Shown here: positions 1-64,000 of the stretch, one piece after another | How the letters are laid out: each line of letters opens with the position of its first letter | Position numbering within the stretch: the stretch's first letter is position 1 | NCBI RefSeq assembly: GCF_012849055.1 | Contig: NZ_CP051677.1 | Span: 5,471,001-5,535,000 of the forward strand | Reading direction: 5' to 3' | Source of the DNA: Spirosoma rhododendri | GTDB lineage: Bacteria; Bacteroidota; Bacteroidia; Cytophagales; Spirosomataceae | Length of the DNA: 64,000 bases | Translations under genes and position numbers: made by a program | Notes under the pieces: generated by a model | The model's input: only the letters and a program-made list of their open reading frames with translations | Told to the model about the DNA's origin: nothing | Database searches by the model: none

Positions 1-2
1 TT

Positions 3-368
3 AACAACCCGAAGAACAACGCGTATGGCTCTTACAAGCCCAAAAGCAGGCAGACGCTGGAATCGTTTGCAATGGCCGTCGACTCCATCGGCCGCGCCGA
101 TAAAATTCCGGTTGTTGATCTGTACCACCTGCGTAGTCTGCGGGTGGAGAAGCTGGTGAACTACAAACACTTAAAGGACCCGGCCACTGGTCAGTACGTC
201 GATTATAGGTACCCGGCCTACACCAGCATCCCGTTCAACCCCGCCACCGACGACTACCCCTACCCGCCCGGCGCTATCGCCCGCACCTACGACGGCCTGC
301 ACCCTTCCGACAAGGGCTACGAACTTATCACCCGCGAGCTGGTCAGAGTAATGCGGAAGATGGAGTAA
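3..368 (+). CDS. SGNH/GDSL-family esterase, 3' part
   Basis: The reading frame is open from the window edge, so the 5' part lies outside. The visible 121 residues end with YDGLHPSDKGYELI, the block V (D-x-x-H) motif of SGNH/GDSL hydrolases, which supplies the catalytic Asp and His. The Ser-containing block I must lie upstream. Such enzymes remove acyl groups, often acetyl, from sugars or lipids; the substrate cannot be read here. The last seven codons form the left arm of a perfect hairpin with the downstream sequence (348-395). The family call is fairly firm and the specificity unknown. Confidence 0.7.
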   Translation, partial: NNPKNNAYGSYKPKSRQTLESFAMAVDSIGRADKIPVVDLYHLRSLRVEKLVNYKHLKDPATGQYVDYRYPAYTSIPFNPATDDYPYPPGAIARTYDGLHPSDKGYELITRELVRVMRKME

Positions 369-395
369 CGCACGTTACTCCATCTTCCGCATTAC
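348..395 (+). terminator. Perfect 22-bp hairpin spanning the stop codon
   Basis: 348-369 is the exact reverse complement of 374-395, with a GCAC loop. The left arm encodes the last residues and the stop codon of the esterase. No T-tract follows on the plus strand. It lies between convergent genes, so a bidirectional termination or mRNA 3'-end role is plausible but not shown. Confidence 0.5.
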
Positions 396-419
396 CCACT
401 CAATGATTTATGGCTTGTA

Positions 420-1373
420 CTACGGGCGGAACCGCTGAATACTGAAATCGCGGGCGGTGCCGGTTTCGCCGATGCGGGCGTTGAGTGTATAAATCTGGTT
501 GTTTACAGCTACGCTGGTCGTTGCCCCGGTGTACACGTCGGCGTCGTATTTCAGAATAGTCGCGCTTTGCCAGTTGTCCGTGCTACGCACCTGTGCCACT
601 CGGTTGCCGCCCGTCACGACGTATAAATCGTTGTTCAGCAAGGTCAGGCCATCACCGGGCAATGACGCTGGCAGGCTTACTTCCGTTACCGCGTTTCCAT
701 TCGCCAAATCTACCTTGTAAAGCTTACCCTGCCCCGTATTAGCAACGATCAGGTAGCCGTTCGGGTGATAAACGATGCCGTTCAGACCAAACGTCGAGCT
801 GGCGAACCGGGTGTTGTCGCGCACCAGTACACTGGCATCACCCGTTGCTGTAACCCGGTAAATGACGGGCGAAAACGAGTCGGTTACGTAGGCCGTGCCA
901 TTTGGCGCAATCGTTACGTCGTTGGCAAAGTTTGGCTCGGCCGCTGGAATCAAAGCCGCCAGATCCGTGCGTCGCTCAACCTGCCGGGTGTTCAGATTAA
1001 ACACCACCAGTTCGGCTTTCTGCCGTGTGGTAGCCGCACTGCTCCGATCCGACCGCCCCTGATCGCTGTTACAGACGAATACCCGGCCACCCGCCACTTT
1101 TATACCGATAACAGCAATCAGTCCGGGGTCGGTCAGCAGGTCTTCGTAGCGCCCATCAGTTGAGACGGTACCCACTTTCCCCTGCGGAATGGACGAAATC
1201 AGGAATCGGTCCAGTTGCGATGAGTACGCGATACCTTCCGGGTACTGCCGTTCGGCCACAAAATTGATGCGCTCCGGAAAAACCGCATTCGGACTATTCA
1301 TATGGTCTTCACAGGCAGTCAGCGTGGCCGCGATCATGCAGGCCGATGCAATAGAGTAGAACGAGTTTTTCAC
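420..1373 (-). CDS. SMP-30/NHL-type beta-propeller lipoprotein
   Basis: 317 residues starting at a GTG (no upstream ATG fits better). A hydrophobic signal ends in the lipobox LTAC, so the mature protein begins at Cys21 and is lipid-anchored. The body has repeated propeller-like stretches (EGIAYSSQLDRFLISS, NDVTIAPNGTAYVTD, NGIVYHPNGYLIVAN, DGLTLLNNDLYVVTG), the pattern of SMP-30/gluconolactonase/LRE-like and NHL propellers. Whether it is a lactonase or a binding scaffold cannot be decided; no convincing metal-site set was checked. It converges on the esterase and diverges from the beta-helix gene. Confidence 0.7.
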   Translation of the reverse strand: MKNSFYSIASACMIAATLTACEDHMNSPNAVFPERINFVAERQYPEGIAYSSQLDRFLISSIPQGKVGTVSTDGRYEDLLTDPGLIAVIGIKVAGGRVFVCNSDQGRSDRSSAATTRQKAELVVFNLNTRQVERRTDLAALIPAAEPNFANDVTIAPNGTAYVTDSFSPVIYRVTATGDASVLVRDNTRFASSTFGLNGIVYHPNGYLIVANTGQGKLYKVDLANGNAVTEVSLPASLPGDGLTLLNNDLYVVTGGNRVAQVRSTDNWQSATILKYDADVYTGATTSVAVNNQIYTLNARIGETGTARDFSIQRFRP

Positions 1374-1679
1374 GGTGAAAGCGTTTTTGGCCAGGGTAAA
1401 TGAATCGGTTGTCGATGCATACTGACATGTTCGTTCTACTTAAGTAATACAGATTAAAATTGTTTTAATCTGGCGACCGGTTATGCTCAATTTTTGCAGA
1501 AAACTATCGACTGTTCAACGGGTTATATCCCGTTTGGCGATCAGAATGACAGAATCTGGTATACTGAGATCAGATTAGAAACTGGTTAAACGAAGCCGCG
1601 TGTTTTTCGTAGACGGTGTTGCGTCGACACGGGGCAGGTTCCTATTTTTACCAACCTATTAGCACCTGTTCATCCATCT
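1374..1679. promoter_or_regulatory. Divergent intergenic region with a perfect palindrome
   Basis: This gap separates the divergent lipoprotein and beta-helix genes, so it should hold both promoters. It contains a perfect inverted repeat, CAGATTAAAA (1450-1459) and TTTTAATCTG (1463-1472), with a 3-nt spacer. A further CAGATTA half-site begins at 1571. This looks like a binding site for a dimeric regulator, but no regulator gene is adjacent. No clear -7 box was assigned. Confidence 0.4.
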
Positions 1680-4600
1680 ATGCGCCAACTCTTTACTGCT
1701 TTATTCGTTTGCTTCTTTCTCTCCTCGGCCGTCGCTCAATCCATTGTTTACGTTACGCCAACCGGCTCCGGCAACCAATCCGGCGGCTCCTGGAGCGACG
1801 CCCTATCCGGCACGCAATTACAGCCGCGGCTGGCATCGGCCTCAGCGGGAACTCAGTTCTGGATCGCAGGCGGTAGTTACAAGCCAACGATTGGCACAGA
1901 TCGAACCCTTAGTTTCTTCATTCCATCAGGCGTTCAGGTATACGGTGGCTTTACCGGAACTGAAACCACGTTGAGTAACCGTAAAGCAACCCGTCCTTAC
2001 AGTACTATTTTTTCGGGCTATCTGGTTGCGGGCAATGATGAGCAGAACAGCTATCATGTGGTTACATTTCGCAATGCAAACGCAGACACCCGATTAGACG
2101 GCGTTAGTATTATTTACGGTCGGGCAAACGGCACATCAGATTTTAACAATGTCGGTGCTGGTGTTTACAATGACGGTAGTAATGGCGGGCGTAGTGAACC
2201 TGTTTTTTCTAACTGTGAAATACGAGGTAACAATGCCGATTCGAACGGCGGGGGTGTGTACAACAATGGGCGATATGGGGTATGCTCCAGCCGGTTCGTC
2301 AACTGCTCGATAGAGGGCAACTCGTCTAACAATGGCAATGGAGGGGGGATGTACAATGATGGATTTCAGGGTATTTGTAGCCCGCAACTTACTAACTGCA
2401 TCCTAGCGAGTAACCGGGCCGCGCAGGGCAGTGCCATCACAAGCGATGGGTCGCAGGGGCTTTCATCACCCGTCATAGCAAACTGCGTATTCAAATACAA
2501 CTACGGAGGTAGCGTTCTGCATGGCAGAGGGTTCAACGGCAATTGCCAGCCAAGCATCGTCAACTCTATTTTGTGGACCAATTCGCGACCGTCATTCTAC
2601 AGCGAGTCAGCCAATCATCTTGTTACGTACAGCGATATCGAAGACGGCTATTCCGGTACGGGCAACATTAGCCAGGACCCTCAATTCTTCAATTACTACA
2701 CAAACGATTTCCGCTTACTAAAAGCTAGCCCAGCCATCGACGCTGGGAATCCGAACAGTACGGCATCGTCTATATCGGCTACCGATTATGAGGGTAAATC
2801 CCGCTTTTACAATAATCGAATCGATATGGGTATCATCGAATACGTCCCCAATTCGGTAACGGGTATCGTCAGAGTTACCATCGCAGGTTCGGGCGATAAT
2901 GTGTCGGGTAACTCGTGGGGTAATGCCCTGAACGGCTATACGATGCGTGCAGCTTTGTCTGAAGCAGCACCGGGCACCTCGTTCTGGGTAGCTGGCGGCA
3001 GTTACTTCCCGTCTTTTACCACGGGTGATCGCTCTTCTTCATTTGTTATTCCACCTGGTGTAAAAGTGTACGGTGGCTTCGCCGGGAATGAAACAGATTT
3101 CAGTAACCGGGTGCTCACTCAGCCACTTAGCACGACACTGTCTGGAGACGTCGGCATTACCAATGATACTAGAGACAATAGCTACCGCGTCGTAGTGTTG
3201 AAAAACGCAACGGCGGAGACCGTTCTTGATGGGTTTGTTATAACAGGTGGAAATGCGAATGGCAGCACTTTATCCGATCCCAGCAGCGGAGCAGGTATCT
3301 ACTGCGACGGGCGTGGGCAGAATAACAAGAGCGAGCCCAAAATAAGCAACTGTCTGGTCATTGGTAATACCGCCCGGTCCTACGGGGGTGGTATGCATGC
3401 GGACGGCAACTATGGCAACGCATCCCCGACACTGATAAACTGTCAGTTTGTTCAGAATACCGCTTCGTCAGGCGGTGGAGCGTATAATGGGGGATTACCG
3501 GGACTATGTAGTCCTACATACATCAACTGCACGTTTTTAAACAACACAGCGACCGATCAGGGTGGCGGCATCTATTACTACACTTACTTTAGACCCGGCG
3601 ACAATACATTTAGCTTAAGCAATTGCACAATTAGCGGCAATCGGGCGACCGATGGGGCCGGTCTGTACTGCGGTAATTCGTCAGATGCTTACCTGAAGCT
3701 AGTACTCACCAACTGCCTGATTGATCGTAACACCGCCAGCGGACTAGGTGGCGGCCTATATCTATACCGGGTTGGCAGATCAACCATAGAGGCCGCGATC
3801 ACAAACTGTACCCTGGCTAACAATCGGGTGGGTAATGCAGGTGATAATATCTTCAATCATACGGGTGCCGACACGAAAGGGCGCTATGCGATCAAAAACA
3901 GCATTGTGAAGAACGGCGGTTTCGGGTACCGCGACGATGGCAGCGGCAGTACGGTTTACCCGCCACTCGACATCACCTATTCCAACGTTCAGGCACTTGC
4001 GTATGGGTCCACTAATATCGACGTCGATCCGCTGTTTGTCGATCCAGTAAACGGTAATTTTCGGTTGAAAGCAGGTAGTCCGTCGATCAACACGGGCGAT
4101 CCAAACAGCACAATGGCGACCGTTTCGGCGACTGACTTAGCGGGAAATAAGCGGGTAGCAGAAAGCCGGATCGATATGGGGGCGTATGAGTTTCAGGCGT
4201 CAGCTAGCACTGGTTCTGATCTGAGTATGAGTCTGCGCGTCGACAATCGGACAGCGGGCGTCGGCCAAACGATAACGTATCGACTGACAGTGACAAACGA
4301 TGGGCCGTCGACGGCAACGGGCGTTGTCTGGCAACACCGCTTGCCCGACAACGTGCAATACGTAGGCGGCACCACCCTTTCTGTAGAAAATGGCATCGTC
4401 ACCGGCAATCTTGGTACGCTACTCGCCGGGGAGTCTGTCACAGCTATGTACCAGCTACAGGCCAGCCAGCCAGGGCAATACATCAGCGCGGCCCAGATTA
4501 CGGCCGCCGACCAGCCTGACCCGGACAGCCAGCCGAACTCCGGCACGGGCGACGGGCAGGACGATGCGGCTCAGGTCGACATTCGGGTGGGTGGTGCCAA

Positions 4601-5078
4601 TAGCCCGGTTTATGCATCGGCCAACCCGAATCAGGTACCGCTGCCGCCCACTCAGTCGAATCAGCCCACGCCCGACCCCGGCAAGGTAGACCTCGCGTTG
4701 AGTATATCGGTCGATAACCGCGTTCCCAGGCCGGGCGATTTGCTAACGTACGTACTGACCATCACCAATCAGGGAGGCACTACAGCCTCGAACGTACGGG
4801 TAACGGCTTACCTGCCCGACGGTCAGCAGTTTGAAGCTAGTGGCGATGGGCTGAGCGTCAGCGACGGCGGTGTATCGGGGGGCACGGCGTCGATACCGGC
4901 GGGTGGCCAGACCAGTGTCCGGTTTACGGCGCGGGTTACGGCGTCTAAAATGGGCATTACGAAAGCACAGATTCGGCAGGCCAGCCCCGCCGACGTCGAC
5001 TCGACACCCGACAACGGCACCGATAACGGCGAAGACGATACCGCCCAGATCGATTTGCGTTCGCTCACCGGATTATAG
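1680..5078 (+). CDS. Secreted beta-helix protein with two DUF11 repeats
   Basis: 1132 residues with a signal peptide ending about SSAVAQ. The N-terminal two thirds is an internal duplication: residues about 20-395 and 400-835 both start with a V-x-V-x-x-x-GSG...SW-x-ALxG stretch. Each carries a parallel beta-helix core rich in NC/GGG turns ([28 protein letters not shown]) and ends with [16 protein letters not shown] followed by DMGxxEY/F, typical of choice-of-anchor-Q proteins. The C-terminus has two DUF11 (CARDB-like) domains at about 850-960 and 1010-1125. No T9SS tail is seen at the end. Likely a cell-surface or secreted adhesin or glycan-binding protein; the ligand is unknown. Confidence 0.8.
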
Positions 5079-5131
5079 TACGCACAAACGGAGCGTTGGC
5101 TGTATCTTGCCGAAACAACCGCTTCTCCCCT

Positions 5132-5452
5132 ATGCTCATAACCACTACGTCGTCTGTCGAAGGCAAACGCATCACGAAATACATTGGCATCGTCAACGGC
5201 GAAGCGATCATCGGGGCCAACATCGTCAAAGACTTCTTTGCCGGAATCCGCGATGTGGTCGGTGGCCGGTCAGGGGCCTATGAGCAGGGACTGCGCGAGG
5301 CTAAAAGCATCGCCCTCAAAGAAATGACCGATCAGGCGCTGCGGCTGGGTGCCAACGCCATTATCGGTGTCGACCTCGACTATGAAACCATCGGCGGTAA
5401 CGGCTCGATGCTGATGGTGTCGGCCAACGGCACGGCGGTCGTACTCGAGTGA
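5132..5452 (+). CDS. YbjQ/UPF0145 family protein
   Basis: 106 residues from the ATG at 5132; an upstream in-frame extension is possible but lacks family features. The sequence shows the family pattern: [14 protein letters not shown] at the start, [20 protein letters not shown], then [20 protein letters not shown]. YbjQ proteins form a small pentameric fold of unknown role. It follows the beta-helix gene by about 50 nt and may be co-transcribed. Confidence 0.85.
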
Positions 5453-5582
5453 CAGCCTGGCACGTCGCCCGCTGCCACACTTTACCGCGACAATCTATTT
5501 TTTAATCACCTTTTCAGACAGCACTGCTAGACGTTTTGCCACACAGCGGGTTATACCAGCAAATCAACAATCGCTCAACGCA

Positions 5583-5969
5583 ATGAAAAAGGTCATTCTA
5601 ACCAGTCTATTTGTGCTCGGCTTAGCTGCACTTAGTGCTCAGGCGCAAACGGGTTCGACAACAACCGGTAGTAGCAGTAGCCAGGGTTCTAACTCGGGCA
5701 CCGGTACCAGCAAAGGCACAATGGGTAGCAACAGCAGCAACAGTGGCTCGGGTATGAGCACAACCGGTGGCAGCACGATGAGCAGCGGCTCGATGGACAA
5801 TCAAAACGGTTCAATGTCGGGCACGAAACGGAGTCGCAGACAAGACGGCTCGTCAATGTCGGGACAGTCGGGTAGCAACGACATGAACATGAACGGTGGT
5901 AATGGTCGTCGTAACCGCAAGAGCGGCAGCAAATCGACAATGCCAATGAGTTCAACATCGTCGCGATAA
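5583..5969 (+). CDS. Small Ser/Gly/Asn-rich secreted protein
   Basis: 128 residues. A signal peptide (MKKVILTSLFVLGLAALSAQAQ) precedes a low-complexity region of Ser, Gly, Thr, Met and Asn, ending in Lys/Arg-rich segments (GTKRSRRQ, GRRNRKSG). No family is recognised. Composition and architecture resemble the protein at 48424-48849. Presumably exported to the periplasm or surface. It is followed by a strong intrinsic terminator, so it is probably a monocistronic gene. Confidence 0.6.
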   Translation: MKKVILTSLFVLGLAALSAQAQTGSTTTGSSSSQGSNSGTGTSKGTMGSNSSNSGSGMSTTGGSTMSSGSMDNQNGSMSGTKRSRRQDGSSMSGQSGSNDMNMNGGNGRRNRKSGSKSTMPMSSTSSR

Positions 5970-5985
5970 AAAAGGTCAGCATAAC

Positions 5986-6023
5986 AAAAAGCGGCCCCGG
6001 AACTGATTCCGGGGCCGCTTTTT
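5986..6023 (+). terminator. Intrinsic terminator
   Basis: A perfect 17-bp stem (5986-6002 with 6007-6023), loop CTGA, GC-rich core, with A-run before and T-run after. It works in both directions and sits between the small secreted gene and the convergent fusion gene. Confidence 0.9.
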
Positions 6024-6139
6024 GTTTGTCGGTCAGGACGGGTTACGCCTGGTTTATAGAACGACCGTTTTCTGCAATTCCGAGCCTGCAAGGGATGGTA
6101 GACAATTTGCTGTTGTACTGTGACAGTCAGACGGTCATA

Positions 6140-9100
6140 TCACTCCGACTGAGTCGGGGGCTGTACTGGCATGGCGATCAGATCGGGCGTCAGCGCAGGA
6201 GCGGGTGTCAGCACGACCTGCCCGGTTCGTTTCAGCACACCCCACGAGGCCACTTCACCCCGAAGAGCGTTGAGGTACGACCGAATCAGCACCCAGAACA
6301 GCAGGTATCGCCAGGCCATGCGTTGCGGCAGCAACCACCACAACGAGCGCAGCGACCGCCCTTCCAGCCGGTAAGCCAGCATGGCCACTACGGCATCGAC
6401 GCCCAGAAAGGCCAGAAAGTACGTCAGCACAACGCCCCACGTGCCAGTTACGAACGACAGCGCCAGTTGCAGTTCGGCGACGAGTGTCAGGAGGGGGAAG
6501 CCGAACTGAAACAACAGCAGACTGGGCAATGCCAGCCAGCCCACGGCGGTGTTGGCTCCGCCTGCCCTACCCCGCCGGAATAGCAGGTCTCGGTGTTTCC
6601 AGACGGTCTGCATCACGCCGTAACACCACCGGACCCGCTGTTTGATCAGCATTGGCAGCGTTTCGGGGGCTTCGGTCACGGCTATAGCTTCGTTGCAGGT
6701 ATCGACCCGATAGCCGTTTCGCAGCAGCCTGATTGTCAGATCGCAATCCTCTGCCAGTGTATCGGTTGTGAAGCCGCCCACAGCCAGCACCGCCGACCGG
6801 CGAAACGCACCGATCGCGCCCGGCACCACCGTAATGCAGTTCAGCACGGCATAGGCCCGGCGGTCGAAGTTCTGGCTCGTCGTGTATTCAATGGCCTGAA
6901 AGCGGGTCAGGGCGTTGCGCTGATTGCCCACCTGCACATTGCCCGCGACGGCCCCAATGGCCGGGTCAGTGAAGCCTGCTACCAACCGCCCGACGGCATC
7001 TGGCAGCAACTGCGTGTCGGCGTCGATACAAACGACAACCGCCCCGTTGGCCCGGCCAACACCCAGGTTCAGGGCCGATGCTTTACCGCCGTTCGGTTTG
7101 GTCAGCACCTGCACCCGGCTATCATCGGCAAAGCGCCTTTTTACCACATCGTACGTCTTGTCTTTCGAGCCGTCGTCCACGAATACAACCTCCAGATTGG
7201 CGTATGTGCTGGCCAGCAAACTCTCGATGGTCCGCACAGCGTTGAGTTCCTCGTTATAAGCTGGTACGATGATGCTGACCAGATCGGTATACGGATTTTG
7301 AATGGGCCGCTGCCGTTTCTTCTGCCAGAGGGCCAGCCCCGCCAGCAGCAGCACCCGCGTCATAGCCAGCAGAATACCGATCAGAAACAACCACGTCAGC
7401 GTCCGTTGGCCGTAGTAGATAAGCTGCACCAGCGTCCGGTCGGTGACGAGCGTGGCCTGTTGAACGGGCGCAGCGGGCATCAGTTCACTATCGGGCCGAT
7501 TCATCAACTGGCTCAAGGTGGCGAAGCGGTAGCCGTGCTGTTTGTAGTAGTGAATGATCGCGGGCAGGGCCTTCACCGTCGCCGAACGGTCGCCCCCGGC
7601 GTCGTGGAGCAGGATAATGTTACCCAGATTTTCCTGCTGCCTGATGCGGGTCAGGATCTGCTCCGGGGTCACACCCGCCTGCCAGTCGAGCGGGTCGATG
7701 GATTCGCCGATGGTGTAGTAGTGCTGTTGCTCGGCCAGCGCAATTGGGCGAAGTTCACTGGCAGAATTTGGTTCGCTGTCGGCGTTGTAGGGCGGCCGGA
7801 ACAGAATCGTCGACCGGCCGGTGATGCTCTCGATCAGGCGTCGGCAGGTGTTCAACTCAAAAAACAACCGGCGCGGACTGACCGTCGTGAGGTCGGGGTG
7901 GAGCGTCGTGTGATTGCCAATTTCGTAGCCGGAGCGGGCCATTCGCTGCAACAGCGGCAGGTTGCGCTGGGCGTTCAGGCCGATCACGAAAAACGACGCC
8001 GGTACGTGTTCGCGTTCGAGAATGTCCAGAATCTGCGGGGTGTATGTTTCGTCGGGACCGTCGTCGAACGAAAGCACCATCGTTTTATCGGCTTTCCCCA
8101 CCTTCCGAACCACGTACGACGTCGGCAGGGTCAGGTAACGCTCTTCGCTGATAAGCTGGTCGGTGGTGTCGTACTCCAGTTTGAGCCGCCCAGCATGGGG
8201 CGTCGCGTCAACGTCCAGGATATCGCCTTCACCCTGATAATCGACGCTGGGCAGGGCCGGAACCTGCTGCAACTGCTGCCAGTTCATCGGTTTCTGCGTC
8301 AGCGCAGGCATCGACACGTTCCGGGCGTAGTAATCCCAGGTGCGTACGTCTTCCGACCCCAGCCGCCAGATAGCCGCCCCCGCCGTTTCGTAATCTTCCG
8401 TAGCCCGCAGCACGTTATAGGCCGAAGCCGCGTCGTTGAACCAGACCGTGTGCGGCTTCCCCGCGTCGTCCTGATAGCGAAACGACAAATTGTAAGTCTG
8501 GTTGTCGAACCGGACGGGCGTGGCCGACTTCCGGTTAGCGCGGGCCATCGCCTGCTGATACGTAATGTCGACGCCCTCCCCTTTCGCGGGCCAGTCGTAG
8601 CCGTAGCCTGCCACACCCAGAATTACCTGCTCCGACGGAATCTGCTTGCAGGTTTCTTCCAGCACATACTCGATCCACTGGTACGGTGCCACCGGGCCGG
8701 GGGCCGACGTGCTGAAATGTTGATCATACGCCATCAGCACGATATAATCGACGTATTCCCGTAGTTCGGGCAGGTCGTAATCTTCGTTGAGCGGGGCCGT
8801 GTCGATAGTGACGAGATAGCCTTTCGGGTGCAGGGCCGCGTGCATTTCCCGGACAAAATCAGTCAGGGTTTCGTTGGTTTCCTCGTTCAGTTCCTCGAAG
8901 TCGATGTTGACGCCCTGAAAATGGTGTTTGTCGAGCTGGGCGACAACCTGCGCGATGAACGCCCGCCGACGTGCTGGGTGGTTCAACAGCCGATGCACGT
9001 TTTTTCCCCGCCAGTTGCCCTGGTAGAAATTGGAAATCATCGGCACCACGGCCACGCCGGGATGAGCCTTCAGCAGCGAATCGGCCTGCGCGTCGATGTC

Positions 9101-9520
9101 GGTTTGCAGTTCGGCTTTGTTACCCACAAACAGCCATTCGGGCATCACCATGTTTATCTGCCCGATGTGGTCGCGCAGGGTCTGGTACGACTGCGCATCC
9201 CAGTTGACGTAAAACCCCGCCCGGATAGCCGCGCGTTTGGCGGGGGCGTGCCGGGCGGGCAGATGCCGCCGGAAGTTGGTCGGTACGCCCAGACTACCGG
9301 CCCCGTCGGTTTGGCTGCTGTCGACGATCGCCAGCTTACGAAAGGTCGTTTCGTTGTCCTGCAAACGGGGCATTTTCGGAAATACGCGCTCGTCGATACT
9401 CCAGAAAATCAGCCCAACGACCGTAAGCAAGCCAAGCATACCGACCAGCAGTACGCCCCGAAACACACGCCACCGCCGACGGGATGGCGTATAAAACACC
9501 TGTTTATCGTGCTTTTCCAT
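6140..9520 (-). CDS. GH18 - NodB deacetylase - GT2 fusion protein
   Basis: 1126 residues with three enzyme modules. A TM anchor lies at about 20-42. A GH18-like domain at about 98-400 keeps the catalytic segment GVNIDFEE. A NodB polysaccharide deacetylase at about 480-685 shows SFDDGPD, GNHTTLHP, FRPPYN and LLHD. A second TM at about 715-745 leads to a processive GT2 domain (DDGSKDKT, DADTQ, LAEDCDL, QRVRW) and C-terminal TM helices. The layout suggests one protein that polymerises a beta-linked N-acetylhexosamine glycan in the cytoplasm and trims and deacetylates it outside, as PgaB/PgaC do separately. The start overlaps the preceding gene by 17 nt, implying translational coupling. Confidence 0.9.
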   Translation of the reverse strand: MEKHDKQVFYTPSRRRWRVFRGVLLVGMLGLLTVVGLIFWSIDERVFPKMPRLQDNETTFRKLAIVDSSQTDGAGSLGVPTNFRRHLPARHAPAKRAAIRAGFYVNWDAQSYQTLRDHIGQINMVMPEWLFVGNKAELQTDIDAQADSLLKAHPGVAVVPMISNFYQGNWRGKNVHRLLNHPARRRAFIAQVVAQLDKHHFQGVNIDFEELNEETNETLTDFVREMHAALHPKGYLVTIDTAPLNEDYDLPELREYVDYIVLMAYDQHFSTSAPGPVAPYQWIEYVLEETCKQIPSEQVILGVAGYGYDWPAKGEGVDITYQQAMARANRKSATPVRFDNQTYNLSFRYQDDAGKPHTVWFNDAASAYNVLRATEDYETAGAAIWRLGSEDVRTWDYYARNVSMPALTQKPMNWQQLQQVPALPSVDYQGEGDILDVDATPHAGRLKLEYDTTDQLISEERYLTLPTSYVVRKVGKADKTMVLSFDDGPDETYTPQILDILEREHVPASFFVIGLNAQRNLPLLQRMARSGYEIGNHTTLHPDLTTVSPRRLFFELNTCRRLIESITGRSTILFRPPYNADSEPNSASELRPIALAEQQHYYTIGESIDPLDWQAGVTPEQILTRIRQQENLGNIILLHDAGGDRSATVKALPAIIHYYKQHGYRFATLSQLMNRPDSELMPAAPVQQATLVTDRTLVQLIYYGQRTLTWLFLIGILLAMTRVLLLAGLALWQKKRQRPIQNPYTDLVSIIVPAYNEELNAVRTIESLLASTYANLEVVFVDDGSKDKTYDVVKRRFADDSRVQVLTKPNGGKASALNLGVGRANGAVVVCIDADTQLLPDAVGRLVAGFTDPAIGAVAGNVQVGNQRNALTRFQAIEYTTSQNFDRRAYAVLNCITVVPGAIGAFRRSAVLAVGGFTTDTLAEDCDLTIRLLRNGYRVDTCNEAIAVTEAPETLPMLIKQRVRWCYGVMQTVWKHRDLLFRRGRAGGANTAVGWLALPSLLLFQFGFPLLTLVAELQLALSFVTGTWGVVLTYFLAFLGVDAVVAMLAYRLEGRSLRSLWWLLPQRMAWRYLLFWVLIRSYLNALRGEVASWGVLKRTGQVVLTPAPALTPDLIAMPVQPPTQSE

Positions 9521-10376
9521 GACTATCAGGCAGATGCAGTGAATAGGTTATCGTGGCAACGGCGTAGAAAAACGGCTTTGTCCGTTCGCCGGGCAGGGTA
9601 TTATACGGCTGCGCAATGCGCGGATCGACCAGTAGCGACCAGCGGGGCAGTTGCAGTGTGATGGGCAGATTTACCTCCGCGTCGACCAGCCCATACGGGC
9701 GCGAGGCTACGTTGGTCGGCGTCAGGGCGCGGCCCCGCCGGTCGTACTGCGGCTGGTAAATACCGTTCAGAATCGTGTTCTGGTTGGAAAACACCGCCTT
9801 CACCAGCGGCTCAGCAAACAGCGACCAGCGATCACGCTCGATCAGACCGACGTACCGGCTGAGTTGCAGGTCGGTTTGCAACAACTGACTCGACCCAAAC
9901 ATATAGTACATCCCAACGGCGGGCGACCAGTCGTGCCAATCGCCGGTGAGGTAGGCTTCGGTGAAGTTGGTCAGCGGCTGCACCTCGTCGGCTTCGGCGG
10001 AGGGGAAAAACCAGCGTTCGTAGCCCAGCGTGTACGCCAGGTGTTTACCCAGTTGCCCCTCCTTTTCAACACCCAGATCAATCTTGCCAAAATTCGATTC
10101 CGCGAAGTTGTTCCAGATATAGCCGACACCGTAAAAATGCCAGTTCGTGGGGGTCTGGTAGGTAAGTTGCGGCATCATCCCGAACTGATGCACCCCAAAC
10201 GTGCGGCCCCGGTAGCTGACCGGATTCATGTACGAATAACTGAACAGCAGCGCCCGGACGGGCTTCTCACCCACCGAGTCGGCTTTGGGTGCTGTTTCGA
10301 CGGGTTGCGCCAGCCCATACCGACCACTAAACAGCAGCCAGCCTCCGAGCAGGAGCAGATAAAAACGAACGTTCAT
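9504..10376 (-). CDS. Outer-membrane beta-barrel-like protein
   Basis: 290 residues from the ATG at 10376, giving a clean signal peptide (MNVRFYLLLLGGWLLFSG...LAQP); the TTG-initiated extension is unlikely. The rest is rich in alternating aromatic strands (WHFYGVGYIWNNF, AYTLGYERWFF, AVGMYYMFGSS) and ends in a strand-like segment, as in barrels. No named family is recognised. It overlaps the downstream GH18-NodB-GT2 gene by 17 nt, so it is a candidate exporter or outer-membrane partner for that polymer, analogous in position to PgaA. This is inference from context. Confidence 0.65.
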   Translation of the reverse strand: MNVRFYLLLLGGWLLFSGRYGLAQPVETAPKADSVGEKPVRALLFSYSYMNPVSYRGRTFGVHQFGMMPQLTYQTPTNWHFYGVGYIWNNFAESNFGKIDLGVEKEGQLGKHLAYTLGYERWFFPSAEADEVQPLTNFTEAYLTGDWHDWSPAVGMYYMFGSSQLLQTDLQLSRYVGLIERDRWSLFAEPLVKAVFSNQNTILNGIYQPQYDRRGRALTPTNVASRPYGLVDAEVNLPITLQLPRWSLLVDPRIAQPYNTLPGERTKPFFYAVATITYSLHLPDSHGKAR

Positions 10377-10405
10377 AGTTACGGTTGATAGCAAAACAAC
10401 AGCCT

Positions 10406-11212
10406 TCAGAAGGTCAGGCTATTGATCTGTTTTTGATTGACGTAATCGTACTGGTAGGTCGACATATCGCTACCCCGCTGCTCCACGACGCGGTAACCCC
10501 GGTAGGTAGTGCCCCAGCTACTGCCGAAGTGCGCGTCGAACAGCAGAGCCGCCTGCCCGTAGAAAATGCCCAGATCTTTGGTGTGATCGTGGCCGTGGAA
10601 CACCGCCCGGATAGTTGGAAAGTCGTTGAGCACCTTCACGATGTCGCCACAAACGTCGGTACCCTGCACGTTGTGAATAAACGGGATGTGCATAAACAGA
10701 AACACCGGCAGGTCGGCCCGCACGGTCGTCATGGCCTTACGAAGCCAGGCCGCATCGCCACACAGATATGCTCCCGTTTCGTCGGACGTGTCGAGCAGTA
10801 CCAGCGTCGCCTTCGGCAGTTCAACAACGTGATTGGTCGGGTAGCCCCAGAGCGCCTGCCACGTCGCCACGCTGACCTGATCGTGGTTGCCGCGCGTGAC
10901 ATAGTACGGCACCGGCAGCTTGTCGAGATACGCTTTCGTAGCGGGGAGCAGGCCCGAATTGCCCTGATGAATCAGATCGCCGTTAATAACGACGAAATCG
11001 AGCGGGCTGCTTTGGTGGCGGTTGGTCAGGGCGGTCAGCAGGTCGGTGTAGTATGTGTCCGACGGTGTGTTAGGTTCGCCATAGTGCCCATCGGAAGCCA
11101 CGGCAAAGCGCAGCGAGGGCGACACATCGGCGGGCTGGCACTGACTCAGCAGCCCGACCGAGGCACTACTGAGCGAAACTTGCAGGAAAGTACGGCGGTT
11201 GATAGCGAACAT
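10406..11212 (-). CDS. Calcineurin-like metallophosphoesterase, exported
   Basis: 268 residues from the ATG at 11212 (the longer frame needs a TTG). The N-terminus MFAINRRTFLQ followed by a hydrophobic stretch and LSQC suggests a Tat-type signal with a lipobox. Metal-binding motifs of the family are all present: SDGHYG, GDLIHQG, GNHD, FMHIPF and HGHDH. It hydrolyses phosphoesters with a dinuclear metal centre; the substrate is unknown. Only about 30 nt separates it from the downstream outer-membrane protein gene, so it may head that operon. Confidence 0.85.
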   Translation of the reverse strand: MFAINRRTFLQVSLSSASVGLLSQCQPADVSPSLRFAVASDGHYGEPNTPSDTYYTDLLTALTNRHQSSPLDFVVINGDLIHQGNSGLLPATKAYLDKLPVPYYVTRGNHDQVSVATWQALWGYPTNHVVELPKATLVLLDTSDETGAYLCGDAAWLRKAMTTVRADLPVFLFMHIPFIHNVQGTDVCGDIVKVLNDFPTIRAVFHGHDHTKDLGIFYGQAALLFDAHFGSSWGTTYRGYRVVEQRGSDMSTYQYDYVNQKQINSLTF

Positions 11213-11322
11213 ACAGCGGGTCAAGCCTATGTAACTGCTTATTGACCCGCATCAAAAGACGTATAACTACTTAAAAACAGCATTAATGCCGGGTTAAACA
11301 TTTGTTAATGACCAGCTACGAA

Positions 11323-11363
11323 AAAAGGCTACCCACTGCCCAACTGGCAATGAATAGCCTTTT
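11323..11363 (-). terminator. Intrinsic terminator for the ATPase transcript
   Basis: A 9-bp perfect arm pair (11323-11331 with 11355-11363) plus a partly paired TGCC/GGCA interior. Read on the minus strand it is followed by six T residues. It lies downstream of the 11490-13025 gene. Confidence 0.65.
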
Positions 11364-11489
11364 CAGAAACTAATACTATCGTGTTTTATCGCCTGTCGGA
11401 ACTACTTATCTTTCCCGAAGTCTGTGTCTTCACAGACCTCTGAACGTACCTCAGACTGGTGTAAGACTACCGACTAAGGCAACGTCCGA

Positions 11490-13025
11490 TTAGTACTGAT
11501 CGTCTTCGTCTTCTTCGTCGTCCTCTTTACCGAAATCTGATCCGGGGTTGAACATCGAGCCCAGCAGGTCTTTAAACGACTGCCCCGTATCCATCGCCTT
11601 CTTGCCGACCAGCGAATGTTCGGCCAGGCCGTGCAGCGCGAACTCCATCATGAACAGTTTTTCGCCTTTGCTCAGTCGTGGATGAAACGTATCGACCAGA
11701 TCATCCAGTCCGTCGATGGTTTTCAGCCGGGCTTCGTAATCGCGATTGCTCAGATCGTTCAGGATATCCATCGTGTTACTATCCCCAAACCAGTCGGTTA
11801 CTTTCCGGTACGGGTTGCCACGCTTGTCTTTCTTGGCTTTCTCCGGGTTCGGGAAATACTGCAAAAACTGGTTGCGGATGGCTTTACCGATCAGGTTCTG
11901 CGCCACGATCACCGGTCCTTCCACCTCACCCTCGTATACCAGCTCGACCTTGCCGCAGATGGCCGGGACTACGCCGTACAGGTCAGCGATACGTACCTGC
12001 GTTTCCTTCTCGTTGTTGAGCAGCGCCCGGCGTTCCGCCGATGACAGCAGGTTCTCATAGGCCGAGATCGTCATCCGGGCCGACACGCCCGACTTGGCGT
12101 CGACGTATTCGCTTTCGCGGGCTTCCAGCGCAATCTGCTCGATCAGGTCGGTAACGAGTTCGTTGGTTTTCACCATGCTCTTCTGCTCGTTTTTCACGAT
12201 GGCTTCCTGCATGGTGATCTTTTTCCCAATCTCGATTGACTTCGGGTAGTGGGTCACGATCTGCGAGTCGATCCGGTCTTTCAGCGGGGTTACAATACTA
12301 CCCCGGTTCGTATAGTCCTCGGGGTTAGCCGTAAACACAAACTGAATATCGAGCGGCAGGCGAAGTTTGAATCCACGAATCTGAATATCGCCCTCCTGCA
12401 AAATGTTGAACAGCGACACCTGAATCCGGGCCTGCAAGTCGGGCAATTCGTTGATAACAAAAATACACCGGTTCGAGCGCGGAATCAGACCGTAATGAAT
12501 GGTCCGTTCGTCGGAATACGGCAGTTTCAGCGTGGCAGCTTTGATCGGGTCGACGTCGCCCACGAGGTCGGCTACCGACACATCGGGGGTTGCCAGCTTT
12601 TCGGTGTACCGTTCGTCGCGGTGCATCCAGGCAATGGGTGTCTGATCGCCTTTTTCCGCAATCAGGTCGATCGCAAAGCGCGACAGCGGTTGCAGCGGAT
12701 CGTCGTTCAGTTCGGCTCCTGCCACTACCGGGATGTATTCGTCGAGCAGGCGAATCATCTGCCGGGCGATCCGGGTTTTAGCCTGCCCGCGCAACCCCAG
12801 CAAATTAATGTGGTGCATCGACAGAATAGCGCGTTCCACATCGGGAATGACCGTATCTTCATATCCCCATATCCCGGGGAAAACGACTTCTTTGGCCCGG
12901 ATGCGTTCAATCAGGTTGTCGCGCAGTTCCTGTTTGATGCTTCGCGACTGGTAACCAGCGGCTTTCAGCTCGCCAAGCGTAGTGATCTTTACTAAATTTG
13001 AGGCTTTCAGGCTTCTGTAGTTCAT
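11490..13025 (-). CDS. MoxR/magnesium-chelatase-like AAA ATPase
   Basis: 511 residues. Walker A is GLRGQAKT at residues 77-84. The Walker B region reads CIFVINELPDL, with Asn-Glu where DE is usual. FVFTANPEDYTNRGSIVTPLKDRI is a sensor-1/arginine-finger-type stretch close to BchI/ChlI magnesium chelatase subunits. The C-terminus is acidic (DFGKEDDEEDEDDQY). Such ATPases usually work with a VWA-domain partner to remodel metal-loading or other protein complexes; none is adjacent here. A role in chlorophyll synthesis is unlikely in this organism type. Confidence 0.85.
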   Translation of the reverse strand: MNYRSLKASNLVKITTLGELKAAGYQSRSIKQELRDNLIERIRAKEVVFPGIWGYEDTVIPDVERAILSMHHINLLGLRGQAKTRIARQMIRLLDEYIPVVAGAELNDDPLQPLSRFAIDLIAEKGDQTPIAWMHRDERYTEKLATPDVSVADLVGDVDPIKAATLKLPYSDERTIHYGLIPRSNRCIFVINELPDLQARIQVSLFNILQEGDIQIRGFKLRLPLDIQFVFTANPEDYTNRGSIVTPLKDRIDSQIVTHYPKSIEIGKKITMQEAIVKNEQKSMVKTNELVTDLIEQIALEARESEYVDAKSGVSARMTISAYENLLSSAERRALLNNEKETQVRIADLYGVVPAICGKVELVYEGEVEGPVIVAQNLIGKAIRNQFLQYFPNPEKAKKDKRGNPYRKVTDWFGDSNTMDILNDLSNRDYEARLKTIDGLDDLVDTFHPRLSKGEKLFMMEFALHGLAEHSLVGKKAMDTGQSFKDLLGSMFNPGSDFGKEDDEEDEDDQY

Positions 13026-13213
13026 TGGATGTAAGGCAGATAGGCAGTTGATTTTCCGGACTAAACGGGTGTCTGTGTAAGCGCCGTCGTGAGCCTGCGT
13101 CCGGTACTCATCCTGTATAAAAGCTAACAGGCTTTATCTGTAAATGGTTTTTGGACACTGAAATTGGCTACTTTTACTACTCATGCGCGGGGCAAAACCG
13201 TCCGTTGCTGTTT

Positions 13214-15016
13214 ATGAAATCAAGTTTACCCCGCTTATTCATCCTGTTCTTCGGCGCGCTGCTCGCTGCCTGCCGCATTCAGATGGCTCCGCCCGAATTA
13301 CTGCGGGCCACCCCGGATTCGGTGTTCGTTGGGCAGTCGATCGCCCTGTCGGGTAATCAGTTCGGCTCCCAGCCATCCGTTACGTTTTCGACCAGCAAAG
13401 ACGGATCGACAAGCGCCGGGCGGGTTGTCAACGCTACCGACAATACAATTCAGGTAACCGTACCACTGATTGCGCCGGGGCAAACAACCGTACGGGTGAG
13501 CAATAGTCAGGGCACGTCCGACCCGCTTCCAGTCACAATTCTCCAGCCCGCCCCTACCCTGACCACAATCGACCCGGCGAATGGGCTGCCCAACTCAGTA
13601 ATCGTGCTTACGGGGGCGTACCTCAACCAGATCAATACGGTTCGGTTTAATCAGCTGTCGGCCGTCATTCAGGACAGTACCGATACGAAGCTGACACTGC
13701 GGGTACCGTCGGGGATTCCGCGCGGCCAGACATTTATTGTTGTGGAGACGAAAGGCGGCTCCTTCACCGTGCCGTTCATTGTGGCGGGTACTCCGCAAAT
13801 CACGAGCCTGTCGACCCGGCAGGCCCGGCCGGGGACCGAACTCATCGTGCAGGGCGTAAATCTCAGCGATGGTGTCGTCAGCATCAACGGACTCGCAACC
13901 AACCGTGATCAGACCACGATTCAGGATAATCAGATCAAAACAATCATTCCCGACAATGCGACGTCGGGTAAGGTGACGGTGACGGTTTTTGAAAAACTGG
14001 TTGCGACCAGCGCCGACAGTCTGAAAATCATCCGGCCACCGGCCATTACTTCTGTCAGCACCCTCGACGGCATCGCGGGCGACCGTATTCAATTGGCGGG
14101 TGTCAACCTCGGCGACGTAACTGCGCTGACGTTCAACAGCGTACCGGCACCCTTCCGGGTGCTGTCGTCGTCGCTGCTGGAGACCACATTGCCCGCGCTG
14201 GGGCAGGCCGGAAATTACACCCTCGGCGTTAGCAGCGTTGGCGGTACAGCCCAGTTTTCGCAGCCGTTCGTCTACTACGTCGCGCCCAGCAACCTGTCGC
14301 TCAGCCCGGCTCGTATTGTCAACAACGCCAACCTGTCGATTACGGGCAACAGCGTGTACCGCATTACGGATGTACGAATCGGTACTCAGACGGTACCCAT
14401 CATCGGGCGTACGGAAGGCTCATCTGTGCAGGTCAGCATCCCGACCGGTATCGCCGGTGGGCTGGTTACGGTTGTCAACCGGGCCGGGCAGGCTACCACC
14501 AGCAGTCCGCTCGTGATCGTGCAGCGACCAACCGTTACCGACATCATTCCGCAGAAAGCGCGGCCCGGCGAGCGCATCGTCGTGCGGGGTACATATCTAC
14601 AGAACGCCCAGTTTTATTTCTTCAATTCCAGCACCCCAGCCGCCGAAGGGGGTCGCAACGAAGATAACGAACACTGGATTCTGGTTCCGACAGACGCGCA
14701 AAGCGGTTCTATCCGGGTCACCAACGCCACTGGCGAAGGGGCACAAACCGACGTATTTACCGTTATCCGCCCGGTTACGGTCACTGACTTTACGCCTAAA
14801 TCGACCAAAATTGGCGGTGAACTGATCGTGTCGGGGCAGAACCTTGCCAGCACAACAGCCGTACGCGTTAACGGCGGCACCCTGAACGCGCCGTTCCGGA
14901 TATCGGGTACCAGCCTGATTATCACGATCCCGACCGGCACCGTAACCGGGCAAATCTGCGTGATTAACGACGCGGGTACGACCTGTTCGTCAGCCAACTT
15001 CACACCAGCCAACTAA
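13214..15016 (+). CDS. IPT/TIG-repeat lipoprotein
   Basis: 600 residues from the ATG at 13214, chosen because it begins a signal peptide with lipobox LAAC (MKSSLPRLFILFFGALLAAC). The rest is a string of about seven IPT/TIG immunoglobulin-like repeats of roughly 80 residues, each with P-x-x-ARPGERIVVRGTYL-like starts (DSVFVGQSIALSGNQF, NGLPNSVIVLTGAYL, KARPGERIVVRGTYL, STKIGGELIVSGQNL). Likely outer-membrane-anchored adhesive or structural protein. No catalytic domain is seen. It ends in a strong terminator. Confidence 0.85.
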   Translation: MKSSLPRLFILFFGALLAACRIQMAPPELLRATPDSVFVGQSIALSGNQFGSQPSVTFSTSKDGSTSAGRVVNATDNTIQVTVPLIAPGQTTVRVSNSQGTSDPLPVTILQPAPTLTTIDPANGLPNSVIVLTGAYLNQINTVRFNQLSAVIQDSTDTKLTLRVPSGIPRGQTFIVVETKGGSFTVPFIVAGTPQITSLSTRQARPGTELIVQGVNLSDGVVSINGLATNRDQTTIQDNQIKTIIPDNATSGKVTVTVFEKLVATSADSLKIIRPPAITSVSTLDGIAGDRIQLAGVNLGDVTALTFNSVPAPFRVLSSSLLETTLPALGQAGNYTLGVSSVGGTAQFSQPFVYYVAPSNLSLSPARIVNNANLSITGNSVYRITDVRIGTQTVPIIGRTEGSSVQVSIPTGIAGGLVTVVNRAGQATTSSPLVIVQRPTVTDIIPQKARPGERIVVRGTYLQNAQFYFFNSSTPAAEGGRNEDNEHWILVPTDAQSGSIRVTNATGEGAQTDVFTVIRPVTVTDFTPKSTKIGGELIVSGQNLASTTAVRVNGGTLNAPFRISGTSLIITIPTGTVTGQICVINDAGTTCSSANFTPAN

Positions 15017-15029
15017 GTCATATCTCCAT

Positions 15030-15077
15030 AAAAAAGAAGGTCGCACTGAACTTGTGTTCAGTGCGACCTTCTTTTTT
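15030..15077 (+). terminator. Intrinsic terminator, bidirectional
   Basis: A perfect 22-bp stem (15030-15051 with 15056-15077) with loop TTGT. A-run on one side and T-run on the other. It lies between the convergent IPT/TIG and DUF892 genes. Confidence 0.9.
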
Positions 15078-15088
15078 GCGGATGATAG

Positions 15089-15730
15089 CTATATACCCAG
15101 CGTACCGCCCAGCGTGACGTTTTGATTCGGGTCATCGGGGTCGATCTGCGGGGCCCGGCTCTGATGATGGCTACCGGGCGTCTCCTCTTCCTTCGCCTGC
15201 TGATTGACGAACGACTCCGCCAGCACGGTCAATTTTTTATCAGCCGCTTTTTCTTCTTCCAGCGTCAGTGTCAGCAACTCCGCCGACTGATCGAAGCCTA
15301 GCACACGCGCCAGCGTCAGCAGCGACCCGTACGAGGCAATTTCGAGGTGCTCGATTTTCTGAGCCGCGATGATCAGGGCGGCATCACGCGTCAGCGAACC
15401 GTTTTCCGTATCATCGACAAAAAATTGGGCATCGTCAATCAACCCATCGACGGCTTTGTTTGTATGCTGTCCGGCGGCAATGCTCAGAATACGAAATATA
15501 TCTTCGAGCCGGGTGATCTGGGTGCGGGTTTCTTCCTGGTGGTGCAGGAATGCGTCCCGCACCTCATCGCTCGTGGCGGCACTGACCTGCTTACCTAATG
15601 AGTCGACGATCTTTTTCTCTACATAATAAACGCTCTTCAGTTCAGTGATGAACAAATCGCGTAGTCCCTCGTCAGCAGCCGAGTCATTGCCGCCGAAGAA
15701 GGCCGTTATTTGATCGGTTAGCGATGCCAT
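15089..15730 (-). CDS. DUF892 ferritin-like protein (YciE/YciF type)
   Basis: 213 residues from the ATG at 15730; the longer frame adds residues without family similarity. The body matches the YciF/DUF892 four-helix pattern: LRDLFITELKSVYYVEKKI, FLHHQEETRTQITRLEDIF, AAQKIEHLEIASYGSL and LTLEEEKAADKKL. The conserved Glu/His residues (E in LFITELK, HHQEET, KIEHLEIA, LEEEKAAD) fit a dimetal site. The C-terminal 35 residues are a polar tail. Family members are stress-induced; the function is not settled. Confidence 0.9.
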   Translation of the reverse strand: MASLTDQITAFFGGNDSAADEGLRDLFITELKSVYYVEKKIVDSLGKQVSAATSDEVRDAFLHHQEETRTQITRLEDIFRILSIAAGQHTNKAVDGLIDDAQFFVDDTENGSLTRDAALIIAAQKIEHLEIASYGSLLTLARVLGFDQSAELLTLTLEEEKAADKKLTVLAESFVNQQAKEEETPGSHHQSRAPQIDPDDPNQNVTLGGTLGI

Positions 15731-15908
15731 AATCAGTTTCAGTTTTATACAATCAGGGTATTCTTCATATATAGCTAGCAAATACCAATCCATCTACTGA
15801 CTATCAGTTTATTACGCCCGATCCATCACAAAAAGTGTATCTATTTTTCTACACCCTATCGTTTCGGTAATGCTATAAATCTACAGTGCCAAAATGCCCC
15901 AATTGTCA

Positions 15909-16916
15909 TCAGGGCACGACTGTAACGGAGAAGCTACAAGCTAGCGTATAATTCTGCCCTCCGTCCGACGACACCTGTAACAACCCGTTGTGTGTACCGG
16001 CCACTTTGGGCGTTCCCGTTCCCAGCAGGACAACCGTCTGCGGCTTGCCGACCTGCGCGGCTGTAAACGTCACGCTCCGGTTGACCATCGAAAACGTGTT
16101 GTCAGCATCGGGTGCGTAAACGATGCCAACAAAATCATACGTGCCAGCTACCTTCGGCGTAATCGTGATTGGCTTCTTGTTCGTATTGTCGAGCGGCTGA
16201 TTGACTTTGTAGGTGCCCGAAAGCGGGGCGCTACAGTCGATGTAGTTGTAAGCTGCGACGGTGAAACTGCACACCCGGTTTTCAACCGTCGTCGTAAACG
16301 AACTGACGCCCGCCGTTTGTGGCGTCCCATCGCCTACCAGCGTCACGGACTGCGGCTTACCAACCTGAGCCGCCGTGAACGTACCCGACGTTTTAAAACT
16401 GTACCCATTGGCGGTGTTTGTCGCGACGGTGTAAGGACCCGCTGACCCAGGCGTGATCGAAACCTGTTTGGTATTGTCGGTCGTCAGGCTGTTTGTTGCA
16501 ATGTAAATCCCGGTAGCGGCCGTGGTCGACTGGCAGTCGAGCGCGTTGATAACCGTCGGTCCGACGACGGGGCTGAGCCGTGTCCACTGAAAATTGGACC
16601 AGTAGTACAAACCCGGCGTCACGGCATAGGTACCGGTTGTGGTAGCCGTATTGAACACCATCATTCCGTCGGTCGGCTTTCCGGCAAGCGTCCAGACGGT
16701 GTAAGATGTCAGCGCGACGGTGGGCAACAATAGCCCTTTGTAGGAATTATCGGTGTAAGGGCCAGATTTGACTTCGAGGGCAGCCGCCGTGTTCAGGGTA
16801 TCTCTCGACGGAGCACCAATACGCAGTTGGGCAAGACAATCTGGCTGGAACAGGCAACCGACCACTAAGAGTAGCCAGCAGACGGGCCGGATCGCGAAGA
16901 AATAGACGTTCGTCAT
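15909..16916 (-). CDS. Secreted surface protein with two ~90-residue repeats
   Basis: 335 residues from the ATG at 16916; an upstream GTG/ATG would add a non-signal leader. A signal peptide ends near DCLAQ. Residues about 25-115 (NTAAALEVKSG...GLLLPTVALTS...GMMVFNTATT...GLYYWSNFQW) match a module common in Bacteroidota secreted proteins. Two repeats follow, each starting at a Cys (DCQSTTAATGIY, DCSAPLSGTYKV) and sharing FTAAQVGKPQ and a L-x-GxGTP-x-xAG stretch. No enzyme motif is seen. Confidence 0.7.
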   Translation of the reverse strand: MTNVYFFAIRPVCWLLLVVGCLFQPDCLAQLRIGAPSRDTLNTAAALEVKSGPYTDNSYKGLLLPTVALTSYTVWTLAGKPTDGMMVFNTATTTGTYAVTPGLYYWSNFQWTRLSPVVGPTVINALDCQSTTAATGIYIATNSLTTDNTKQVSITPGSAGPYTVATNTANGYSFKTSGTFTAAQVGKPQSVTLVGDGTPQTAGVSSFTTTVENRVCSFTVAAYNYIDCSAPLSGTYKVNQPLDNTNKKPITITPKVAGTYDFVGIVYAPDADNTFSMVNRSVTFTAAQVGKPQTVVLLGTGTPKVAGTHNGLLQVSSDGGQNYTLACSFSVTVVP

Positions 16917-17024
16917 GACGTTAGGGAGTTTATTTTCATAACTCCTACCAACTCCCATGCCTGACTATACTACACCGCCCAAATTGGAGTTAAAAAATTA
17001 TGATTTCGGGCACATAAAACGCAA

Positions 17025-17050
17025 AAAGCCCACCGGTGAGGGTGGGCTTT
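17025..17050 (-). terminator. Terminator after tRNA-Glu
   Basis: A 10-bp stem AAAGCCCACC (17025-17034) with GGTGGGCTTT (17041-17050). Read on the minus strand it ends in a short T-run, directly downstream of the tRNA. Confidence 0.75.
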
Positions 17051-17065
17051 GGCTTGATCGTTAGG

Positions 17066-17137
17066 TGACCGATACGGGAATCGAACCCGTGTTACCGCCG
17101 TGAAAGGGCGATGTCCTAACCGCTAGACGAATCGGCC
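17066..17137 (-). tRNA. tRNA-Glu (TTC anticodon)
   Basis: The minus strand reads GGCCGAT at the 5' acceptor arm, pairing with ATCGGTC at the 3' end, then discriminator A; CCA is not encoded. The D-arm has TCTAGCGGTTAGGA. The anticodon loop CTTTCAC carries TTC, which reads GAA/GAG. The T-arm is ACGGGTTCGATTCCCGT. All arms pair well. Length is 72 nt. Confidence 0.97.
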
Positions 17138-17310
17138 GTCTTTGTTAAAAGACCCACCCGGTTGCTGTTTCAGCTGCCGTGGTGGCGAATCGTGGTGCAA
17201 AGGTAGGGCGATGTTCTGATAATGCAACTATACCCCCCAAAATTTTTTCAAAAAAAGCGTTCTCAGTTGTTTTAAGCCTATTTTTGAGTGAGTTAGCTTT
17301 TCCCCTCTTC

Positions 17311-19896
17311 ATGAAAAAATTTTTCCTCGCGCTTAGTCTGCTCGGTCTGTTTACCGTTTGCCAGGCTCAGACCACTTCATCATCACCCACCGGCCAGCCA
17401 CCTACCCAACAGACAACCGGCGTTCAATCGCCTGAGCAATTTCTGGGCTATAAGGTCGGACAACATTTTACAACCCACCGCGAAGTTGTTGCTTACGCCG
17501 AACAGGTAGCCCGGCAACTGCCCAAACGCGTCCGGTTGATTCCGTACGGAAAAACCTACGAAGGCCGTCCGCTGGTGGTGGTGGCTATTGCCTCGGAAGC
17601 CAACCTGAACCGGCTCGACGACATTCGCACAAACAACCTCAAACGCATCGGGATGATGGACGGGCAGCCAACCGCTGGTTCGACACCCGCTATTGCCTGG
17701 CTCAGCTACAACGTTCACGGCAACGAAGCCGTCAGTTCGGAAGCGTTTATGGACGTGCTGTACCGCATGACGAATCTGTCGGACGCGGTGACGCAGAAGG
17801 TCATGAACAATGCCGTTGTACTGCTCGATCCCGGTCTAAACCCCGACGGCCACGACCGCTACGTGAACTGGTACAATCAGATGGTAGGCCAAACGCCTGA
17901 CCCGACGCCCTCGGCCCGCGAACACAACGAGCCCTGGCCTGGTGGCCGCTATACCCACTACCTGTTTGACCCGAACCGCGACTGGGCGTGGCAAACGCAG
18001 GAAACGACCCGGCAGCGCATGGCCCTGTACCAGCAGTGGATGCCGCACCTGCACGGTGACTTTCACGAAATGGGGGTCGAGAGCCCGTACTATTTTGCGC
18101 CCTCGGCCAAGCCGTACCACGAAGACATCACGCCCTTCCAGCGGCAGTTTCAGCAAATCATCGGGCAGTATTGCAGCCGTTATTTCGACAAAAACGGCTG
18201 GCTGTACTACACCCGCGAACGCTTCGACCTGTTCTACCCCAGTTACGGCGACACCTACCCAACCTACAACGGGGCTATCGGTATGACCTACGAGCAGGGC
18301 GGCAGCGGCCGGGCCGGACTGGCCATCCAACGGGCTGACGGCGACACGCTGACGCTGCGGCAGCGCATTGATCACCACGTCGCATCCAGCATTGCTACGC
18401 TCGAATCCGTCGCCGACCGCTCGGCCGATGTGGTAAAGGAGTTTGGGCAGTTTTTCGACAAGGCCCGTAATTCGCCGGTTGGCTCCTACAAAAGCTATAT
18501 CGTCAAAGCCAATAACGACCCCAGCCGGTTGAAGGCCCTGCAACAGTTGCTCGATAACAACAAAATCAGTTACGGCTACGCCGGGAAGTCGATGTCGGTG
18601 GGTGGGTTTAATTACATGAACCGGAAGACGGAGAAAAGCGTATCGGTGGGTGCGGGCGATCTGGTCATCAGTGCTTACCAGCCAAAATCGACGCTCCTGA
18701 AGATTCTGTTTGAACCCAATTCAACGCTGGAAGACTCAGCGACCTACGACATCACGGCCTGGTCGCTGCCCTACGCATTCGGCCTGCAAACGTACGGTCT
18801 GACAACCCGCCTGACACCCGGTACTGCTCCGGCAGCGGCCTCAGCAACCCCGGCAAGTGCGGGTAGCGGTTCCCCGTACGGCTACGTAATTCGGTGGCAA
18901 TCGATGCCGTCGGTGCAGATGCTGGCGGGCCTGCTGAAACAGAAAGTGCGGGTGCGGGTTGCCGAGAAAGCGTTTGAGCTGGAAAACAAAACCTACCCGA
19001 CCGGTACGCTGATCGTGACACGCGGCAACAACGAGCAGTTCGGCCCGCGACTGGACACCATTATCCGCGCCGAAGCCACCCGCACGGGAGCCGATATGAC
19101 GCCCGTACAGACCGGCTTCGTGGCCAAAGGATCAGACTTCGGTTCTGACTTTGTTACGGGCCTGAAAGCACCCCGCGTAGCGGTAGTATCGGGTGAAGGC
19201 AGTCAGCCGCCCGCCGTTGGTGAGGTCTGGCACTTCTTCGATCAGGAACTGAACTACCCGGTCACGATGCTGGACGGCAACGGCCTGGGTACCGTCGACT
19301 GGGGTAAGTTCGACGTGCTGGTTCTGCCGACGAACTACAACTACGGCCGCTTTCTCAACGACCGCGTACTGACGCAGGTGAAAGACTGGATTCGGGCCGG
19401 TGGTAAGCTGATCGCGATGGAACGGGCAGCGGCTTTTTTCGCGGGTAAAGACGGGTTCGACCTGAAAGAAAAGGCGGGCAGTACCGATAGCGCCAAAGAC
19501 CGCAAAGCCGTGGCAACCGACTCGCTGAAGATTTACGGCGACCGGGAGCGCGTCGCTATCTCCGACGAAACGCCGGGCAGCATCTACCGGGTCAACATCG
19601 ACACGACGCACCCGCTGGGCTTTGGCCTCGACAATGGGTACTACACGCTCGTTCAGAACGCCTACAACTTCGATTTTCTGAAGGAAGGCTGGAACGTCGG
19701 CTACCTCAAAAACGACAACTACGTGGCTGGTTTTGCCGGTCGCAATGCCAAAAACAAGCTGAAAAATACGCTGCTGATGGGCGTACAGAGCTTCGGTCGG
19801 GGCAACGTCGTTTACCTGGCCGATGATCCGCTGTTCCGGGGCTTCTGGTACGGCGGCAAGCTGCTGTTTGGCAACGCGATATTCATGGTCAACTAA
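17311..19896 (+). CDS. M14 zinc carboxypeptidase, secreted
   Basis: 861 residues from the ATG at 17311, which begins a signal peptide (MKKFFLALSLLGLFTVCQAQ); the frame runs further upstream but without sense. The M14 zinc ligands are H136 and E139 in NVHGNEAVSSE, with a third His at about 252 in HGDFHEMG. The likely catalytic Glu is about 328 in MTYEQGG. After the catalytic domain (to about 400) come about 450 residues including a segment like a glutamine-amidotransferase/DUF4350 fold (VLVLPTNYNYGRFL, WIRAGGKLIAMERAA). This fits large Bacteroidota M14 proteins. Periplasmic peptide hydrolysis is likely. Confidence 0.9.
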   Translation: MKKFFLALSLLGLFTVCQAQTTSSSPTGQPPTQQTTGVQSPEQFLGYKVGQHFTTHREVVAYAEQVARQLPKRVRLIPYGKTYEGRPLVVVAIASEANLNRLDDIRTNNLKRIGMMDGQPTAGSTPAIAWLSYNVHGNEAVSSEAFMDVLYRMTNLSDAVTQKVMNNAVVLLDPGLNPDGHDRYVNWYNQMVGQTPDPTPSAREHNEPWPGGRYTHYLFDPNRDWAWQTQETTRQRMALYQQWMPHLHGDFHEMGVESPYYFAPSAKPYHEDITPFQRQFQQIIGQYCSRYFDKNGWLYYTRERFDLFYPSYGDTYPTYNGAIGMTYEQGGSGRAGLAIQRADGDTLTLRQRIDHHVASSIATLESVADRSADVVKEFGQFFDKARNSPVGSYKSYIVKANNDPSRLKALQQLLDNNKISYGYAGKSMSVGGFNYMNRKTEKSVSVGAGDLVISAYQPKSTLLKILFEPNSTLEDSATYDITAWSLPYAFGLQTYGLTTRLTPGTAPAAASATPASAGSGSPYGYVIRWQSMPSVQMLAGLLKQKVRVRVAEKAFELENKTYPTGTLIVTRGNNEQFGPRLDTIIRAEATRTGADMTPVQTGFVAKGSDFGSDFVTGLKAPRVAVVSGEGSQPPAVGEVWHFFDQELNYPVTMLDGNGLGTVDWGKFDVLVLPTNYNYGRFLNDRVLTQVKDWIRAGGKLIAMERAAAFFAGKDGFDLKEKAGSTDSAKDRKAVATDSLKIYGDRERVAISDETPGSIYRVNIDTTHPLGFGLDNGYYTLVQNAYNFDFLKEGWNVGYLKNDNYVAGFAGRNAKNKLKNTLLMGVQSFGRGNVVYLADDPLFRGFWYGGKLLFGNAIFMVN

Positions 19897-19916
19897 CCAG
19901 TCGAAACAGATCAGAC

Positions 19917-19958
19917 AACCCCGATTGTACCGTTTGTCAACGCGGTACGATCGGGGTT
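19917..19958 (+). terminator. Bidirectional terminator
   Basis: Arms 19917-19932 and 19943-19958 form a 16-bp stem with one G-T pair. The T/A-rich flank follows on the plus strand. It separates the convergent carboxypeptidase and usher-like genes and overlaps the usher-like stop codon. Confidence 0.8.
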
Positions 19959-22713
19959 ATTTGCTGGTTGAGAACCGTTTTATCTCGACCGGCCGGGTTG
20001 ATCCGTCAACGGTCCAGTCGATGGCGGGGTACTGGCCGGTGTTGCTCACCGTCAGGGAAAGTGCTTTGACGGTCGTGTGCGGCTGGCGACCGTAGTCGTG
20101 GAGCAGCAGTGTGTACGTCCCCGGCGACAGGTGTACCGAAAACGTACCGTCGGGCAGGGGCGCAACGGTAGCAATCGATTGCTGATTTTGCCGGACGTCG
20201 AGGCTGAACCGGCTGAACTGACAGGGCTGGTGGTCGTATGCACTGGTCTGGCATTGCAGCCGCCCGGCAATACGAAACGTTCTCGACAGGGGCACCTCTT
20301 TGCTGACGGACCGGACGATGGTTAGTTGCTCCTGGTACAATACTGGATCACCGATCCGACCGGTACTGATCGCCGAAACAGCGTACGTCCCCGGTGGTAT
20401 GTGGCGGTAGACGACGCGGCCGCTGGCGTTGGTCAGCAACGTGTTGTCATTGACCCGAACGAGCAGGCTGTCCATCCATCGCTCGTCGGCATCGCGGCTG
20501 CCGTTGCCGTTGGCATCCTCAAAGAAAGCGAGCTGTAGTTTACCGTGCCGTTTGGCCTGCAAGCGGTTGAACCGCTGCACAATCTCCATCCGGTACTGGC
20601 TGTAGGCAAACTCCGGCTGCTCGCTATACGGCGTCCCGTTACCCGACAGGTAGACCGACAGATTGGGCGTAGCGTCGTACTGCACCCGGCCAACGGCGGT
20701 GTACCGGGCATCTGTCGTGGTGGCGTTGTACAAGTAATTCAGCCCGACCGACCCGCTGAGCCGCCTGTTGAGCAGCGCGAAGGAAACCGTTGGCGTCAGC
20801 GACGTCGTCGTAATCAGGCCGGGGTAAGTCGTTCGCAGGTCAAACAGATAGTAAGGCCCTTTCTGCCAGTACCCCCACACGTTGAACCGGCCAATGCCGA
20901 GCGACGATACGACCCGCTGACTAAGGATTCCTGCCGACGGCCCCTGATCGGTACGACCATAAAATCGGCCGACGTCGTACGTCAACTCAAGATACTGATC
21001 GGATCGGCGTCGGTACGCAATGACCGGGGCAAGCCGGAATGCATCGGCGCGCTGACTGACTGGATTTTCTTCGTCGCGCTGCGAGAACCAGTACGGTCGG
21101 GCACTCATCGTCAGCGAGCCAATACGGTGACTCATACTTACTTCGGCGACTGCATTACCAAATCGATGCCGCGCAAAGTCAGTCGGCGACGTGTAGGCAA
21201 CGCGGTCATACGACAGGTAATTGAGCCGGGCCAGCACGGTGGTAACGGGCGCCGGTTGCCAGAAAAGCTGGCTATACAGCAGTGTCGCGCCCCGTTGCAG
21301 GCCAGCATAGGCCGGACTGCTTTTGTACGAACGCAGTTGCCAGCTAAACCTCTCCCGCTGATACGCGTACTCCAGTTGCCCCGCCCAGCCAGTCACCTGC
21401 GCCGACGAAGCACGATGCGGGGCAAATTCCACGCTTTGCCCGGCCATGATTTGCATCGAATGCCGGTCGCTATGGTTGTATCGAAACGACGCGAACGTAA
21501 GGTAGCCCGCCCGCTGAACATCGGCCAGCGTGTAATGGCTCGTGCTCAGCGACAAAGCCGCCCCCGGCAGTTTCGCCAGCTGTCGGTCGTACCGGGCCGA
21601 GTACACATTGCCCCGCCAGGCATTTCGGTCGCTACTGAGCCAGTTATGATTGGCGTTGACCGCCCAGAATGTCCATTGCCGGTCGGTAGGCCCGGTGCTT
21701 ATTTTTAACCCACGACCAAAAAGCGGCAGTTCGTGAAAATCGTAGACACTTCCCAGCCGAACGGCCGTCTGCGCTGTCGTGAGGGCGATGTACGAATTTT
21801 GCAGCTGGCGAAAGTGATCGGTTCCGTAATCGAGATAATGTAGATTCATCTCAAGCCGGGCCTTACCAACGGAGTCTGTTCCCCAGACGCGTGTTTCGCG
21901 CGCCCACTGGTTGGTGCTAAACCGCGTAAGCGCCACACTGGCTCCGTAGCCAGACCCGGTCGTTGGCAGCGCATCCTGATACACTTTATCGGCCACGGCA
22001 ACCACCATTTTATAGACCACACTACCAACAATCGCCTTCTGACGATCTCTGACCGTGACGATCAGCTGGTAGGGCGTATTGGCCGACCATTGCCGCAGCG
22101 GGACGGCGGTAACAGTCAGTATGGTATCCTGACGCGGTTTCAGGGCAATCGTCGTGGGAAACGAAGCGGGGGCCATCCCCTGCGGCAGTGCCGATATTTC
22201 GATCGTGTATGTTTCTGCGTCGGCCCGGTTGTGCGTCAAATGCAGGGGCAACCGAGCTGCGTCATTGGCGGCATACAGCAGCATTGTTTCCTGCGGAGTG
22301 TATAAACTGACGGCCGCCGTCACGGACCCCTTCGCGATTAGCTGACACGCGACGAACTGAATCGGATTACCGGCAGCGTCGCTCATCCGGACACGAACGG
22401 GTGCATTTGCCGAGATTATCTGCCGATGCAACAGCCCTTTGATCGGGATCAGCCGCTTTTCGCCAGGTGCCAGTTGTAGCTTATCGGGTACGCTGGCCAA
22501 CATGGTCACGGCTTCGGGCGAATCGATGGCCAACCGCACATCCTGCGGCTTCGTACCTGTATTTGTTAACGTGAGTTGATTGGTAAATGTACTGCCGGTT
22601 ACGATGGTAATAGAATCGCGCAAAATCGAGATCGATACAGACTGAGCATTACTTCTAATTGACCAAAATAATAGCACTACTATGTATACGAAAATCCTAT
22701 TTATGTTTATCAT
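19957..22713 (-). CDS. Usher-like outer-membrane protein
   Basis: 918 residues. A signal peptide ends about SIRSNAQ. Two beta-sandwich regions (about 25-240; NQLTLTNTGTKPQDVRLAID, LAPGEKRLIPIKG) precede a long region of alternating-residue strands (about 250-700), as in a large barrel. The C-terminal domains include FEDANGNGSRDADERWMD (about 730-750, an SdrD/calcium-loop type) with GRVVYRHIPPGTYAVSAI, then another beta-sandwich. Size and plan match fimbrial ushers, though no FimD-family sequence signature was recognised. It is transcribed divergently from a pilin/chaperone/pilin operon, which is the main support for an usher role. Confidence 0.6.
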   Translation of the reverse strand: MININRIFVYIVVLLFWSIRSNAQSVSISILRDSITIVTGSTFTNQLTLTNTGTKPQDVRLAIDSPEAVTMLASVPDKLQLAPGEKRLIPIKGLLHRQIISANAPVRVRMSDAAGNPIQFVACQLIAKGSVTAAVSLYTPQETMLLYAANDAARLPLHLTHNRADAETYTIEISALPQGMAPASFPTTIALKPRQDTILTVTAVPLRQWSANTPYQLIVTVRDRQKAIVGSVVYKMVVAVADKVYQDALPTTGSGYGASVALTRFSTNQWARETRVWGTDSVGKARLEMNLHYLDYGTDHFRQLQNSYIALTTAQTAVRLGSVYDFHELPLFGRGLKISTGPTDRQWTFWAVNANHNWLSSDRNAWRGNVYSARYDRQLAKLPGAALSLSTSHYTLADVQRAGYLTFASFRYNHSDRHSMQIMAGQSVEFAPHRASSAQVTGWAGQLEYAYQRERFSWQLRSYKSSPAYAGLQRGATLLYSQLFWQPAPVTTVLARLNYLSYDRVAYTSPTDFARHRFGNAVAEVSMSHRIGSLTMSARPYWFSQRDEENPVSQRADAFRLAPVIAYRRRSDQYLELTYDVGRFYGRTDQGPSAGILSQRVVSSLGIGRFNVWGYWQKGPYYLFDLRTTYPGLITTTSLTPTVSFALLNRRLSGSVGLNYLYNATTTDARYTAVGRVQYDATPNLSVYLSGNGTPYSEQPEFAYSQYRMEIVQRFNRLQAKRHGKLQLAFFEDANGNGSRDADERWMDSLLVRVNDNTLLTNASGRVVYRHIPPGTYAVSAISTGRIGDPVLYQEQLTIVRSVSKEVPLSRTFRIAGRLQCQTSAYDHQPCQFSRFSLDVRQNQQSIATVAPLPDGTFSVHLSPGTYTLLLHDYGRQPHTTVKALSLTVSNTGQYPAIDWTVDGSTRPVEIKRFSTSK

Positions 22714-23013
22714 AATACAGCCTTATTTTTCTTCATACCGCTGACGCACAGGAGAAAATCAGACTACAAGTTTTGCACCAATCAATTGTCTACAAATCAT
22801 TTATTTACAGTTACTTAGCTTATTTTTCTAACTTTATCTAAGCATAAATTATCAGCAGATAACGCCCAAAAACTGTTTTCTACAAAATCAATTTATCGCT
22901 TACTAACAATGTATTTTTTCGTAATTATTAGTAGTATTTCTGGCAAAAAAATTGTTCACCAAGATTCAATTTTAAGTACATTTTATATTTCATTTTATTA
23001 AATCTTATACCGC
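22714..23013. promoter_or_regulatory. AT-rich divergent promoter region of the fimbrial locus
   Basis: This 300-nt gap between the usher-like gene and the subunit gene is markedly more AT-rich than its surroundings, with homopolymer A and T tracts. It should hold both divergent promoters. On the plus strand, TTG at 22952-22954 and TACATTTT at 22977-22984 approximate the Bacteroidota -33 and TAnnTTTG -7 elements, 22 nt apart. The match is partial. Confidence 0.4.
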
Positions 23014-23029
23014 ATGAAAACCTCTTTTA

Positions 23030-24094
23030 TTGATGCGTGAGTAAGTCCATAAAGGTTTATGCTTTAGCTCTTGATGGCTATCTATAAACAAGCGGATTAC
23101 GAAGCGCTGCGTCGGCGGTGCGTCGAACTTAAACAGGCAGGCTGGAAACAGGCCGATATTGCTCGGGCCTTTGGCTTGACACAGGGCTGGGTCAGCCAAA
23201 CACTGAAAACCTACCGTGAGCAAGGCGAAGCAGGCCTAATGACCGGTAAACGCACCGGAGCCCCGTCCCGGCTGACGGCGGATCAACTCGACCAACTGAC
23301 AAAAGAACTGGCCAAGGGGGCTGAGCAACACGGTTTTTCAGGCCAAGTGTGGACCCGGCCCCGTATTAATGATGTGATTAACAAGCTTTTTGGTGTTAGC
23401 TATGACCCCTCTCAAATTGGACGGCTGCTTAAGAAAGTAGGCTGGAGTCGGCAGAAACCGGCTCGGCAAGCTCGCCAGCAGGACCCGCAGGCCGTGGCCA
23501 ACTGGCAAGCCGAGCGACTGCCTGCGCTCAAAAAAAGCGCAGATTGAGGGGCGTACGATTCTATACGTGGATGAATCAGCGTGCTATTTGTTGCCTTTTG
23601 TGGCCCACAGCTGGGCACCCCGTGGTCAAACACCGTTGCTTCTGGAACAGGCTGGCCGCGCACATCTCAGCCTGATTGCTGCCATTTCGCCAACAGGCCG
23701 TTTGTATCTAGCGGGGCAGGATCAGCCCTTTACTAGTGACGATATCTGTTGGTTCTTGAGCAAGCTTTGCTGGCAGTATCGCCGTCAAAACATGGTGGTT
23801 GTTTGGGATGGGGCGGCCATCCACCGGTCGCAAACCGTTCGGAACTGGCTCCAAAGCCGACCGGGGCGGGTCCATCTGGAGCGTTTACCAGCCTACAGTC
23901 CCGCACTCAATCCGGTGGAATTAGTCTGGAGCCAGTTGAAGCGATCCTTGAAGAACCGAGTCTTCACAACTCTGGAATCGCTTCAAGCCGCCGTGATGAA
24001 TGAAGTTGATTATTTGCAAGCAGATCGAAATCGTATTCGTTGTTTCTTTCGAAAGAAGGAGATTGCCTTCTTCACAGACTAATTCACGCATCTA
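23030..24094 (+). mobile_element. IS630-type insertion sequence
   Basis: A 1065-bp element flanked by TA on both sides (23028-23029 and 24095-24096), the target duplication of IS630/mariner elements. The ends are imperfect inverted repeats: 23030-23047 matches the reverse complement of 24077-24094 at 15 of 18 positions, with GATGCGTGA shared. It carries one transposase in two frames. The boundaries are supported independently by the restored reading frame of the host gene. Confidence 0.93.
23074..24082 (+). CDS. IS630-family transposase, two frames
   Basis: The first frame (23074-23547, 157 residues) holds an HTH region (QADIARAFGLTQGWVSQTL). The second (through 24082) holds the DDE catalytic domain: ILYVDES, VVVWDGAAIHRS and NPVELVWSQLK give D, D and E. 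The frames join at a run of seven A residues (23530-23536). Skipping one A yields ...LKKAQIEGRTILYVDES without a gap. Either a programmed +1 shift or transcript slippage makes the full protein of about 335 residues, or the run is a disabling mutation. In-frame continuation in the first frame stops 4 codons after the run. Confidence 0.85.
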
Positions 24095-24630
24095 TAAATC
24101 GCTGATTTCTGCTCTGTCAATCGCGTTAGCAGGCATTGCTCTACAGGCTACGCCAGCCCACGCCCAATTACTCACCAGCGGGAACGCCGTCGTCACCGTC
24201 ACAGTCGTTGATGTTCTGTCGCTGGTGGTCGCGGTACCGGCAGTACCGATTGCGATGGGTACACTAAACGACTTTCAAAACGGCTCCAGCTTTACAGCCC
24301 CTGCGCAACTGGTTGCCAGCAGCAACCGCCCGTATGATATCAAGGTGAAGTCGGATGGCGACTTGCAGGGGCAACTGACCGCCACGGGCAGCAGCATCCC
24401 GATCAGTAATATCGTTGTGCAGGCTGCCCCAACGCTTACGGCGACTTACACGTCCCCGCTGAACCTGTCGGCTGCCGACCAGGTACTAATTTCCAATGCG
24501 CCCGGCGCGATGGCCAAAGTCTACGACGTGAAGTATTCGACGGCGGCCAATAATGCGGCTTTCTTCGTTAAAGGCGGTGCTTATACAGCCACGCTGACCT
24601 ATTCCATCACCGCCCGCTAACACCGACGGC

Positions 24631-25446
24631 ATGACTCAGTTTTCCCGATCGACGGGGTGGCGGCTGCTGCTGATACTGTGCCTGATAGAACCCTTGTTCT
24701 GTCAGGCACAGATTGGTTTTCAGGCATCGCCAGCCAAACTTTATTTTAACCAGACCACTGGCGACGAGCAGACGCGTACGCTGCGACTAACGAACCCGAT
24801 GGATACCCGGCTGGTGCTACAGGCCACCTGCGCCGACTGGCGACGCGATTCGTTGGGCGAGAAAGTGTACTACCCGCCAGGTACGCTGCCAACGTCTGGT
24901 TGCCCGCTGGTCAAAGTCATACCGGACGTAATCGAGCTGGCACCCGGCGAGCAGCGGGATGTTCTGGTGTCGCTGACGGCGAACCGGGCCGATAAAGCAA
25001 CCGGCATCAGGAACGGGATGCTGTTTCTGACGCAATCAAATGAGCAGGAAGTGGCCCGTCAGAAAGGGGCCTCGCAGTTTGTCATCAAAGCTCAGATCGG
25101 CGTTCATGTGTATGTGTTGCCCGACGGACATACCGAGCCCGATATTGCGATCGTGGGCATGACGGTCGGGCAGTCGGCACGGCCGTATCAGGTCAATGTA
25201 AAGGTACATAACACGGGTAAGGCGTTGCTGGAAAGCCAGTTGCGCCTGGAATACCTGAACATGACGACGATGGAAGAAGTAAAGACGGAGGCCATACCCG
25301 TCAATACCATGCCCGACGATTCGTTTCAGGTGGCAGCCAGCGTACCGGCTAATCTGTCGGCGGGGAAATACCTGATCGTGGCCGTGCTGGATAGCGGACC
25401 GGGGCAGGCGCTGAAAGTGGCCGAACTCGAAACCGTCCTTAAATGA
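24631..25446 (+). CDS. PapD-like periplasmic chaperone
   Basis: 271 residues with a signal peptide ending about FCQAQ. The N-terminal domain (about 28-165) has the PapD-like layout: FQASPAKLYFNQTTGDEQTRTLRLTNP, then VIPDVIELAPGEQRDVLVSL and FVIKAQIGVHVYVLP. A second Ig-like domain (VKVHNTGKALLESQLRLEYL, FQVAASVPANLSAGKYLIV) follows. Such chaperones hold pilin subunits by donating a strand. The gene sits 10 nt after the split subunit gene and overlaps the next gene by ATGA, so it is in one operon. Homology to PapD is by pattern and is not certain. Confidence 0.7.
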   Translation: MTQFSRSTGWRLLLILCLIEPLFCQAQIGFQASPAKLYFNQTTGDEQTRTLRLTNPMDTRLVLQATCADWRRDSLGEKVYYPPGTLPTSGCPLVKVIPDVIELAPGEQRDVLVSLTANRADKATGIRNGMLFLTQSNEQEVARQKGASQFVIKAQIGVHVYVLPDGHTEPDIAIVGMTVGQSARPYQVNVKVHNTGKALLESQLRLEYLNMTTMEEVKTEAIPVNTMPDDSFQVAASVPANLSAGKYLIVAVLDSGPGQALKVAELETVLK

Positions 25447-25931
25447 ACTGGCGCACCGTTTTATTCGCCCTGTTTCTGCTGCCGGTTGCCCCGGCGGGAA
25501 TCGCCCAGCCCGCCCCGCCCGACGAGTCCGCCTATGCCGCGTCGCTGATCGGCATTACCGTTCTGGGGAATCCGTCGCTGACGGTGTCGAGCGTCGATGG
25601 CTTCACGAATGGCGTAACGGTCAACCACAACACGCTGCAACTGAACCTGTCGCTGGGCCTGACGTGGTCGTTACAGGTACGCGCACTCGACGACCTTCGC
25701 TACCAGTCGTACTCAATTCCGGCCTCAGCGATCGGCATGCAGTCGGCGGGGCTGGGGGCGCGGCCGGAGTTATTGCTAACGACCACCAACCAAACGCTGG
25801 CGTCGGGGGTGGCTACGTCGCTGTTGAGTACCGCGTTACCGATTCGCTACCGCACCGTTGGCGGTAGTGCGTTTCTGAAACCCGCCGGTTCGTACTCAAC
25901 CACCATACTATTCACGTTCACGCCTTTATAG
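25443..25931 (+). CDS. Second fimbrial subunit-like secreted protein
   Basis: 162 residues with a signal peptide ending about AGIAQP. The start overlaps the chaperone stop codon (ATGA), implying translational coupling. The C-terminal strand AGSYSTTILFTFTPL has Gly at -14 and hydrophobic residues at -4, -6 and -8, the same pattern as the split subunit. No sequence similarity to named pilins was recognised. It may be a minor or tip subunit, and is intact while the first subunit gene is not. Confidence 0.65.
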   Translation: MNWRTVLFALFLLPVAPAGIAQPAPPDESAYAASLIGITVLGNPSLTVSSVDGFTNGVTVNHNTLQLNLSLGLTWSLQVRALDDLRYQSYSIPASAIGMQSAGLGARPELLLTTTNQTLASGVATSLLSTALPIRYRTVGGSAFLKPAGSYSTTILFTFTPL

Positions 25932-26111
25932 GCTGGCGGGGTACGGCGTTTGTATTTATTTTGGATTAAAAAAGCGGGGAAATCCCGGCAAAAAGTCCTC
26001 ATACGGCCCGCTACATAGCTTCAGGGGCAAACAAAGCAAAGGAGAGTCGGTTTAGAATGCATCCCATCACACTGGTGGCCATTCACTCACTGATTTTAAC
26101 GCTCTGGCTTT

Positions 26112-26309
26112 ATGAAATCGATTCTTCGCTTCGCTCCTACCGCAGCCATCTTCACCCTGCTGCTGGTTATGATGACCAGTTGTGCAGCTATTGGCGACAT
26201 TTTCAAAACTGGTGTCTGGACAGGGGTAATCCTTGTCGTCGTTGGTATTGCCGTTGTCATCTGGCTGGTGTCCAAGATGTTCGGTGGCGGTGGTGGTGGA
26301 ACGCGTTAG
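26112..26309 (+). CDS. Small lipoprotein with one TM segment
   Basis: 65 residues. A hydrophobic signal ends with the lipobox MTSC (about 21-24). Next comes a second hydrophobic segment (GVILVVVGIAVVIWLVSKMF) and a Gly-rich tail. It is likely a small membrane or lipid-anchored protein. No function can be assigned. It has its own downstream terminator, so it is probably a separate transcript. The gap between it and the fimbrial operon shows nothing clear. Confidence 0.6.
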   Translation: MKSILRFAPTAAIFTLLLVMMTSCAAIGDIFKTGVWTGVILVVVGIAVVIWLVSKMFGGGGGGTR

Positions 26310-26324
26310 TCGTATCTGCTCCAC

Positions 26325-26368
26325 AACGAAACGAGCCCGATTTCTTCAGAAATCGGGCTCGTTTCGTT
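26325..26368 (+). terminator. Intrinsic terminator, bidirectional
   Basis: A perfect 20-bp stem (26325-26344 with 26349-26368), loop TTCA. It lies between the small lipoprotein gene and the convergent dapA. Confidence 0.88.
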
Positions 26369-26382
26369 TGGTATCGTTCTGC

Positions 26383-27282
26383 TTACTGAGCGACCAGTTC
26401 GAGCAGCCCGTCGCGTTGCAGGACAACACGCTGACGCTCGGCCAGATCGTCGGAAGCTTTCATAAGCGGTAGCCGAACTTCGTTTGAAATCAGACCCATC
26501 GTGTGCATCAGACTCTTTACGCCAACGGGGTTTCCTTCTTCGTACAGCAGCGGGTCGATGCGCAGAAACTGACTTAGTTCTTTCTGGGCAAAGGCAAAAT
26601 CGCCGGCCAGAGCCGCGTCGATCATAGCCGAGAACTTAGCAGGGAATGCATTGGCTATCACCGACATTACGCCCACGCCCCCGATGCTGATGATGGGCAC
26701 CGCCTGCACATCGTCGCCGGAGATAAGCAGAAAATCGTCGGGTTTGTCGCGGGCGATTTCCATGCACTGCTCGATCACGCAGGACGCTTCTTTCACCCCG
26801 ATAATGTTGGGATGCTGCGCCAGTTCGCAGATCGTTTCGGCCGACATGTTGATGCCGGTACGGAACGGGATGTTGTACAGAATAACCGGCACCGGACAGG
26901 CATCGGCGATACGGGTAAAATGCTCGATAACGCCCCGTTTTCCCGGCTTGTTATAGTACGGACACACCGACAGAATGGCGTCGACGCCTTCGAAATCGAT
27001 GTCGCTCATACCCGCCACAACCTCGCTCGTCACGTTGCCACCAACGCCGTAAACGATAGGCAGGTTTTTCGGATTGTTTTCTTTCAGGTATTGCAGCAGC
27101 TGTTTCTTCTCGGCTTTCGTCACCGTGGGCGACTCACCGGTGGTACCCTGAAGAACGATATAGCGAACGCCCCCCTCGGAAATGTGACGAACGACGCGCC
27201 CGAAGCCATCAAAATCAATGGCGTGGTCGGCGGTAAACGGCGTTACGATGGCGACGCCGACGCCGTGAAAACGAGTATTCAT
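26383..27282 (-). CDS. dapA: 4-hydroxy-tetrahydrodipicolinate synthase
   Basis: 299 residues, full length. Condenses pyruvate and aspartate semialdehyde in the lysine/meso-diaminopimelate pathway. Family landmarks: TTGE at 47-50, the Tyr in YNIPFRTG (Tyr136) and the Schiff-base Lys in GVKEAS (Lys164). GDD at about 190 leads into the second half of the barrel. Class I aldolase fold, cytoplasmic. It is downstream of ligA with a 67-nt gap on the same strand and may share its transcript. Confidence 0.95.
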   Translation of the reverse strand: MNTRFHGVGVAIVTPFTADHAIDFDGFGRVVRHISEGGVRYIVLQGTTGESPTVTKAEKKQLLQYLKENNPKNLPIVYGVGGNVTSEVVAGMSDIDFEGVDAILSVCPYYNKPGKRGVIEHFTRIADACPVPVILYNIPFRTGINMSAETICELAQHPNIIGVKEASCVIEQCMEIARDKPDDFLLISGDDVQAVPIISIGGVGVMSVIANAFPAKFSAMIDAALAGDFAFAQKELSQFLRIDPLLYEEGNPVGVKSLMHTMGLISNEVRLPLMKASDDLAERQRVVLQRDGLLELVAQ

Positions 27283-27349
27283 GTTGCTGCAAGCCGAAAT
27301 GTTATGACAAAGTTACGGGAATTGATTGGGAAAGCGTTGGTTCGGGCGT

Positions 27350-29479
<2,130 letters not shown>

Positions 29480-29641
29480 TTACTGGCAATATTGACCGTA
29501 TTTCGGTGACCGAGTGAAAAAATTAGCTAGTTTTACCGAATAAAAATTAGTACGATCCAACCGATTACAGCCAGAACCATTCCCTTTTACCGAATGATTT
29601 TATGGCGGCTGGTTTTCAGGGTCGGTTGGTTCAGAACTGCT

Positions 29642-30313
29642 ATGTCGCTTCCCGCTATTGCCCCCTCCCTCCTCGCTGCCAATTTTGCCCACCTCGATCG
29701 GGAAATGGACATGATTAACCGCAGCGAGGCCGATTATCTGCATTTCGATGTGATGGACGGGGAGTTTGTTCCGAATATCTCGTTTGGCTTTCCACTGCTG
29801 GAAGTCGCCCACAACCTGTGCAAAAAACCGCTGGACGTTCACCTGATGATTACCCAGCCCGACCGTTACCTCGCTGATTTTGCCAAAGGTGGGGCCGCCG
29901 TCATTCAGGTACATTACGAAGCCTGCCCCCACCTGCACCGTACGCTGGCGCACATCCGCGAGCTGGGCTGCGAAGCTGGGGTAGCCCTGAACCCGCACAC
30001 GCCCGTTGAACTGCTGAAAGACGTGCTGGCCGAGATCGACGTTGTGCTGATTATGTCGGTCAACCCCGGTTTCGGCGGGCAATCGTTTATCCCGCACACG
30101 ATTCGGAAAGTGGCGCAACTGAAGCAGTTGCTGCTGGCGAATGGCTCGTCGGCCCGGATCGAGGTCGACGGCGGAGTGAGCCTGGCCAACGCGGCCGACC
30201 TGCTGCGGGCCGGTGCCGACACACTGGTGGCAGGCAGTTCGGTCTTCAAAGCCGCTGACCCAGAAGCCGCTATCCGGGAACTGAAACACGTCAGCACGAC
30301 GGTACCCGCCTGA
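29642..30313 (+). CDS. rpe: Ribulose-phosphate 3-epimerase
   Basis: 223 residues from the ATG at 29642, chosen because family members begin with a short leader before IAPSLLAANF. Pentose-phosphate pathway enzyme interconverting ribulose-5-P and xylulose-5-P. The metal and catalytic motifs HFDVMDGEFVPN, VNPGFGGQSF and VDGGVS are present, as is VAGSSVF. The fold is a TIM barrel, cytoplasmic. Confidence 0.96.
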   Translation: MSLPAIAPSLLAANFAHLDREMDMINRSEADYLHFDVMDGEFVPNISFGFPLLEVAHNLCKKPLDVHLMITQPDRYLADFAKGGAAVIQVHYEACPHLHRTLAHIRELGCEAGVALNPHTPVELLKDVLAEIDVVLIMSVNPGFGGQSFIPHTIRKVAQLKQLLLANGSSARIEVDGGVSLANAADLLRAGADTLVAGSSVFKAADPEAAIRELKHVSTTVPA

Positions 30314-30351
30314 TTTTTTTATCTACTCGACTTGTACGATCCAGATCCGGT

Positions 30352-31766
30352 ATGATCCGAACTTATATCCTCACGCTACTCAGTATCAGTCTATTGCTAG
30401 CGGGTTGCGGGGACCAGAAATCCACCGAGCACAACGCAACGCTGGCAAACACCCCTACCGATACGGCCGTACTAGCCGGTCCACCAGCTCCGGAGTGGGC
30501 GAAGAACGCGACGATCTACGAAGTAAATATCCGGCAGTTTTCGGCTGAAGGCACGTTTAAGGCCGTGGAAAAACAGCTGCCCCGCCTGAAAGAAATGGGC
30601 GTCGATATTCTGTGGCTGATGCCCATCTACCCCATCAGCCAGACGGCGAAAAAAGGCACGCTGGGCAGCCCCTATGCCATTGCCGACTACAAAGCCATCA
30701 ACCAGAATTACGGTACGGCGGCTGATCTGAAAGCCCTCGTCAACCGGGCGCACGCGCTGGGTATGCACGTTATCCTCGACTGGGTGGCCAACCATACCGG
30801 CCGTGATCACGTCTGGATTCGCGAACACCCCGACTGGTACACGCTCGTCAACGGGCAGATGATTGCCCCCATCGACCCCAACACGGGCAAACCCACTGAC
30901 TGGACCGACGTGATCGACCTGAACTACGACAACCCGGCCCTGCGCAGCGGCATGATCGACGCCATGCAATACTGGGTTCGCGAGTTTGATGTCGACGGTT
31001 ACCGCTGCGACGTCGCCGGGTTCGTACCGGTCGACTTCTGGGCGCAGTTACGGCCCAAACTCGACTCGATCAAGACGGTGTTTATGTTGTCGGAGTGGGA
31101 AGACGAGCCGAAACAGTTCGACAAATGCTTCAACATGAACTACGGCTGGAGCATGCACACCATGATGAAGGCTATCGCCAAAGGAGCCCGTCACACCTCC
31201 AGCCTTGACTCGCTGCGGAGCGCCAACCAGAAGCGATTCCCGGCCTGGTATTATCAGATGCTGTTTACGCAGAATCACGACGAGAACAGCTGGAACGGCA
31301 CACTGACCGAATCGTTTGGCCCGGCCGCCGACGCTATGGTCGTGCTAAGCAGTACGCTGGAAGGCATGCCCCTGGTTTACAACGGTATGGAATCGAACCT
31401 GGACAAGCGGCTGGCCTTTTTCGAGAAAGACAGTATCAGCTGGGGCACCTACGAGAAAGCGCCTTTTCTCAAGGCACTGCTGACGCTCAAACACCGCAAC
31501 CGGGCGCTCTGGAACGGGCTGGCGGGGGCCGGGCGCAGAAAATCACGACCGATCATGACGACGCGGTGTATGCGTTTCACCGGCAGCGCGACAACGACTG
31601 GGTCACAGTGGTCGTCAACCTGAGCGACAAGCCCCAGACGTTTCGGCTCATGGGCGAAGGCTACGAAGGCATGTACACCGATGTATTCAGCCACCAATCG
31701 CTCGAACTGCGCCCATATAGTTCGATGACACTGCAACCCTGGGGGTATCGGGTCTTCACCAACTAA
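30352..31766 (+). CDS. GH13 alpha-amylase-family lipoprotein, frameshifted
   Basis: Signal and lipobox LAGC start the frame. The GH13 core has VDILWLMPIYP, ILDWVANHT, GYRCDVAG (nucleophile region), MLSEWED (acid) and FTQNHDENS. The first frame runs to 31623 but its last stretch is nonsense. The proper C-terminal beta-domain (AQKITTDHDDAVYAFHRQ...VVNLSDKPQTF) is in another frame from about 31533 to 31766. Joining needs a -1 shift within a G/C-rich run near 31524-31535. Either a mutation or a sequencing error has broken the gene. The catalytic domain is intact, so partial function is possible. Confidence 0.85.
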
Positions 31767-31783
31767 GGCAGTCGTAAAAGCCT

Positions 31784-32194
31784 ATGAAGAAACTCCTTGT
31801 CAAAAAAAATACGACGATCAAAACACCGTTGGGGCGGGCCGAATTATATTATCAGACCGTTTTTGCCGACCATCTGGTGGAAAACTATCAGAAAGACCTC
31901 CAGATCAATCCAGCCAAACGGCACCACGATCTGGTCTTTTCCGATATCGATCAGCTCCTGAGAGGTAACGTAAGTATGAAAGTAATCCCTGGAAAGGAAG
32001 GCCAGATCGAAGCCGTTTCTTTTTACCGGGGTCGCCACTATTTTACCTGTTTTCACGTTGCTAAAAGACCGGACTCTGATACAATGTTTGCCTTCATCGT
32101 TACCTGCTATGCCACAAACGAAAGAAAATACCTCGACCGATACGAAGAGTACATCCAGCTCCTCCAAGAAACGCTCGGCCGTCGAACCCGGTGA
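31784..32194 (+). CDS. Hypothetical protein
   Basis: 136 residues. No family is recognised. It is Lys/Arg-rich with mixed alpha/beta features and no signal peptide or TM segment, so probably cytoplasmic. It follows the GH13 gene by 17 nt. Its 3' end overlaps the next small gene by 86 nt in another frame. Confidence 0.5.
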   Translation: MKKLLVKKNTTIKTPLGRAELYYQTVFADHLVENYQKDLQINPAKRHHDLVFSDIDQLLRGNVSMKVIPGKEGQIEAVSFYRGRHYFTCFHVAKRPDSDTMFAFIVTCYATNERKYLDRYEEYIQLLQETLGRRTR

Positions 32195-32273
32195 TTACTT
32201 CATTGACGGCAAAGGCCGTATGTATGTACTTGATACGAACCTGCAACCCGTTCGGTACACACCGCCCAAGTAA
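32109..32273 (+). CDS. Small protein overlapping the previous gene
   Basis: 54 residues from the ATG at 32109. A Ser/Thr/Lys-rich half (TKENTSTDTKSTSSSSKKR) precedes a compact conserved-looking tail (EPGDYFIDGKGRMYVLD). It overlaps the upstream gene by 86 nt in a different frame. The non-overlapping tail looks like real coding sequence, the head less certainly. Function unknown. Confidence 0.45.
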   Translation: MPQTKENTSTDTKSTSSSSKKRSAVEPGDYFIDGKGRMYVLDTNLQPVRYTPPK

Positions 32274-32429
32274 TAAATCATCTGCCTGTTGGCCGGTACC
32301 GGACATACATACTTTGCCAGTCTGTTCAGTGGCGACTTACGGCCTATTGTTCGACCGTTAGTAAGCAAAGGCAGCCTAAACGAGCATCCAGTCCACCACC
32401 GCCGTTTGCCCATTTCATTGCCAGTCCTG

Positions 32430-34514
32430 ATGCCTAGTAGCCGCGCTCTACGCCTTCTCACCATTATTTCGTTCGGTATCCTTACCCCGACTGCCGGTGT
32501 GTACGCGCAGGCGGCAACCGACGCGCCGGTACAGTGGGCGGGCAGCGTAGTGGGCGTTTCATCGGAGAAGCGGGGTGAGCAATACGGCGAGCAGTACAAA
32601 GCGTCGCAGGCGTTGGGGTTCCCCAGCAAACTCCCGCAGTTGGGCGAAAGCCCGACGGCATGGGCACCGCAGCAGGCCGAAAACCCCGCTGAAGACTGGA
32701 TTCAGGTTGGTTTTCCCAAGCCTGCCCTCGCCCGGCAGGTCATCGTCGCCGAAAACGTCAATCCCGGTGCCATTGTACGCGTCGTCGTTACCGACGAAAC
32801 CGGCACCGACCACACGGTGTATACCAACCCCAAGCCGCAACCCCGCCCCGACCCGCTCCTGCTTGTGGCGCTACCCGGCAACGGACTGACGGTTGCCAGG
32901 GTGAAAGTAAGCATCAACAGCGGAGCCATTCGGGGTGTCAATCAGATCGACGCTATCGGGCTGTCGGCTTCGGCCAATCCCCCAACAATTGGCATTCGGC
33001 TGGCGAAAGACACGCCCAAAGACATTGTCAAGGAGAATCTGGGCAAGGGGGTCAACTCGGCGGGTCAGGAAGTAGCCCCGGTGATTTCGCCCGACGGTCG
33101 GACCTTATACTTTACCCGCAACTACAACAAAGCCAACATCGGCTCGCCCGACCGGCAGGATGTCTGGTACTCGACCCTGTCGTCGGGCAGCAACGGTACA
33201 CCGGCTGGCTGGAGCGATGCCGTTAATATTGGCCCACCTATCAACAACGCCAGCGACAACGCGATCAGTGGTATTTCGGCCGACGGCAAGACCGCCTATC
33301 TCCTGAATATCTACCAGCCCAACGGCAGCACCACCTACGGCATTTCCAAATCGATTCGTACGAAAGCGGGCTGGTCGTTTCCGGCCGGGTTGACGATTAA
33401 AAACAACTACAACCTGCCCGAACGCGAAACCGACAACTCCGTCGAAACCGAACTCGCCGTTGCTCCCGACGAACGAACACTGATTCTGTCGGTGCGTCGA
33501 CGCGATACCCGTGGCGACCGCGACCTGTACGCCACCCACCTGCTGCCCGACAAGACCTGGAGCGAGCCGGTTCATATGGGCAACACGATCAATACCGCCG
33601 ATACCGAAAGCGCCCCCTTTCTGGCGTCGGACAATAAAACACTCTATTTCACCTCGCGGGGGCATCCGGGCTACGGCAACGGCGATATCTACGTGTCGCG
33701 TCGGCTCGACGAGTCGTGGACCAACTGGAGCGAACCCGAAAATCTGGGACCGGGCATCAACACGCCCGAATGGGACGGTTATTTCACCATCCCGGCCGCC
33801 GGGGATTTCGCGTACCTGAGTTCCCGCTCGAACTCGATGGGGGAAGACGACATTTTCCGGCTCAAACTCTTCCCGACGATCAAGCCTAATCCTGTGGCCA
33901 TCGTGTCGGGGCAGGTGCTCGACGCCCAGACGAAAAAGCCCGTAGCCGCGCAGGTCGTTTCGGATATGTTTGGCGAACGGAAAGAGATCACTAAAGTCGA
34001 TTATGACCCCGAAACGGGTGAGTACCGGCTGATTTTACCGACTCAGAACCGGTACACGCTCAAGGCTATCAAGGAAGGTTATTTTGCCCCGACAGATATT
34101 CTCGACCTGAGCAAAGACAAGCGCTTCCGCGACATCAAGCGTAACCTGTATCTGCTCAAAATCGAGCCGGGGCAGGTGATTACGATGCGCGAGATTCTGT
34201 TCGAGCAGGGCCACTTCGATTTGATGGTGGGTGCCGACGCCGAACTCGACCGGGTCGTGGATATGCTGAATAAGTATTCGACAATGGAAATTCTTGTCGA
34301 GGGCCACTCCGACAATCAGGGCGAGTGGGAACCCAACATGAAACTCTCCGCCGACCGCGTACAGACCGTCAAAGACTACCTGATTGCCAAAGGCGTACCC
34401 GATACGCGCATTCAAACCAAGGCCTGGGGCCCCAGCCGACCCGTCGCCAGCAACGAGACCGAAGAGAAGCGGAAACTGAACCGGCGGGTAGAATTCACCA
34501 TCCTGAAAATGTAG
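32430..34514 (+). CDS. PD40 propeller-OmpA family outer-membrane protein
   Basis: 694 residues from the ATG at 32430, which opens a signal peptide ending about GVYAQ. Domains: a beta-sandwich (EDWIQVGFPKPALARQVIVAE), PD40/WD40-like repeats (VISPDGRTLYFTRN, GISADGKTAYLLN, FLASDNKTLYFTSRG), a carboxypeptidase-regulatory-like segment (DAQTKKPVAAQVV) and a C-terminal OmpA peptidoglycan-binding domain (VEGHSDNQGEWEPNMKLS, RKLNRRVEF). It should link the outer membrane to the cell wall. This architecture is common in Bacteroidota and sometimes associated with gliding or secretion. Confidence 0.88.
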   Translation: MPSSRALRLLTIISFGILTPTAGVYAQAATDAPVQWAGSVVGVSSEKRGEQYGEQYKASQALGFPSKLPQLGESPTAWAPQQAENPAEDWIQVGFPKPALARQVIVAENVNPGAIVRVVVTDETGTDHTVYTNPKPQPRPDPLLLVALPGNGLTVARVKVSINSGAIRGVNQIDAIGLSASANPPTIGIRLAKDTPKDIVKENLGKGVNSAGQEVAPVISPDGRTLYFTRNYNKANIGSPDRQDVWYSTLSSGSNGTPAGWSDAVNIGPPINNASDNAISGISADGKTAYLLNIYQPNGSTTYGISKSIRTKAGWSFPAGLTIKNNYNLPERETDNSVETELAVAPDERTLILSVRRRDTRGDRDLYATHLLPDKTWSEPVHMGNTINTADTESAPFLASDNKTLYFTSRGHPGYGNGDIYVSRRLDESWTNWSEPENLGPGINTPEWDGYFTIPAAGDFAYLSSRSNSMGEDDIFRLKLFPTIKPNPVAIVSGQVLDAQTKKPVAAQVVSDMFGERKEITKVDYDPETGEYRLILPTQNRYTLKAIKEGYFAPTDILDLSKDKRFRDIKRNLYLLKIEPGQVITMREILFEQGHFDLMVGADAELDRVVDMLNKYSTMEILVEGHSDNQGEWEPNMKLSADRVQTVKDYLIAKGVPDTRIQTKAWGPSRPVASNETEEKRKLNRRVEFTILKM

Positions 34515-34543
34515 GTCCGCTGAATTTGCCGTAGTTTTGGCCA

Positions 34544-36352
34544 ATGATTGCCTTATCATCCCGCTTTACTTACCTGTTACTTGGTTTGCTTCTGGTGTTG
34601 GCGCTCGGTTTACGATTGTACCGGGTTGGCACGTACGGCATCTACTTTGACGAAAAAGCAACGCTGCTCGTCAGCCAGGGTATTGTCATGGAAGGCTTCA
34701 ATCAGCGCGACGTGTTCGACAAGCCGTACTTCACCCCCGCTGAGTTCTGGAAGCCCAAGACATTCAATGATTTCATGGAAGCCGATACGCGCAGCGACAT
34801 CGGCAACAGCCCCGCCTATTACGCCGTTGTCTGGGCCTGGCTGAAGGTGTTCGGCATGAGCGACACCTCCCTCCGGATGCCGTCGGTTATCTTCAGCACG
34901 CTGCTGATCGGGCTGCTGTTTTTTTTCGTCAGGCGACACTTCCGGTTTCTGGGTGAAGCGCGGGTGAATGCGCTGGCCCTGCTCAGTGCCTTTATCGCGA
35001 CGATCGAACCGTTTTTCGTGGCTTACAGTCACATCGCCCGGAACTACCCGATGACGTTTTTCCTGACGCTGCTGGCTACGCACCTGTTTCTGCTCATCAT
35101 GGAACGCGTCCGCCAGCCGTCACTGGCGTCGGCATCGGCGGGGCCGGTGGGTCTGTACGTCGCCTACGGACTCGTTTTTGTCACGTCGGTATTCTCGCAC
35201 TACCTGACCGTGACCGTGTTTCTGTGCCACGGGCTGTACGCGCTGCTGTTTCTGCGCAATGGGCGGGCGTGGCTATCGCTGGGCCTGACGGCCGGGCTGG
35301 GGCTGGGCATCGTGTCGCTCTGGTTTTTGTTCGGCGGTGGGCAGTACACGTTTTTCACGCTGAATTACCAGGCGCAGTTCTACCGAAACATTGCCCTGAC
35401 CAACCCGACGGGTAGCCCGTTTGGCCTGATCCTGCCCGCTACGTTTGCCAATATTTCGGTGAGGGGCATCCCTATTTTTGCTGACCTGTTCATGCCCACC
35501 AATGGCATCGGGCAGGCCATGACGGGTATTCGTAATTCGGCCCTCGCCCTGACCCTGGGGCTGGGTGCTACGGCGGTGCTGCATCGGTACTGGTCGGCGC
35601 GGGTCGTGCCGGTCTGGGCTTATGCGGTCATACCGGTGCTGCTGCTGGCGGGTCTGCCGATCTACAGCGTTGTACCGGAGCGGCTGCTGGTACTGTCGGG
35701 AGCCGTACCCTTCGTTTACCTGATTGGCCGGTACGTGTACGACCGCTTCGACCGGGCGCAGCGACCCCTGATTACGCTGCTGCTGCTGCTTGCCTTCGTG
35801 CCTACCCTGTTTCTGCTGTTTATGGCCTGGCGCTCGGGCCACACCTTCGGCATCACGCAGCGGTACTCCGGTTTTTCGTTTCCGTACGTTTGCATCCTGG
35901 TGGCGATGGGCGTGCAGCAACTGGCGTCGGCCCGGTGGTGGCTGGCTGCTCCAATTGCCGCCGTGCTGGTGCTTCAGCTGGTGCATATCGGAAAATTGCT
36001 GGGCTCGATCTACGCCGACGAAGCACCCAAGTACACCTACTTCGACCGACCCCGCATCGCCAACCCGTATTGGCAGGCGGCTCAGCAACTTATCAGCACC
36101 TACCAGCCGGGCGACACGATCCTGTATCCGAACAAAAAACGGGTCATCTATTCGCAGGCCATCGACAAAACCTACACCCCCCTGTCGCTGCTCGACGCGC
36201 AGCTGATGAACGTTTACTTACCGCCATCGGCGACTTATATTCAGCGCATTGACCCAGCCGAACCTGACCGGATCGTACTGGTCAACGGACGGACCGGAGC
36301 GAGAATTACTATATTTGATTTCAAAGGGTCTACATATCGCTATGGCGACTGA
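34544..36352 (+). CDS. GT-C (ArnT/GT39-like) membrane glycosyltransferase
   Basis: 602 residues, polytopic. The first periplasmic loop holds YFDEKATL, the acidic motif of GT-C/GT39 enzymes, and SPAYYAVVWAW follows. Roughly ten or more TM helices run to about residue 450, followed by a soluble tail. These enzymes move a sugar from a lipid carrier to an acceptor at the membrane. It begins a co-directional cluster; its stop overlaps or nearly touches the next gene. Confidence 0.82.
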   Translation: MIALSSRFTYLLLGLLLVLALGLRLYRVGTYGIYFDEKATLLVSQGIVMEGFNQRDVFDKPYFTPAEFWKPKTFNDFMEADTRSDIGNSPAYYAVVWAWLKVFGMSDTSLRMPSVIFSTLLIGLLFFFVRRHFRFLGEARVNALALLSAFIATIEPFFVAYSHIARNYPMTFFLTLLATHLFLLIMERVRQPSLASASAGPVGLYVAYGLVFVTSVFSHYLTVTVFLCHGLYALLFLRNGRAWLSLGLTAGLGLGIVSLWFLFGGGQYTFFTLNYQAQFYRNIALTNPTGSPFGLILPATFANISVRGIPIFADLFMPTNGIGQAMTGIRNSALALTLGLGATAVLHRYWSARVVPVWAYAVIPVLLLAGLPIYSVVPERLLVLSGAVPFVYLIGRYVYDRFDRAQRPLITLLLLLAFVPTLFLLFMAWRSGHTFGITQRYSGFSFPYVCILVAMGVQQLASARWWLAAPIAAVLVLQLVHIGKLLGSIYADEAPKYTYFDRPRIANPYWQAAQQLISTYQPGDTILYPNKKRVIYSQAIDKTYTPLSLLDAQLMNVYLPPSATYIQRIDPAEPDRIVLVNGRTGARITIFDFKGSTYRYGD

Positions 36353-36371
36353 CCATCAATACATTACAACT

Positions 36372-37181
36372 ATGCAAGCTACAGAAGCACTGACCGAAAC
36401 CCGCCAATTACAGGGTCAGCTCCGGCTGAACATTCTGGAAATGTATAACCGGGCACATGCCGGTCACATAGGCTGCTCGCTAAGCTGCGTCGACCTTATG
36501 ATAGCTACGCTGATCCTGCGGAAGCGGCCTCAGGATACGTTTCTGCTATCGAAAGGACACGCGGCTGCGGCCCTGTACATTTGCCTGCATCACCTCGGCG
36601 AACTGACCGACGACGATCTGGCTACGTTTTATCAGAACGACACCACCCTGCCCGCCCATCCGGCCCCCAACAAGCACAAAGGCATTCCGTTTGCCACGGG
36701 ATCGCTCGGGCACGGCCTGCCCATTGGCACTGGTATTGCCCAGGCGGGTAAGATGCTGGGCGACGATTCGCGGGTGTTCGTGCTTATGTCTGACGGGGAA
36801 ACCAACGAAGGTACCACCTGGGAGGCCGCTTACTTCGCGATTCAGAATCAGCTCGATAACCTGATCATTCTGGTCGACAAAAATGGACTACAGGGGTTCA
36901 ACGCCACAGCTAATGTGCTGGGCGACACGGCCGATGTAGCAGTGTGGTCGGCGATGGGCTTCGACGTGATGGAAGCTGACGGCCACAACATTGACGAACT
37001 GACAGCGGTCATCGATGAGCTGACGGCCCGCCCCAACGGCAAGCCCAAACTGATCGTAGCCAAAACCGTGAAAGGCCGTGGTGTATCATACATGGAAAAC
37101 CGGCTGGAATGGCACTACCTGCCCATGAAAGCGGAGCAGTACGACCAGGCCCAGGCCGACGTCAGAGAACGGTATTTCTGA
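36372..37181 (+). CDS. Transketolase, N-terminal subunit
   Basis: 269 residues from the ATG at 36372; an ATG at 36342, overlapping the previous stop, is also possible. It is the thiamine-diphosphate-binding half of a split transketolase: SKGHAAAALY, then SDGETNEGTTWEA and LVDKNGLQ form the ThDP motif (with Ser for the usual first Gly). The matching C-terminal half is 40067-40975. The pair transfers a two-carbon ketol unit; location in a glycan cluster suggests a sugar-modifying rather than central-carbon role. Confidence 0.9.
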   Translation: MQATEALTETRQLQGQLRLNILEMYNRAHAGHIGCSLSCVDLMIATLILRKRPQDTFLLSKGHAAAALYICLHHLGELTDDDLATFYQNDTTLPAHPAPNKHKGIPFATGSLGHGLPIGTGIAQAGKMLGDDSRVFVLMSDGETNEGTTWEAAYFAIQNQLDNLIILVDKNGLQGFNATANVLGDTADVAVWSAMGFDVMEADGHNIDELTAVIDELTARPNGKPKLIVAKTVKGRGVSYMENRLEWHYLPMKAEQYDQAQADVRERYF

Positions 37182-37247
37182 TGTGCGGGAGCTGACCCGA
37201 CTTGTCGGGCCGCTTGCCATGCTTTCTACCATCCTACAACTTCCTGA

Positions 37248-39239
37248 ATGAATCAAACGACTACGCTCGCTGACTCGATCGGTCAACTTAACGGCCCCAT
37301 CGTCATTTTCGGGGCCAGCGGCTTTATAGGCGCCAACCTGTTCGAACAACTGTTCCGCGTTCGCAAGGACGTTTTCGCGCTCACGCACGACGCTACCAAA
37401 GCCTGGCGGCTTAAGCTGCTCGACGTACCCGCCGAAAACATTATTCACTGCGATATTCTGTCTGATACGTCGATCAAGGATGTGTTCGGCAAAATTCATC
37501 CCCGGACGGTATTTAACCTGGCCGCCTATGGCGCTTACAGTAAGCAGAAAAACGTTGGGCTGACCTACGAGACCAACGTGCTCGGCACGGTCAATATCCT
37601 GGAAAACTGCACCGAGAGCATGGTGTATATCCACGCGGGTAGTAGTTCGGAATATGGTTTCAACTGCACGGCGCCCAAAGAAACCGACCCCGTTGAGCCC
37701 AACAGCCATTACGCCGTCTCGAAAGTGTCGGCGGCTTATACCCTTGAATATTACGCCCGGCTGCGTGGGCTGAATACGCTCAACCTGCGGCTGTATTCCA
37801 TCTACGGCGGCTGGGAAGAACCCGACCGGCTGATTCCCCGGCTGGTGGAAGAAGCCCGTCAGCACAGCCTGCCCCCGCTGGTTTCGCCCGATATCAGCCG
37901 CGATTTTGTGTACGTCGACGATTGCGTTGGGGCGTTTGTGCAGGCCGCGCTGCGCGTCAACCCCGCGATTCGGGGGCGGTCATACAACATTGCAACGGGC
38001 CAGAAAACGACCATGCGCGAACTGGTCGAAGCGGCCCGGCAAGCGTTCGGCGTTACGAAGGAGCCGGTTTGGGGCAGCATGGGCAACCGCGCCTGGGACC
38101 TCGCCGACTGGTACGGCGACCCGGCAGCGGCCGAAGCCGATCTGGGCTGGAAAGCCACCACGTCGCTGAGCGATGGCCTGCGGCAAACCGCCAACTGGCA
38201 AACATCGCACCAGTATACCGAGCGCGTCATTCCCGCGTTCCAGACGCCCACGCTCAACCCCGTCATCTCGCCCATCATCGCCTGTTACAAGGATGCGCAG
38301 GCCATTCCGTACATGTACGAGCGGCTGGTGAAAACCTTCAACGAGATGAAGGTGCGGTACGAAATCATCTTCGTCAATGACAACTCGCCCGACAATACCG
38401 ACGAGGTGCTGAACGAAATCTGCGCCAAAGACCCCAACGTAATCGCCATCAAGCACTCGCGCAACTTCGGCTCGCAGTCGGCTTTTTTGAGCGGCATGGA
38501 AATTTCGACCGGCGACGCTGTGGTGCTGATGGACGGCGACTTGCAGGACCCGCCCGAAATCATTCCGAAGTTCTACGAAAAGTGGCAGCAGGGTTTCGAC
38601 GTCACCTACGGCGTACGCGTACAGCGGGAAATGGCTCCGCACGTCCACTTCTTTTACAAGCAGTTTTACCGCCTGTTCCGCAAAACGGCGTACATCAACA
38701 TCCCGGTCGACGCGGGCGATTTTTCGATGATCGATCGGAAGGTAGTGCGCGAACTGGTGAACCTGCCCGAAACTGAACAGTTTCTGCGGGGGCTGCGGGC
38801 CTGGGTTGGTTTCCGGCAAACCGGCGTCGACTACGTCCGGCCCGAGCGAATGTTCGGCGTCTCGACCAACAACTGGACGAAGAACATCTGGTGGGCGAAA
38901 AAAGCCATTTTCTCGTTCAGCTTCGCCCCGCTCGAACTGATGACCTATAGCGGTTTTGTGCTAACTGGGTTGTCGTTCATAGCCGCCTTAGCGCAGATCA
39001 TCGGTCGCATTCTAAACCCCGACATTCCGCACGGCATACCCACGATCATCGTACTTACCTTGTTTTTTGGTGGAATCAACCTGCTTGGCCTCTCCTTCCT
39101 GGGCGAGTACATCAGCAAGATCTTCGAGGAAACGAAGAAACGTCCCAAATTCATTCGAACGATGGTACGGAAAGGGAGACAGGTGTATACAACATCGGCA
39201 GAAATCAATACATTGGTGCAGCAAAGAAGCAACAAATGA
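37248..39239 (+). CDS. SDR epimerase/dehydratase - GT2 fusion
   Basis: 663 residues. The N-terminal half (about 1-315) is an extended SDR: GASGFIGANL binds NAD, and SSSEYG with YAVSK supply the Ser, Tyr and Lys. The C-terminal half (about 325-663) is a DPM/ArnC-like GT2 (VNDNSPDNTDE, MDGDLQDPPE, AGDFSMIDRKV) with two C-terminal TM helices (YSGFVLTGLSFIAALAQI, IVLTLFFGGINLLGLSF). Fusion suggests that making a nucleotide sugar and passing it to a lipid carrier are linked. It is flanked by transketolase halves and a methyltransferase. Confidence 0.9.
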   Translation: MNQTTTLADSIGQLNGPIVIFGASGFIGANLFEQLFRVRKDVFALTHDATKAWRLKLLDVPAENIIHCDILSDTSIKDVFGKIHPRTVFNLAAYGAYSKQKNVGLTYETNVLGTVNILENCTESMVYIHAGSSSEYGFNCTAPKETDPVEPNSHYAVSKVSAAYTLEYYARLRGLNTLNLRLYSIYGGWEEPDRLIPRLVEEARQHSLPPLVSPDISRDFVYVDDCVGAFVQAALRVNPAIRGRSYNIATGQKTTMRELVEAARQAFGVTKEPVWGSMGNRAWDLADWYGDPAAAEADLGWKATTSLSDGLRQTANWQTSHQYTERVIPAFQTPTLNPVISPIIACYKDAQAIPYMYERLVKTFNEMKVRYEIIFVNDNSPDNTDEVLNEICAKDPNVIAIKHSRNFGSQSAFLSGMEISTGDAVVLMDGDLQDPPEIIPKFYEKWQQGFDVTYGVRVQREMAPHVHFFYKQFYRLFRKTAYINIPVDAGDFSMIDRKVVRELVNLPETEQFLRGLRAWVGFRQTGVDYVRPERMFGVSTNNWTKNIWWAKKAIFSFSFAPLELMTYSGFVLTGLSFIAALAQIIGRILNPDIPHGIPTIIVLTLFFGGINLLGLSFLGEYISKIFEETKKRPKFIRTMVRKGRQVYTTSAEINTLVQQRSNK

Positions 39240-39260
39240 TCTCTTGTTTGCACAACCGTA

Positions 39261-40016
39261 ATGTCCACCACAGAACGCTTCAGACCACCCTCCCATGTTG
39301 CCCCCGACGGCTTAAAAAGTAAAGCACTCTTTTTCCTGCGTCGGGTACTTGACTTTCAGTTCAACACAATTTTTTCTACGCTACAGCGCGCCATGCCGCA
39401 GTACAGCGGAACCGTCATTGATATCGGCTGTGGAAACTGTCCGTTTGAACACCTGGTCGACACTAACAAGGCGCGATACATTGGTATCGACGTCGCTGAT
39501 GCACAGAAATGGGACTATACCAATAGCAAAATCGTGACTTATGACGGAAAAAATATTCCCTTTGCCGCTGCATCCGTCGATCATCTGATCTGCACGGAGG
39601 TACTGGAACATGTACCAGAACCGCACGACCTGATTGCCGACATGTATCGGGTACTGAAGCCTGGCGGCACGGGTATTATTACCATACCCTGGTCGGCTCG
39701 TTTCCATTACAAGCCATATGATTACCACCGGTACACGCCATCTACGCTGGAAGCGTTATTTAACCAGTTCGCCAGTGTTCGCGTTCAGAATCGGGGAACC
39801 GACATCAATGCCATCGTTAACAAAAGCATTGTACTGTATTTCGGTAACGTGTCGACCCTGACCGAGTCAGTGCTCTGGCTTCCAGTCAAGGTGTTATTAC
39901 TACTTGTGTTTGCTCCCGTAATTGGGTTACTGGTACTCTGGGGTCATTTAGCCCTCGCCTTTGGCTGGGGATCATCAGACGACCCGCTGGGCTACACGAT
40001 ATGGCTTCAGAAGTGA
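39261..40016 (+). CDS. SAM-dependent methyltransferase, membrane-anchored
   Basis: 251 residues. Motif I is VIDIGCGNC, with the acidic SAM-binding residue in YIGIDVAD and VLEHVPEP and LKPGGTGIITIPW further on, a class I Methyltransf_11 pattern. The last 60 residues hold two hydrophobic segments, implying membrane association. Likely methylates a sugar or lipid-linked intermediate in the surrounding glycan cluster. The local sequence looks slightly more AT-rich than its neighbours. Confidence 0.8.
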   Translation: MSTTERFRPPSHVAPDGLKSKALFFLRRVLDFQFNTIFSTLQRAMPQYSGTVIDIGCGNCPFEHLVDTNKARYIGIDVADAQKWDYTNSKIVTYDGKNIPFAAASVDHLICTEVLEHVPEPHDLIADMYRVLKPGGTGIITIPWSARFHYKPYDYHRYTPSTLEALFNQFASVRVQNRGTDINAIVNKSIVLYFGNVSTLTESVLWLPVKVLLLLVFAPVIGLLVLWGHLALAFGWGSSDDPLGYTIWLQK

Positions 40017-40066
40017 GCTAGTATTCTATCGTAGTGCTAGTCAATATCAACTAACAGCATCGCGCT

Positions 40067-40975
40067 ATGCGTAATGAATTTGCAGCCGCCATTGAACGAA
40101 TCGGGCGGGAAGATGAAAAAATCGTATTCCTGACCGGCGACCTGGGGTATAATGCCCTCGAAAGCGTTGCCAGCGCGTTGGGTCCCCGCTTCATCAACGC
40201 GGGTGTGGCCGAACAGAACATGGTCGGGATGGCAGCCGGACTGGCGTATCGGGGCTACAAGGTGTTTTGCTACAGCATTGCGCCCTTTGCCGTGTATCGT
40301 TGTCTGGAGCAGTTTCGCAACGATGCCTGCCTGCACAACATGCCCGTCTTCATCGTCGGTAACGGCGGAGGCTACGGCTATGGCATCATGGGCAGCACCC
40401 ACCACGCCATCGAAGACCTGGCCTGCCTGAGCGGCTTGCAGAACGTGAAAACGTACATTCCTGCGTTTGCCGACGAAGTGCCGTCGATGCTCGATCAGAT
40501 CGTGGCCGAAGCCGGACCGGCTTACCTACGGCTGGGCGTTGGCCCGAAGACGCCCGATGGAGCCGAGATCAGCGGCACGTTCAAACACGTCGTACACAGC
40601 ACCGAGTCGAAAGGCACCATCGTTTCGCTGGGACCCGTGACGGCCAACGTCATGACGGCTTTGCAGGATAAATCGCTGGCGGGACAGTTCGACGTGTTTA
40701 CGGCTATGAACCTGCCTCTCGATCTGCCCGCCGAGCTGGCTGGCCAATGGGCGGGCAAGCCGATGCTGGTGGTTGAAGAGCACATCGCCATCGGTGGGTT
40801 GGGGCAGCAGCTTTCGGCGCAGCTCCTGAGCAACGGCAACGCGCCCAGCCGGTTTGTGAGCCTGACGGCGCAGGGCTACCCCAGCGGCCGCTACGGCGAC
40901 CAGAAATACCACCAGCAACAGTCCGGCCTCGACCCCGCCAACATTGCCCAGCAACTAAACGCCCTGACGAACTAA
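40067..40975 (+). CDS. Transketolase, C-terminal subunit
   Basis: 302 residues. The pyrimidine-binding half: AGVAEQNMVGMAAGLA carries the catalytic Glu of this domain, with FVGNGGGYGYGIMGSTHHAIED and the C-terminal domain (VEEHIAIGGLGQQL) following. It pairs with 36372-37181, but the two are separated by an SDR-GT2 fusion and a methyltransferase. It is close to the following membrane protein gene (8-nt gap). Confidence 0.9.
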   Translation: MRNEFAAAIERIGREDEKIVFLTGDLGYNALESVASALGPRFINAGVAEQNMVGMAAGLAYRGYKVFCYSIAPFAVYRCLEQFRNDACLHNMPVFIVGNGGGYGYGIMGSTHHAIEDLACLSGLQNVKTYIPAFADEVPSMLDQIVAEAGPAYLRLGVGPKTPDGAEISGTFKHVVHSTESKGTIVSLGPVTANVMTALQDKSLAGQFDVFTAMNLPLDLPAELAGQWAGKPMLVVEEHIAIGGLGQQLSAQLLSNGNAPSRFVSLTAQGYPSGRYGDQKYHQQQSGLDPANIAQQLNALTN

Positions 40976-40983
40976 AGCGGGGC

Positions 40984-42720
40984 ATGCGTAAATCGATTGA
41001 GACGTATTATTCCCGGCTATGGGCGTGGCTTCTGCTGGCCCTGCCGGTGCTGGCGTTCGCCCTGCTTTGGCACCGCTATGCGGTCAGCGTGCCGAAATGG
41101 GACGACCATGCCCTGCGTCATTTTCTCTACCTCGCCGATCAGGCACCGACCCTGGCCGACAAACTGCATCAGTTCGTCAAGCAGCATAACGAACACCGGA
41201 TCGTGTATGACCGGATCGTGGCCTGGCTCGACTATCAGCTGACGGGCAAGCTAAATTTCCGGCATCTGATGGTCGTGGGTAACCTCAGTTTGCTGGGGCT
41301 GCTGCTGGTGTTCATCCGGGTGCTGCGCCGGGCCGGCCGGCCGCTGTTGTACGCGGTACCGGTGGCGTGGCTGCTGTTCAACCTGTCGCAGTGGGAGAAT
41401 ATGTACTGGGGCATGGCTGCGGTGCAGAACTTCTCCATCCTGCTCTGGATCGTGGGCATGGTTTATTCTCTGAGCTACACCAACCGCCTGCTGCTGGCGC
41501 TTACGCTGGCGGGGCTGGCAACGCTCACCAGCGGCAACGGGCTGCTGGCCTGGCCCATCGGTGCGCTGATTCTATTTCTGCGGCTGGCCCAACCCTACAG
41601 CACCCGTCGCCCGCTGACGATCTGGCTGATTACCAGCGCCGTCGCGATTGGCTGTTACTTTATAGGCTTTGCAAAGCCGGGCGATATTGCCTACGTACAG
41701 GCGGGTGTCGGCCAACTGCTCGGCGGCTGGTTTGCCTTCATGGGTGCCGCTGCCGAAGTTATTCCCGTTTCGCCCCCGCTGCGGCTTTGCACCGTGCTGG
41801 GCGGCATTATGGTCGTGTCGGTGCTGGGCGTGATCGGCTGGAGCGGATTCGGGCATCGACTGGCCATCGGGCGTAGTTTTCGCTGGCTATTCGTTTCACC
41901 GAAGAAGCGGGACACCCCGGCAGGAGCCGTGCTACCACCCAGCCTGCTGTTTTTCTGGGGAACGGGCCTGTTTCTGCTAATCACCGGTCTTGTGGTGGCC
42001 CGCGCCAGAGTTGGGTTCGGGGCCGATTTGCTGATTACCAGCCGCTACAAACCGTATTCGCTGACGTTGCTGGCCCTGCTGTACACCTACGCGGTGGTCT
42101 GGCTGAGCGGTCGGCCGGGGCAGTGGGTTATGCGGCTGGGCATCGTTGGCGGGGTGCTGTTCGGCTGGCTGTCGTACCTGTCGTTTCTCGACGAAACCAT
42201 CTGGTGGCGGCACTGGCTGGTGACCAATCAGTTCAACTGGCGCTACTCGACAAACCAGCCCATCGAACAGGCTGACGCCGTTACGAAGCAATACATCAAC
42301 CCGGCACCGGCTTTTTACACCGCCGGTTTATCCGTACTTTTCGGGCCGGTTTCGGGTGAAACGGTCCCGGTGCAGGTCGACTCATCGTCGGCGGGGTACC
42401 GGGTTACGAATCAGTCGCTGCTGGCAGACCCCTCGCGTGGGCCCGATGCAGGTGCGTATGTTGTGGCCCGTTCCACGAAGCGCACGTACCTGTTTCCGGT
42501 CTGGCAGGCAATAGGTACGCTGCCCTCGGCGCGGTTCTTGCCGGGACGCTTGTTCAGGCCGGGCTTCCACGCTGATATTACCCGATACGAACTGGACAAA
42601 GGGCAGTACGAGCTGTATATCCTGCGGGCAACGCCCGACCAGCCGTACCGGCTCTACCCAACCAATACAACGCTTACGGCGGCCGGACCACCACCCGATA
42701 CGTCGATTAAAAACTGGTAA
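40984..42720 (+). CDS. Polytopic membrane protein, possible GT-C
   Basis: 578 residues with about ten TM helices and a soluble C-terminal domain (about 440-578). The first loop holds WDDHALRHFLY, recalling the acidic pair in GT-C glycosyltransferases, followed by QHNEHRI. No closer family is recognised. Its stop (TAA) overlaps the next ATG (TAATG), so they are translationally coupled. Placement suggests a role in surface-glycan assembly. Confidence 0.65.
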   Translation: MRKSIETYYSRLWAWLLLALPVLAFALLWHRYAVSVPKWDDHALRHFLYLADQAPTLADKLHQFVKQHNEHRIVYDRIVAWLDYQLTGKLNFRHLMVVGNLSLLGLLLVFIRVLRRAGRPLLYAVPVAWLLFNLSQWENMYWGMAAVQNFSILLWIVGMVYSLSYTNRLLLALTLAGLATLTSGNGLLAWPIGALILFLRLAQPYSTRRPLTIWLITSAVAIGCYFIGFAKPGDIAYVQAGVGQLLGGWFAFMGAAAEVIPVSPPLRLCTVLGGIMVVSVLGVIGWSGFGHRLAIGRSFRWLFVSPKKRDTPAGAVLPPSLLFFWGTGLFLLITGLVVARARVGFGADLLITSRYKPYSLTLLALLYTYAVVWLSGRPGQWVMRLGIVGGVLFGWLSYLSFLDETIWWRHWLVTNQFNWRYSTNQPIEQADAVTKQYINPAPAFYTAGLSVLFGPVSGETVPVQVDSSSAGYRVTNQSLLADPSRGPDAGAYVVARSTKRTYLFPVWQAIGTLPSARFLPGRLFRPGFHADITRYELDKGQYELYILRATPDQPYRLYPTNTTLTAAGPPPDTSIKNW

Positions 42721-43874
42721 TGACAGCACAACAAACCACCACCCGCCCCGTATTGAACCACCTTCGTCAGCTCGACGGTATCCGGTTTGTGGCCGTGGGG
42801 CTGGTGCTGTTCGATCACTGGATGGCCGGGCGGGTCGAACTGCCGCTGGGGGCGCTGGGTGTAACGATCTTCTTCGTGCTCAGTGGCTTTCTGATTACGC
42901 GCATCCTGCTGTCGAGCAAAGACAAGCTGAGTCGGCAGCCAAACGGTGGCCTGGGTAAGTACCTGAGCGTCTTTTACATTCGCCGGACGCTGCGCATTTT
43001 TCCGGTCTATTACCTGACGCTCATCGTTCTGTTTCTGATTAACGAGCCCCCCGTTCGCCGGACGTTTGCGTGGCTGGCCCTCTACGCGACGAACCTGTAC
43101 ATGGCCTACCACACCAGCTGGATGGGCACCGTCGATCACCTGTGGTCGCTGGCGGTTGAGGAGCAGGTATACCTGTTTTTCCCACTACTGCTGTTTTTCG
43201 TGCCGCGCCGGTGGGTACCGCTCACGGCTGGGCTGATGATCGTCGGGGCCGTGGCCATGCGGTATTACCTGTACGCCAACCGATACCCGTGGTTTATCGG
43301 CTACGTAACCATGCCTGCCTGTCTGGATTCGTTTGGGCTGGGGGCCATTATGGCGTACTGGTGGCTGTATCAGCGCGACCGCTTCACGGCCGTTTTCAGC
43401 AGTACGATCTGGATATGGGTCAGCATTGCGCTGCTGGTTGTCGTGGCCGTTTCGACCAAACTGCTACCCGCTATCCCCGACGTAACGGGCCTGCCGGGTC
43501 ATCATAACGTCATGTCTGACGTGTGGGAGCGGCTGGTTTCGTCGCTGATTGGTTTTTTCCTGATTGGCCATGCCGTTATCGGCTTCGGTGGCTTGATGAA
43601 GTGGCTGCTGGAAAACCCGGTTAGTCAGTATATGGGCCGCATCAGTTATGGGCTGTACCTCTACCACAATTTTGTGTTCAACGTCTACCACACGCAACCG
43701 ACGCATTTCACGGTCCGGGCCTGGCGACGCATCACCGACGTACTGCCCTTTCTGAATAGCTCGTACGTATTCTCGTTCTGTTTTTATCTGGCTCTCACCA
43801 TCGTAATTGCCACGCTCTCGTGGTATCTGATCGAAAAGCCGATCAACAATCTCAAAGACCGGTACACCGTTTAA
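42720..43874 (+). CDS. Acyltransferase family 3 (OafA/YrhL type)
   Basis: 384 residues, polytopic. Family motifs: LDGIRFVAVGLVLFDHW near the N-terminus (with the His conserved in the family) and FFVLSGFLITRILL, then SLAVEEQVYLFFPLLLF. ISYGLYLYHNF is near the C-terminus. These enzymes acylate surface sugars, commonly adding acetyl. It is last in the cluster that begins at 34544. Confidence 0.92.
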   Translation: MTAQQTTTRPVLNHLRQLDGIRFVAVGLVLFDHWMAGRVELPLGALGVTIFFVLSGFLITRILLSSKDKLSRQPNGGLGKYLSVFYIRRTLRIFPVYYLTLIVLFLINEPPVRRTFAWLALYATNLYMAYHTSWMGTVDHLWSLAVEEQVYLFFPLLLFFVPRRWVPLTAGLMIVGAVAMRYYLYANRYPWFIGYVTMPACLDSFGLGAIMAYWWLYQRDRFTAVFSSTIWIWVSIALLVVVAVSTKLLPAIPDVTGLPGHHNVMSDVWERLVSSLIGFFLIGHAVIGFGGLMKWLLENPVSQYMGRISYGLYLYHNFVFNVYHTQPTHFTVRAWRRITDVLPFLNSSYVFSFCFYLALTIVIATLSWYLIEKPINNLKDRYTV

Positions 43875-43987
43875 CGCCCCCAACCCGCCGGTAACCTACC
43901 GTATAATAACGTGCCCGGTCGCCGGCCTGTGTGGTGTCCCCGAAACTGACTGGTACACGCTGATAGCCACGTTCTTTGGCAAACTAA

Positions 43988-44037
43988 TTGCGCGTATAGA
44001 TTATAACTATATTTTGTGTCGAAAAAATATAGTTATA
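43988..44037 (+). promoter_or_regulatory. Promoter-like elements inside a perfect palindrome
   Basis: TTG at 43988-43990 and TATATTTT at 44008-44015 lie 17 nt apart and resemble the Bacteroidota -33/-7 pair. The second element is in a perfect 14-bp inverted repeat (44002-44015 with 44024-44037, 8-nt spacer) that ends 8 nt before the sensor-kinase ATG. It could be an operator or a 5' hairpin. Confidence 0.45.
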
Positions 44038-44045
44038 CCCTGTAA

Positions 44046-47000
44046 ATGGATACGCCGTTAGCCAATCACATACAGTTCCATACCAGGCTGGTCGACTGTT
44101 TACGGTGGCTGATTCTGTATTCGCTGCTTTTACTAACAGGTACTGCCACTGCACAGACCGCTACCCGGCGCTTTACCTACCTGACCACCGATCAGGGACT
44201 ATCCCAGAACAACGTTACCAGTATCGTCCGCGACCGGCAGGGTTTTATGTGGTTCGGCACCCGCGACGGCCTGAACAAATACGATGGGTACAACTGCATC
44301 GTTTATCGGCACGACCCAAAAAATCCGACCAGTATTGGCCACAACTACGTACAAACACTGTTTATCGACCGGCAGGGGCGGCTCTGGATCGGCACCGACG
44401 AAGGTGGGCTGAGTTTATTCGATGCCCGCACGGAGCGGTTCACCAATTACCAGCGTATCGCCGGTGACCGTAACAGCTTCGCCAGCAACCAGATTCTGTC
44501 TGTCGTACAGGATAAAGAAGGTTACCTGTGGGTAGGCACCGGGCGGGGCGGATTCAGCCGTTTTCACCACGACAGGCACACCTTCACTACGTACACCTAC
44601 AATGCTGCCGACTCAACCAGCCTCAGCGACCCGACCGTACATTCCCTCTGCTTCGACCGAAGCGGCATATTATGGATCGGTACCCCTAAAGGACTCGATC
44701 GTTTTGAGCCAGCTACCGGCCGGTTTACTCATTACCGACACAATCAGGCCGATCCGTCGTCGCTCAGCGCCGATAATGTCAATGTGGTTTATCTGGACAG
44801 TCGGGGACAGTTGTGGGTCGGCACCGAAGGGGGCGGGCTCGATCGCGTCGAATCCGGGCAGAAGGGCTTCGTTCATTACCGAAAAGCGGCTGGCACGACC
44901 CGACAACTCAGCCATCTGGACGTTATTTCCCTGACCGAAGATCAGCAACATAACCTGTGGATCGGCACGCGCAATGGCGGTATCACGGTTCGATCGCCCA
45001 ACGACACCTTTTCCTACTTTCCGTACGACGAGAACCAACCGGGCGGACTTAACAACGGCTCGATCTACAGCATGTATCAGGACCCCACCGGGCTGATGTG
45101 GATTGGTACGTATTCCGGTGGCGTCAATCGGCTGATAACGGATCGGCCCAAGTTTGTCCTGTACCGCAATAACCCCAATAAACTCGATCAGCTGAGTAAC
45201 AACAACGTACTGAGCATCCTGGAAGACAAAGCCGGAAACGTGTGGATCGGCACTGATGGTGGCGGCATCAATTTACTGGCGAAAGGGGCAACGGCGTTCA
45301 AATCGTACCAGCACCAGAACACACCGCAGAGCGTCGGCAGCAACTACGTACTCGCCATTGCTGAAGATTCAAAAGGGCGCATCTGGACCGGCAACTACAA
45401 GGGTGGCCTGAGCCGGTACGACCCGGTCACCAACCGCTTCGTTACCGACCCTGCACTGGCGCAGCTCAGCGTCAGTTCCATTCTGGAAACGCCCGACGGC
45501 ACGCTTTGGCTGGGTACGTTCGACAACCTCCTCATCGGCTATGACCCAGAAACGAAGACGGCAACCCGAATTCCGTTTGAGGCTGCGATTATCACGGATC
45601 TGGACAGGTTTAACAACGGTCAGTTCTGGGTCACCACGGAAACGTATGGTCTGTATGCGTTTACGCCGGGCAAGGGCATTACGGCTCACTACCTCAACAG
45701 CAAGCGGAACCCGCACAGTCTGAGCAGTAACATGATCAACGTGCTGTTCCAGGATTCGAAAAAACGGATCTGGATCGGTACGAGTAGTGGCCTCAATCTG
45801 TTCGATGTGGCTCACCAGTCGTTTATGTCATACGGGATAAAGGACGGCCTGCCGAACGAAGTTATTCAAAGCATTCAGGAAGACAAACAGGGCAATCTGT
45901 GGATGAGCACCAATAAAGGACTGAGCATCTTCAACCCGCAGACAAAGTCGGTTCGTAATTTCGACCGGAGCGACGGCCTGCAAAGCTCATCGTTCAACAG
46001 GCGTTCATCCGCCCAGACTGCCAGAGGACAATTATTTTTCGGCGGTCTTCGGGGTATGAACAGCTTTTACCCCGACAGTATTCGGTACAATCGATTCGTA
46101 CCGCCCGTTTACAACACCAGCCTACAGATTTTTAATAAGCCCGTCGACGTCCGGGATACCAACTCGGTACTGCAAGAAGCCATCACCCAGACGCACGATC
46201 TCACCCTCTCCTACCAGCAGTCTGTCCTGACGTTTGGTTACTCGGCCCTCAACTACATGCAGTCGGCCAAGAATCAGTACGCCTACAAGCTGGAAGGTTT
46301 TAACGCCGATTGGGTGCAGGCCGGTACCGAACGCACGGCCACCTATACCAACCTGAATCCGGGCGACTACGTGTTTCGGGTCAGAGCGTCTAATAATGAC
46401 GGCGTCTGGAACAACCGGGGTACGTTTATCAACCTGCACATCATTCCCCCCTACTGGCAAACGTGGTGGTTTCGATCACTGGTGCTGATCGGGTTGCTAC
46501 TGTTGCTGTACGGCATCTACCGGCTGCGCATTCGGTCGATTAGGCGGCAGCAGGTTGCGCTCCGGCAGCAGGTTGACGAACGGACGCGGGAAGTGACCAG
46601 TCAGCAGCAGGTACTGGTCGAGCAGGCGGACCGGCTGACGCTCCTCAACGACCAGCTTCAGCAGCAGGCCCGGCAGGAACAGCAGGCCCGGCAGGAAGCC
46701 GACCAGGCCAACCAGGCGAAAAGCGAATTTCTGGCGACCATGAGCCACGAAATCCGTACGCCCATGAACGGGGTAATCGGCATGACGGCTTTACTGTCCG
46801 ACACAGCTCTCTCCGAGGAGCAACGCGATTATACCGACACGATCCGGAATTGCAGCGAAAGCCTGATGGGCATCATCAACGATATTCTGGATTTCTCCAA
46901 GATCGAATCGGGGCACATGGAACTGGCCGTGCACGAAGTCGATCTGCGGGCCTGTATCGAGGATGTGCTGGATGTATGCGCCAGTAAAACCAGTCAGCCT

Positions 47001-48245
47001 TACCTGAATCTGCTGTACCACATCGATCCGGAAGTACCGCTTTACCTGCTGGGCGATGGATTGCGGCTGCGCCAGGTGCTGATGAATCTGGTTGGCAATG
47101 CGGTTAAGTTTACGCAGCAGGGCGAGGTGATCGTCGGGGTGAAACTGGCGGAACAAACGGCCGGTCAGCCCCGGCAACTGGCTTTTTCCGTGCGCGACAC
47201 CGGCATCGGTATCCCGGACAGTAAGCTCGACCGGCTGTTTCGGGCTTTTTCACAGGTCGATTCGTCGCATACCCGTCAGTACGGCGGTACGGGGCTGGGG
47301 CTGGTGATCAGCCAGCGTCTGGTTGAGCTGATGGGCGGCCGTATCGATATGCAGAGCGAAGTGGGCAAAGGCACCACCTTTTCCTTCACCATTACCTATC
47401 AGCCAAGTCAGCTGGTCCACCCGCCCGCTGAACCGCTTACCCTGCCAGCCGACCTGTCAGTGCTGTATGTCGACGATAGTGCAACCAGCCGGCTCATGGC
47501 TAAAGCCTGTTTTGACAGCCACAAGATAGTGAACCACGTAGCCGATTCTGCCCGGCAGGCGCTCGACATCCTGGCTGCCGGCCACTCGTTTTCTCTGCTG
47601 GTAATTGACCGGCACATGCCTAACATGGATGGTATCGAACTGGCCCGGCAGATCCGGACGCAATACGGCAGCATACCAACCCTGTTGCTCACGGCGAAAG
47701 GCGACGATCGATCCCAGATCCCGGTCGACCAGTTTGCGGCTATTCTGGCCCGACCCGTACGCAGACAGTTGCTGGAACAGTCGCTGCTGAAACTGCTTGA
47801 GATGCCGAGGACAGTTGTAGCCCCACAGCCTGTCCCGGCGATATTTACCGCCGATTTCGCGACCGATTGCCCTCTACGGATTCTGATCGCGGAGGATAAC
47901 CCCATTAACGAAAAAATGCTGGTTAAGGCACTGGGTAAACTTGGTTACTCGGTTGGGGTGGCTCGCACAGGTCGGGAAGCGCTGGACTCGTCGCCCGAAA
48001 ACTACGACCTGATTCTGATGGATATGCAGATGCCGGAGATGGACGGGCTGGAGGCAACGCGGCTGATTCGCCAGCAATCCATCCGGCAACCGTGGATCGT
48101 GGCCCTGACGGCCAACGCACTCCAGGAAAACCAGCAGCAGTGTTTCGATGCCGGTATGGACGCCTTCCTGACCAAGCCCCCCCGCTTCGAGGAGTTAAAA
48201 ACTATCCTGCGGCAAGCCTGCTCGGCCATGACCGCAAAACCCTGA
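44046..48245 (+). CDS. Hybrid two-component sensor with two receiver domains
   Basis: 1399 residues. A signal is followed by about twelve or more Reg_prop repeats (I-x-D-x-x-G-x-x-W-x-GT), enough for two propellers. A Y_Y_Y domain (about 720-790), one TM helix (about 805-825) and a coiled coil come next. HisKA has the phospho-His in [11 protein letters not shown]; HATPase shows [16 protein letters not shown] and GGTGLGL. Two receivers follow, with Asp in [11 protein letters not shown] and [11 protein letters not shown]. No AraC DNA-binding domain is present, unlike classical HTCS, so an external regulator must act. Such sensors usually detect oligosaccharides. It may be autoregulated through the palindrome upstream. 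Confidence 0.95.
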
Positions 48246-48423
48246 ATCTGCACTCGGAAAGCCCCCTCTGCTCCGGTACAGCTTTCCCCGACAACCTCTG
48301 AATGTCATCGCGTGACAGACAGTGACCCCGTTACTTTCCACGCATAAACAGGAGGTAAACTTTTGGCGTAACGGCGAGTTAAAAGGGCGAGTGTCAACAA
48401 CGAAACTCGTAACTAATCAACGT

Positions 48424-48849
48424 ATGAAAATCACTGCCATAGCAGTTGCTCTCCTTATCGGAGCCGCTGTAGGCGCACAGGCGCAAACCACCAATTCGAC
48501 TCCCAATACAACGCAAACCCGTACGGGCGCGGGCGTAGACGCCAACGGCACATCGGGCATGGGTAGCGGTACCACGACCGATTCGCGGGCCACCCGCGCT
48601 TACCCGGCAAACGGATCGAGTAATTCAACGATGAAGTCAGGCTCGATGAACCGACGTCAGTCGACGGCACCATCGCCGGAGCGTACGGGAGCCGGGGTCG
48701 ACCCACAGGGCACATCGGGTATGGGCAGCGGTACCACGACCGACTCGCGCGCTACCCGTGCCTACCCGGCCGGCAGCACTTCATCCGGTTCTATGTCGAC
48801 ACAGAGTAGCAAAAAAACGACGACCAAGACGAAGAAGAGCGAGAATTGA
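48424..48849 (+). CDS. Secreted protein with a duplicated ~30-residue repeat
   Basis: 141 residues from the ATG at 48424, chosen for its signal peptide (MKITAIAVALLIGAAVGAQAQ). Two near-identical copies of TGAGVDxxGTSGMGSGTTT followed by DSRATRAYPA lie at about 32-61 and 88-117. The C-terminus is Lys-rich (KKTTTKTKKSEN). No family is recognised. It resembles the 5583-5969 protein in signal, Ser/Gly/Thr-rich body and basic tail. Likely periplasmic or secreted. Confidence 0.6.
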   Translation: MKITAIAVALLIGAAVGAQAQTTNSTPNTTQTRTGAGVDANGTSGMGSGTTTDSRATRAYPANGSSNSTMKSGSMNRRQSTAPSPERTGAGVDPQGTSGMGSGTTTDSRATRAYPAGSTSSGSMSTQSSKKTTTKTKKSEN

Positions 48850-48930
48850 GTTAGTAGTTCGTGGTTAGTGGTTCGTAGTTATTCCCATTCCGAAGTCGTT
48901 GGTGCATGGCAACAACCACGAACTACTAAC
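48850..48930. repeat. Intergenic inverted repeat A
   Basis: 48850-48866 is the perfect reverse complement of 48914-48930 (17 bp), with a 47-nt interval; weaker similarity extends outside. It sits between convergent genes. It may end transcription, or be a short mobile palindrome. Confidence 0.6.
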
Positions 48931-48943
48931 TACAAACCTCAAA

Positions 48944-50149
48944 CTATAAACTTCTCCTGATTCCCAGTTCAATACCCCGGAGTTCGGCCAGGCCGCGCAG
49001 GCGACCGATGGCGGAATAACCGGGGTATGTTGTTTTGGTCAGATCGTCCATCATCTGATGACCGTGGTCGGGGCGCATTGGAATCGCCGTGACGGATTCG
49101 CCCGCCTGTTCGCGACGTTGCTCTTCTAGCACCAGCGCCCGCACCACCGCATACATATCCACGTCGCCCGTCAGGTGATCGGCTTCGTGGAATGTCAGCG
49201 CACCGGGCAGATCGACGGGTTCGCGCTTTGTGGAGCGGAGGTGAATAAAGTGAATGCGCGATCCGAACCGTTCGGCCATACCGGGCAGATCATTATCAGC
49301 CCGTACCCCCAGCGACCCCGTACAAAACGTCAGCCCATTAGCCGATACGTCGCAGGCGGCAAACAGCTGGGCAATATCGGCTTCGGTACTGACCACGCGG
49401 GGCAAACCCAGCAGCGGCATCGGCGGATCGTCGGGGTGAATACACAGCCGCACGCCCAGTTCCTGCGCCAGCGGGGCCACTTCCCGAATGAAATAGTACA
49501 GGTTTTCGCGTAGCTGCGTGTCGCCGATGGCCTTATACTCGTCGAGCCGGGCCTGAAACGAATCAAACGAAAAGGCTTCGCCCGAACCGGGCAGTCCCAG
49601 CAGTACCGTATTGGCCAGCGCCGTGATAGCCTCGTCGGACATGGTAGCGTGCTGTTGCCGGGCGGCTTCAACGACAGCCGGGTCATAGTCCGCTACCGCA
49701 CCGGGTCGCCGGAGAATGAACAGGTCGAACACGGCAAAATCTTCCCAGACAAACCGCAGGCCCCGCGACCCGTCGGGCATCTCGAACGACAGATTCGTGC
49801 GCGACCAGTCGAGCACGGGCATGAAATTATAACAGACCGTTTTGATGCCGCACTGTGCCAGATTTCGCAGCGACGCCCGGTAGGTGGCGATGTATTGATC
49901 GCGTTCGGGCAGGGCTTTCTTGATGGCTTCGTGAACCGGCAGGCTTTCCACCACCGACCAGTGAAGCGGGCAATAGCGGTCGTTGTCGGTTTCGATCAGG
50001 GCAATTCGCTCCTGAATAGCCTCGACCGACCATTCATCGCCGACCGGAATCTGGTGTAAAGCTGTAACCACGCCCGTACAGCCAGCCTGCCGGAGGGTCA
50101 TCAGCGGAACCGGATCGGCGGGGCCAAACCAGCGCATCGTATGTTGCAT
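48944..50149 (-). CDS. uxuA: Mannonate dehydratase
   Basis: 401 residues. Converts D-mannonate to 2-keto-3-deoxygluconate in glucuronate breakdown. Landmarks: MRWFGPADPVPLMTLRQAGC at the start, GIKTVCYNFMPVLDW, the metal-binding LCIHPDDPP, NGLTFCTGSLG, FIHLRSTKR and RPDHGHQM near the end. The fold is a TIM barrel. It sits 58 nt downstream of an exuT-like transporter gene on the same strand, forming a hexuronate unit. Confidence 0.95.
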   Translation of the reverse strand: MQHTMRWFGPADPVPLMTLRQAGCTGVVTALHQIPVGDEWSVEAIQERIALIETDNDRYCPLHWSVVESLPVHEAIKKALPERDQYIATYRASLRNLAQCGIKTVCYNFMPVLDWSRTNLSFEMPDGSRGLRFVWEDFAVFDLFILRRPGAVADYDPAVVEAARQQHATMSDEAITALANTVLLGLPGSGEAFSFDSFQARLDEYKAIGDTQLRENLYYFIREVAPLAQELGVRLCIHPDDPPMPLLGLPRVVSTEADIAQLFAACDVSANGLTFCTGSLGVRADNDLPGMAERFGSRIHFIHLRSTKREPVDLPGALTFHEADHLTGDVDMYAVVRALVLEEQRREQAGESVTAIPMRPDHGHQMMDDLTKTTYPGYSAIGRLRGLAELRGIELGIRRSL

Positions 50150-50206
50150 AGAATCAATAGCTGGATTAATCTACCAGCATAAGTTTTGGGTAAATGGGTG
50201 CCGGTT

Positions 50207-51508
50207 CTAGCTCGGCAGACTTGTCTTTTTCGCGTGGCGGAACACAAACAGATACAGCATGACCCAGGCGACCAGATAAGCCACACCGGCAATATAGAAT
50301 AGCTGATTGTACCCTTCCGACAACTGCCCGGCCAGTTTGTACTTGTCCAGTACCTTGCCAACCAGCAGTGGAAACATTGCTCCGCCGAGTGTACCGGCCA
50401 TCGTGCCCAGCCCGACAACCCGGCTCAGCACCTGCTTGGGAAACTGATCGGCCGCGACGGTGAATATGTTAGCCGACCATGCCTGATGGGCTGCCACGGC
50501 CAGGGACAGAATAGCGATAACCGGCCACATACTCCCCATCTTACTAATGGCTATTACCGGCACGACGCAGACCGCAAACAGCAGCATGGCGTACTGCCGG
50601 GCACGAGTCGGGTTCCAGCCTCTCGCGATCAGCCGCGACGACAGCGCCCCACCGCTGACACTGCCAAACGTGGCTACCAGATAAATCAGGATGAGAGGAA
50701 GGCCCAGCTTCTTCAGATCGAGGTGGTATACGTCGGACAGATAAGACGGAAGCCAGAACAGGAAAAACCACCAGATGGGGTCGGTCAGCAGTTTACCCGC
50801 CATAAAGCCCCAGATCGCCCGGTTGCGGAAAATACTACCCCAACCTGTCGCGGAAGCGTCGGCAACCAGATCGGTAGCCGCAGCGTCGCCAGCCATCGCC
50901 GGTTCATCGGCAATGTGCGCCAGTTCGGCCGCGTTGACGCGTGGATGTTTCGTGGGCACGTCGTACATCAGCCACCACGCCACGATCCAGACAAAGCCGA
51001 TAGCCCCGGTTGCGATGAAAGCGGCCTGCCAGCCTGCCGCCAGCGCAATAGCAGGTACGACCGCCGGAGCCACAACCGCCCCTACGTTGGCCCCGGAGTT
51101 AAAAATACCAACGGCCAATGCCCGTTCTTTTTTGGGAAACCATTCAGCCACCGTCTTGATTGACGCGGGAAAATTACCCGCTTCGCCAAGACCAAGCAAC
51201 GCCCGCGCGACCATGAATCCCGCCGTACTGCCCGCCAGCGCGTGGGCCATAGCCGCCAGACTCCAGACCAGGATGGAGCCGATATAGCCAAGCTTCGTCC
51301 CGATCCGGTCAATGATATGCCCCACCAGCAACGTGCTAGTCCCGTAAGCCAACGTAAACGCTATGACGATATCCCCGTAGTCGGATTCCGTCCAGCCGAA
51401 TTCCTTCGCCAGCAACGGTTTCAGCAGACTAATCACCTGCCGGTCGAGGTAGTTGACCGTGGTAGCCACAAACAGCAGTGCAACGATCGTCCAGCGATAC
51501 TTACTCAT
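50207..51508 (-). CDS. MFS transporter, ExuT-like
   Basis: 433 residues from the ATG at 51508. An ATG at 51568 exists but lies on the T-run of the upstream terminator, so it is unlikely. Twelve TM helices are visible, with VNYLDRQVISLLKP at the start and DRIGTKLG as the MFS loop 2-3 motif. The N-terminus resembles anion:cation symporters of the ExuT family. Next to uxuA, uptake of glucuronate or galacturonate is likely; the substrate is inferred from context. Confidence 0.82.
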   Translation of the reverse strand: MSKYRWTIVALLFVATTVNYLDRQVISLLKPLLAKEFGWTESDYGDIVIAFTLAYGTSTLLVGHIIDRIGTKLGYIGSILVWSLAAMAHALAGSTAGFMVARALLGLGEAGNFPASIKTVAEWFPKKERALAVGIFNSGANVGAVVAPAVVPAIALAAGWQAAFIATGAIGFVWIVAWWLMYDVPTKHPRVNAAELAHIADEPAMAGDAAATDLVADASATGWGSIFRNRAIWGFMAGKLLTDPIWWFFLFWLPSYLSDVYHLDLKKLGLPLILIYLVATFGSVSGGALSSRLIARGWNPTRARQYAMLLFAVCVVPVIAISKMGSMWPVIAILSLAVAAHQAWSANIFTVAADQFPKQVLSRVVGLGTMAGTLGGAMFPLLVGKVLDKYKLAGQLSEGYNQLFYIAGVAYLVAWVMLYLFVFRHAKKTSLPS

Positions 51509-51574
51509 GGGGTGAGTAGTCGTCGGGTTCAACGAAACGGGTGGAGACGACATATCGGCGGGGCGCATAAAAAA

Positions 51575-51619
51575 ACGGGCGTTGGTTCGGAGTGTGTACT
51601 ACCCAAACACAACGCCCGT
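51575..51619 (-). terminator. Intrinsic terminator for the ene-reductase transcript
   Basis: Ten-bp perfect arms (51575-51584 with 51610-51619), 25-nt loop. Read on the minus strand the second arm is followed by seven T residues (51568-51574). It lies downstream of the 51824-52930 gene and directly precedes the transporter gene. Confidence 0.7.
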
Positions 51620-51692
51620 CTGTAGCTACTGCTTTACTGGCGAAACTTATACGCTATATGTAACCCCCAAACCTACGCTTGGGCGACAAAAC

Positions 51693-51796
51693 TGTAGCCT
51701 GGACGTCCACGTCCGGGTGGACGCGATAGCGGCCGAAAAGCTCCCGCCTTATGTAGTTGCCCTGACGGGCACCCGGACCTGGAGGTCCAGGCTACA
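51693..51796. repeat. Intergenic inverted repeat D
   Basis: 51693-51719 matches the reverse complement of 51770-51796 at 25 of 27 positions. Fifty nt lie between. It occupies most of the 314-nt gap between ene-reductase and transporter genes. It could be a MITE-like or palindromic repeat; no open reading frame is evident in it. Confidence 0.6.
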
Positions 51797-51823
51797 TCGA
51801 CTCCAGACTACACGTTGCTCAGG

Positions 51824-52930
51824 TTACGCTTCCTGCGCCTGATGCAGAAACGGATAATCGGTGTAGCCCTTGGGACCGCTACCGTAGAAGGTGCTGGGGT
51901 CTGGCTCGTTGAGCGGAGCATTGGCCGCAAACCGCTCGACAAGGTCGGGGTTGGCGATGAACAGCTTACCAAATGCAACCAGATCGGCGTACCCGGCTTC
52001 GATAACTTCGTTGCCGCTCTCCTTCGTATACGCGCTGTTGGTCATCAGCGTACCGGAGTACATGGGCCGGAAGTGCTTCGCGATGTGTTTGATGGCAAAC
52101 GGCACGTTATCGACTGGCGTAAACGGCTCCGACAGGTGGATATAAGCCAGCCCGTAATCGTTTAGTTTCTGCACAATGTATTCAAACGTTGGGCGGGTCT
52201 GCTCGTCGATTTCCATGCCGAACAGGCCGTGCGAATCGGGGTTCATCCGTACACCAACGCGCTCAAAATCGACTACGGCACCGATCGCGTCGAGCACTTC
52301 GAATAGAATCCGGGCGCGGTTTTCGATCGATCCGCCGTATTCGTCGGTACGCTGATTCGATGAACCGACGAAGAACTGATGCAGCAGATACCCGTTCGAC
52401 GCGTGCACTTCCACACCGTCGAAACCGGCGGCAATGGCGTTGGCAGCGGCTTTCTGGTAATCCTGTACAGTTTGCTTAATGTCTTCGACCGTCAGGGCGC
52501 GGGGCGTTACGGTATCGACCGACCCGCTGCTGATTCTGATTTTTACGTTCGGGTTAATCGCCGACGGAGCCACCGGCAGATCGCCACCGTGAAACTCCGG
52601 GTGCGACAGCCGCCCTTCGTGCCAAAGCTGGCAATAGATATGGCCACCGGCTTCGTGCACAGCATCGGTCACTTTTTTCCAGGCGTCGACCTGCGCATCG
52701 GTGAAGATACCGGGGGTGTTATGTACGCCCACGCCCTGCGGGTTGACCTGCGTTCCTTCGCTGATAATCAGGCCCGCCGAACTCCGCTGCCGGTAGTATT
52801 CGGCATGTAATTCAGTGGGTACGTTCTCCGGATTGTCGGCGCGGGTGCGCGTCAGGGGGGCCATCACGACCCGGCTTGTCAGTGTAATCGGGCCTAGTTG
52901 ATACGGCTCCAGTAAGGCTTGCTTTTCCAT
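51824..52930 (-). CDS. Old yellow enzyme-type alkene reductase
   Basis: 368 residues from the ATG at 52930; upstream in-frame residues are not family-like. An FMN TIM barrel: MAPLTRTRADNPENVPTELH, then YYRQRSSAGLIISEGTQV, VHASNGYLLHQFF (His and Asn of the active site) and NQRTDEYGGSIENR. It reduces activated C=C bonds with NADPH, close to N-ethylmaleimide reductase (NemA-like). Physiological substrate unknown. Its transcript ends at the terminator near 51575-51619. Confidence 0.93.
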   Translation of the reverse strand: MEKQALLEPYQLGPITLTSRVVMAPLTRTRADNPENVPTELHAEYYRQRSSAGLIISEGTQVNPQGVGVHNTPGIFTDAQVDAWKKVTDAVHEAGGHIYCQLWHEGRLSHPEFHGGDLPVAPSAINPNVKIRISSGSVDTVTPRALTVEDIKQTVQDYQKAAANAIAAGFDGVEVHASNGYLLHQFFVGSSNQRTDEYGGSIENRARILFEVLDAIGAVVDFERVGVRMNPDSHGLFGMEIDEQTRPTFEYIVQKLNDYGLAYIHLSEPFTPVDNVPFAIKHIAKHFRPMYSGTLMTNSAYTKESGNEVIEAGYADLVAFGKLFIANPDLVERFAANAPLNEPDPSTFYGSGPKGYTDYPFLHQAQEA

Positions 52931-53058
52931 TGTTGTACGCATAGCTACCGCGTAGTACCTATCGTTATGTACGGTAGTATATGATGTAGTAACACGAACA
53001 GCCCCGGAATTGTCTCCATCCGGGTCTATGAATGCGCGTCTATTTCCATCACACATCG

Positions 53059-55617
53059 CTAACGGCCTGTCTCAAAGGTGATTGACGTGTAATAAAATCC
53101 ACCTACCGCCGGGCCACCGATAAACGTGTAGTAGTACTGATTGAGCAGATTCGTTCCGCCCAGCTTAAACGAAAGGCCCGCTTTTGGCAGGCGGTAATTG
53201 ACCTGCGCATCGACATTGTGAATAGCCGGTACCAGCCCCGTCGCCAGCGCCGACTGCCACAAAAACTCGCTTTGGTATTTGTAGCTGACCGTGGCCCCCA
53301 CCCCGTTCCACAGGTTCGCGTTCGACAGACTGACGTTCGTGATCCATTTGGGCGTGTTGAAGGCTTCTTCCAGTCCATCGCTGTTCGAGGTACGGTCGAG
53401 CCGGGCCAGCGACGCGTTTCCCGCCACCGACCACGCCCCGCCGATGCTGTAGCGTAGACCCAGGCTGGCTCCGTAGTTATAAACCGTCGTCTGGGCGTTG
53501 GTCCAGAGCCGGTAGCGCCCCTGCGTCGTGCGGTTGTTGAGGTAGTACGGAATCGAGTCGGCGTTATTGCCCAGCGGCACGTAGGCTTCGACCTGCGCGA
53601 TGAAGTTGCGGTAGATGGTGTAGTACGCGTCAGCATCGATATACAGCCGCTTTTTCAGCACCAGCCCCCGGTAACCCAGTTCGAAACTGTTGACCTGCTC
53701 CGGTTTTATATAGGTGTACGGGTTGGCTTTCAGCAGCCCTTTGTTTTTCTCGATGGCCTGCGCCGTAGTCAGCTTGTTGGTGTTGACGTCGGTATTGATT
53801 GCCGTCTGGAATGCATCGATCGACGAACGCAGGTACGACTTTTCGAAGATACCTTCCGACATAATCCGTAGCCCGCCAACGCGCTTCACTCCGCCCGAAT
53901 TAACGTTGGAAAACGCTTCAAACAGCGACGGGAAGCGGTAGCCGTTCTGGTACGAGATCCGCACCGTCTGCTCGGGACTGATCGAGTACACGGCCGCTAC
54001 GCGCGGATTAAGTCGGGGATCGAAATAGGTGTTTTTGTCGATCCGCAGCGACGCGACCAGCTTCAGCCGGTCCTCGACAAACGAACGGGTCGCCTGCACA
54101 AACGCGCCCATCTTACCGTAGATCAGGTTTTCGCCCGGATTGGTGGGATTGATGAAGTAATTGCCGTCGGGGTAAACGACGTACCGCCGGAAATCGAAAC
54201 CGGCCAGCAGATCGATACCCGTCCGCTGCCGGAACTGCCGCAGGGCCACCTTTGTCGGCTCGTACTGCCCCTCGGCGTGGTACATCCACGATTTTACCTG
54301 CAAAGCCGCGCCCACGTCCCAGTTGTTGATCGACCGCAGCCGCTCAATTTCAGCGTCGAACGTAGCCGTGTGCGGTACCGGCCGACCCGCGTCGGCGAAG
54401 GTGCGGGCGTCGCGCAGGGCGTCGGGTACCGACCGGTCGGCGCGGGTGCTGGTGTTGAACTGGGTCGTGAAATCCGCAAACCATTTATCGTCGGTTTTGT
54501 ACGCTTTCTCGATGTTCTCGGCCATCGACCGCAGGTTGTACGAGTTACCTGTATTTTCGCTGGTGCGGTACGCCCGAATCTGTACCGAAGGCGAACTTAG
54601 CGTCAGGCTGTGCTGATCGATTCGGTAGTTGCTGAGCCGGAAGCGGTTGGTGCGCTGATAGACGTTGTCGAGCGTTGCACCCTGATACGTGTAAGCAATT
54701 TCGGTGGTTGGCGTCAGGCGGTAGTGTACGGAGATGTCGCCCCGCAGGTTACGCAGCCGGTAGTCGGTCACGTCGGCTTCGTAATACCCCGTCCGGGCCA
54801 CGCTGTAGCGTTTGCCGCCCAGCGTCAGCGTCCGCCGGTTGGCCGATTCGTTGCCGTACGAACTGACGGGATCCTGCGCCGGGTTGTCGGCCCCCAACAG
54901 GCCGAGCGACACGTTACCGTTGGGGTTCAGATCCATCGTATTGTTGGCAATCCAGTCGTAGCCACGCTGATACACCAGATTCACTTTGAACGCCAGCCGC
55001 TGTTTGATGACGTGGGCGTACCGCAGACTGGTTTCGGAATACACCTGCGCCGACTGCTGACTGTCGCCCACGTGGTTAATGCCCGTTTTCTGGCCAATAC
55101 TCAGTCCCGGCGACTCAAACGGGTTACGGGTAATCAGGTTGGCCAGTCCATTCAGCGCGTTCATCCCGTACAGGGCTGACGCCACGCCCGGCACCACTTC
55201 CACCCGCTGAATATCGAGGTCTGACGGGGCCAACGCACTGGCAATGGGTGCACCGATGTGCGGTGCCTGATTGTCGCGCCCGTCGACGAGCTGCGTAAAC
55301 CGAACGTTGGTCGTGTTCGCAAAACCCCGCGTGTTGTACACTTTAAACCCCAGACTCGACGTCAGAATCTGCACCCCTTTCAGGTTTTCAATCGCGTCGA
55401 AATACGACGGCTGGGCCGACTGTCGAATCTGCCGGGCGTTGAGCGTCTCGATACTAACGGCCGATTTCAGCACCTGCTCCGGCACCCGCGACGCCGACAC
55501 GACAATCTCGGTAAGCTGCACGGAACGTAGCGAATCGGCTTTCGACTGCGGGATGGTATCAGCCGGAACAACGAGAGTGGGTAACAGACTGGATGCGTAC
55601 AGGAAAAGGTGAGTCAT
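53059..55617 (-). CDS. TonB-dependent receptor
   Basis: 852 residues. A signal region ends around VPADTIPQS. The plug domain (about 30-165) has LTEIVVSASRVPEQ, IENLKGVQI, TRGFAN and VEVVPGVASALYGMNALNG; the barrel ends with FYYTSITFETGR, a typical C-terminal strand. No SusC-type N-terminal domain is seen and no SusD gene is adjacent. Two ModE-type palindromes lie just upstream and a ModE-like regulator gene is next, so uptake of molybdate or a chelated oxyanion is inferred. Confidence 0.93.
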   Translation of the reverse strand: MTHLFLYASSLLPTLVVPADTIPQSKADSLRSVQLTEIVVSASRVPEQVLKSAVSIETLNARQIRQSAQPSYFDAIENLKGVQILTSSLGFKVYNTRGFANTTNVRFTQLVDGRDNQAPHIGAPIASALAPSDLDIQRVEVVPGVASALYGMNALNGLANLITRNPFESPGLSIGQKTGINHVGDSQQSAQVYSETSLRYAHVIKQRLAFKVNLVYQRGYDWIANNTMDLNPNGNVSLGLLGADNPAQDPVSSYGNESANRRTLTLGGKRYSVARTGYYEADVTDYRLRNLRGDISVHYRLTPTTEIAYTYQGATLDNVYQRTNRFRLSNYRIDQHSLTLSSPSVQIRAYRTSENTGNSYNLRSMAENIEKAYKTDDKWFADFTTQFNTSTRADRSVPDALRDARTFADAGRPVPHTATFDAEIERLRSINNWDVGAALQVKSWMYHAEGQYEPTKVALRQFRQRTGIDLLAGFDFRRYVVYPDGNYFINPTNPGENLIYGKMGAFVQATRSFVEDRLKLVASLRIDKNTYFDPRLNPRVAAVYSISPEQTVRISYQNGYRFPSLFEAFSNVNSGGVKRVGGLRIMSEGIFEKSYLRSSIDAFQTAINTDVNTNKLTTAQAIEKNKGLLKANPYTYIKPEQVNSFELGYRGLVLKKRLYIDADAYYTIYRNFIAQVEAYVPLGNNADSIPYYLNNRTTQGRYRLWTNAQTTVYNYGASLGLRYSIGGAWSVAGNASLARLDRTSNSDGLEEAFNTPKWITNVSLSNANLWNGVGATVSYKYQSEFLWQSALATGLVPAIHNVDAQVNYRLPKAGLSFKLGGTNLLNQYYYTFIGGPAVGGFYYTSITFETGR

Positions 55618-55620
55618 CGG

Positions 55621-55679
55621 CTAGCGTTATTTCCCGACAAAAATAACGAACCGTTATTTCCGAAAAAATAGAACGCTAG
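55621..55679. promoter_or_regulatory. Tandem ModE-type operators
   Basis: CGTTATTT-N8-AAATAACG (55625-55648) has the arm sequence and 24-nt length of E. coli ModE sites (CGTTATAT-N8-...AACG). A second copy at 55652-55675 has CGTTATTT and a 6-of-8 right arm. The whole 55621-55679 block is roughly dyad-symmetric, with outer arms CTAGCGTT and AACGCTAG. It lies 4 to 62 nt upstream of the TonB receptor start codon. Confidence 0.7.
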
Positions 55680-55691
55680 TTAACGGGATTG

Positions 55692-55902
55692 CCCTCACCC
55701 CAACCCCTCTCCCAAAACGGGAGAGGGGCTAACTCCATTTACTCACCGGCTAACCGTACGGAACGGAGGAGATGTTGATTCTAAATGTTTGTCGTTAAGT
55801 AACCTGATTACTTGGTTGTCAAGGCATCCTTGCCACGAATACATGTCAGATCACTGCTAAAAAAGCCCCTCTCCCGTTTGGGAGAGGGGTTGGGGTGAGG
55901 GT
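55692..55902. repeat. Inverted repeat element E with hairpin arms
   Basis: The arm 55692-55730 and the arm 55865-55902 are near-perfect reverse complements (one indel in an A-run). Each arm holds its own hairpin (CCCTCTCCC...GGGAGAGGG), and the 134 nt between shows no gene. The right arm abuts the stop codon of the ModE-like gene. CCCTCACCCCAACCCCTCTCCC-type repeats recur in many bacteria. It may be MITE-like or a terminator. Confidence 0.65.
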
Positions 55903-55903
55903 G

Positions 55904-56233
55904 TTAAGGCAACCGACCCATCTCCTGCGCTATAAACTCCTCAAAACGGGTCTGTAACCCCTGGAAATACGTGATGTACTTTATGCCTTCTTCCGTTACG
56001 ACAGCCCCTCCGCCTTTTTCGCCACCGGTCTGCGTGCTGATGAGGGGTGAATCAGCCTGCGCGTTCATCGACTGCACCAGTTCCCACGCCCGCTTGTACG
56101 ACATATTCATCGCTTTGGCCGCCTGATTGATCGAGCCGGTTTGCTGGATATGGGTCAGTAATTCGAGTCGACCAATGCCGAAGAAGCGGTCCTGACTTTC
56201 CAGCCAGATACGTCCTTTGATCTGTATTTGCAT
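55904..56233 (-). CDS. ModE-like winged-helix regulator, DNA-binding domain only
   Basis: 109 residues. Residues about 20-60 (RLELLTHIQQTGSINQAAKAMNMSYKRAWELV) match the ModE N-terminal winged helix. GGEKGGGAVVTEEGIKY follows the wing. The molybdate-binding (TOBE) half of E. coli ModE is absent. It is upstream of, and in the same direction as, a TonB receptor gene with two ModE-type operators. Likely represses or activates it, but the ligand-sensing route is unclear. Confidence 0.85.
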   Translation of the reverse strand: MQIQIKGRIWLESQDRFFGIGRLELLTHIQQTGSINQAAKAMNMSYKRAWELVQSMNAQADSPLISTQTGGEKGGGAVVTEEGIKYITYFQGLQTRFEEFIAQEMGRLP

Positions 56234-56371
56234 GTCCGTGGCAGTTAAGCGATGCCGCGTAAAGTTAACCGGTTACACGGCACCGCTCGAATAAGGGCTG
56301 AAATGGGCGCAAATGGGTATCCCACTAAATAAGCAAAGTACATTATCGACCGGGTACGCCTAACATTTGCC

Positions 56372-56379
56372 TATATTTG
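56372..56379 (+). promoter_or_regulatory. TAnnTTTG -7 box candidate
   Basis: TATATTTG matches the Bacteroidota -7 consensus exactly, about 120 nt upstream of the GT2 start. No clear -33 TTG was found at the usual spacing. Confidence 0.4.
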
Positions 56380-56497
56380 TCCTGTTTTACGCTTTGTAAG
56401 TCAAGTACCCTACGTGCGTTGTGGCTCGCTGCCCAACCGGCGTACAGGTGGACTGGCAAACGGCCCACCCACTCATTGAATCACACAAATACGCTGC

Positions 56498-57259
56498 ATG
56501 AGCCTCCTGCTGTCAATTGTAATGCCAGCTTACAACGAAGAAGAAGTTATTGAAGTCGTTGTCAAGCAATGGACAGATTTGTTAGCCCGCCAGTTTCCCA
56601 CCGACGATACGCGCCTGATCGTTGTCAACGATGGTTCCCGCGATAAAACCGGGGCTATCCTCGACGAAATAAAACCCCGCTATCCTAAACTGATGGTTGT
56701 TCATCAGCCAAATGGTGGCCACGGCAACGCCGTTGTTAATGGGTATCGGCAGGCGGTAGTCCTCGATTCGGAATACGTTTTCCAGACCGACAGCGACGAT
56801 CAGTTCATCACCGATGACTTTACAAAGCTCTGGGCCGTACGCGACAAGTCGCCGTTTATTCTGGGCTACCGCGAGGAACGCTACGATGCGTTTGCCCGGC
56901 TGGTTATCACCCGAATTCTGCGCCTGAGCATTGCCGCCATTTACGGAACGTATATTATGGATAGTAATATCCCGTTTCGACTTATCCGGGGTAGTTTCCT
57001 GAAAAAACTCCTCGCGCAACTGCCGACGCCAACGCCTTTCGCGCCCAACATTTTCCTGGCCGTAATGGCGAAGAAAGCCGGTTTCAACACGTTCGACATT
57101 CCCATTACCCACAAGGAGCGCCTGACAGGTACTGTGTCGATTCTGAAATGGAAGCTGCTCAAAGTATGTATTCAAAGCTTTCGGGAACTGGCCCGGTTTC
57201 GGCTGGACCTGAGCAGTAAAGTGAAAGCTCTGCGCAAACCCGAAGCTGTTGCCGCCTAA
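56498..57259 (+). CDS. GT2 family glycosyltransferase
   Basis: 253 residues. The GT-A motifs are VIVPAYNEEE-like SIVMPAYNEEEV, VVNDGSRDKT and QTDSDDQF (DxD). No TM helix. It is likely a dolichol-phosphate-mannose-type or other nucleotide-sugar transferase; the acceptor is unknown. It is co-directional with a UDP-galactopyranose mutase gene 62 nt downstream, so a galactofuranose-containing glycan is a reasonable guess. Confidence 0.85.
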   Translation: MSLLLSIVMPAYNEEEVIEVVVKQWTDLLARQFPTDDTRLIVVNDGSRDKTGAILDEIKPRYPKLMVVHQPNGGHGNAVVNGYRQAVVLDSEYVFQTDSDDQFITDDFTKLWAVRDKSPFILGYREERYDAFARLVITRILRLSIAAIYGTYIMDSNIPFRLIRGSFLKKLLAQLPTPTPFAPNIFLAVMAKKAGFNTFDIPITHKERLTGTVSILKWKLLKVCIQSFRELARFRLDLSSKVKALRKPEAVAA

Positions 57260-57263
57260 ACCC

Positions 57264-57280
57264 CCGGCTTTTACAGCCGG
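57264..57280 (+). terminator. Weak terminator-like hairpin
   Basis: CCGGCT (57264-57269) pairs with AGCCGG (57275-57280), 5-nt loop, followed by TTTATTT. Short, and lies inside a likely operon, so attenuation rather than a full stop is possible. Confidence 0.4.
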
Positions 57281-57321
57281 TTTATTTACTAATCCAGACA
57301 AGACAATCAACGTTTGCATTC

Positions 57322-58713
57322 ATGAAGTACAAGTATGTTATCATAGGCTCCGGCCCAACGGGACTGGGTGCAGCGCACCGGCTTAAGGAACTCGGCATCA
57401 CAGACTTTATCGTGCTGGAGAAAGAGGACCGCATCGGTGGCCTGTCGAAGAGTTTCGTTGATGAAAAAGGGTTTACCTGGGACGTAGGCGGCCACGTTCA
57501 GTTTTCCCACTACAAGTACTTTGATGATCTGATGGTAGCGGCCCTCGGTGAGGATGGCTGGCTCAGCCATCAGCGCGAATCGTGGGTATGGATCGAGAAT
57601 CGGTTTGTGCCCTATCCGTTCCAGAACAACATCAAATACCTGTCTCCCGAGACAATGTGGAAGTGCCTCGAAGGTATCATCCACAACTACAAGCACCCGA
57701 CGACGGTAAAACCCGCCAACTTCCGCGAGTGGATTCTGGCGACGTTCGGACCTGGTCTGGCCGAAACGTTTATGTTCCCGTACAACTTCAAGGTGTGGGC
57801 CTACCCTACCGAGGAAATGAACGCTGTTTGGGTAGGTGAGCGCGTCGCTGTAACCGACCTAAGCCGGGTAACGAAAAATATCATCTTCAATAACGACGAT
57901 TTCTCGTGGGGCCCCAATAGCACGTTCAAATTCCCCAAGCATGGCGGAACGGGCGGTATCTGGGAAGCCGTGGGTAACCTCATCGGTCGCGAATACATCA
58001 AACTCAACGCTACCGTCGAGAAAGTAATCGGCCCCGAAAAGAAGATTATCCTCGCCGGTGGCGAAGAGATCGAGTACGAGTACCTGATGAGTACTGTACC
58101 GCTCGACCTGTTTGTGCACAAAGTAGAGGGGCTGGACGCTGATACTGTACAAACGGCGCAGGGGCTGAAACACTCGTCGACCAACGTGGTGGGTATCGGT
58201 CTGAAAGGCAAGCCGAAACCGAGCCTGGAAACGATGTGCTGGATGTACTTCCCCGAATATAACAGTCCGTATTACCGCGTAACGGTATTCTCGAACTACA
58301 GCCCCAACAACGTACCAGACATCACGCAGAACTGGTCGCTGATGACCGAAACAAGCGAATCGTCGGCCAAGCCGGTGAACCGCGAAACGCTCATTGCCGA
58401 CACGATTCGTGCCCTCATCGAAGATCAGCTCATCGAATCGGCTGACGACGTCGTATCGACGTTCCACATGGCCTTCGACTATGGCTACCCAACGCCGTCG
58501 GTTGAGCGCGATGGTATTCTGAAAGCCGTACTGCCGAAGCTGGAGCCGTTCGGCATCTACTCGCGCGGTCGGTTCGGGGCCTGGAAATACGAGGTTAGCA
58601 ACCAGGATCACTCACTGATGCAGGGTGTGGAATGGGCCAACCGCGTCGCTGCGGGCGTTCCCGAACTAACACTCCCCTTCCCTGACACCGCCAACGCGAT
58701 GTGGGGTAAGTAA
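57322..58713 (+). CDS. UDP-galactopyranose mutase-like flavoenzyme (eukaryote type)
   Basis: 463 residues. GSGPTGLGAAHRL at 9-21 binds FAD; GGLSKSF and WDVGGHVQF follow. FMFPYNFKVWAYPTEEMN with AVWVGERVA corresponds to the PYNFKVWA...LGERV stretch of fungal and trypanosomatid UGM, which fits better than the shorter bacterial Glf. UGM interconverts UDP-galactopyranose and UDP-galactofuranose. A UGM relative with another substrate remains possible. It follows the GT2 gene, and a hairpin repeat (58723-58798) follows it. Confidence 0.78.
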   Translation: MKYKYVIIGSGPTGLGAAHRLKELGITDFIVLEKEDRIGGLSKSFVDEKGFTWDVGGHVQFSHYKYFDDLMVAALGEDGWLSHQRESWVWIENRFVPYPFQNNIKYLSPETMWKCLEGIIHNYKHPTTVKPANFREWILATFGPGLAETFMFPYNFKVWAYPTEEMNAVWVGERVAVTDLSRVTKNIIFNNDDFSWGPNSTFKFPKHGGTGGIWEAVGNLIGREYIKLNATVEKVIGPEKKIILAGGEEIEYEYLMSTVPLDLFVHKVEGLDADTVQTAQGLKHSSTNVVGIGLKGKPKPSLETMCWMYFPEYNSPYYRVTVFSNYSPNNVPDITQNWSLMTETSESSAKPVNRETLIADTIRALIEDQLIESADDVVSTFHMAFDYGYPTPSVERDGILKAVLPKLEPFGIYSRGRFGAWKYEVSNQDHSLMQGVEWANRVAAGVPELTLPFPDTANAMWGK

Positions 58714-58722
58714 GCGTTACCA

Positions 58723-58798
58723 GTTTAATGTTTAAAGTCCAGGGTTTAAAGTTTTTTGCCGCGCCGTAACTTTAAACCTTGGACTTTAAACATTAAAC
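58723..58798. repeat. Intergenic hairpin repeat B
   Basis: 58723-58753 pairs with 58768-58798 (31 bp, one G-T pair) around a 14-nt loop. The right arm ends 7 nt before the next ATG. It shares the core TTTAATGTTTAA with repeat C. Confidence 0.75.
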
Positions 58799-58805
58799 CA
58801 ACTGT

Positions 58806-61538
58806 ATGAACCGACGTGTCCTGATTGGTATCAGCGTTGTAATCGTAGCCATTGCAGGTTGGCTGGGGTATCGGCAGATGCACCCGCCCGGCCGCACAGT
58901 AGGATCATTGATGCCGTCGGGATCGTTGCTGGTGCTGGCCAGTAACCGGCTTCAGGACACGGTGTCCGCGCAGGACCTGCGCACGCAGATTTCGCTGCAA
59001 CAAATTCCGGTATTTGCCGAAGCCCGTCAGCGACTCGATCGCTTTCTTTACGCCACCGCCGACACCACGACCGCGCTGGCTTTTATCACGGGAAAGAATG
59101 TGCGGTACTCGCTGCACCCGATCACCAAAACGACGCTCGACTTCATCGTTTATATTCCCATCACCGGCGCTGCCGCTGACCGGGGGTATCTCAATAAGCT
59201 GACCAGCCCTGACCCGCGCTACCACCGGGTACTGAATCACGTTTTTCACGACGAAAAAATATTCGATCTGGTTTCCCGCTCCGGGGAGCAACTGGGTTCG
59301 TTTATCCTGACCGACGATTTTCTGGTCGTCAGTACCTCCGGAATCCTGATCGAAAACGTAGCCGAGCGGCTGCATCAGTCCGTACAACTTGCCCGTACGG
59401 AACCAACGTTTCAGGTCGATGCCGATCACTGGGCGGGGCTAACGATGCGCCCCGAAGTGTTGCAGTCGATGTTCGATAACACCGGCTCATTAGTTCGGCT
59501 GTTCCTGCCCGAATCAATCGATCTACAATTTCGTCCATCGAGTTCACAAACTCATCTGATCGGCTATGCGTCCGACGACATTGGGAATCGGCAGGATGTG
59601 GCCAATCTGTTTGCCGGGCAGACACCCCGCCGGATTCAAAGTACTGATCTCATTCCACAAACGGCTGCCACCATCTACCACATCGGCCTGACCGACCCGG
59701 TACGCTTCGGCCGGTCGATGAGTCAGTTGCTTAGCTCGGCTTCCGGCGATTTCCTGCGCGACCGCTTTGCTCAAATCAAATCGACCGTTGCGCCCATCTA
59801 CGCATCGCTGGGGTCCGACATACTGCTTTGTCGGCTCGAATCGGCTGGGGTACGCGATGCCCGGGTGTTGGTGCTCAATACGGCCAACCCGCAGGCGTTG
59901 AAAGCGTTATCGACGGCCTGGCAGCAGATGGCGATTCAGGCGGGGGCTCGGCAAACGCCCACTCCCGTCGACTTTCTGGGTCATAAGCTGCTACGGTTAA
60001 ATGTTCCGGAACTGCCTGCGTCTGTGTTCAGCAGTCTGTTTTTAGGGTTTCGGCAAAGCTGGATTACTCAGCACGGCAATGCACTGATCGTTGCCAATGG
60101 CGAAGACGTCATACAGGATTATCTGCAACAGTTACAGCGTGGGCTGGTGTGGGCCAATGGCGAACGACAAACCGACCTGCTGGCCAACACGCTTCGCCCC
60201 GCCAATTTTACTGCCCTGCTGCGCCTAAACCGGCAGGCCAACGGCCAAATGTCGGTGATGAGTACCTGGCCTGCATCGTGGCAGAACCTGTTCGATAGTC
60301 AGGCCGACGGGATGACGTCGTCGTTTGATAATCTGGAGACGATGGCCTATCAGGCGAGTTACGGCAACGAAAACATCCTGTCGACGGTTGTGCTGGGCCG
60401 CACGACGCGCCGGGCAAGTCAGGCGGTGCTGAACCGGGTTCTGCTCCAGAAAAAGACGGAACTCGACGAACCGCTGGCGGCCACCCCTATCCCGACCGGC
60501 AGCTTTAGTCAGGGGTCGGCGCAGTTTTTCGCGCAGGAAACCAGCAATCAGCTGGTGTTCATTTCACCCTACGGCGACAAAATCGGCCCGGTATCGACAG
60601 ACGGACCCATTCGCAGCAATGCGCTGGCTATTGATTTTTTGAATAACGGCCGGTTGCAGTATCTGTTCATGACCGACCGCTCGCTGTACGTCGCTGACCC
60701 CGCCCCCCGCAAGATTCAGCTTACGCGCATTGCGCTCCCGGCGGGTATCGTTCCGACGTACCTGACCCGGCCTCGTGGGGCCACACAACGCAACTGGGTG
60801 GCACTGACTACCCACTCCGACGGCTCGATTTACGCCCTGGACCGGCAGCAGAAATCGTTCGTCCGCATTATGTCGCCAACGCCGAAGGAGCCACTTTTGC
60901 TGCCATTCCAGGTGCAGGCAACGCCTAAGGGCATGACGATCCTGGCTGCGCAGATCGACGGTACAGTGCAGCACTGGCAGGAAAACGGCACGCCATTTCC
61001 GGGTTTTCCGGTACGCATTCAACGCAAAAGCGAAGAGGCCGCTCAGGTACGGCTGGCGGGCCCGGCACTGCTACCGGCTGGTCAGTCGACCATTCAACTC
61101 ATTACGGAAGAAGGCGAACTGATACAGCTTGCCTCGACGGGACAGATACAGAAACGCATTCAGCTGTATCGACCGGTGCGCCGGGGTGATTTCCGGCTCC
61201 TCCCCGATGAATCGATGACAAACTGGCTACTGCTCCGCACGACCGATACGGAAGCGGCTGTGCTGAACCAGAAAGGTGAGCAGCAGTTCGATGTGCGGGC
61301 GTTACAGCCGGGCACAACCCTCGTGCGCTACCATCGGTTAGGGGCAGGTATCACCGTTATCAGTGTCAAATCGGGCGCGTTTACGACACTCTACGATCTG
61401 GCTGGCCGCATCGTCGGTGATCGCCCCATTCCGGGTGATTTTCCGGTTGCCTTGCAATTTGACGCGCAGACCAACGAACTTTACGTCCTCAGCGGATCAT
61501 CAAAAGCCGTACAGCTTTTCAGCATCCGAATGAGATGA
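58806..61538 (+). CDS. Large anchored periplasmic protein with propeller-like C-terminus
   Basis: 910 residues. One N-terminal TM helix (about 4-22) anchors a large periplasmic part. The N-terminal two thirds resemble DUF3352-type sequences by pattern only. The C-terminal third (about 590-910) has repeated strands with ALDR, QIDGTVQHWQENGTPFPGFPV and TLYDLAGRI, like an eight-bladed propeller. QENGTPFPGFPV is frequent in propeller blades. No catalytic motif is seen. It is bracketed by the related hairpin repeats B and C. Function unknown. Confidence 0.65.
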   Translation: MNRRVLIGISVVIVAIAGWLGYRQMHPPGRTVGSLMPSGSLLVLASNRLQDTVSAQDLRTQISLQQIPVFAEARQRLDRFLYATADTTTALAFITGKNVRYSLHPITKTTLDFIVYIPITGAAADRGYLNKLTSPDPRYHRVLNHVFHDEKIFDLVSRSGEQLGSFILTDDFLVVSTSGILIENVAERLHQSVQLARTEPTFQVDADHWAGLTMRPEVLQSMFDNTGSLVRLFLPESIDLQFRPSSSQTHLIGYASDDIGNRQDVANLFAGQTPRRIQSTDLIPQTAATIYHIGLTDPVRFGRSMSQLLSSASGDFLRDRFAQIKSTVAPIYASLGSDILLCRLESAGVRDARVLVLNTANPQALKALSTAWQQMAIQAGARQTPTPVDFLGHKLLRLNVPELPASVFSSLFLGFRQSWITQHGNALIVANGEDVIQDYLQQLQRGLVWANGERQTDLLANTLRPANFTALLRLNRQANGQMSVMSTWPASWQNLFDSQADGMTSSFDNLETMAYQASYGNENILSTVVLGRTTRRASQAVLNRVLLQKKTELDEPLAATPIPTGSFSQGSAQFFAQETSNQLVFISPYGDKIGPVSTDGPIRSNALAIDFLNNGRLQYLFMTDRSLYVADPAPRKIQLTRIALPAGIVPTYLTRPRGATQRNWVALTTHSDGSIYALDRQQKSFVRIMSPTPKEPLLLPFQVQATPKGMTILAAQIDGTVQHWQENGTPFPGFPVRIQRKSEEAAQVRLAGPALLPAGQSTIQLITEEGELIQLASTGQIQKRIQLYRPVRRGDFRLLPDESMTNWLLLRTTDTEAAVLNQKGEQQFDVRALQPGTTLVRYHRLGAGITVISVKSGAFTTLYDLAGRIVGDRPIPGDFPVALQFDAQTNELYVLSGSSKAVQLFSIRMR

Positions 61539-61541
61539 TAG

Positions 61542-61611
61542 GTTCAATGTTTAAGGTTTAAGGTCTAACGTTCTGGGCCCAACCTTAAACGTTAAACCTT
61601 AAACATTGAAC
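61542..61611. repeat. Intergenic hairpin repeat C
   Basis: 61542-61560 is a perfect 19-bp inverted match to 61593-61611, with weaker pairing inside. Its right arm is followed by ATTAAACCA just before the next ATG, as in repeat B. Confidence 0.7.
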
Positions 61612-61623
61612 ATTAAACCAATA

Positions 61624-62616
61624 ATGCGCTTTCTAAAATACATCGTACTGGCCGTAGCTGTGCTGTTCTGGATCGGCGGACTATCGTCGACCGCTGGTCA
61701 CTGGCTGTACGATCTGGGGCTTGTCGTTGACGATTACCGCTACGGCGATCTGTACCGTGTGTCGGCCCTGCCGCAATTTAAAACCCCGACAGTCGCCTGC
61801 CCCACGGCTAATCTGGCCAGCGACACGGCCAAAACTGATCTGTACTTGATCGGTGACAGCTTTTCGGAAGCAGAACGCATTGGCCGCAGCGACTTCCCGA
61901 TCGATCATTACCAGCGCATCAAGTGGGATTTTCCGCAGCAGGCCAAGCTCAACCCGGCGCACCGAAACGTACTGCTGATCGAATCTGTCGAGCGCCATCT
62001 CCGCGACCACTTCAATCAGCCCATTCGCGAACTAATCGTTGTGCAGGATACGGGCCGTACGGCAATTGTACCCTGGTACAAGCGTACGTATCAGGATCTG
62101 CACCGAAAAGACGTGGAAGAACGGCTCGAATCACTGCTGTTCAGTCAGGATTGGGCGTTCTGGTTTAAGGAAGTAAAAGCCCGGATTACGTTGGACTGGT
62201 TCGACCGGATCAGCACGGGAGCGGATCTGTCGCTGGATAAAAAACAGATTTTTCTGAATACCGATACCGACAGCACAAAACGGCAATCATCGTTCTCCCG
62301 CCTGTCCGATCAGCAGGTCAACGCCCTTGTCGACAGTATCAACGCCACCGCCGATCGATACAAGCGGCAGGGTTTCTCGGATGTTTACCTGGCTGTCGTC
62401 CCCAACAAAGCGACCGTGCTGGAGCCCAACCGCGCGGCTTACAATCACCTCATCGAGCGGGTTCAGCAACACCCCCGCCTGCGCGTTCCGACCGTCGATA
62501 TCTACGCGCAGTATACCCGCGCGACAGAGCCTGTCTACCTGTTGGGCGACACGCACTGGACCTGCTACGGCCGTACGCTGTGGCTAAACGAGGTCCGGCG
62601 GGTACTGAAATTGTGA
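61624..62616 (+). CDS. AlgJ/AlgX-like SGNH acetyltransferase-family protein
   Basis: 330 residues from the ATG at 61624; an in-frame ATG six codons upstream falls in the repeat. An N-terminal TM/signal anchor precedes LIGDSFSEAE (nucleophile Ser region) and LLGDTHWTCYGRTLW near the C-terminus, the D-x-H dyad of AlgJ/AlgX/DltD-like SGNH domains. These O-acetylate or otherwise modify exopolysaccharides in the periplasm. It fits the neighbouring glycan genes; the substrate is unknown. Confidence 0.75.
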   Translation: MRFLKYIVLAVAVLFWIGGLSSTAGHWLYDLGLVVDDYRYGDLYRVSALPQFKTPTVACPTANLASDTAKTDLYLIGDSFSEAERIGRSDFPIDHYQRIKWDFPQQAKLNPAHRNVLLIESVERHLRDHFNQPIRELIVVQDTGRTAIVPWYKRTYQDLHRKDVEERLESLLFSQDWAFWFKEVKARITLDWFDRISTGADLSLDKKQIFLNTDTDSTKRQSSFSRLSDQQVNALVDSINATADRYKRQGFSDVYLAVVPNKATVLEPNRAAYNHLIERVQQHPRLRVPTVDIYAQYTRATEPVYLLGDTHWTCYGRTLWLNEVRRVLKL

Positions 62617-62618
62617 CT

Positions 62619-62649
62619 GTCAGCACCGCGCCATCGGCACGGTGCTGAC
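62619..62649. terminator. Hairpin between convergent genes
   Basis: A 10-bp perfect stem (62619-62628 with 62640-62649) lies between the AlgJ-like gene and bshB1. No T-run follows in either direction, so intrinsic termination is uncertain. Confidence 0.35.
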
Positions 62650-62654
62650 GCCGG

Positions 62655-63374
62655 TTAAATCAGGCTGAACAGATCACTGACGCCCAACATTCGACGGCTG
62701 ATAAATCCCTCACCGAAATCAACGCCGATCATGTGCCCGTGTTCGCGGGTGCGCGATTCCAGAAAATCCATGAACGATTTACCGGAAATATAACTGGCCG
62801 GTTCGTCGCTGTCGGGATTGAAAAACTGGCTCTTATACGCTCTGATGGACTCGATTTTTCCGCTCCAGTAAGGCGTAATATCGACAACAAAGTCGGGCTT
62901 CAGCGACCGGTCCTGAATGTAGTGATACACGTAGATGGGCCGGTGCGCTTCCTGCTCGTTGCCTTCTTCATCAACCGTTTTGATCTGCCGGAGACCCGCG
63001 TAGAAGCAGGCCTGCACAACCAGTTCGGCAGCACGACCATGATCCGGATGCCGGTCGTCGGGCGTATTCGCCAGTACGATTGCGGGTCTGTACTTGCGGA
63101 TCTTGGCAATGAGTGCCAGTTGATGCTCCTCATCGTTCCGGAAAAATCCGTCCCGGAAGCCCATGTTTTCCCGCGCCGACAGTTTCATGATGCGGGCACC
63201 TTCGGCAGCTTCCTGCTCCCGGATTTCGGGAGTTCCCCGCGTACCTAGTTCGCCCCGCGTCAGATCGACGGCTGCCACCGTTTTTCCCTGCGCAATCAAC
63301 GACAAAACCGTCCCTGAACAGGTCATTTCAATATCATCGGGGTGGGCGCCAATGGCCAGTACATCAACAGTCAT
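62655..63374 (-). CDS. bshB1: Bacillithiol biosynthesis deacetylase
   Basis: 239 residues, full length. PIG-L/LmbE-type zinc deacetylase: AHPDD at residues 10-14 and RHPDHGRA further on give the metal ligands and general base. LTRGELGTRGTPEIREQEA is diagnostic of the BshB1 group. It removes acetyl from GlcNAc-malate in bacillithiol synthesis. Cytoplasmic. The inverted repeat ACATACA/TGTATGT at 63399-63417 lies 25 nt upstream. Confidence 0.93.
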   Translation of the reverse strand: MTVDVLAIGAHPDDIEMTCSGTVLSLIAQGKTVAAVDLTRGELGTRGTPEIREQEAAEGARIMKLSARENMGFRDGFFRNDEEHQLALIAKIRKYRPAIVLANTPDDRHPDHGRAAELVVQACFYAGLRQIKTVDEEGNEQEAHRPIYVYHYIQDRSLKPDFVVDITPYWSGKIESIRAYKSQFFNPDSDEPASYISGKSFMDFLESRTREHGHMIGVDFGEGFISRRMLGVSDLFSLI

Positions 63375-63398
63375 ACGATTCCGTTAAAAAGAATGTAA

Positions 63399-63417
63399 AC
63401 ATACAAACGATGTATGT
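63399..63417. promoter_or_regulatory. Short inverted repeat upstream of bshB1
   Basis: ACATACA (63399-63405) and TGTATGT (63411-63417) are perfect complements with a 5-nt spacer, 25 nt before bshB1. A possible operator; no regulator is assigned. Confidence 0.3.
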
Positions 63418-63642
63418 ACAACAACTCAGTGTAAAGTAGAGCCTGTTACATCGCTTTGTTCAGATGTATGTGCATGAAATGAACCAATCATTCTTAGTAA
63501 GCGAAATTATCGACTAATAGTCAGCGCAGTAGGCTCATCATACCGGCTGATGAGCGCCCATAACCTCACAGAATAAACTCCATTAAATAAGTATAGAAAT
63601 CAGTTGGGACAATGCCCGGTTTTCTTCTAAAAGCAAACCGTT

Positions 63643-64000
63643 ATGAATAATTCCGTGATAAACCGCTTCGCCATACGAGGTGGTATCGGCCTCTCGCTGG
63701 CGCTGGCCCTGACATTATCTTCCTGCAAAGACGAAGAAAATCCTACAACTGTAATAAATACGTCGCCCGGCCAGTCGATCCAGTCGAGCAGCGCAAAACC
63801 GTCGTGGGGACCAACCATCACCCCACAAATGCTGGCCATCATCGAGGAGCTGGGCCGGCTCAACCCCACCCCTATCCAAACACTGTCGGCGCAGGAAGCC
63901 CGCACGAAACCGTCGTTTAAAGACGCGGTCAATTCACTGTTGAGCAAAAACAGTATAACGCTGCCGGCAACGGGCGTCACCAAAACGGAGCGGATGATTC
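63643..64000 (+). CDS. Lipoprotein alpha/beta-hydrolase, 5' part
   Basis: 119 residues before the window end; the gene continues outside. A signal peptide with lipobox LSSC (residue 28 near SCKDEE) starts the protein. After a Ser/Asn-rich linker, MLAIIEELGRLNPTPIQTLS followed by AQEARTKPSFKDAV matches the N-terminal leader of acetyl-esterase/Hsl-type alpha/beta-hydrolases. The catalytic residues are outside the window. The 267-nt gap upstream shows one palindrome near bshB1 and nothing else certain. Confidence 0.65.
   Translation, partial: MNNSVINRFAIRGGIGLSLALALTLSSCKDEENPTTVINTSPGQSIQSSSAKPSWGPTITPQMLAIIEELGRLNPTPIQTLSAQEARTKPSFKDAVNSLLSKNSITLPATGVTKTERMI

Follow-up and report, generated by a model that had tools for sequence, protein, structure and literature searches.

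A locus resembling chaperone-usher fimbrial systems in Spirosoma rhododendri and its relatives in the Bacteroidota

The window, a stretch of 64,000 nucleotides of the Spirosoma rhododendri genome, contains a locus that very probably assembles a fimbria (pilus) in the manner of the chaperone-usher pathway. The gene set, its linkage, the profile relationships and the folds of the models were observed directly, and the functional assignment is by comparison with known systems. By sequence, the usher-like protein falls outside the PF00577 family, and it differs from classical ushers in its N-domain and plug. We lean slightly towards a broader reading in which the Bacteroidota have their own chaperone-usher class, with the usher N-domain and plug exchanged for a chaperone-like module, pili that belong to the TLP-1 family, and a chaperone that stands with the Gram-positive WxLIP as the two ends of one strand-lending family.

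Locus organization and an interrupted pilin gene

The 6.05-Mb host genome has a single barrel gene, a single chaperone gene and a pair of pilin genes of this type. The gene for a 918-aa protein on the minus strand is divergent from three ORFs on the plus strand (206, 271 and 162 aa). The initial annotation had described an usher-sized protein opposite pilin-like, PapD-like and pilin-like genes with ATGA coupling; all four ORFs were recovered at the same coordinates and the ATGA overlap was confirmed for the last two genes (271 aa and 162 aa). The features are as follows.

22713..19957, minus: usher-like outer-membrane protein, 918 aa (ORF list)
21964..22644, minus: usher residues 24-250, two chaperone-like Ig domains replacing the usher N-terminal domain (hhalign)
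20563..21954, minus: usher residues 254-717, predicted beta-barrel of 24 long strands with no plug-sized insert (DSSP of the model)
20005..20544, minus: usher residues 724-903, beta-strand C-terminal domains (DSSP; six FimD rows reach 902/903)
23014..23029, plus: native 5' end of the PIL1 gene, from the start codon through codon 5 (sequence; same five residues in L059)
23030..24095 (ends approximate), plus: IS630-type insertion element (Pfam, inverted repeats, copies, flanking TA)
24000..24620, plus: first pilin ORF as read, 206 aa (ORF list)
24096..24620, plus: remainder of the PIL1 gene, comprising the rest of the signal peptide and the mature part from about 24165 (AF2 model of 24165-24617)
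24631..25446, plus: two-Ig periplasmic chaperone (CHAP), 271 aa (ORF; family profile matches E. coli chaperones and EfmWxLIP1)
25443..25931, plus: second pilin-like subunit (PIL2), 162 aa (ORF; ATGA overlap with the chaperone gene)

None of the four proteins exceeded any cut-off in a Pfam scan and NCBIfam held no family for any of them. The grouping of the four genes is more than chance, as each of the 26 loci fetched from other chaperone-bearing genomes combines two or more pilin-like genes with a barrel and a chaperone; in five of these loci the barrel was found only by iterated profile.

An IS630-type element lies in the gap between the divergent units and had gone unnoticed in the initial annotation. 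Its transposase ORFs (23071-23547 and 23567-24082) gave Pfam matches to HTH_33 (1.7e-20) and DDE_3 (1e-28), and its inverted repeats at 23026-23054 and 24070-24098 agree at 79%. Four copies, identical or nearly so and including the one in the locus, are present in the genome, and TA adjoins both ends of all four. Shortly before the first transposase ORF ends there is a run of seven A residues (23530-23536); the second ORF is in another frame, and the run could serve frameshifting. The PIL1 gene was interrupted by the element after codon 5: the codons upstream (from 23014) encode MKTSF, the same first five residues as in the pilin of Spirosoma oryzae (L059), and the gene is unsplit in relatives, with Spirosoma oryzae and Larkinella terrae among the species whose locus is intact. 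The start of the 206-aa pilin ORF, position 24000, is therefore inside the element, where the ORF overlaps the second transposase ORF, and is not native. With PIL1 split in this way, the copy of the locus in S. rhododendri is probably off and the fibre probably not made, unless a start inside the element is used.

Chaperone, barrel and pilins compared with known systems

A PapD-like two-Ig chaperone is present in the locus as judged by sequence profile. The family of the 271-aa protein (46 relatives) was aligned by hhalign with seven E. coli K-12 chaperones including FimC at 95.0% (E 3.9e-8, 208 columns), in agreement with the earlier PapD-like reading of this protein, while the two decoys for the chaperone profile gave 1.1% and 0.3%. 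In an alignment of 27 chaperones the position of Arg8 of PapD/FimC was K or R in eighteen and that of Lys112 of FimC was H in twenty-four and K in three; we take Arg8 and Lys112 to be the invariant basic pair of PapD/FimC. Two Spirosoma relatives of the chaperone carry the NCBI name 'fimbrial biogenesis chaperone', so automatic annotation had already seen part of this system.

The 918-aa protein had been proposed to fit by plan but not by recognised usher sequence, and this was borne out, as a profile search with PF00577 (usher) gave no matches in the S. rhododendri genome and the window-type usher was not found against FimD by profile, either whole or in three slices. Its AF2 model (pLDDT 81.6, pTM 0.50) retrieved the FimD/PapC ushers at Foldseek ranks 1 through 11 (E 6.0e-13 to 1.1e-9), which goes against the non-usher fold, for example a carbohydrate porin, that the initial annotation had named as the refuting case. 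Twenty-three strands of at least nine residues and one broken by a single residue were counted between residues 256 and 715, a count taken from the DSSP listing rather than from coordinates and leaving aside the shorter pairs 301-312 and 555-570. The model barrel superimposed on the PapC pore over 358 residues and on the FimD pore over 362, both with an rmsd of 5.9. Of the expected 24-strand barrel with plug, the barrel was thus predicted with FimD/PapC as its best matches, but a plug was not seen, there being no gap between the strands of the predicted model near plug size. Residues 252-902 of the model were aligned with FimD 137-833 (rmsd 15.6), indicating that the C-terminal usher domains are present, and only FimD rows aligned through these domains among the 50 Foldseek matches listed. 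CarboxypepD_reg and SdrD_B gave weak Pfam matches, below the cut-off, in the same domains. A crude count of amphipathic peaks (24 in the barrel and 25 in FimD) was not used as evidence, because the number obtained depends in part on the spacing rule of the method.

The N-terminal part of the barrel protein was of a different kind and had been missed in the initial annotation. Residues 24-250, taken as a slice of the family alignment, matched the chaperone family by hhalign at 96.5% (E 7.7e-10) and the FimD set at 0.2%, so that no usher N-terminal domain was detected there.

The AF2 model of PIL1 (24165-24617; pLDDT 83.8, pTM 0.77) showed a pilin fold with a free N-terminus, an incomplete Ig fold with an N-terminal extension that is without secondary structure in the model and carries alternating valines. 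This extension is missing from PIL2 in the alignment. Structure matches of the PIL1 model were to the TLP-1a/1b fibrils first and then mostly to chaperone-usher subunits. By profile, the pilin family gave no match to E. coli pilins. The link to TLP-1, which the initial annotation lacked, is also one of sequence, as the pilin family is related to TLP-1a/1b (PDB 9ikj, 9ikk) over the N-terminal half. The TLP chains are of 236-237 aa against 151 aa for mature PIL1 as modelled, and PIL2 alone found nothing of note in the PDB.

Compared with the type 1 pilus of E. coli K-12 (FimC/FimD/FimA), the locus is alike in its gene set, its two-Ig chaperone, its barrel with C-terminal domains and its pilin fold with free N-terminus. 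It differs in having no PF00577 match, in carrying a chaperone-like module where a classical usher has its N-domain, in a barrel model without an insert large enough for a plug, and in pilins unrelated by profile. Among the archaic and alternative pili (Csu, CupE, CFA/I, ECP), EcpC of E. coli K-12 (L184 1308-3833) matched the window-type usher family only at its C-terminus (50.6-65.2%, better than the FimD set did) and gave 1.8% with the U4 relatives.

The best solved structure for the chaperone profile was EfmWxLIP1 (E 1.3e-5), and a more distant set of thirteen chaperones also matched it (E 5.6e-8), in each case over both domains. In a set of 27 chaperones, that of the locus counted among them, Pfam at E≤0.1 found WxLIP_PGBD in 16 (best 1.2e-5), PapD_N in four (best 0.0016) and Cep192_D6 in twenty (best 9.2e-6), so that the signal in part reflects a general resemblance among Ig domains. 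In the wider set of thirteen at E≤0.01, WxLIP_PGBD was found in three and WxLIP_HBD in two (best 1.9e-8). As a family the chaperone is related over both domains to the DUF916 plus DUF3324 protein, while for the 271-aa protein alone the Pfam scan, taken to E 1, listed no WxLIP domain.

These matches would suit a WxL-like surface complex, in which the 271-aa relative of WxLIP would keep small beta-sandwich proteins attached to the cell surface or to peptidoglycan, and the role of the barrel would be limited to anchoring or secreting them, with no fibre formed. We regard such a complex as very unlikely, given that no WxL domain was found by Pfam at E up to 0.1 in 49 pilin-like proteins, that the barrel has an usher fold and that the pilins match a known fibril. 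The chaperone, read by eye, also lacks a C-terminal transmembrane helix, which WxLIP has according to the relevant section of PMC10599100. The locus resembles Gram-positive WxL/WxLIP clusters in its chaperone, whose relationship to EfmWxLIP1 extends across both domains. It differs from them in that no WxL domain was found, no transmembrane helix was seen in the 271-aa protein, and an outer-membrane barrel is present in addition. The same paper, in its section 2.4, reports from prediction that WxLIP completes the WxL sandwich with its own strand (PMC10599100), so a single mechanism with two branches may underlie both the WxL and the chaperone-usher reading; strand completion fits a common ancestry of both chaperone types without proving it.

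Distribution in the phylum and relation to FimD-type ushers

Relatives of the locus proteins occur in Spirosoma, Larkinella and Fibrella, among others, and Rhodohalobacter halophilus is one of the organisms with a relative of the chaperone. Among 121 genomes of the family, 27 have the chaperone; the barrel was found in 22 of these 27 and in no others. The locus is accessory in the genus, being present in four of the nine same-genus relatives listed and absent from five. The neighbours recur together in related genomes, so the second refuting case named in the initial annotation did not arise. The order of the genes differs among the loci.

A search of 395 genomes from the phylum gave matches to the chaperone alignment in 62 and to the barrel alignment in 60. 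Twenty-one of the barrel matches (S. rhododendri included) were kept as beginning before position 300, and the other 39 were dropped because the matches listed for them start no earlier than 644 and fall mostly in a common C-terminal domain. A chaperone match was located less than 2 kb away on the same contig for all 21 kept barrels, as sorted by hand from the match tables. Three loci (L162, L163 and L175) had chaperone matches without a labelled barrel alongside and were left out of the locus count. In L163 two such chaperone-like genes (8711-9562 and 15868-16782) have as neighbours genes for a solute-binding-like protein, a 7TMR-DISM histidine kinase and a response regulator, and may represent a different role for this two-Ig fold. 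Elsewhere (L074, L075, L081, L170, L171 and L188-L192), genes of 338-478 aa beside the chaperone or barrel combine a C-terminal pilin domain with a further N-terminal part, the layout of a two-domain tip adhesin, which suggests that they encode tips.

Four of the 395 genomes had weak PF00577 matches, none over the cut-off, and in all four the match was an ORF of 994-1505 aa directly adjoining a homologue of the locus's chaperone. This bridge group is probably Balneolaceae. Scanned singly, two of three bridge barrels matched PF00577 (2.2e-4 and 3.2e-4) and that of L159 gave no match at E 0.05. The bridge-group ushers L159 7391-10906 and L160 6058-10575 carry SPOR domains (5.5e-23 and 6.8e-15), which in other proteins bind peptidoglycan. 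Five bridge barrels (the four and L168) matched six FimD-type ushers at 91.8% (E 7.5e-7) over FimD 143-422 and are therefore FimD-like in the first barrel half. U2 and U3, which are closer to the window type, matched the same five at 96.6% (E 5.3e-10) in the second half of the barrel and the C-terminus, and a set including the window type did so at 96.3%. The window usher's own subgroup matched U2 and U3 at 100% over the whole length and, taken alone, had no match to the bridge barrels (3.4%). Judged on these profiles, the bridge between the window type and FimD is not strictly transitive, as the link passes through separate regions of the bridge proteins, the second barrel half and C-terminus for the window type and the first half for FimD.

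A porin or transporter that stands beside pilin genes by accident is scarcely credible as an account of the barrel, considering its linkage across genera and gene orders, its profile link to the bridge-group barrels and the alignment of FimD rows alone through its C-terminal domains. The initial annotation had left the family as divergent or independently built. The chaperone-FimC match and the weak PF00577 and FimD matches of bridge barrels beside the same chaperone favour the former; the window-type barrel itself, for which no direct profile match to FimD was found, may have had an independent origin. A system working as described but built independently from Ig-like and barrel parts, converging on the chaperone-usher plan, is fairly unlikely; it would account for an usher with a chaperone-like N-module and no FimD profile match, but less well for a chaperone-FimC match over 208 columns and for the bridge group. 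This alternative is about origin only and is compatible with the fimbrial function preferred here.

Archaic pili have been described from other phyla, in line with the distribution given in the initial annotation: the relevant text of a CupE study (PMC10104325) names proteobacteria, cyanobacteria and Deinococcota as holders, and the word Bacteroidetes is absent from that text. The relevant part of a secretion-system survey leaves out the chaperone-usher pathway (PMC4793230). In the accessible portion of the open-licence literature no paper was found describing pili of the chaperone-usher type in Bacteroidota or fimbriae of any Spirosoma.

A proposed assembly pathway

In the proposed chaperone-usher-like pathway the subunits and chaperone would be exported to the periplasm, with signal peptides read by eye. 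The chaperone would hold each subunit by lending a beta-strand, as its relationship to FimC and WxLIP suggests, and subunits would then be handed to the 918-aa outer-membrane barrel and leave through its pore. Polymerisation would proceed by donor-strand exchange, for which the PIL1 N-terminal extension would supply the strand, given its alternating valines and lack of secondary structure in the model. PIL2, without an extension of the PIL1 type, would be the first subunit and hence perhaps the tip. More speculatively, the chaperone-like N-module of the barrel might be where the chaperone-subunit complex docks, or might act as a gate to the pore.

This module offers a natural test of subunit recruitment by an usher without plug and N-domain. 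TLP-1 is presumably one of the filaments solved from pond water, and its link to the pilins could give identity to orphan filaments. Filaments solved from pond water could not be given a conclusive identity, according to a passage of a 2026 perspective in which TLP-1 is not named (PMC12967142). Since at least 21 of the 395 genomes of the phylum have the chaperone and barrel linked, a class of pilus is overlooked by the standard usher profile PF00577.
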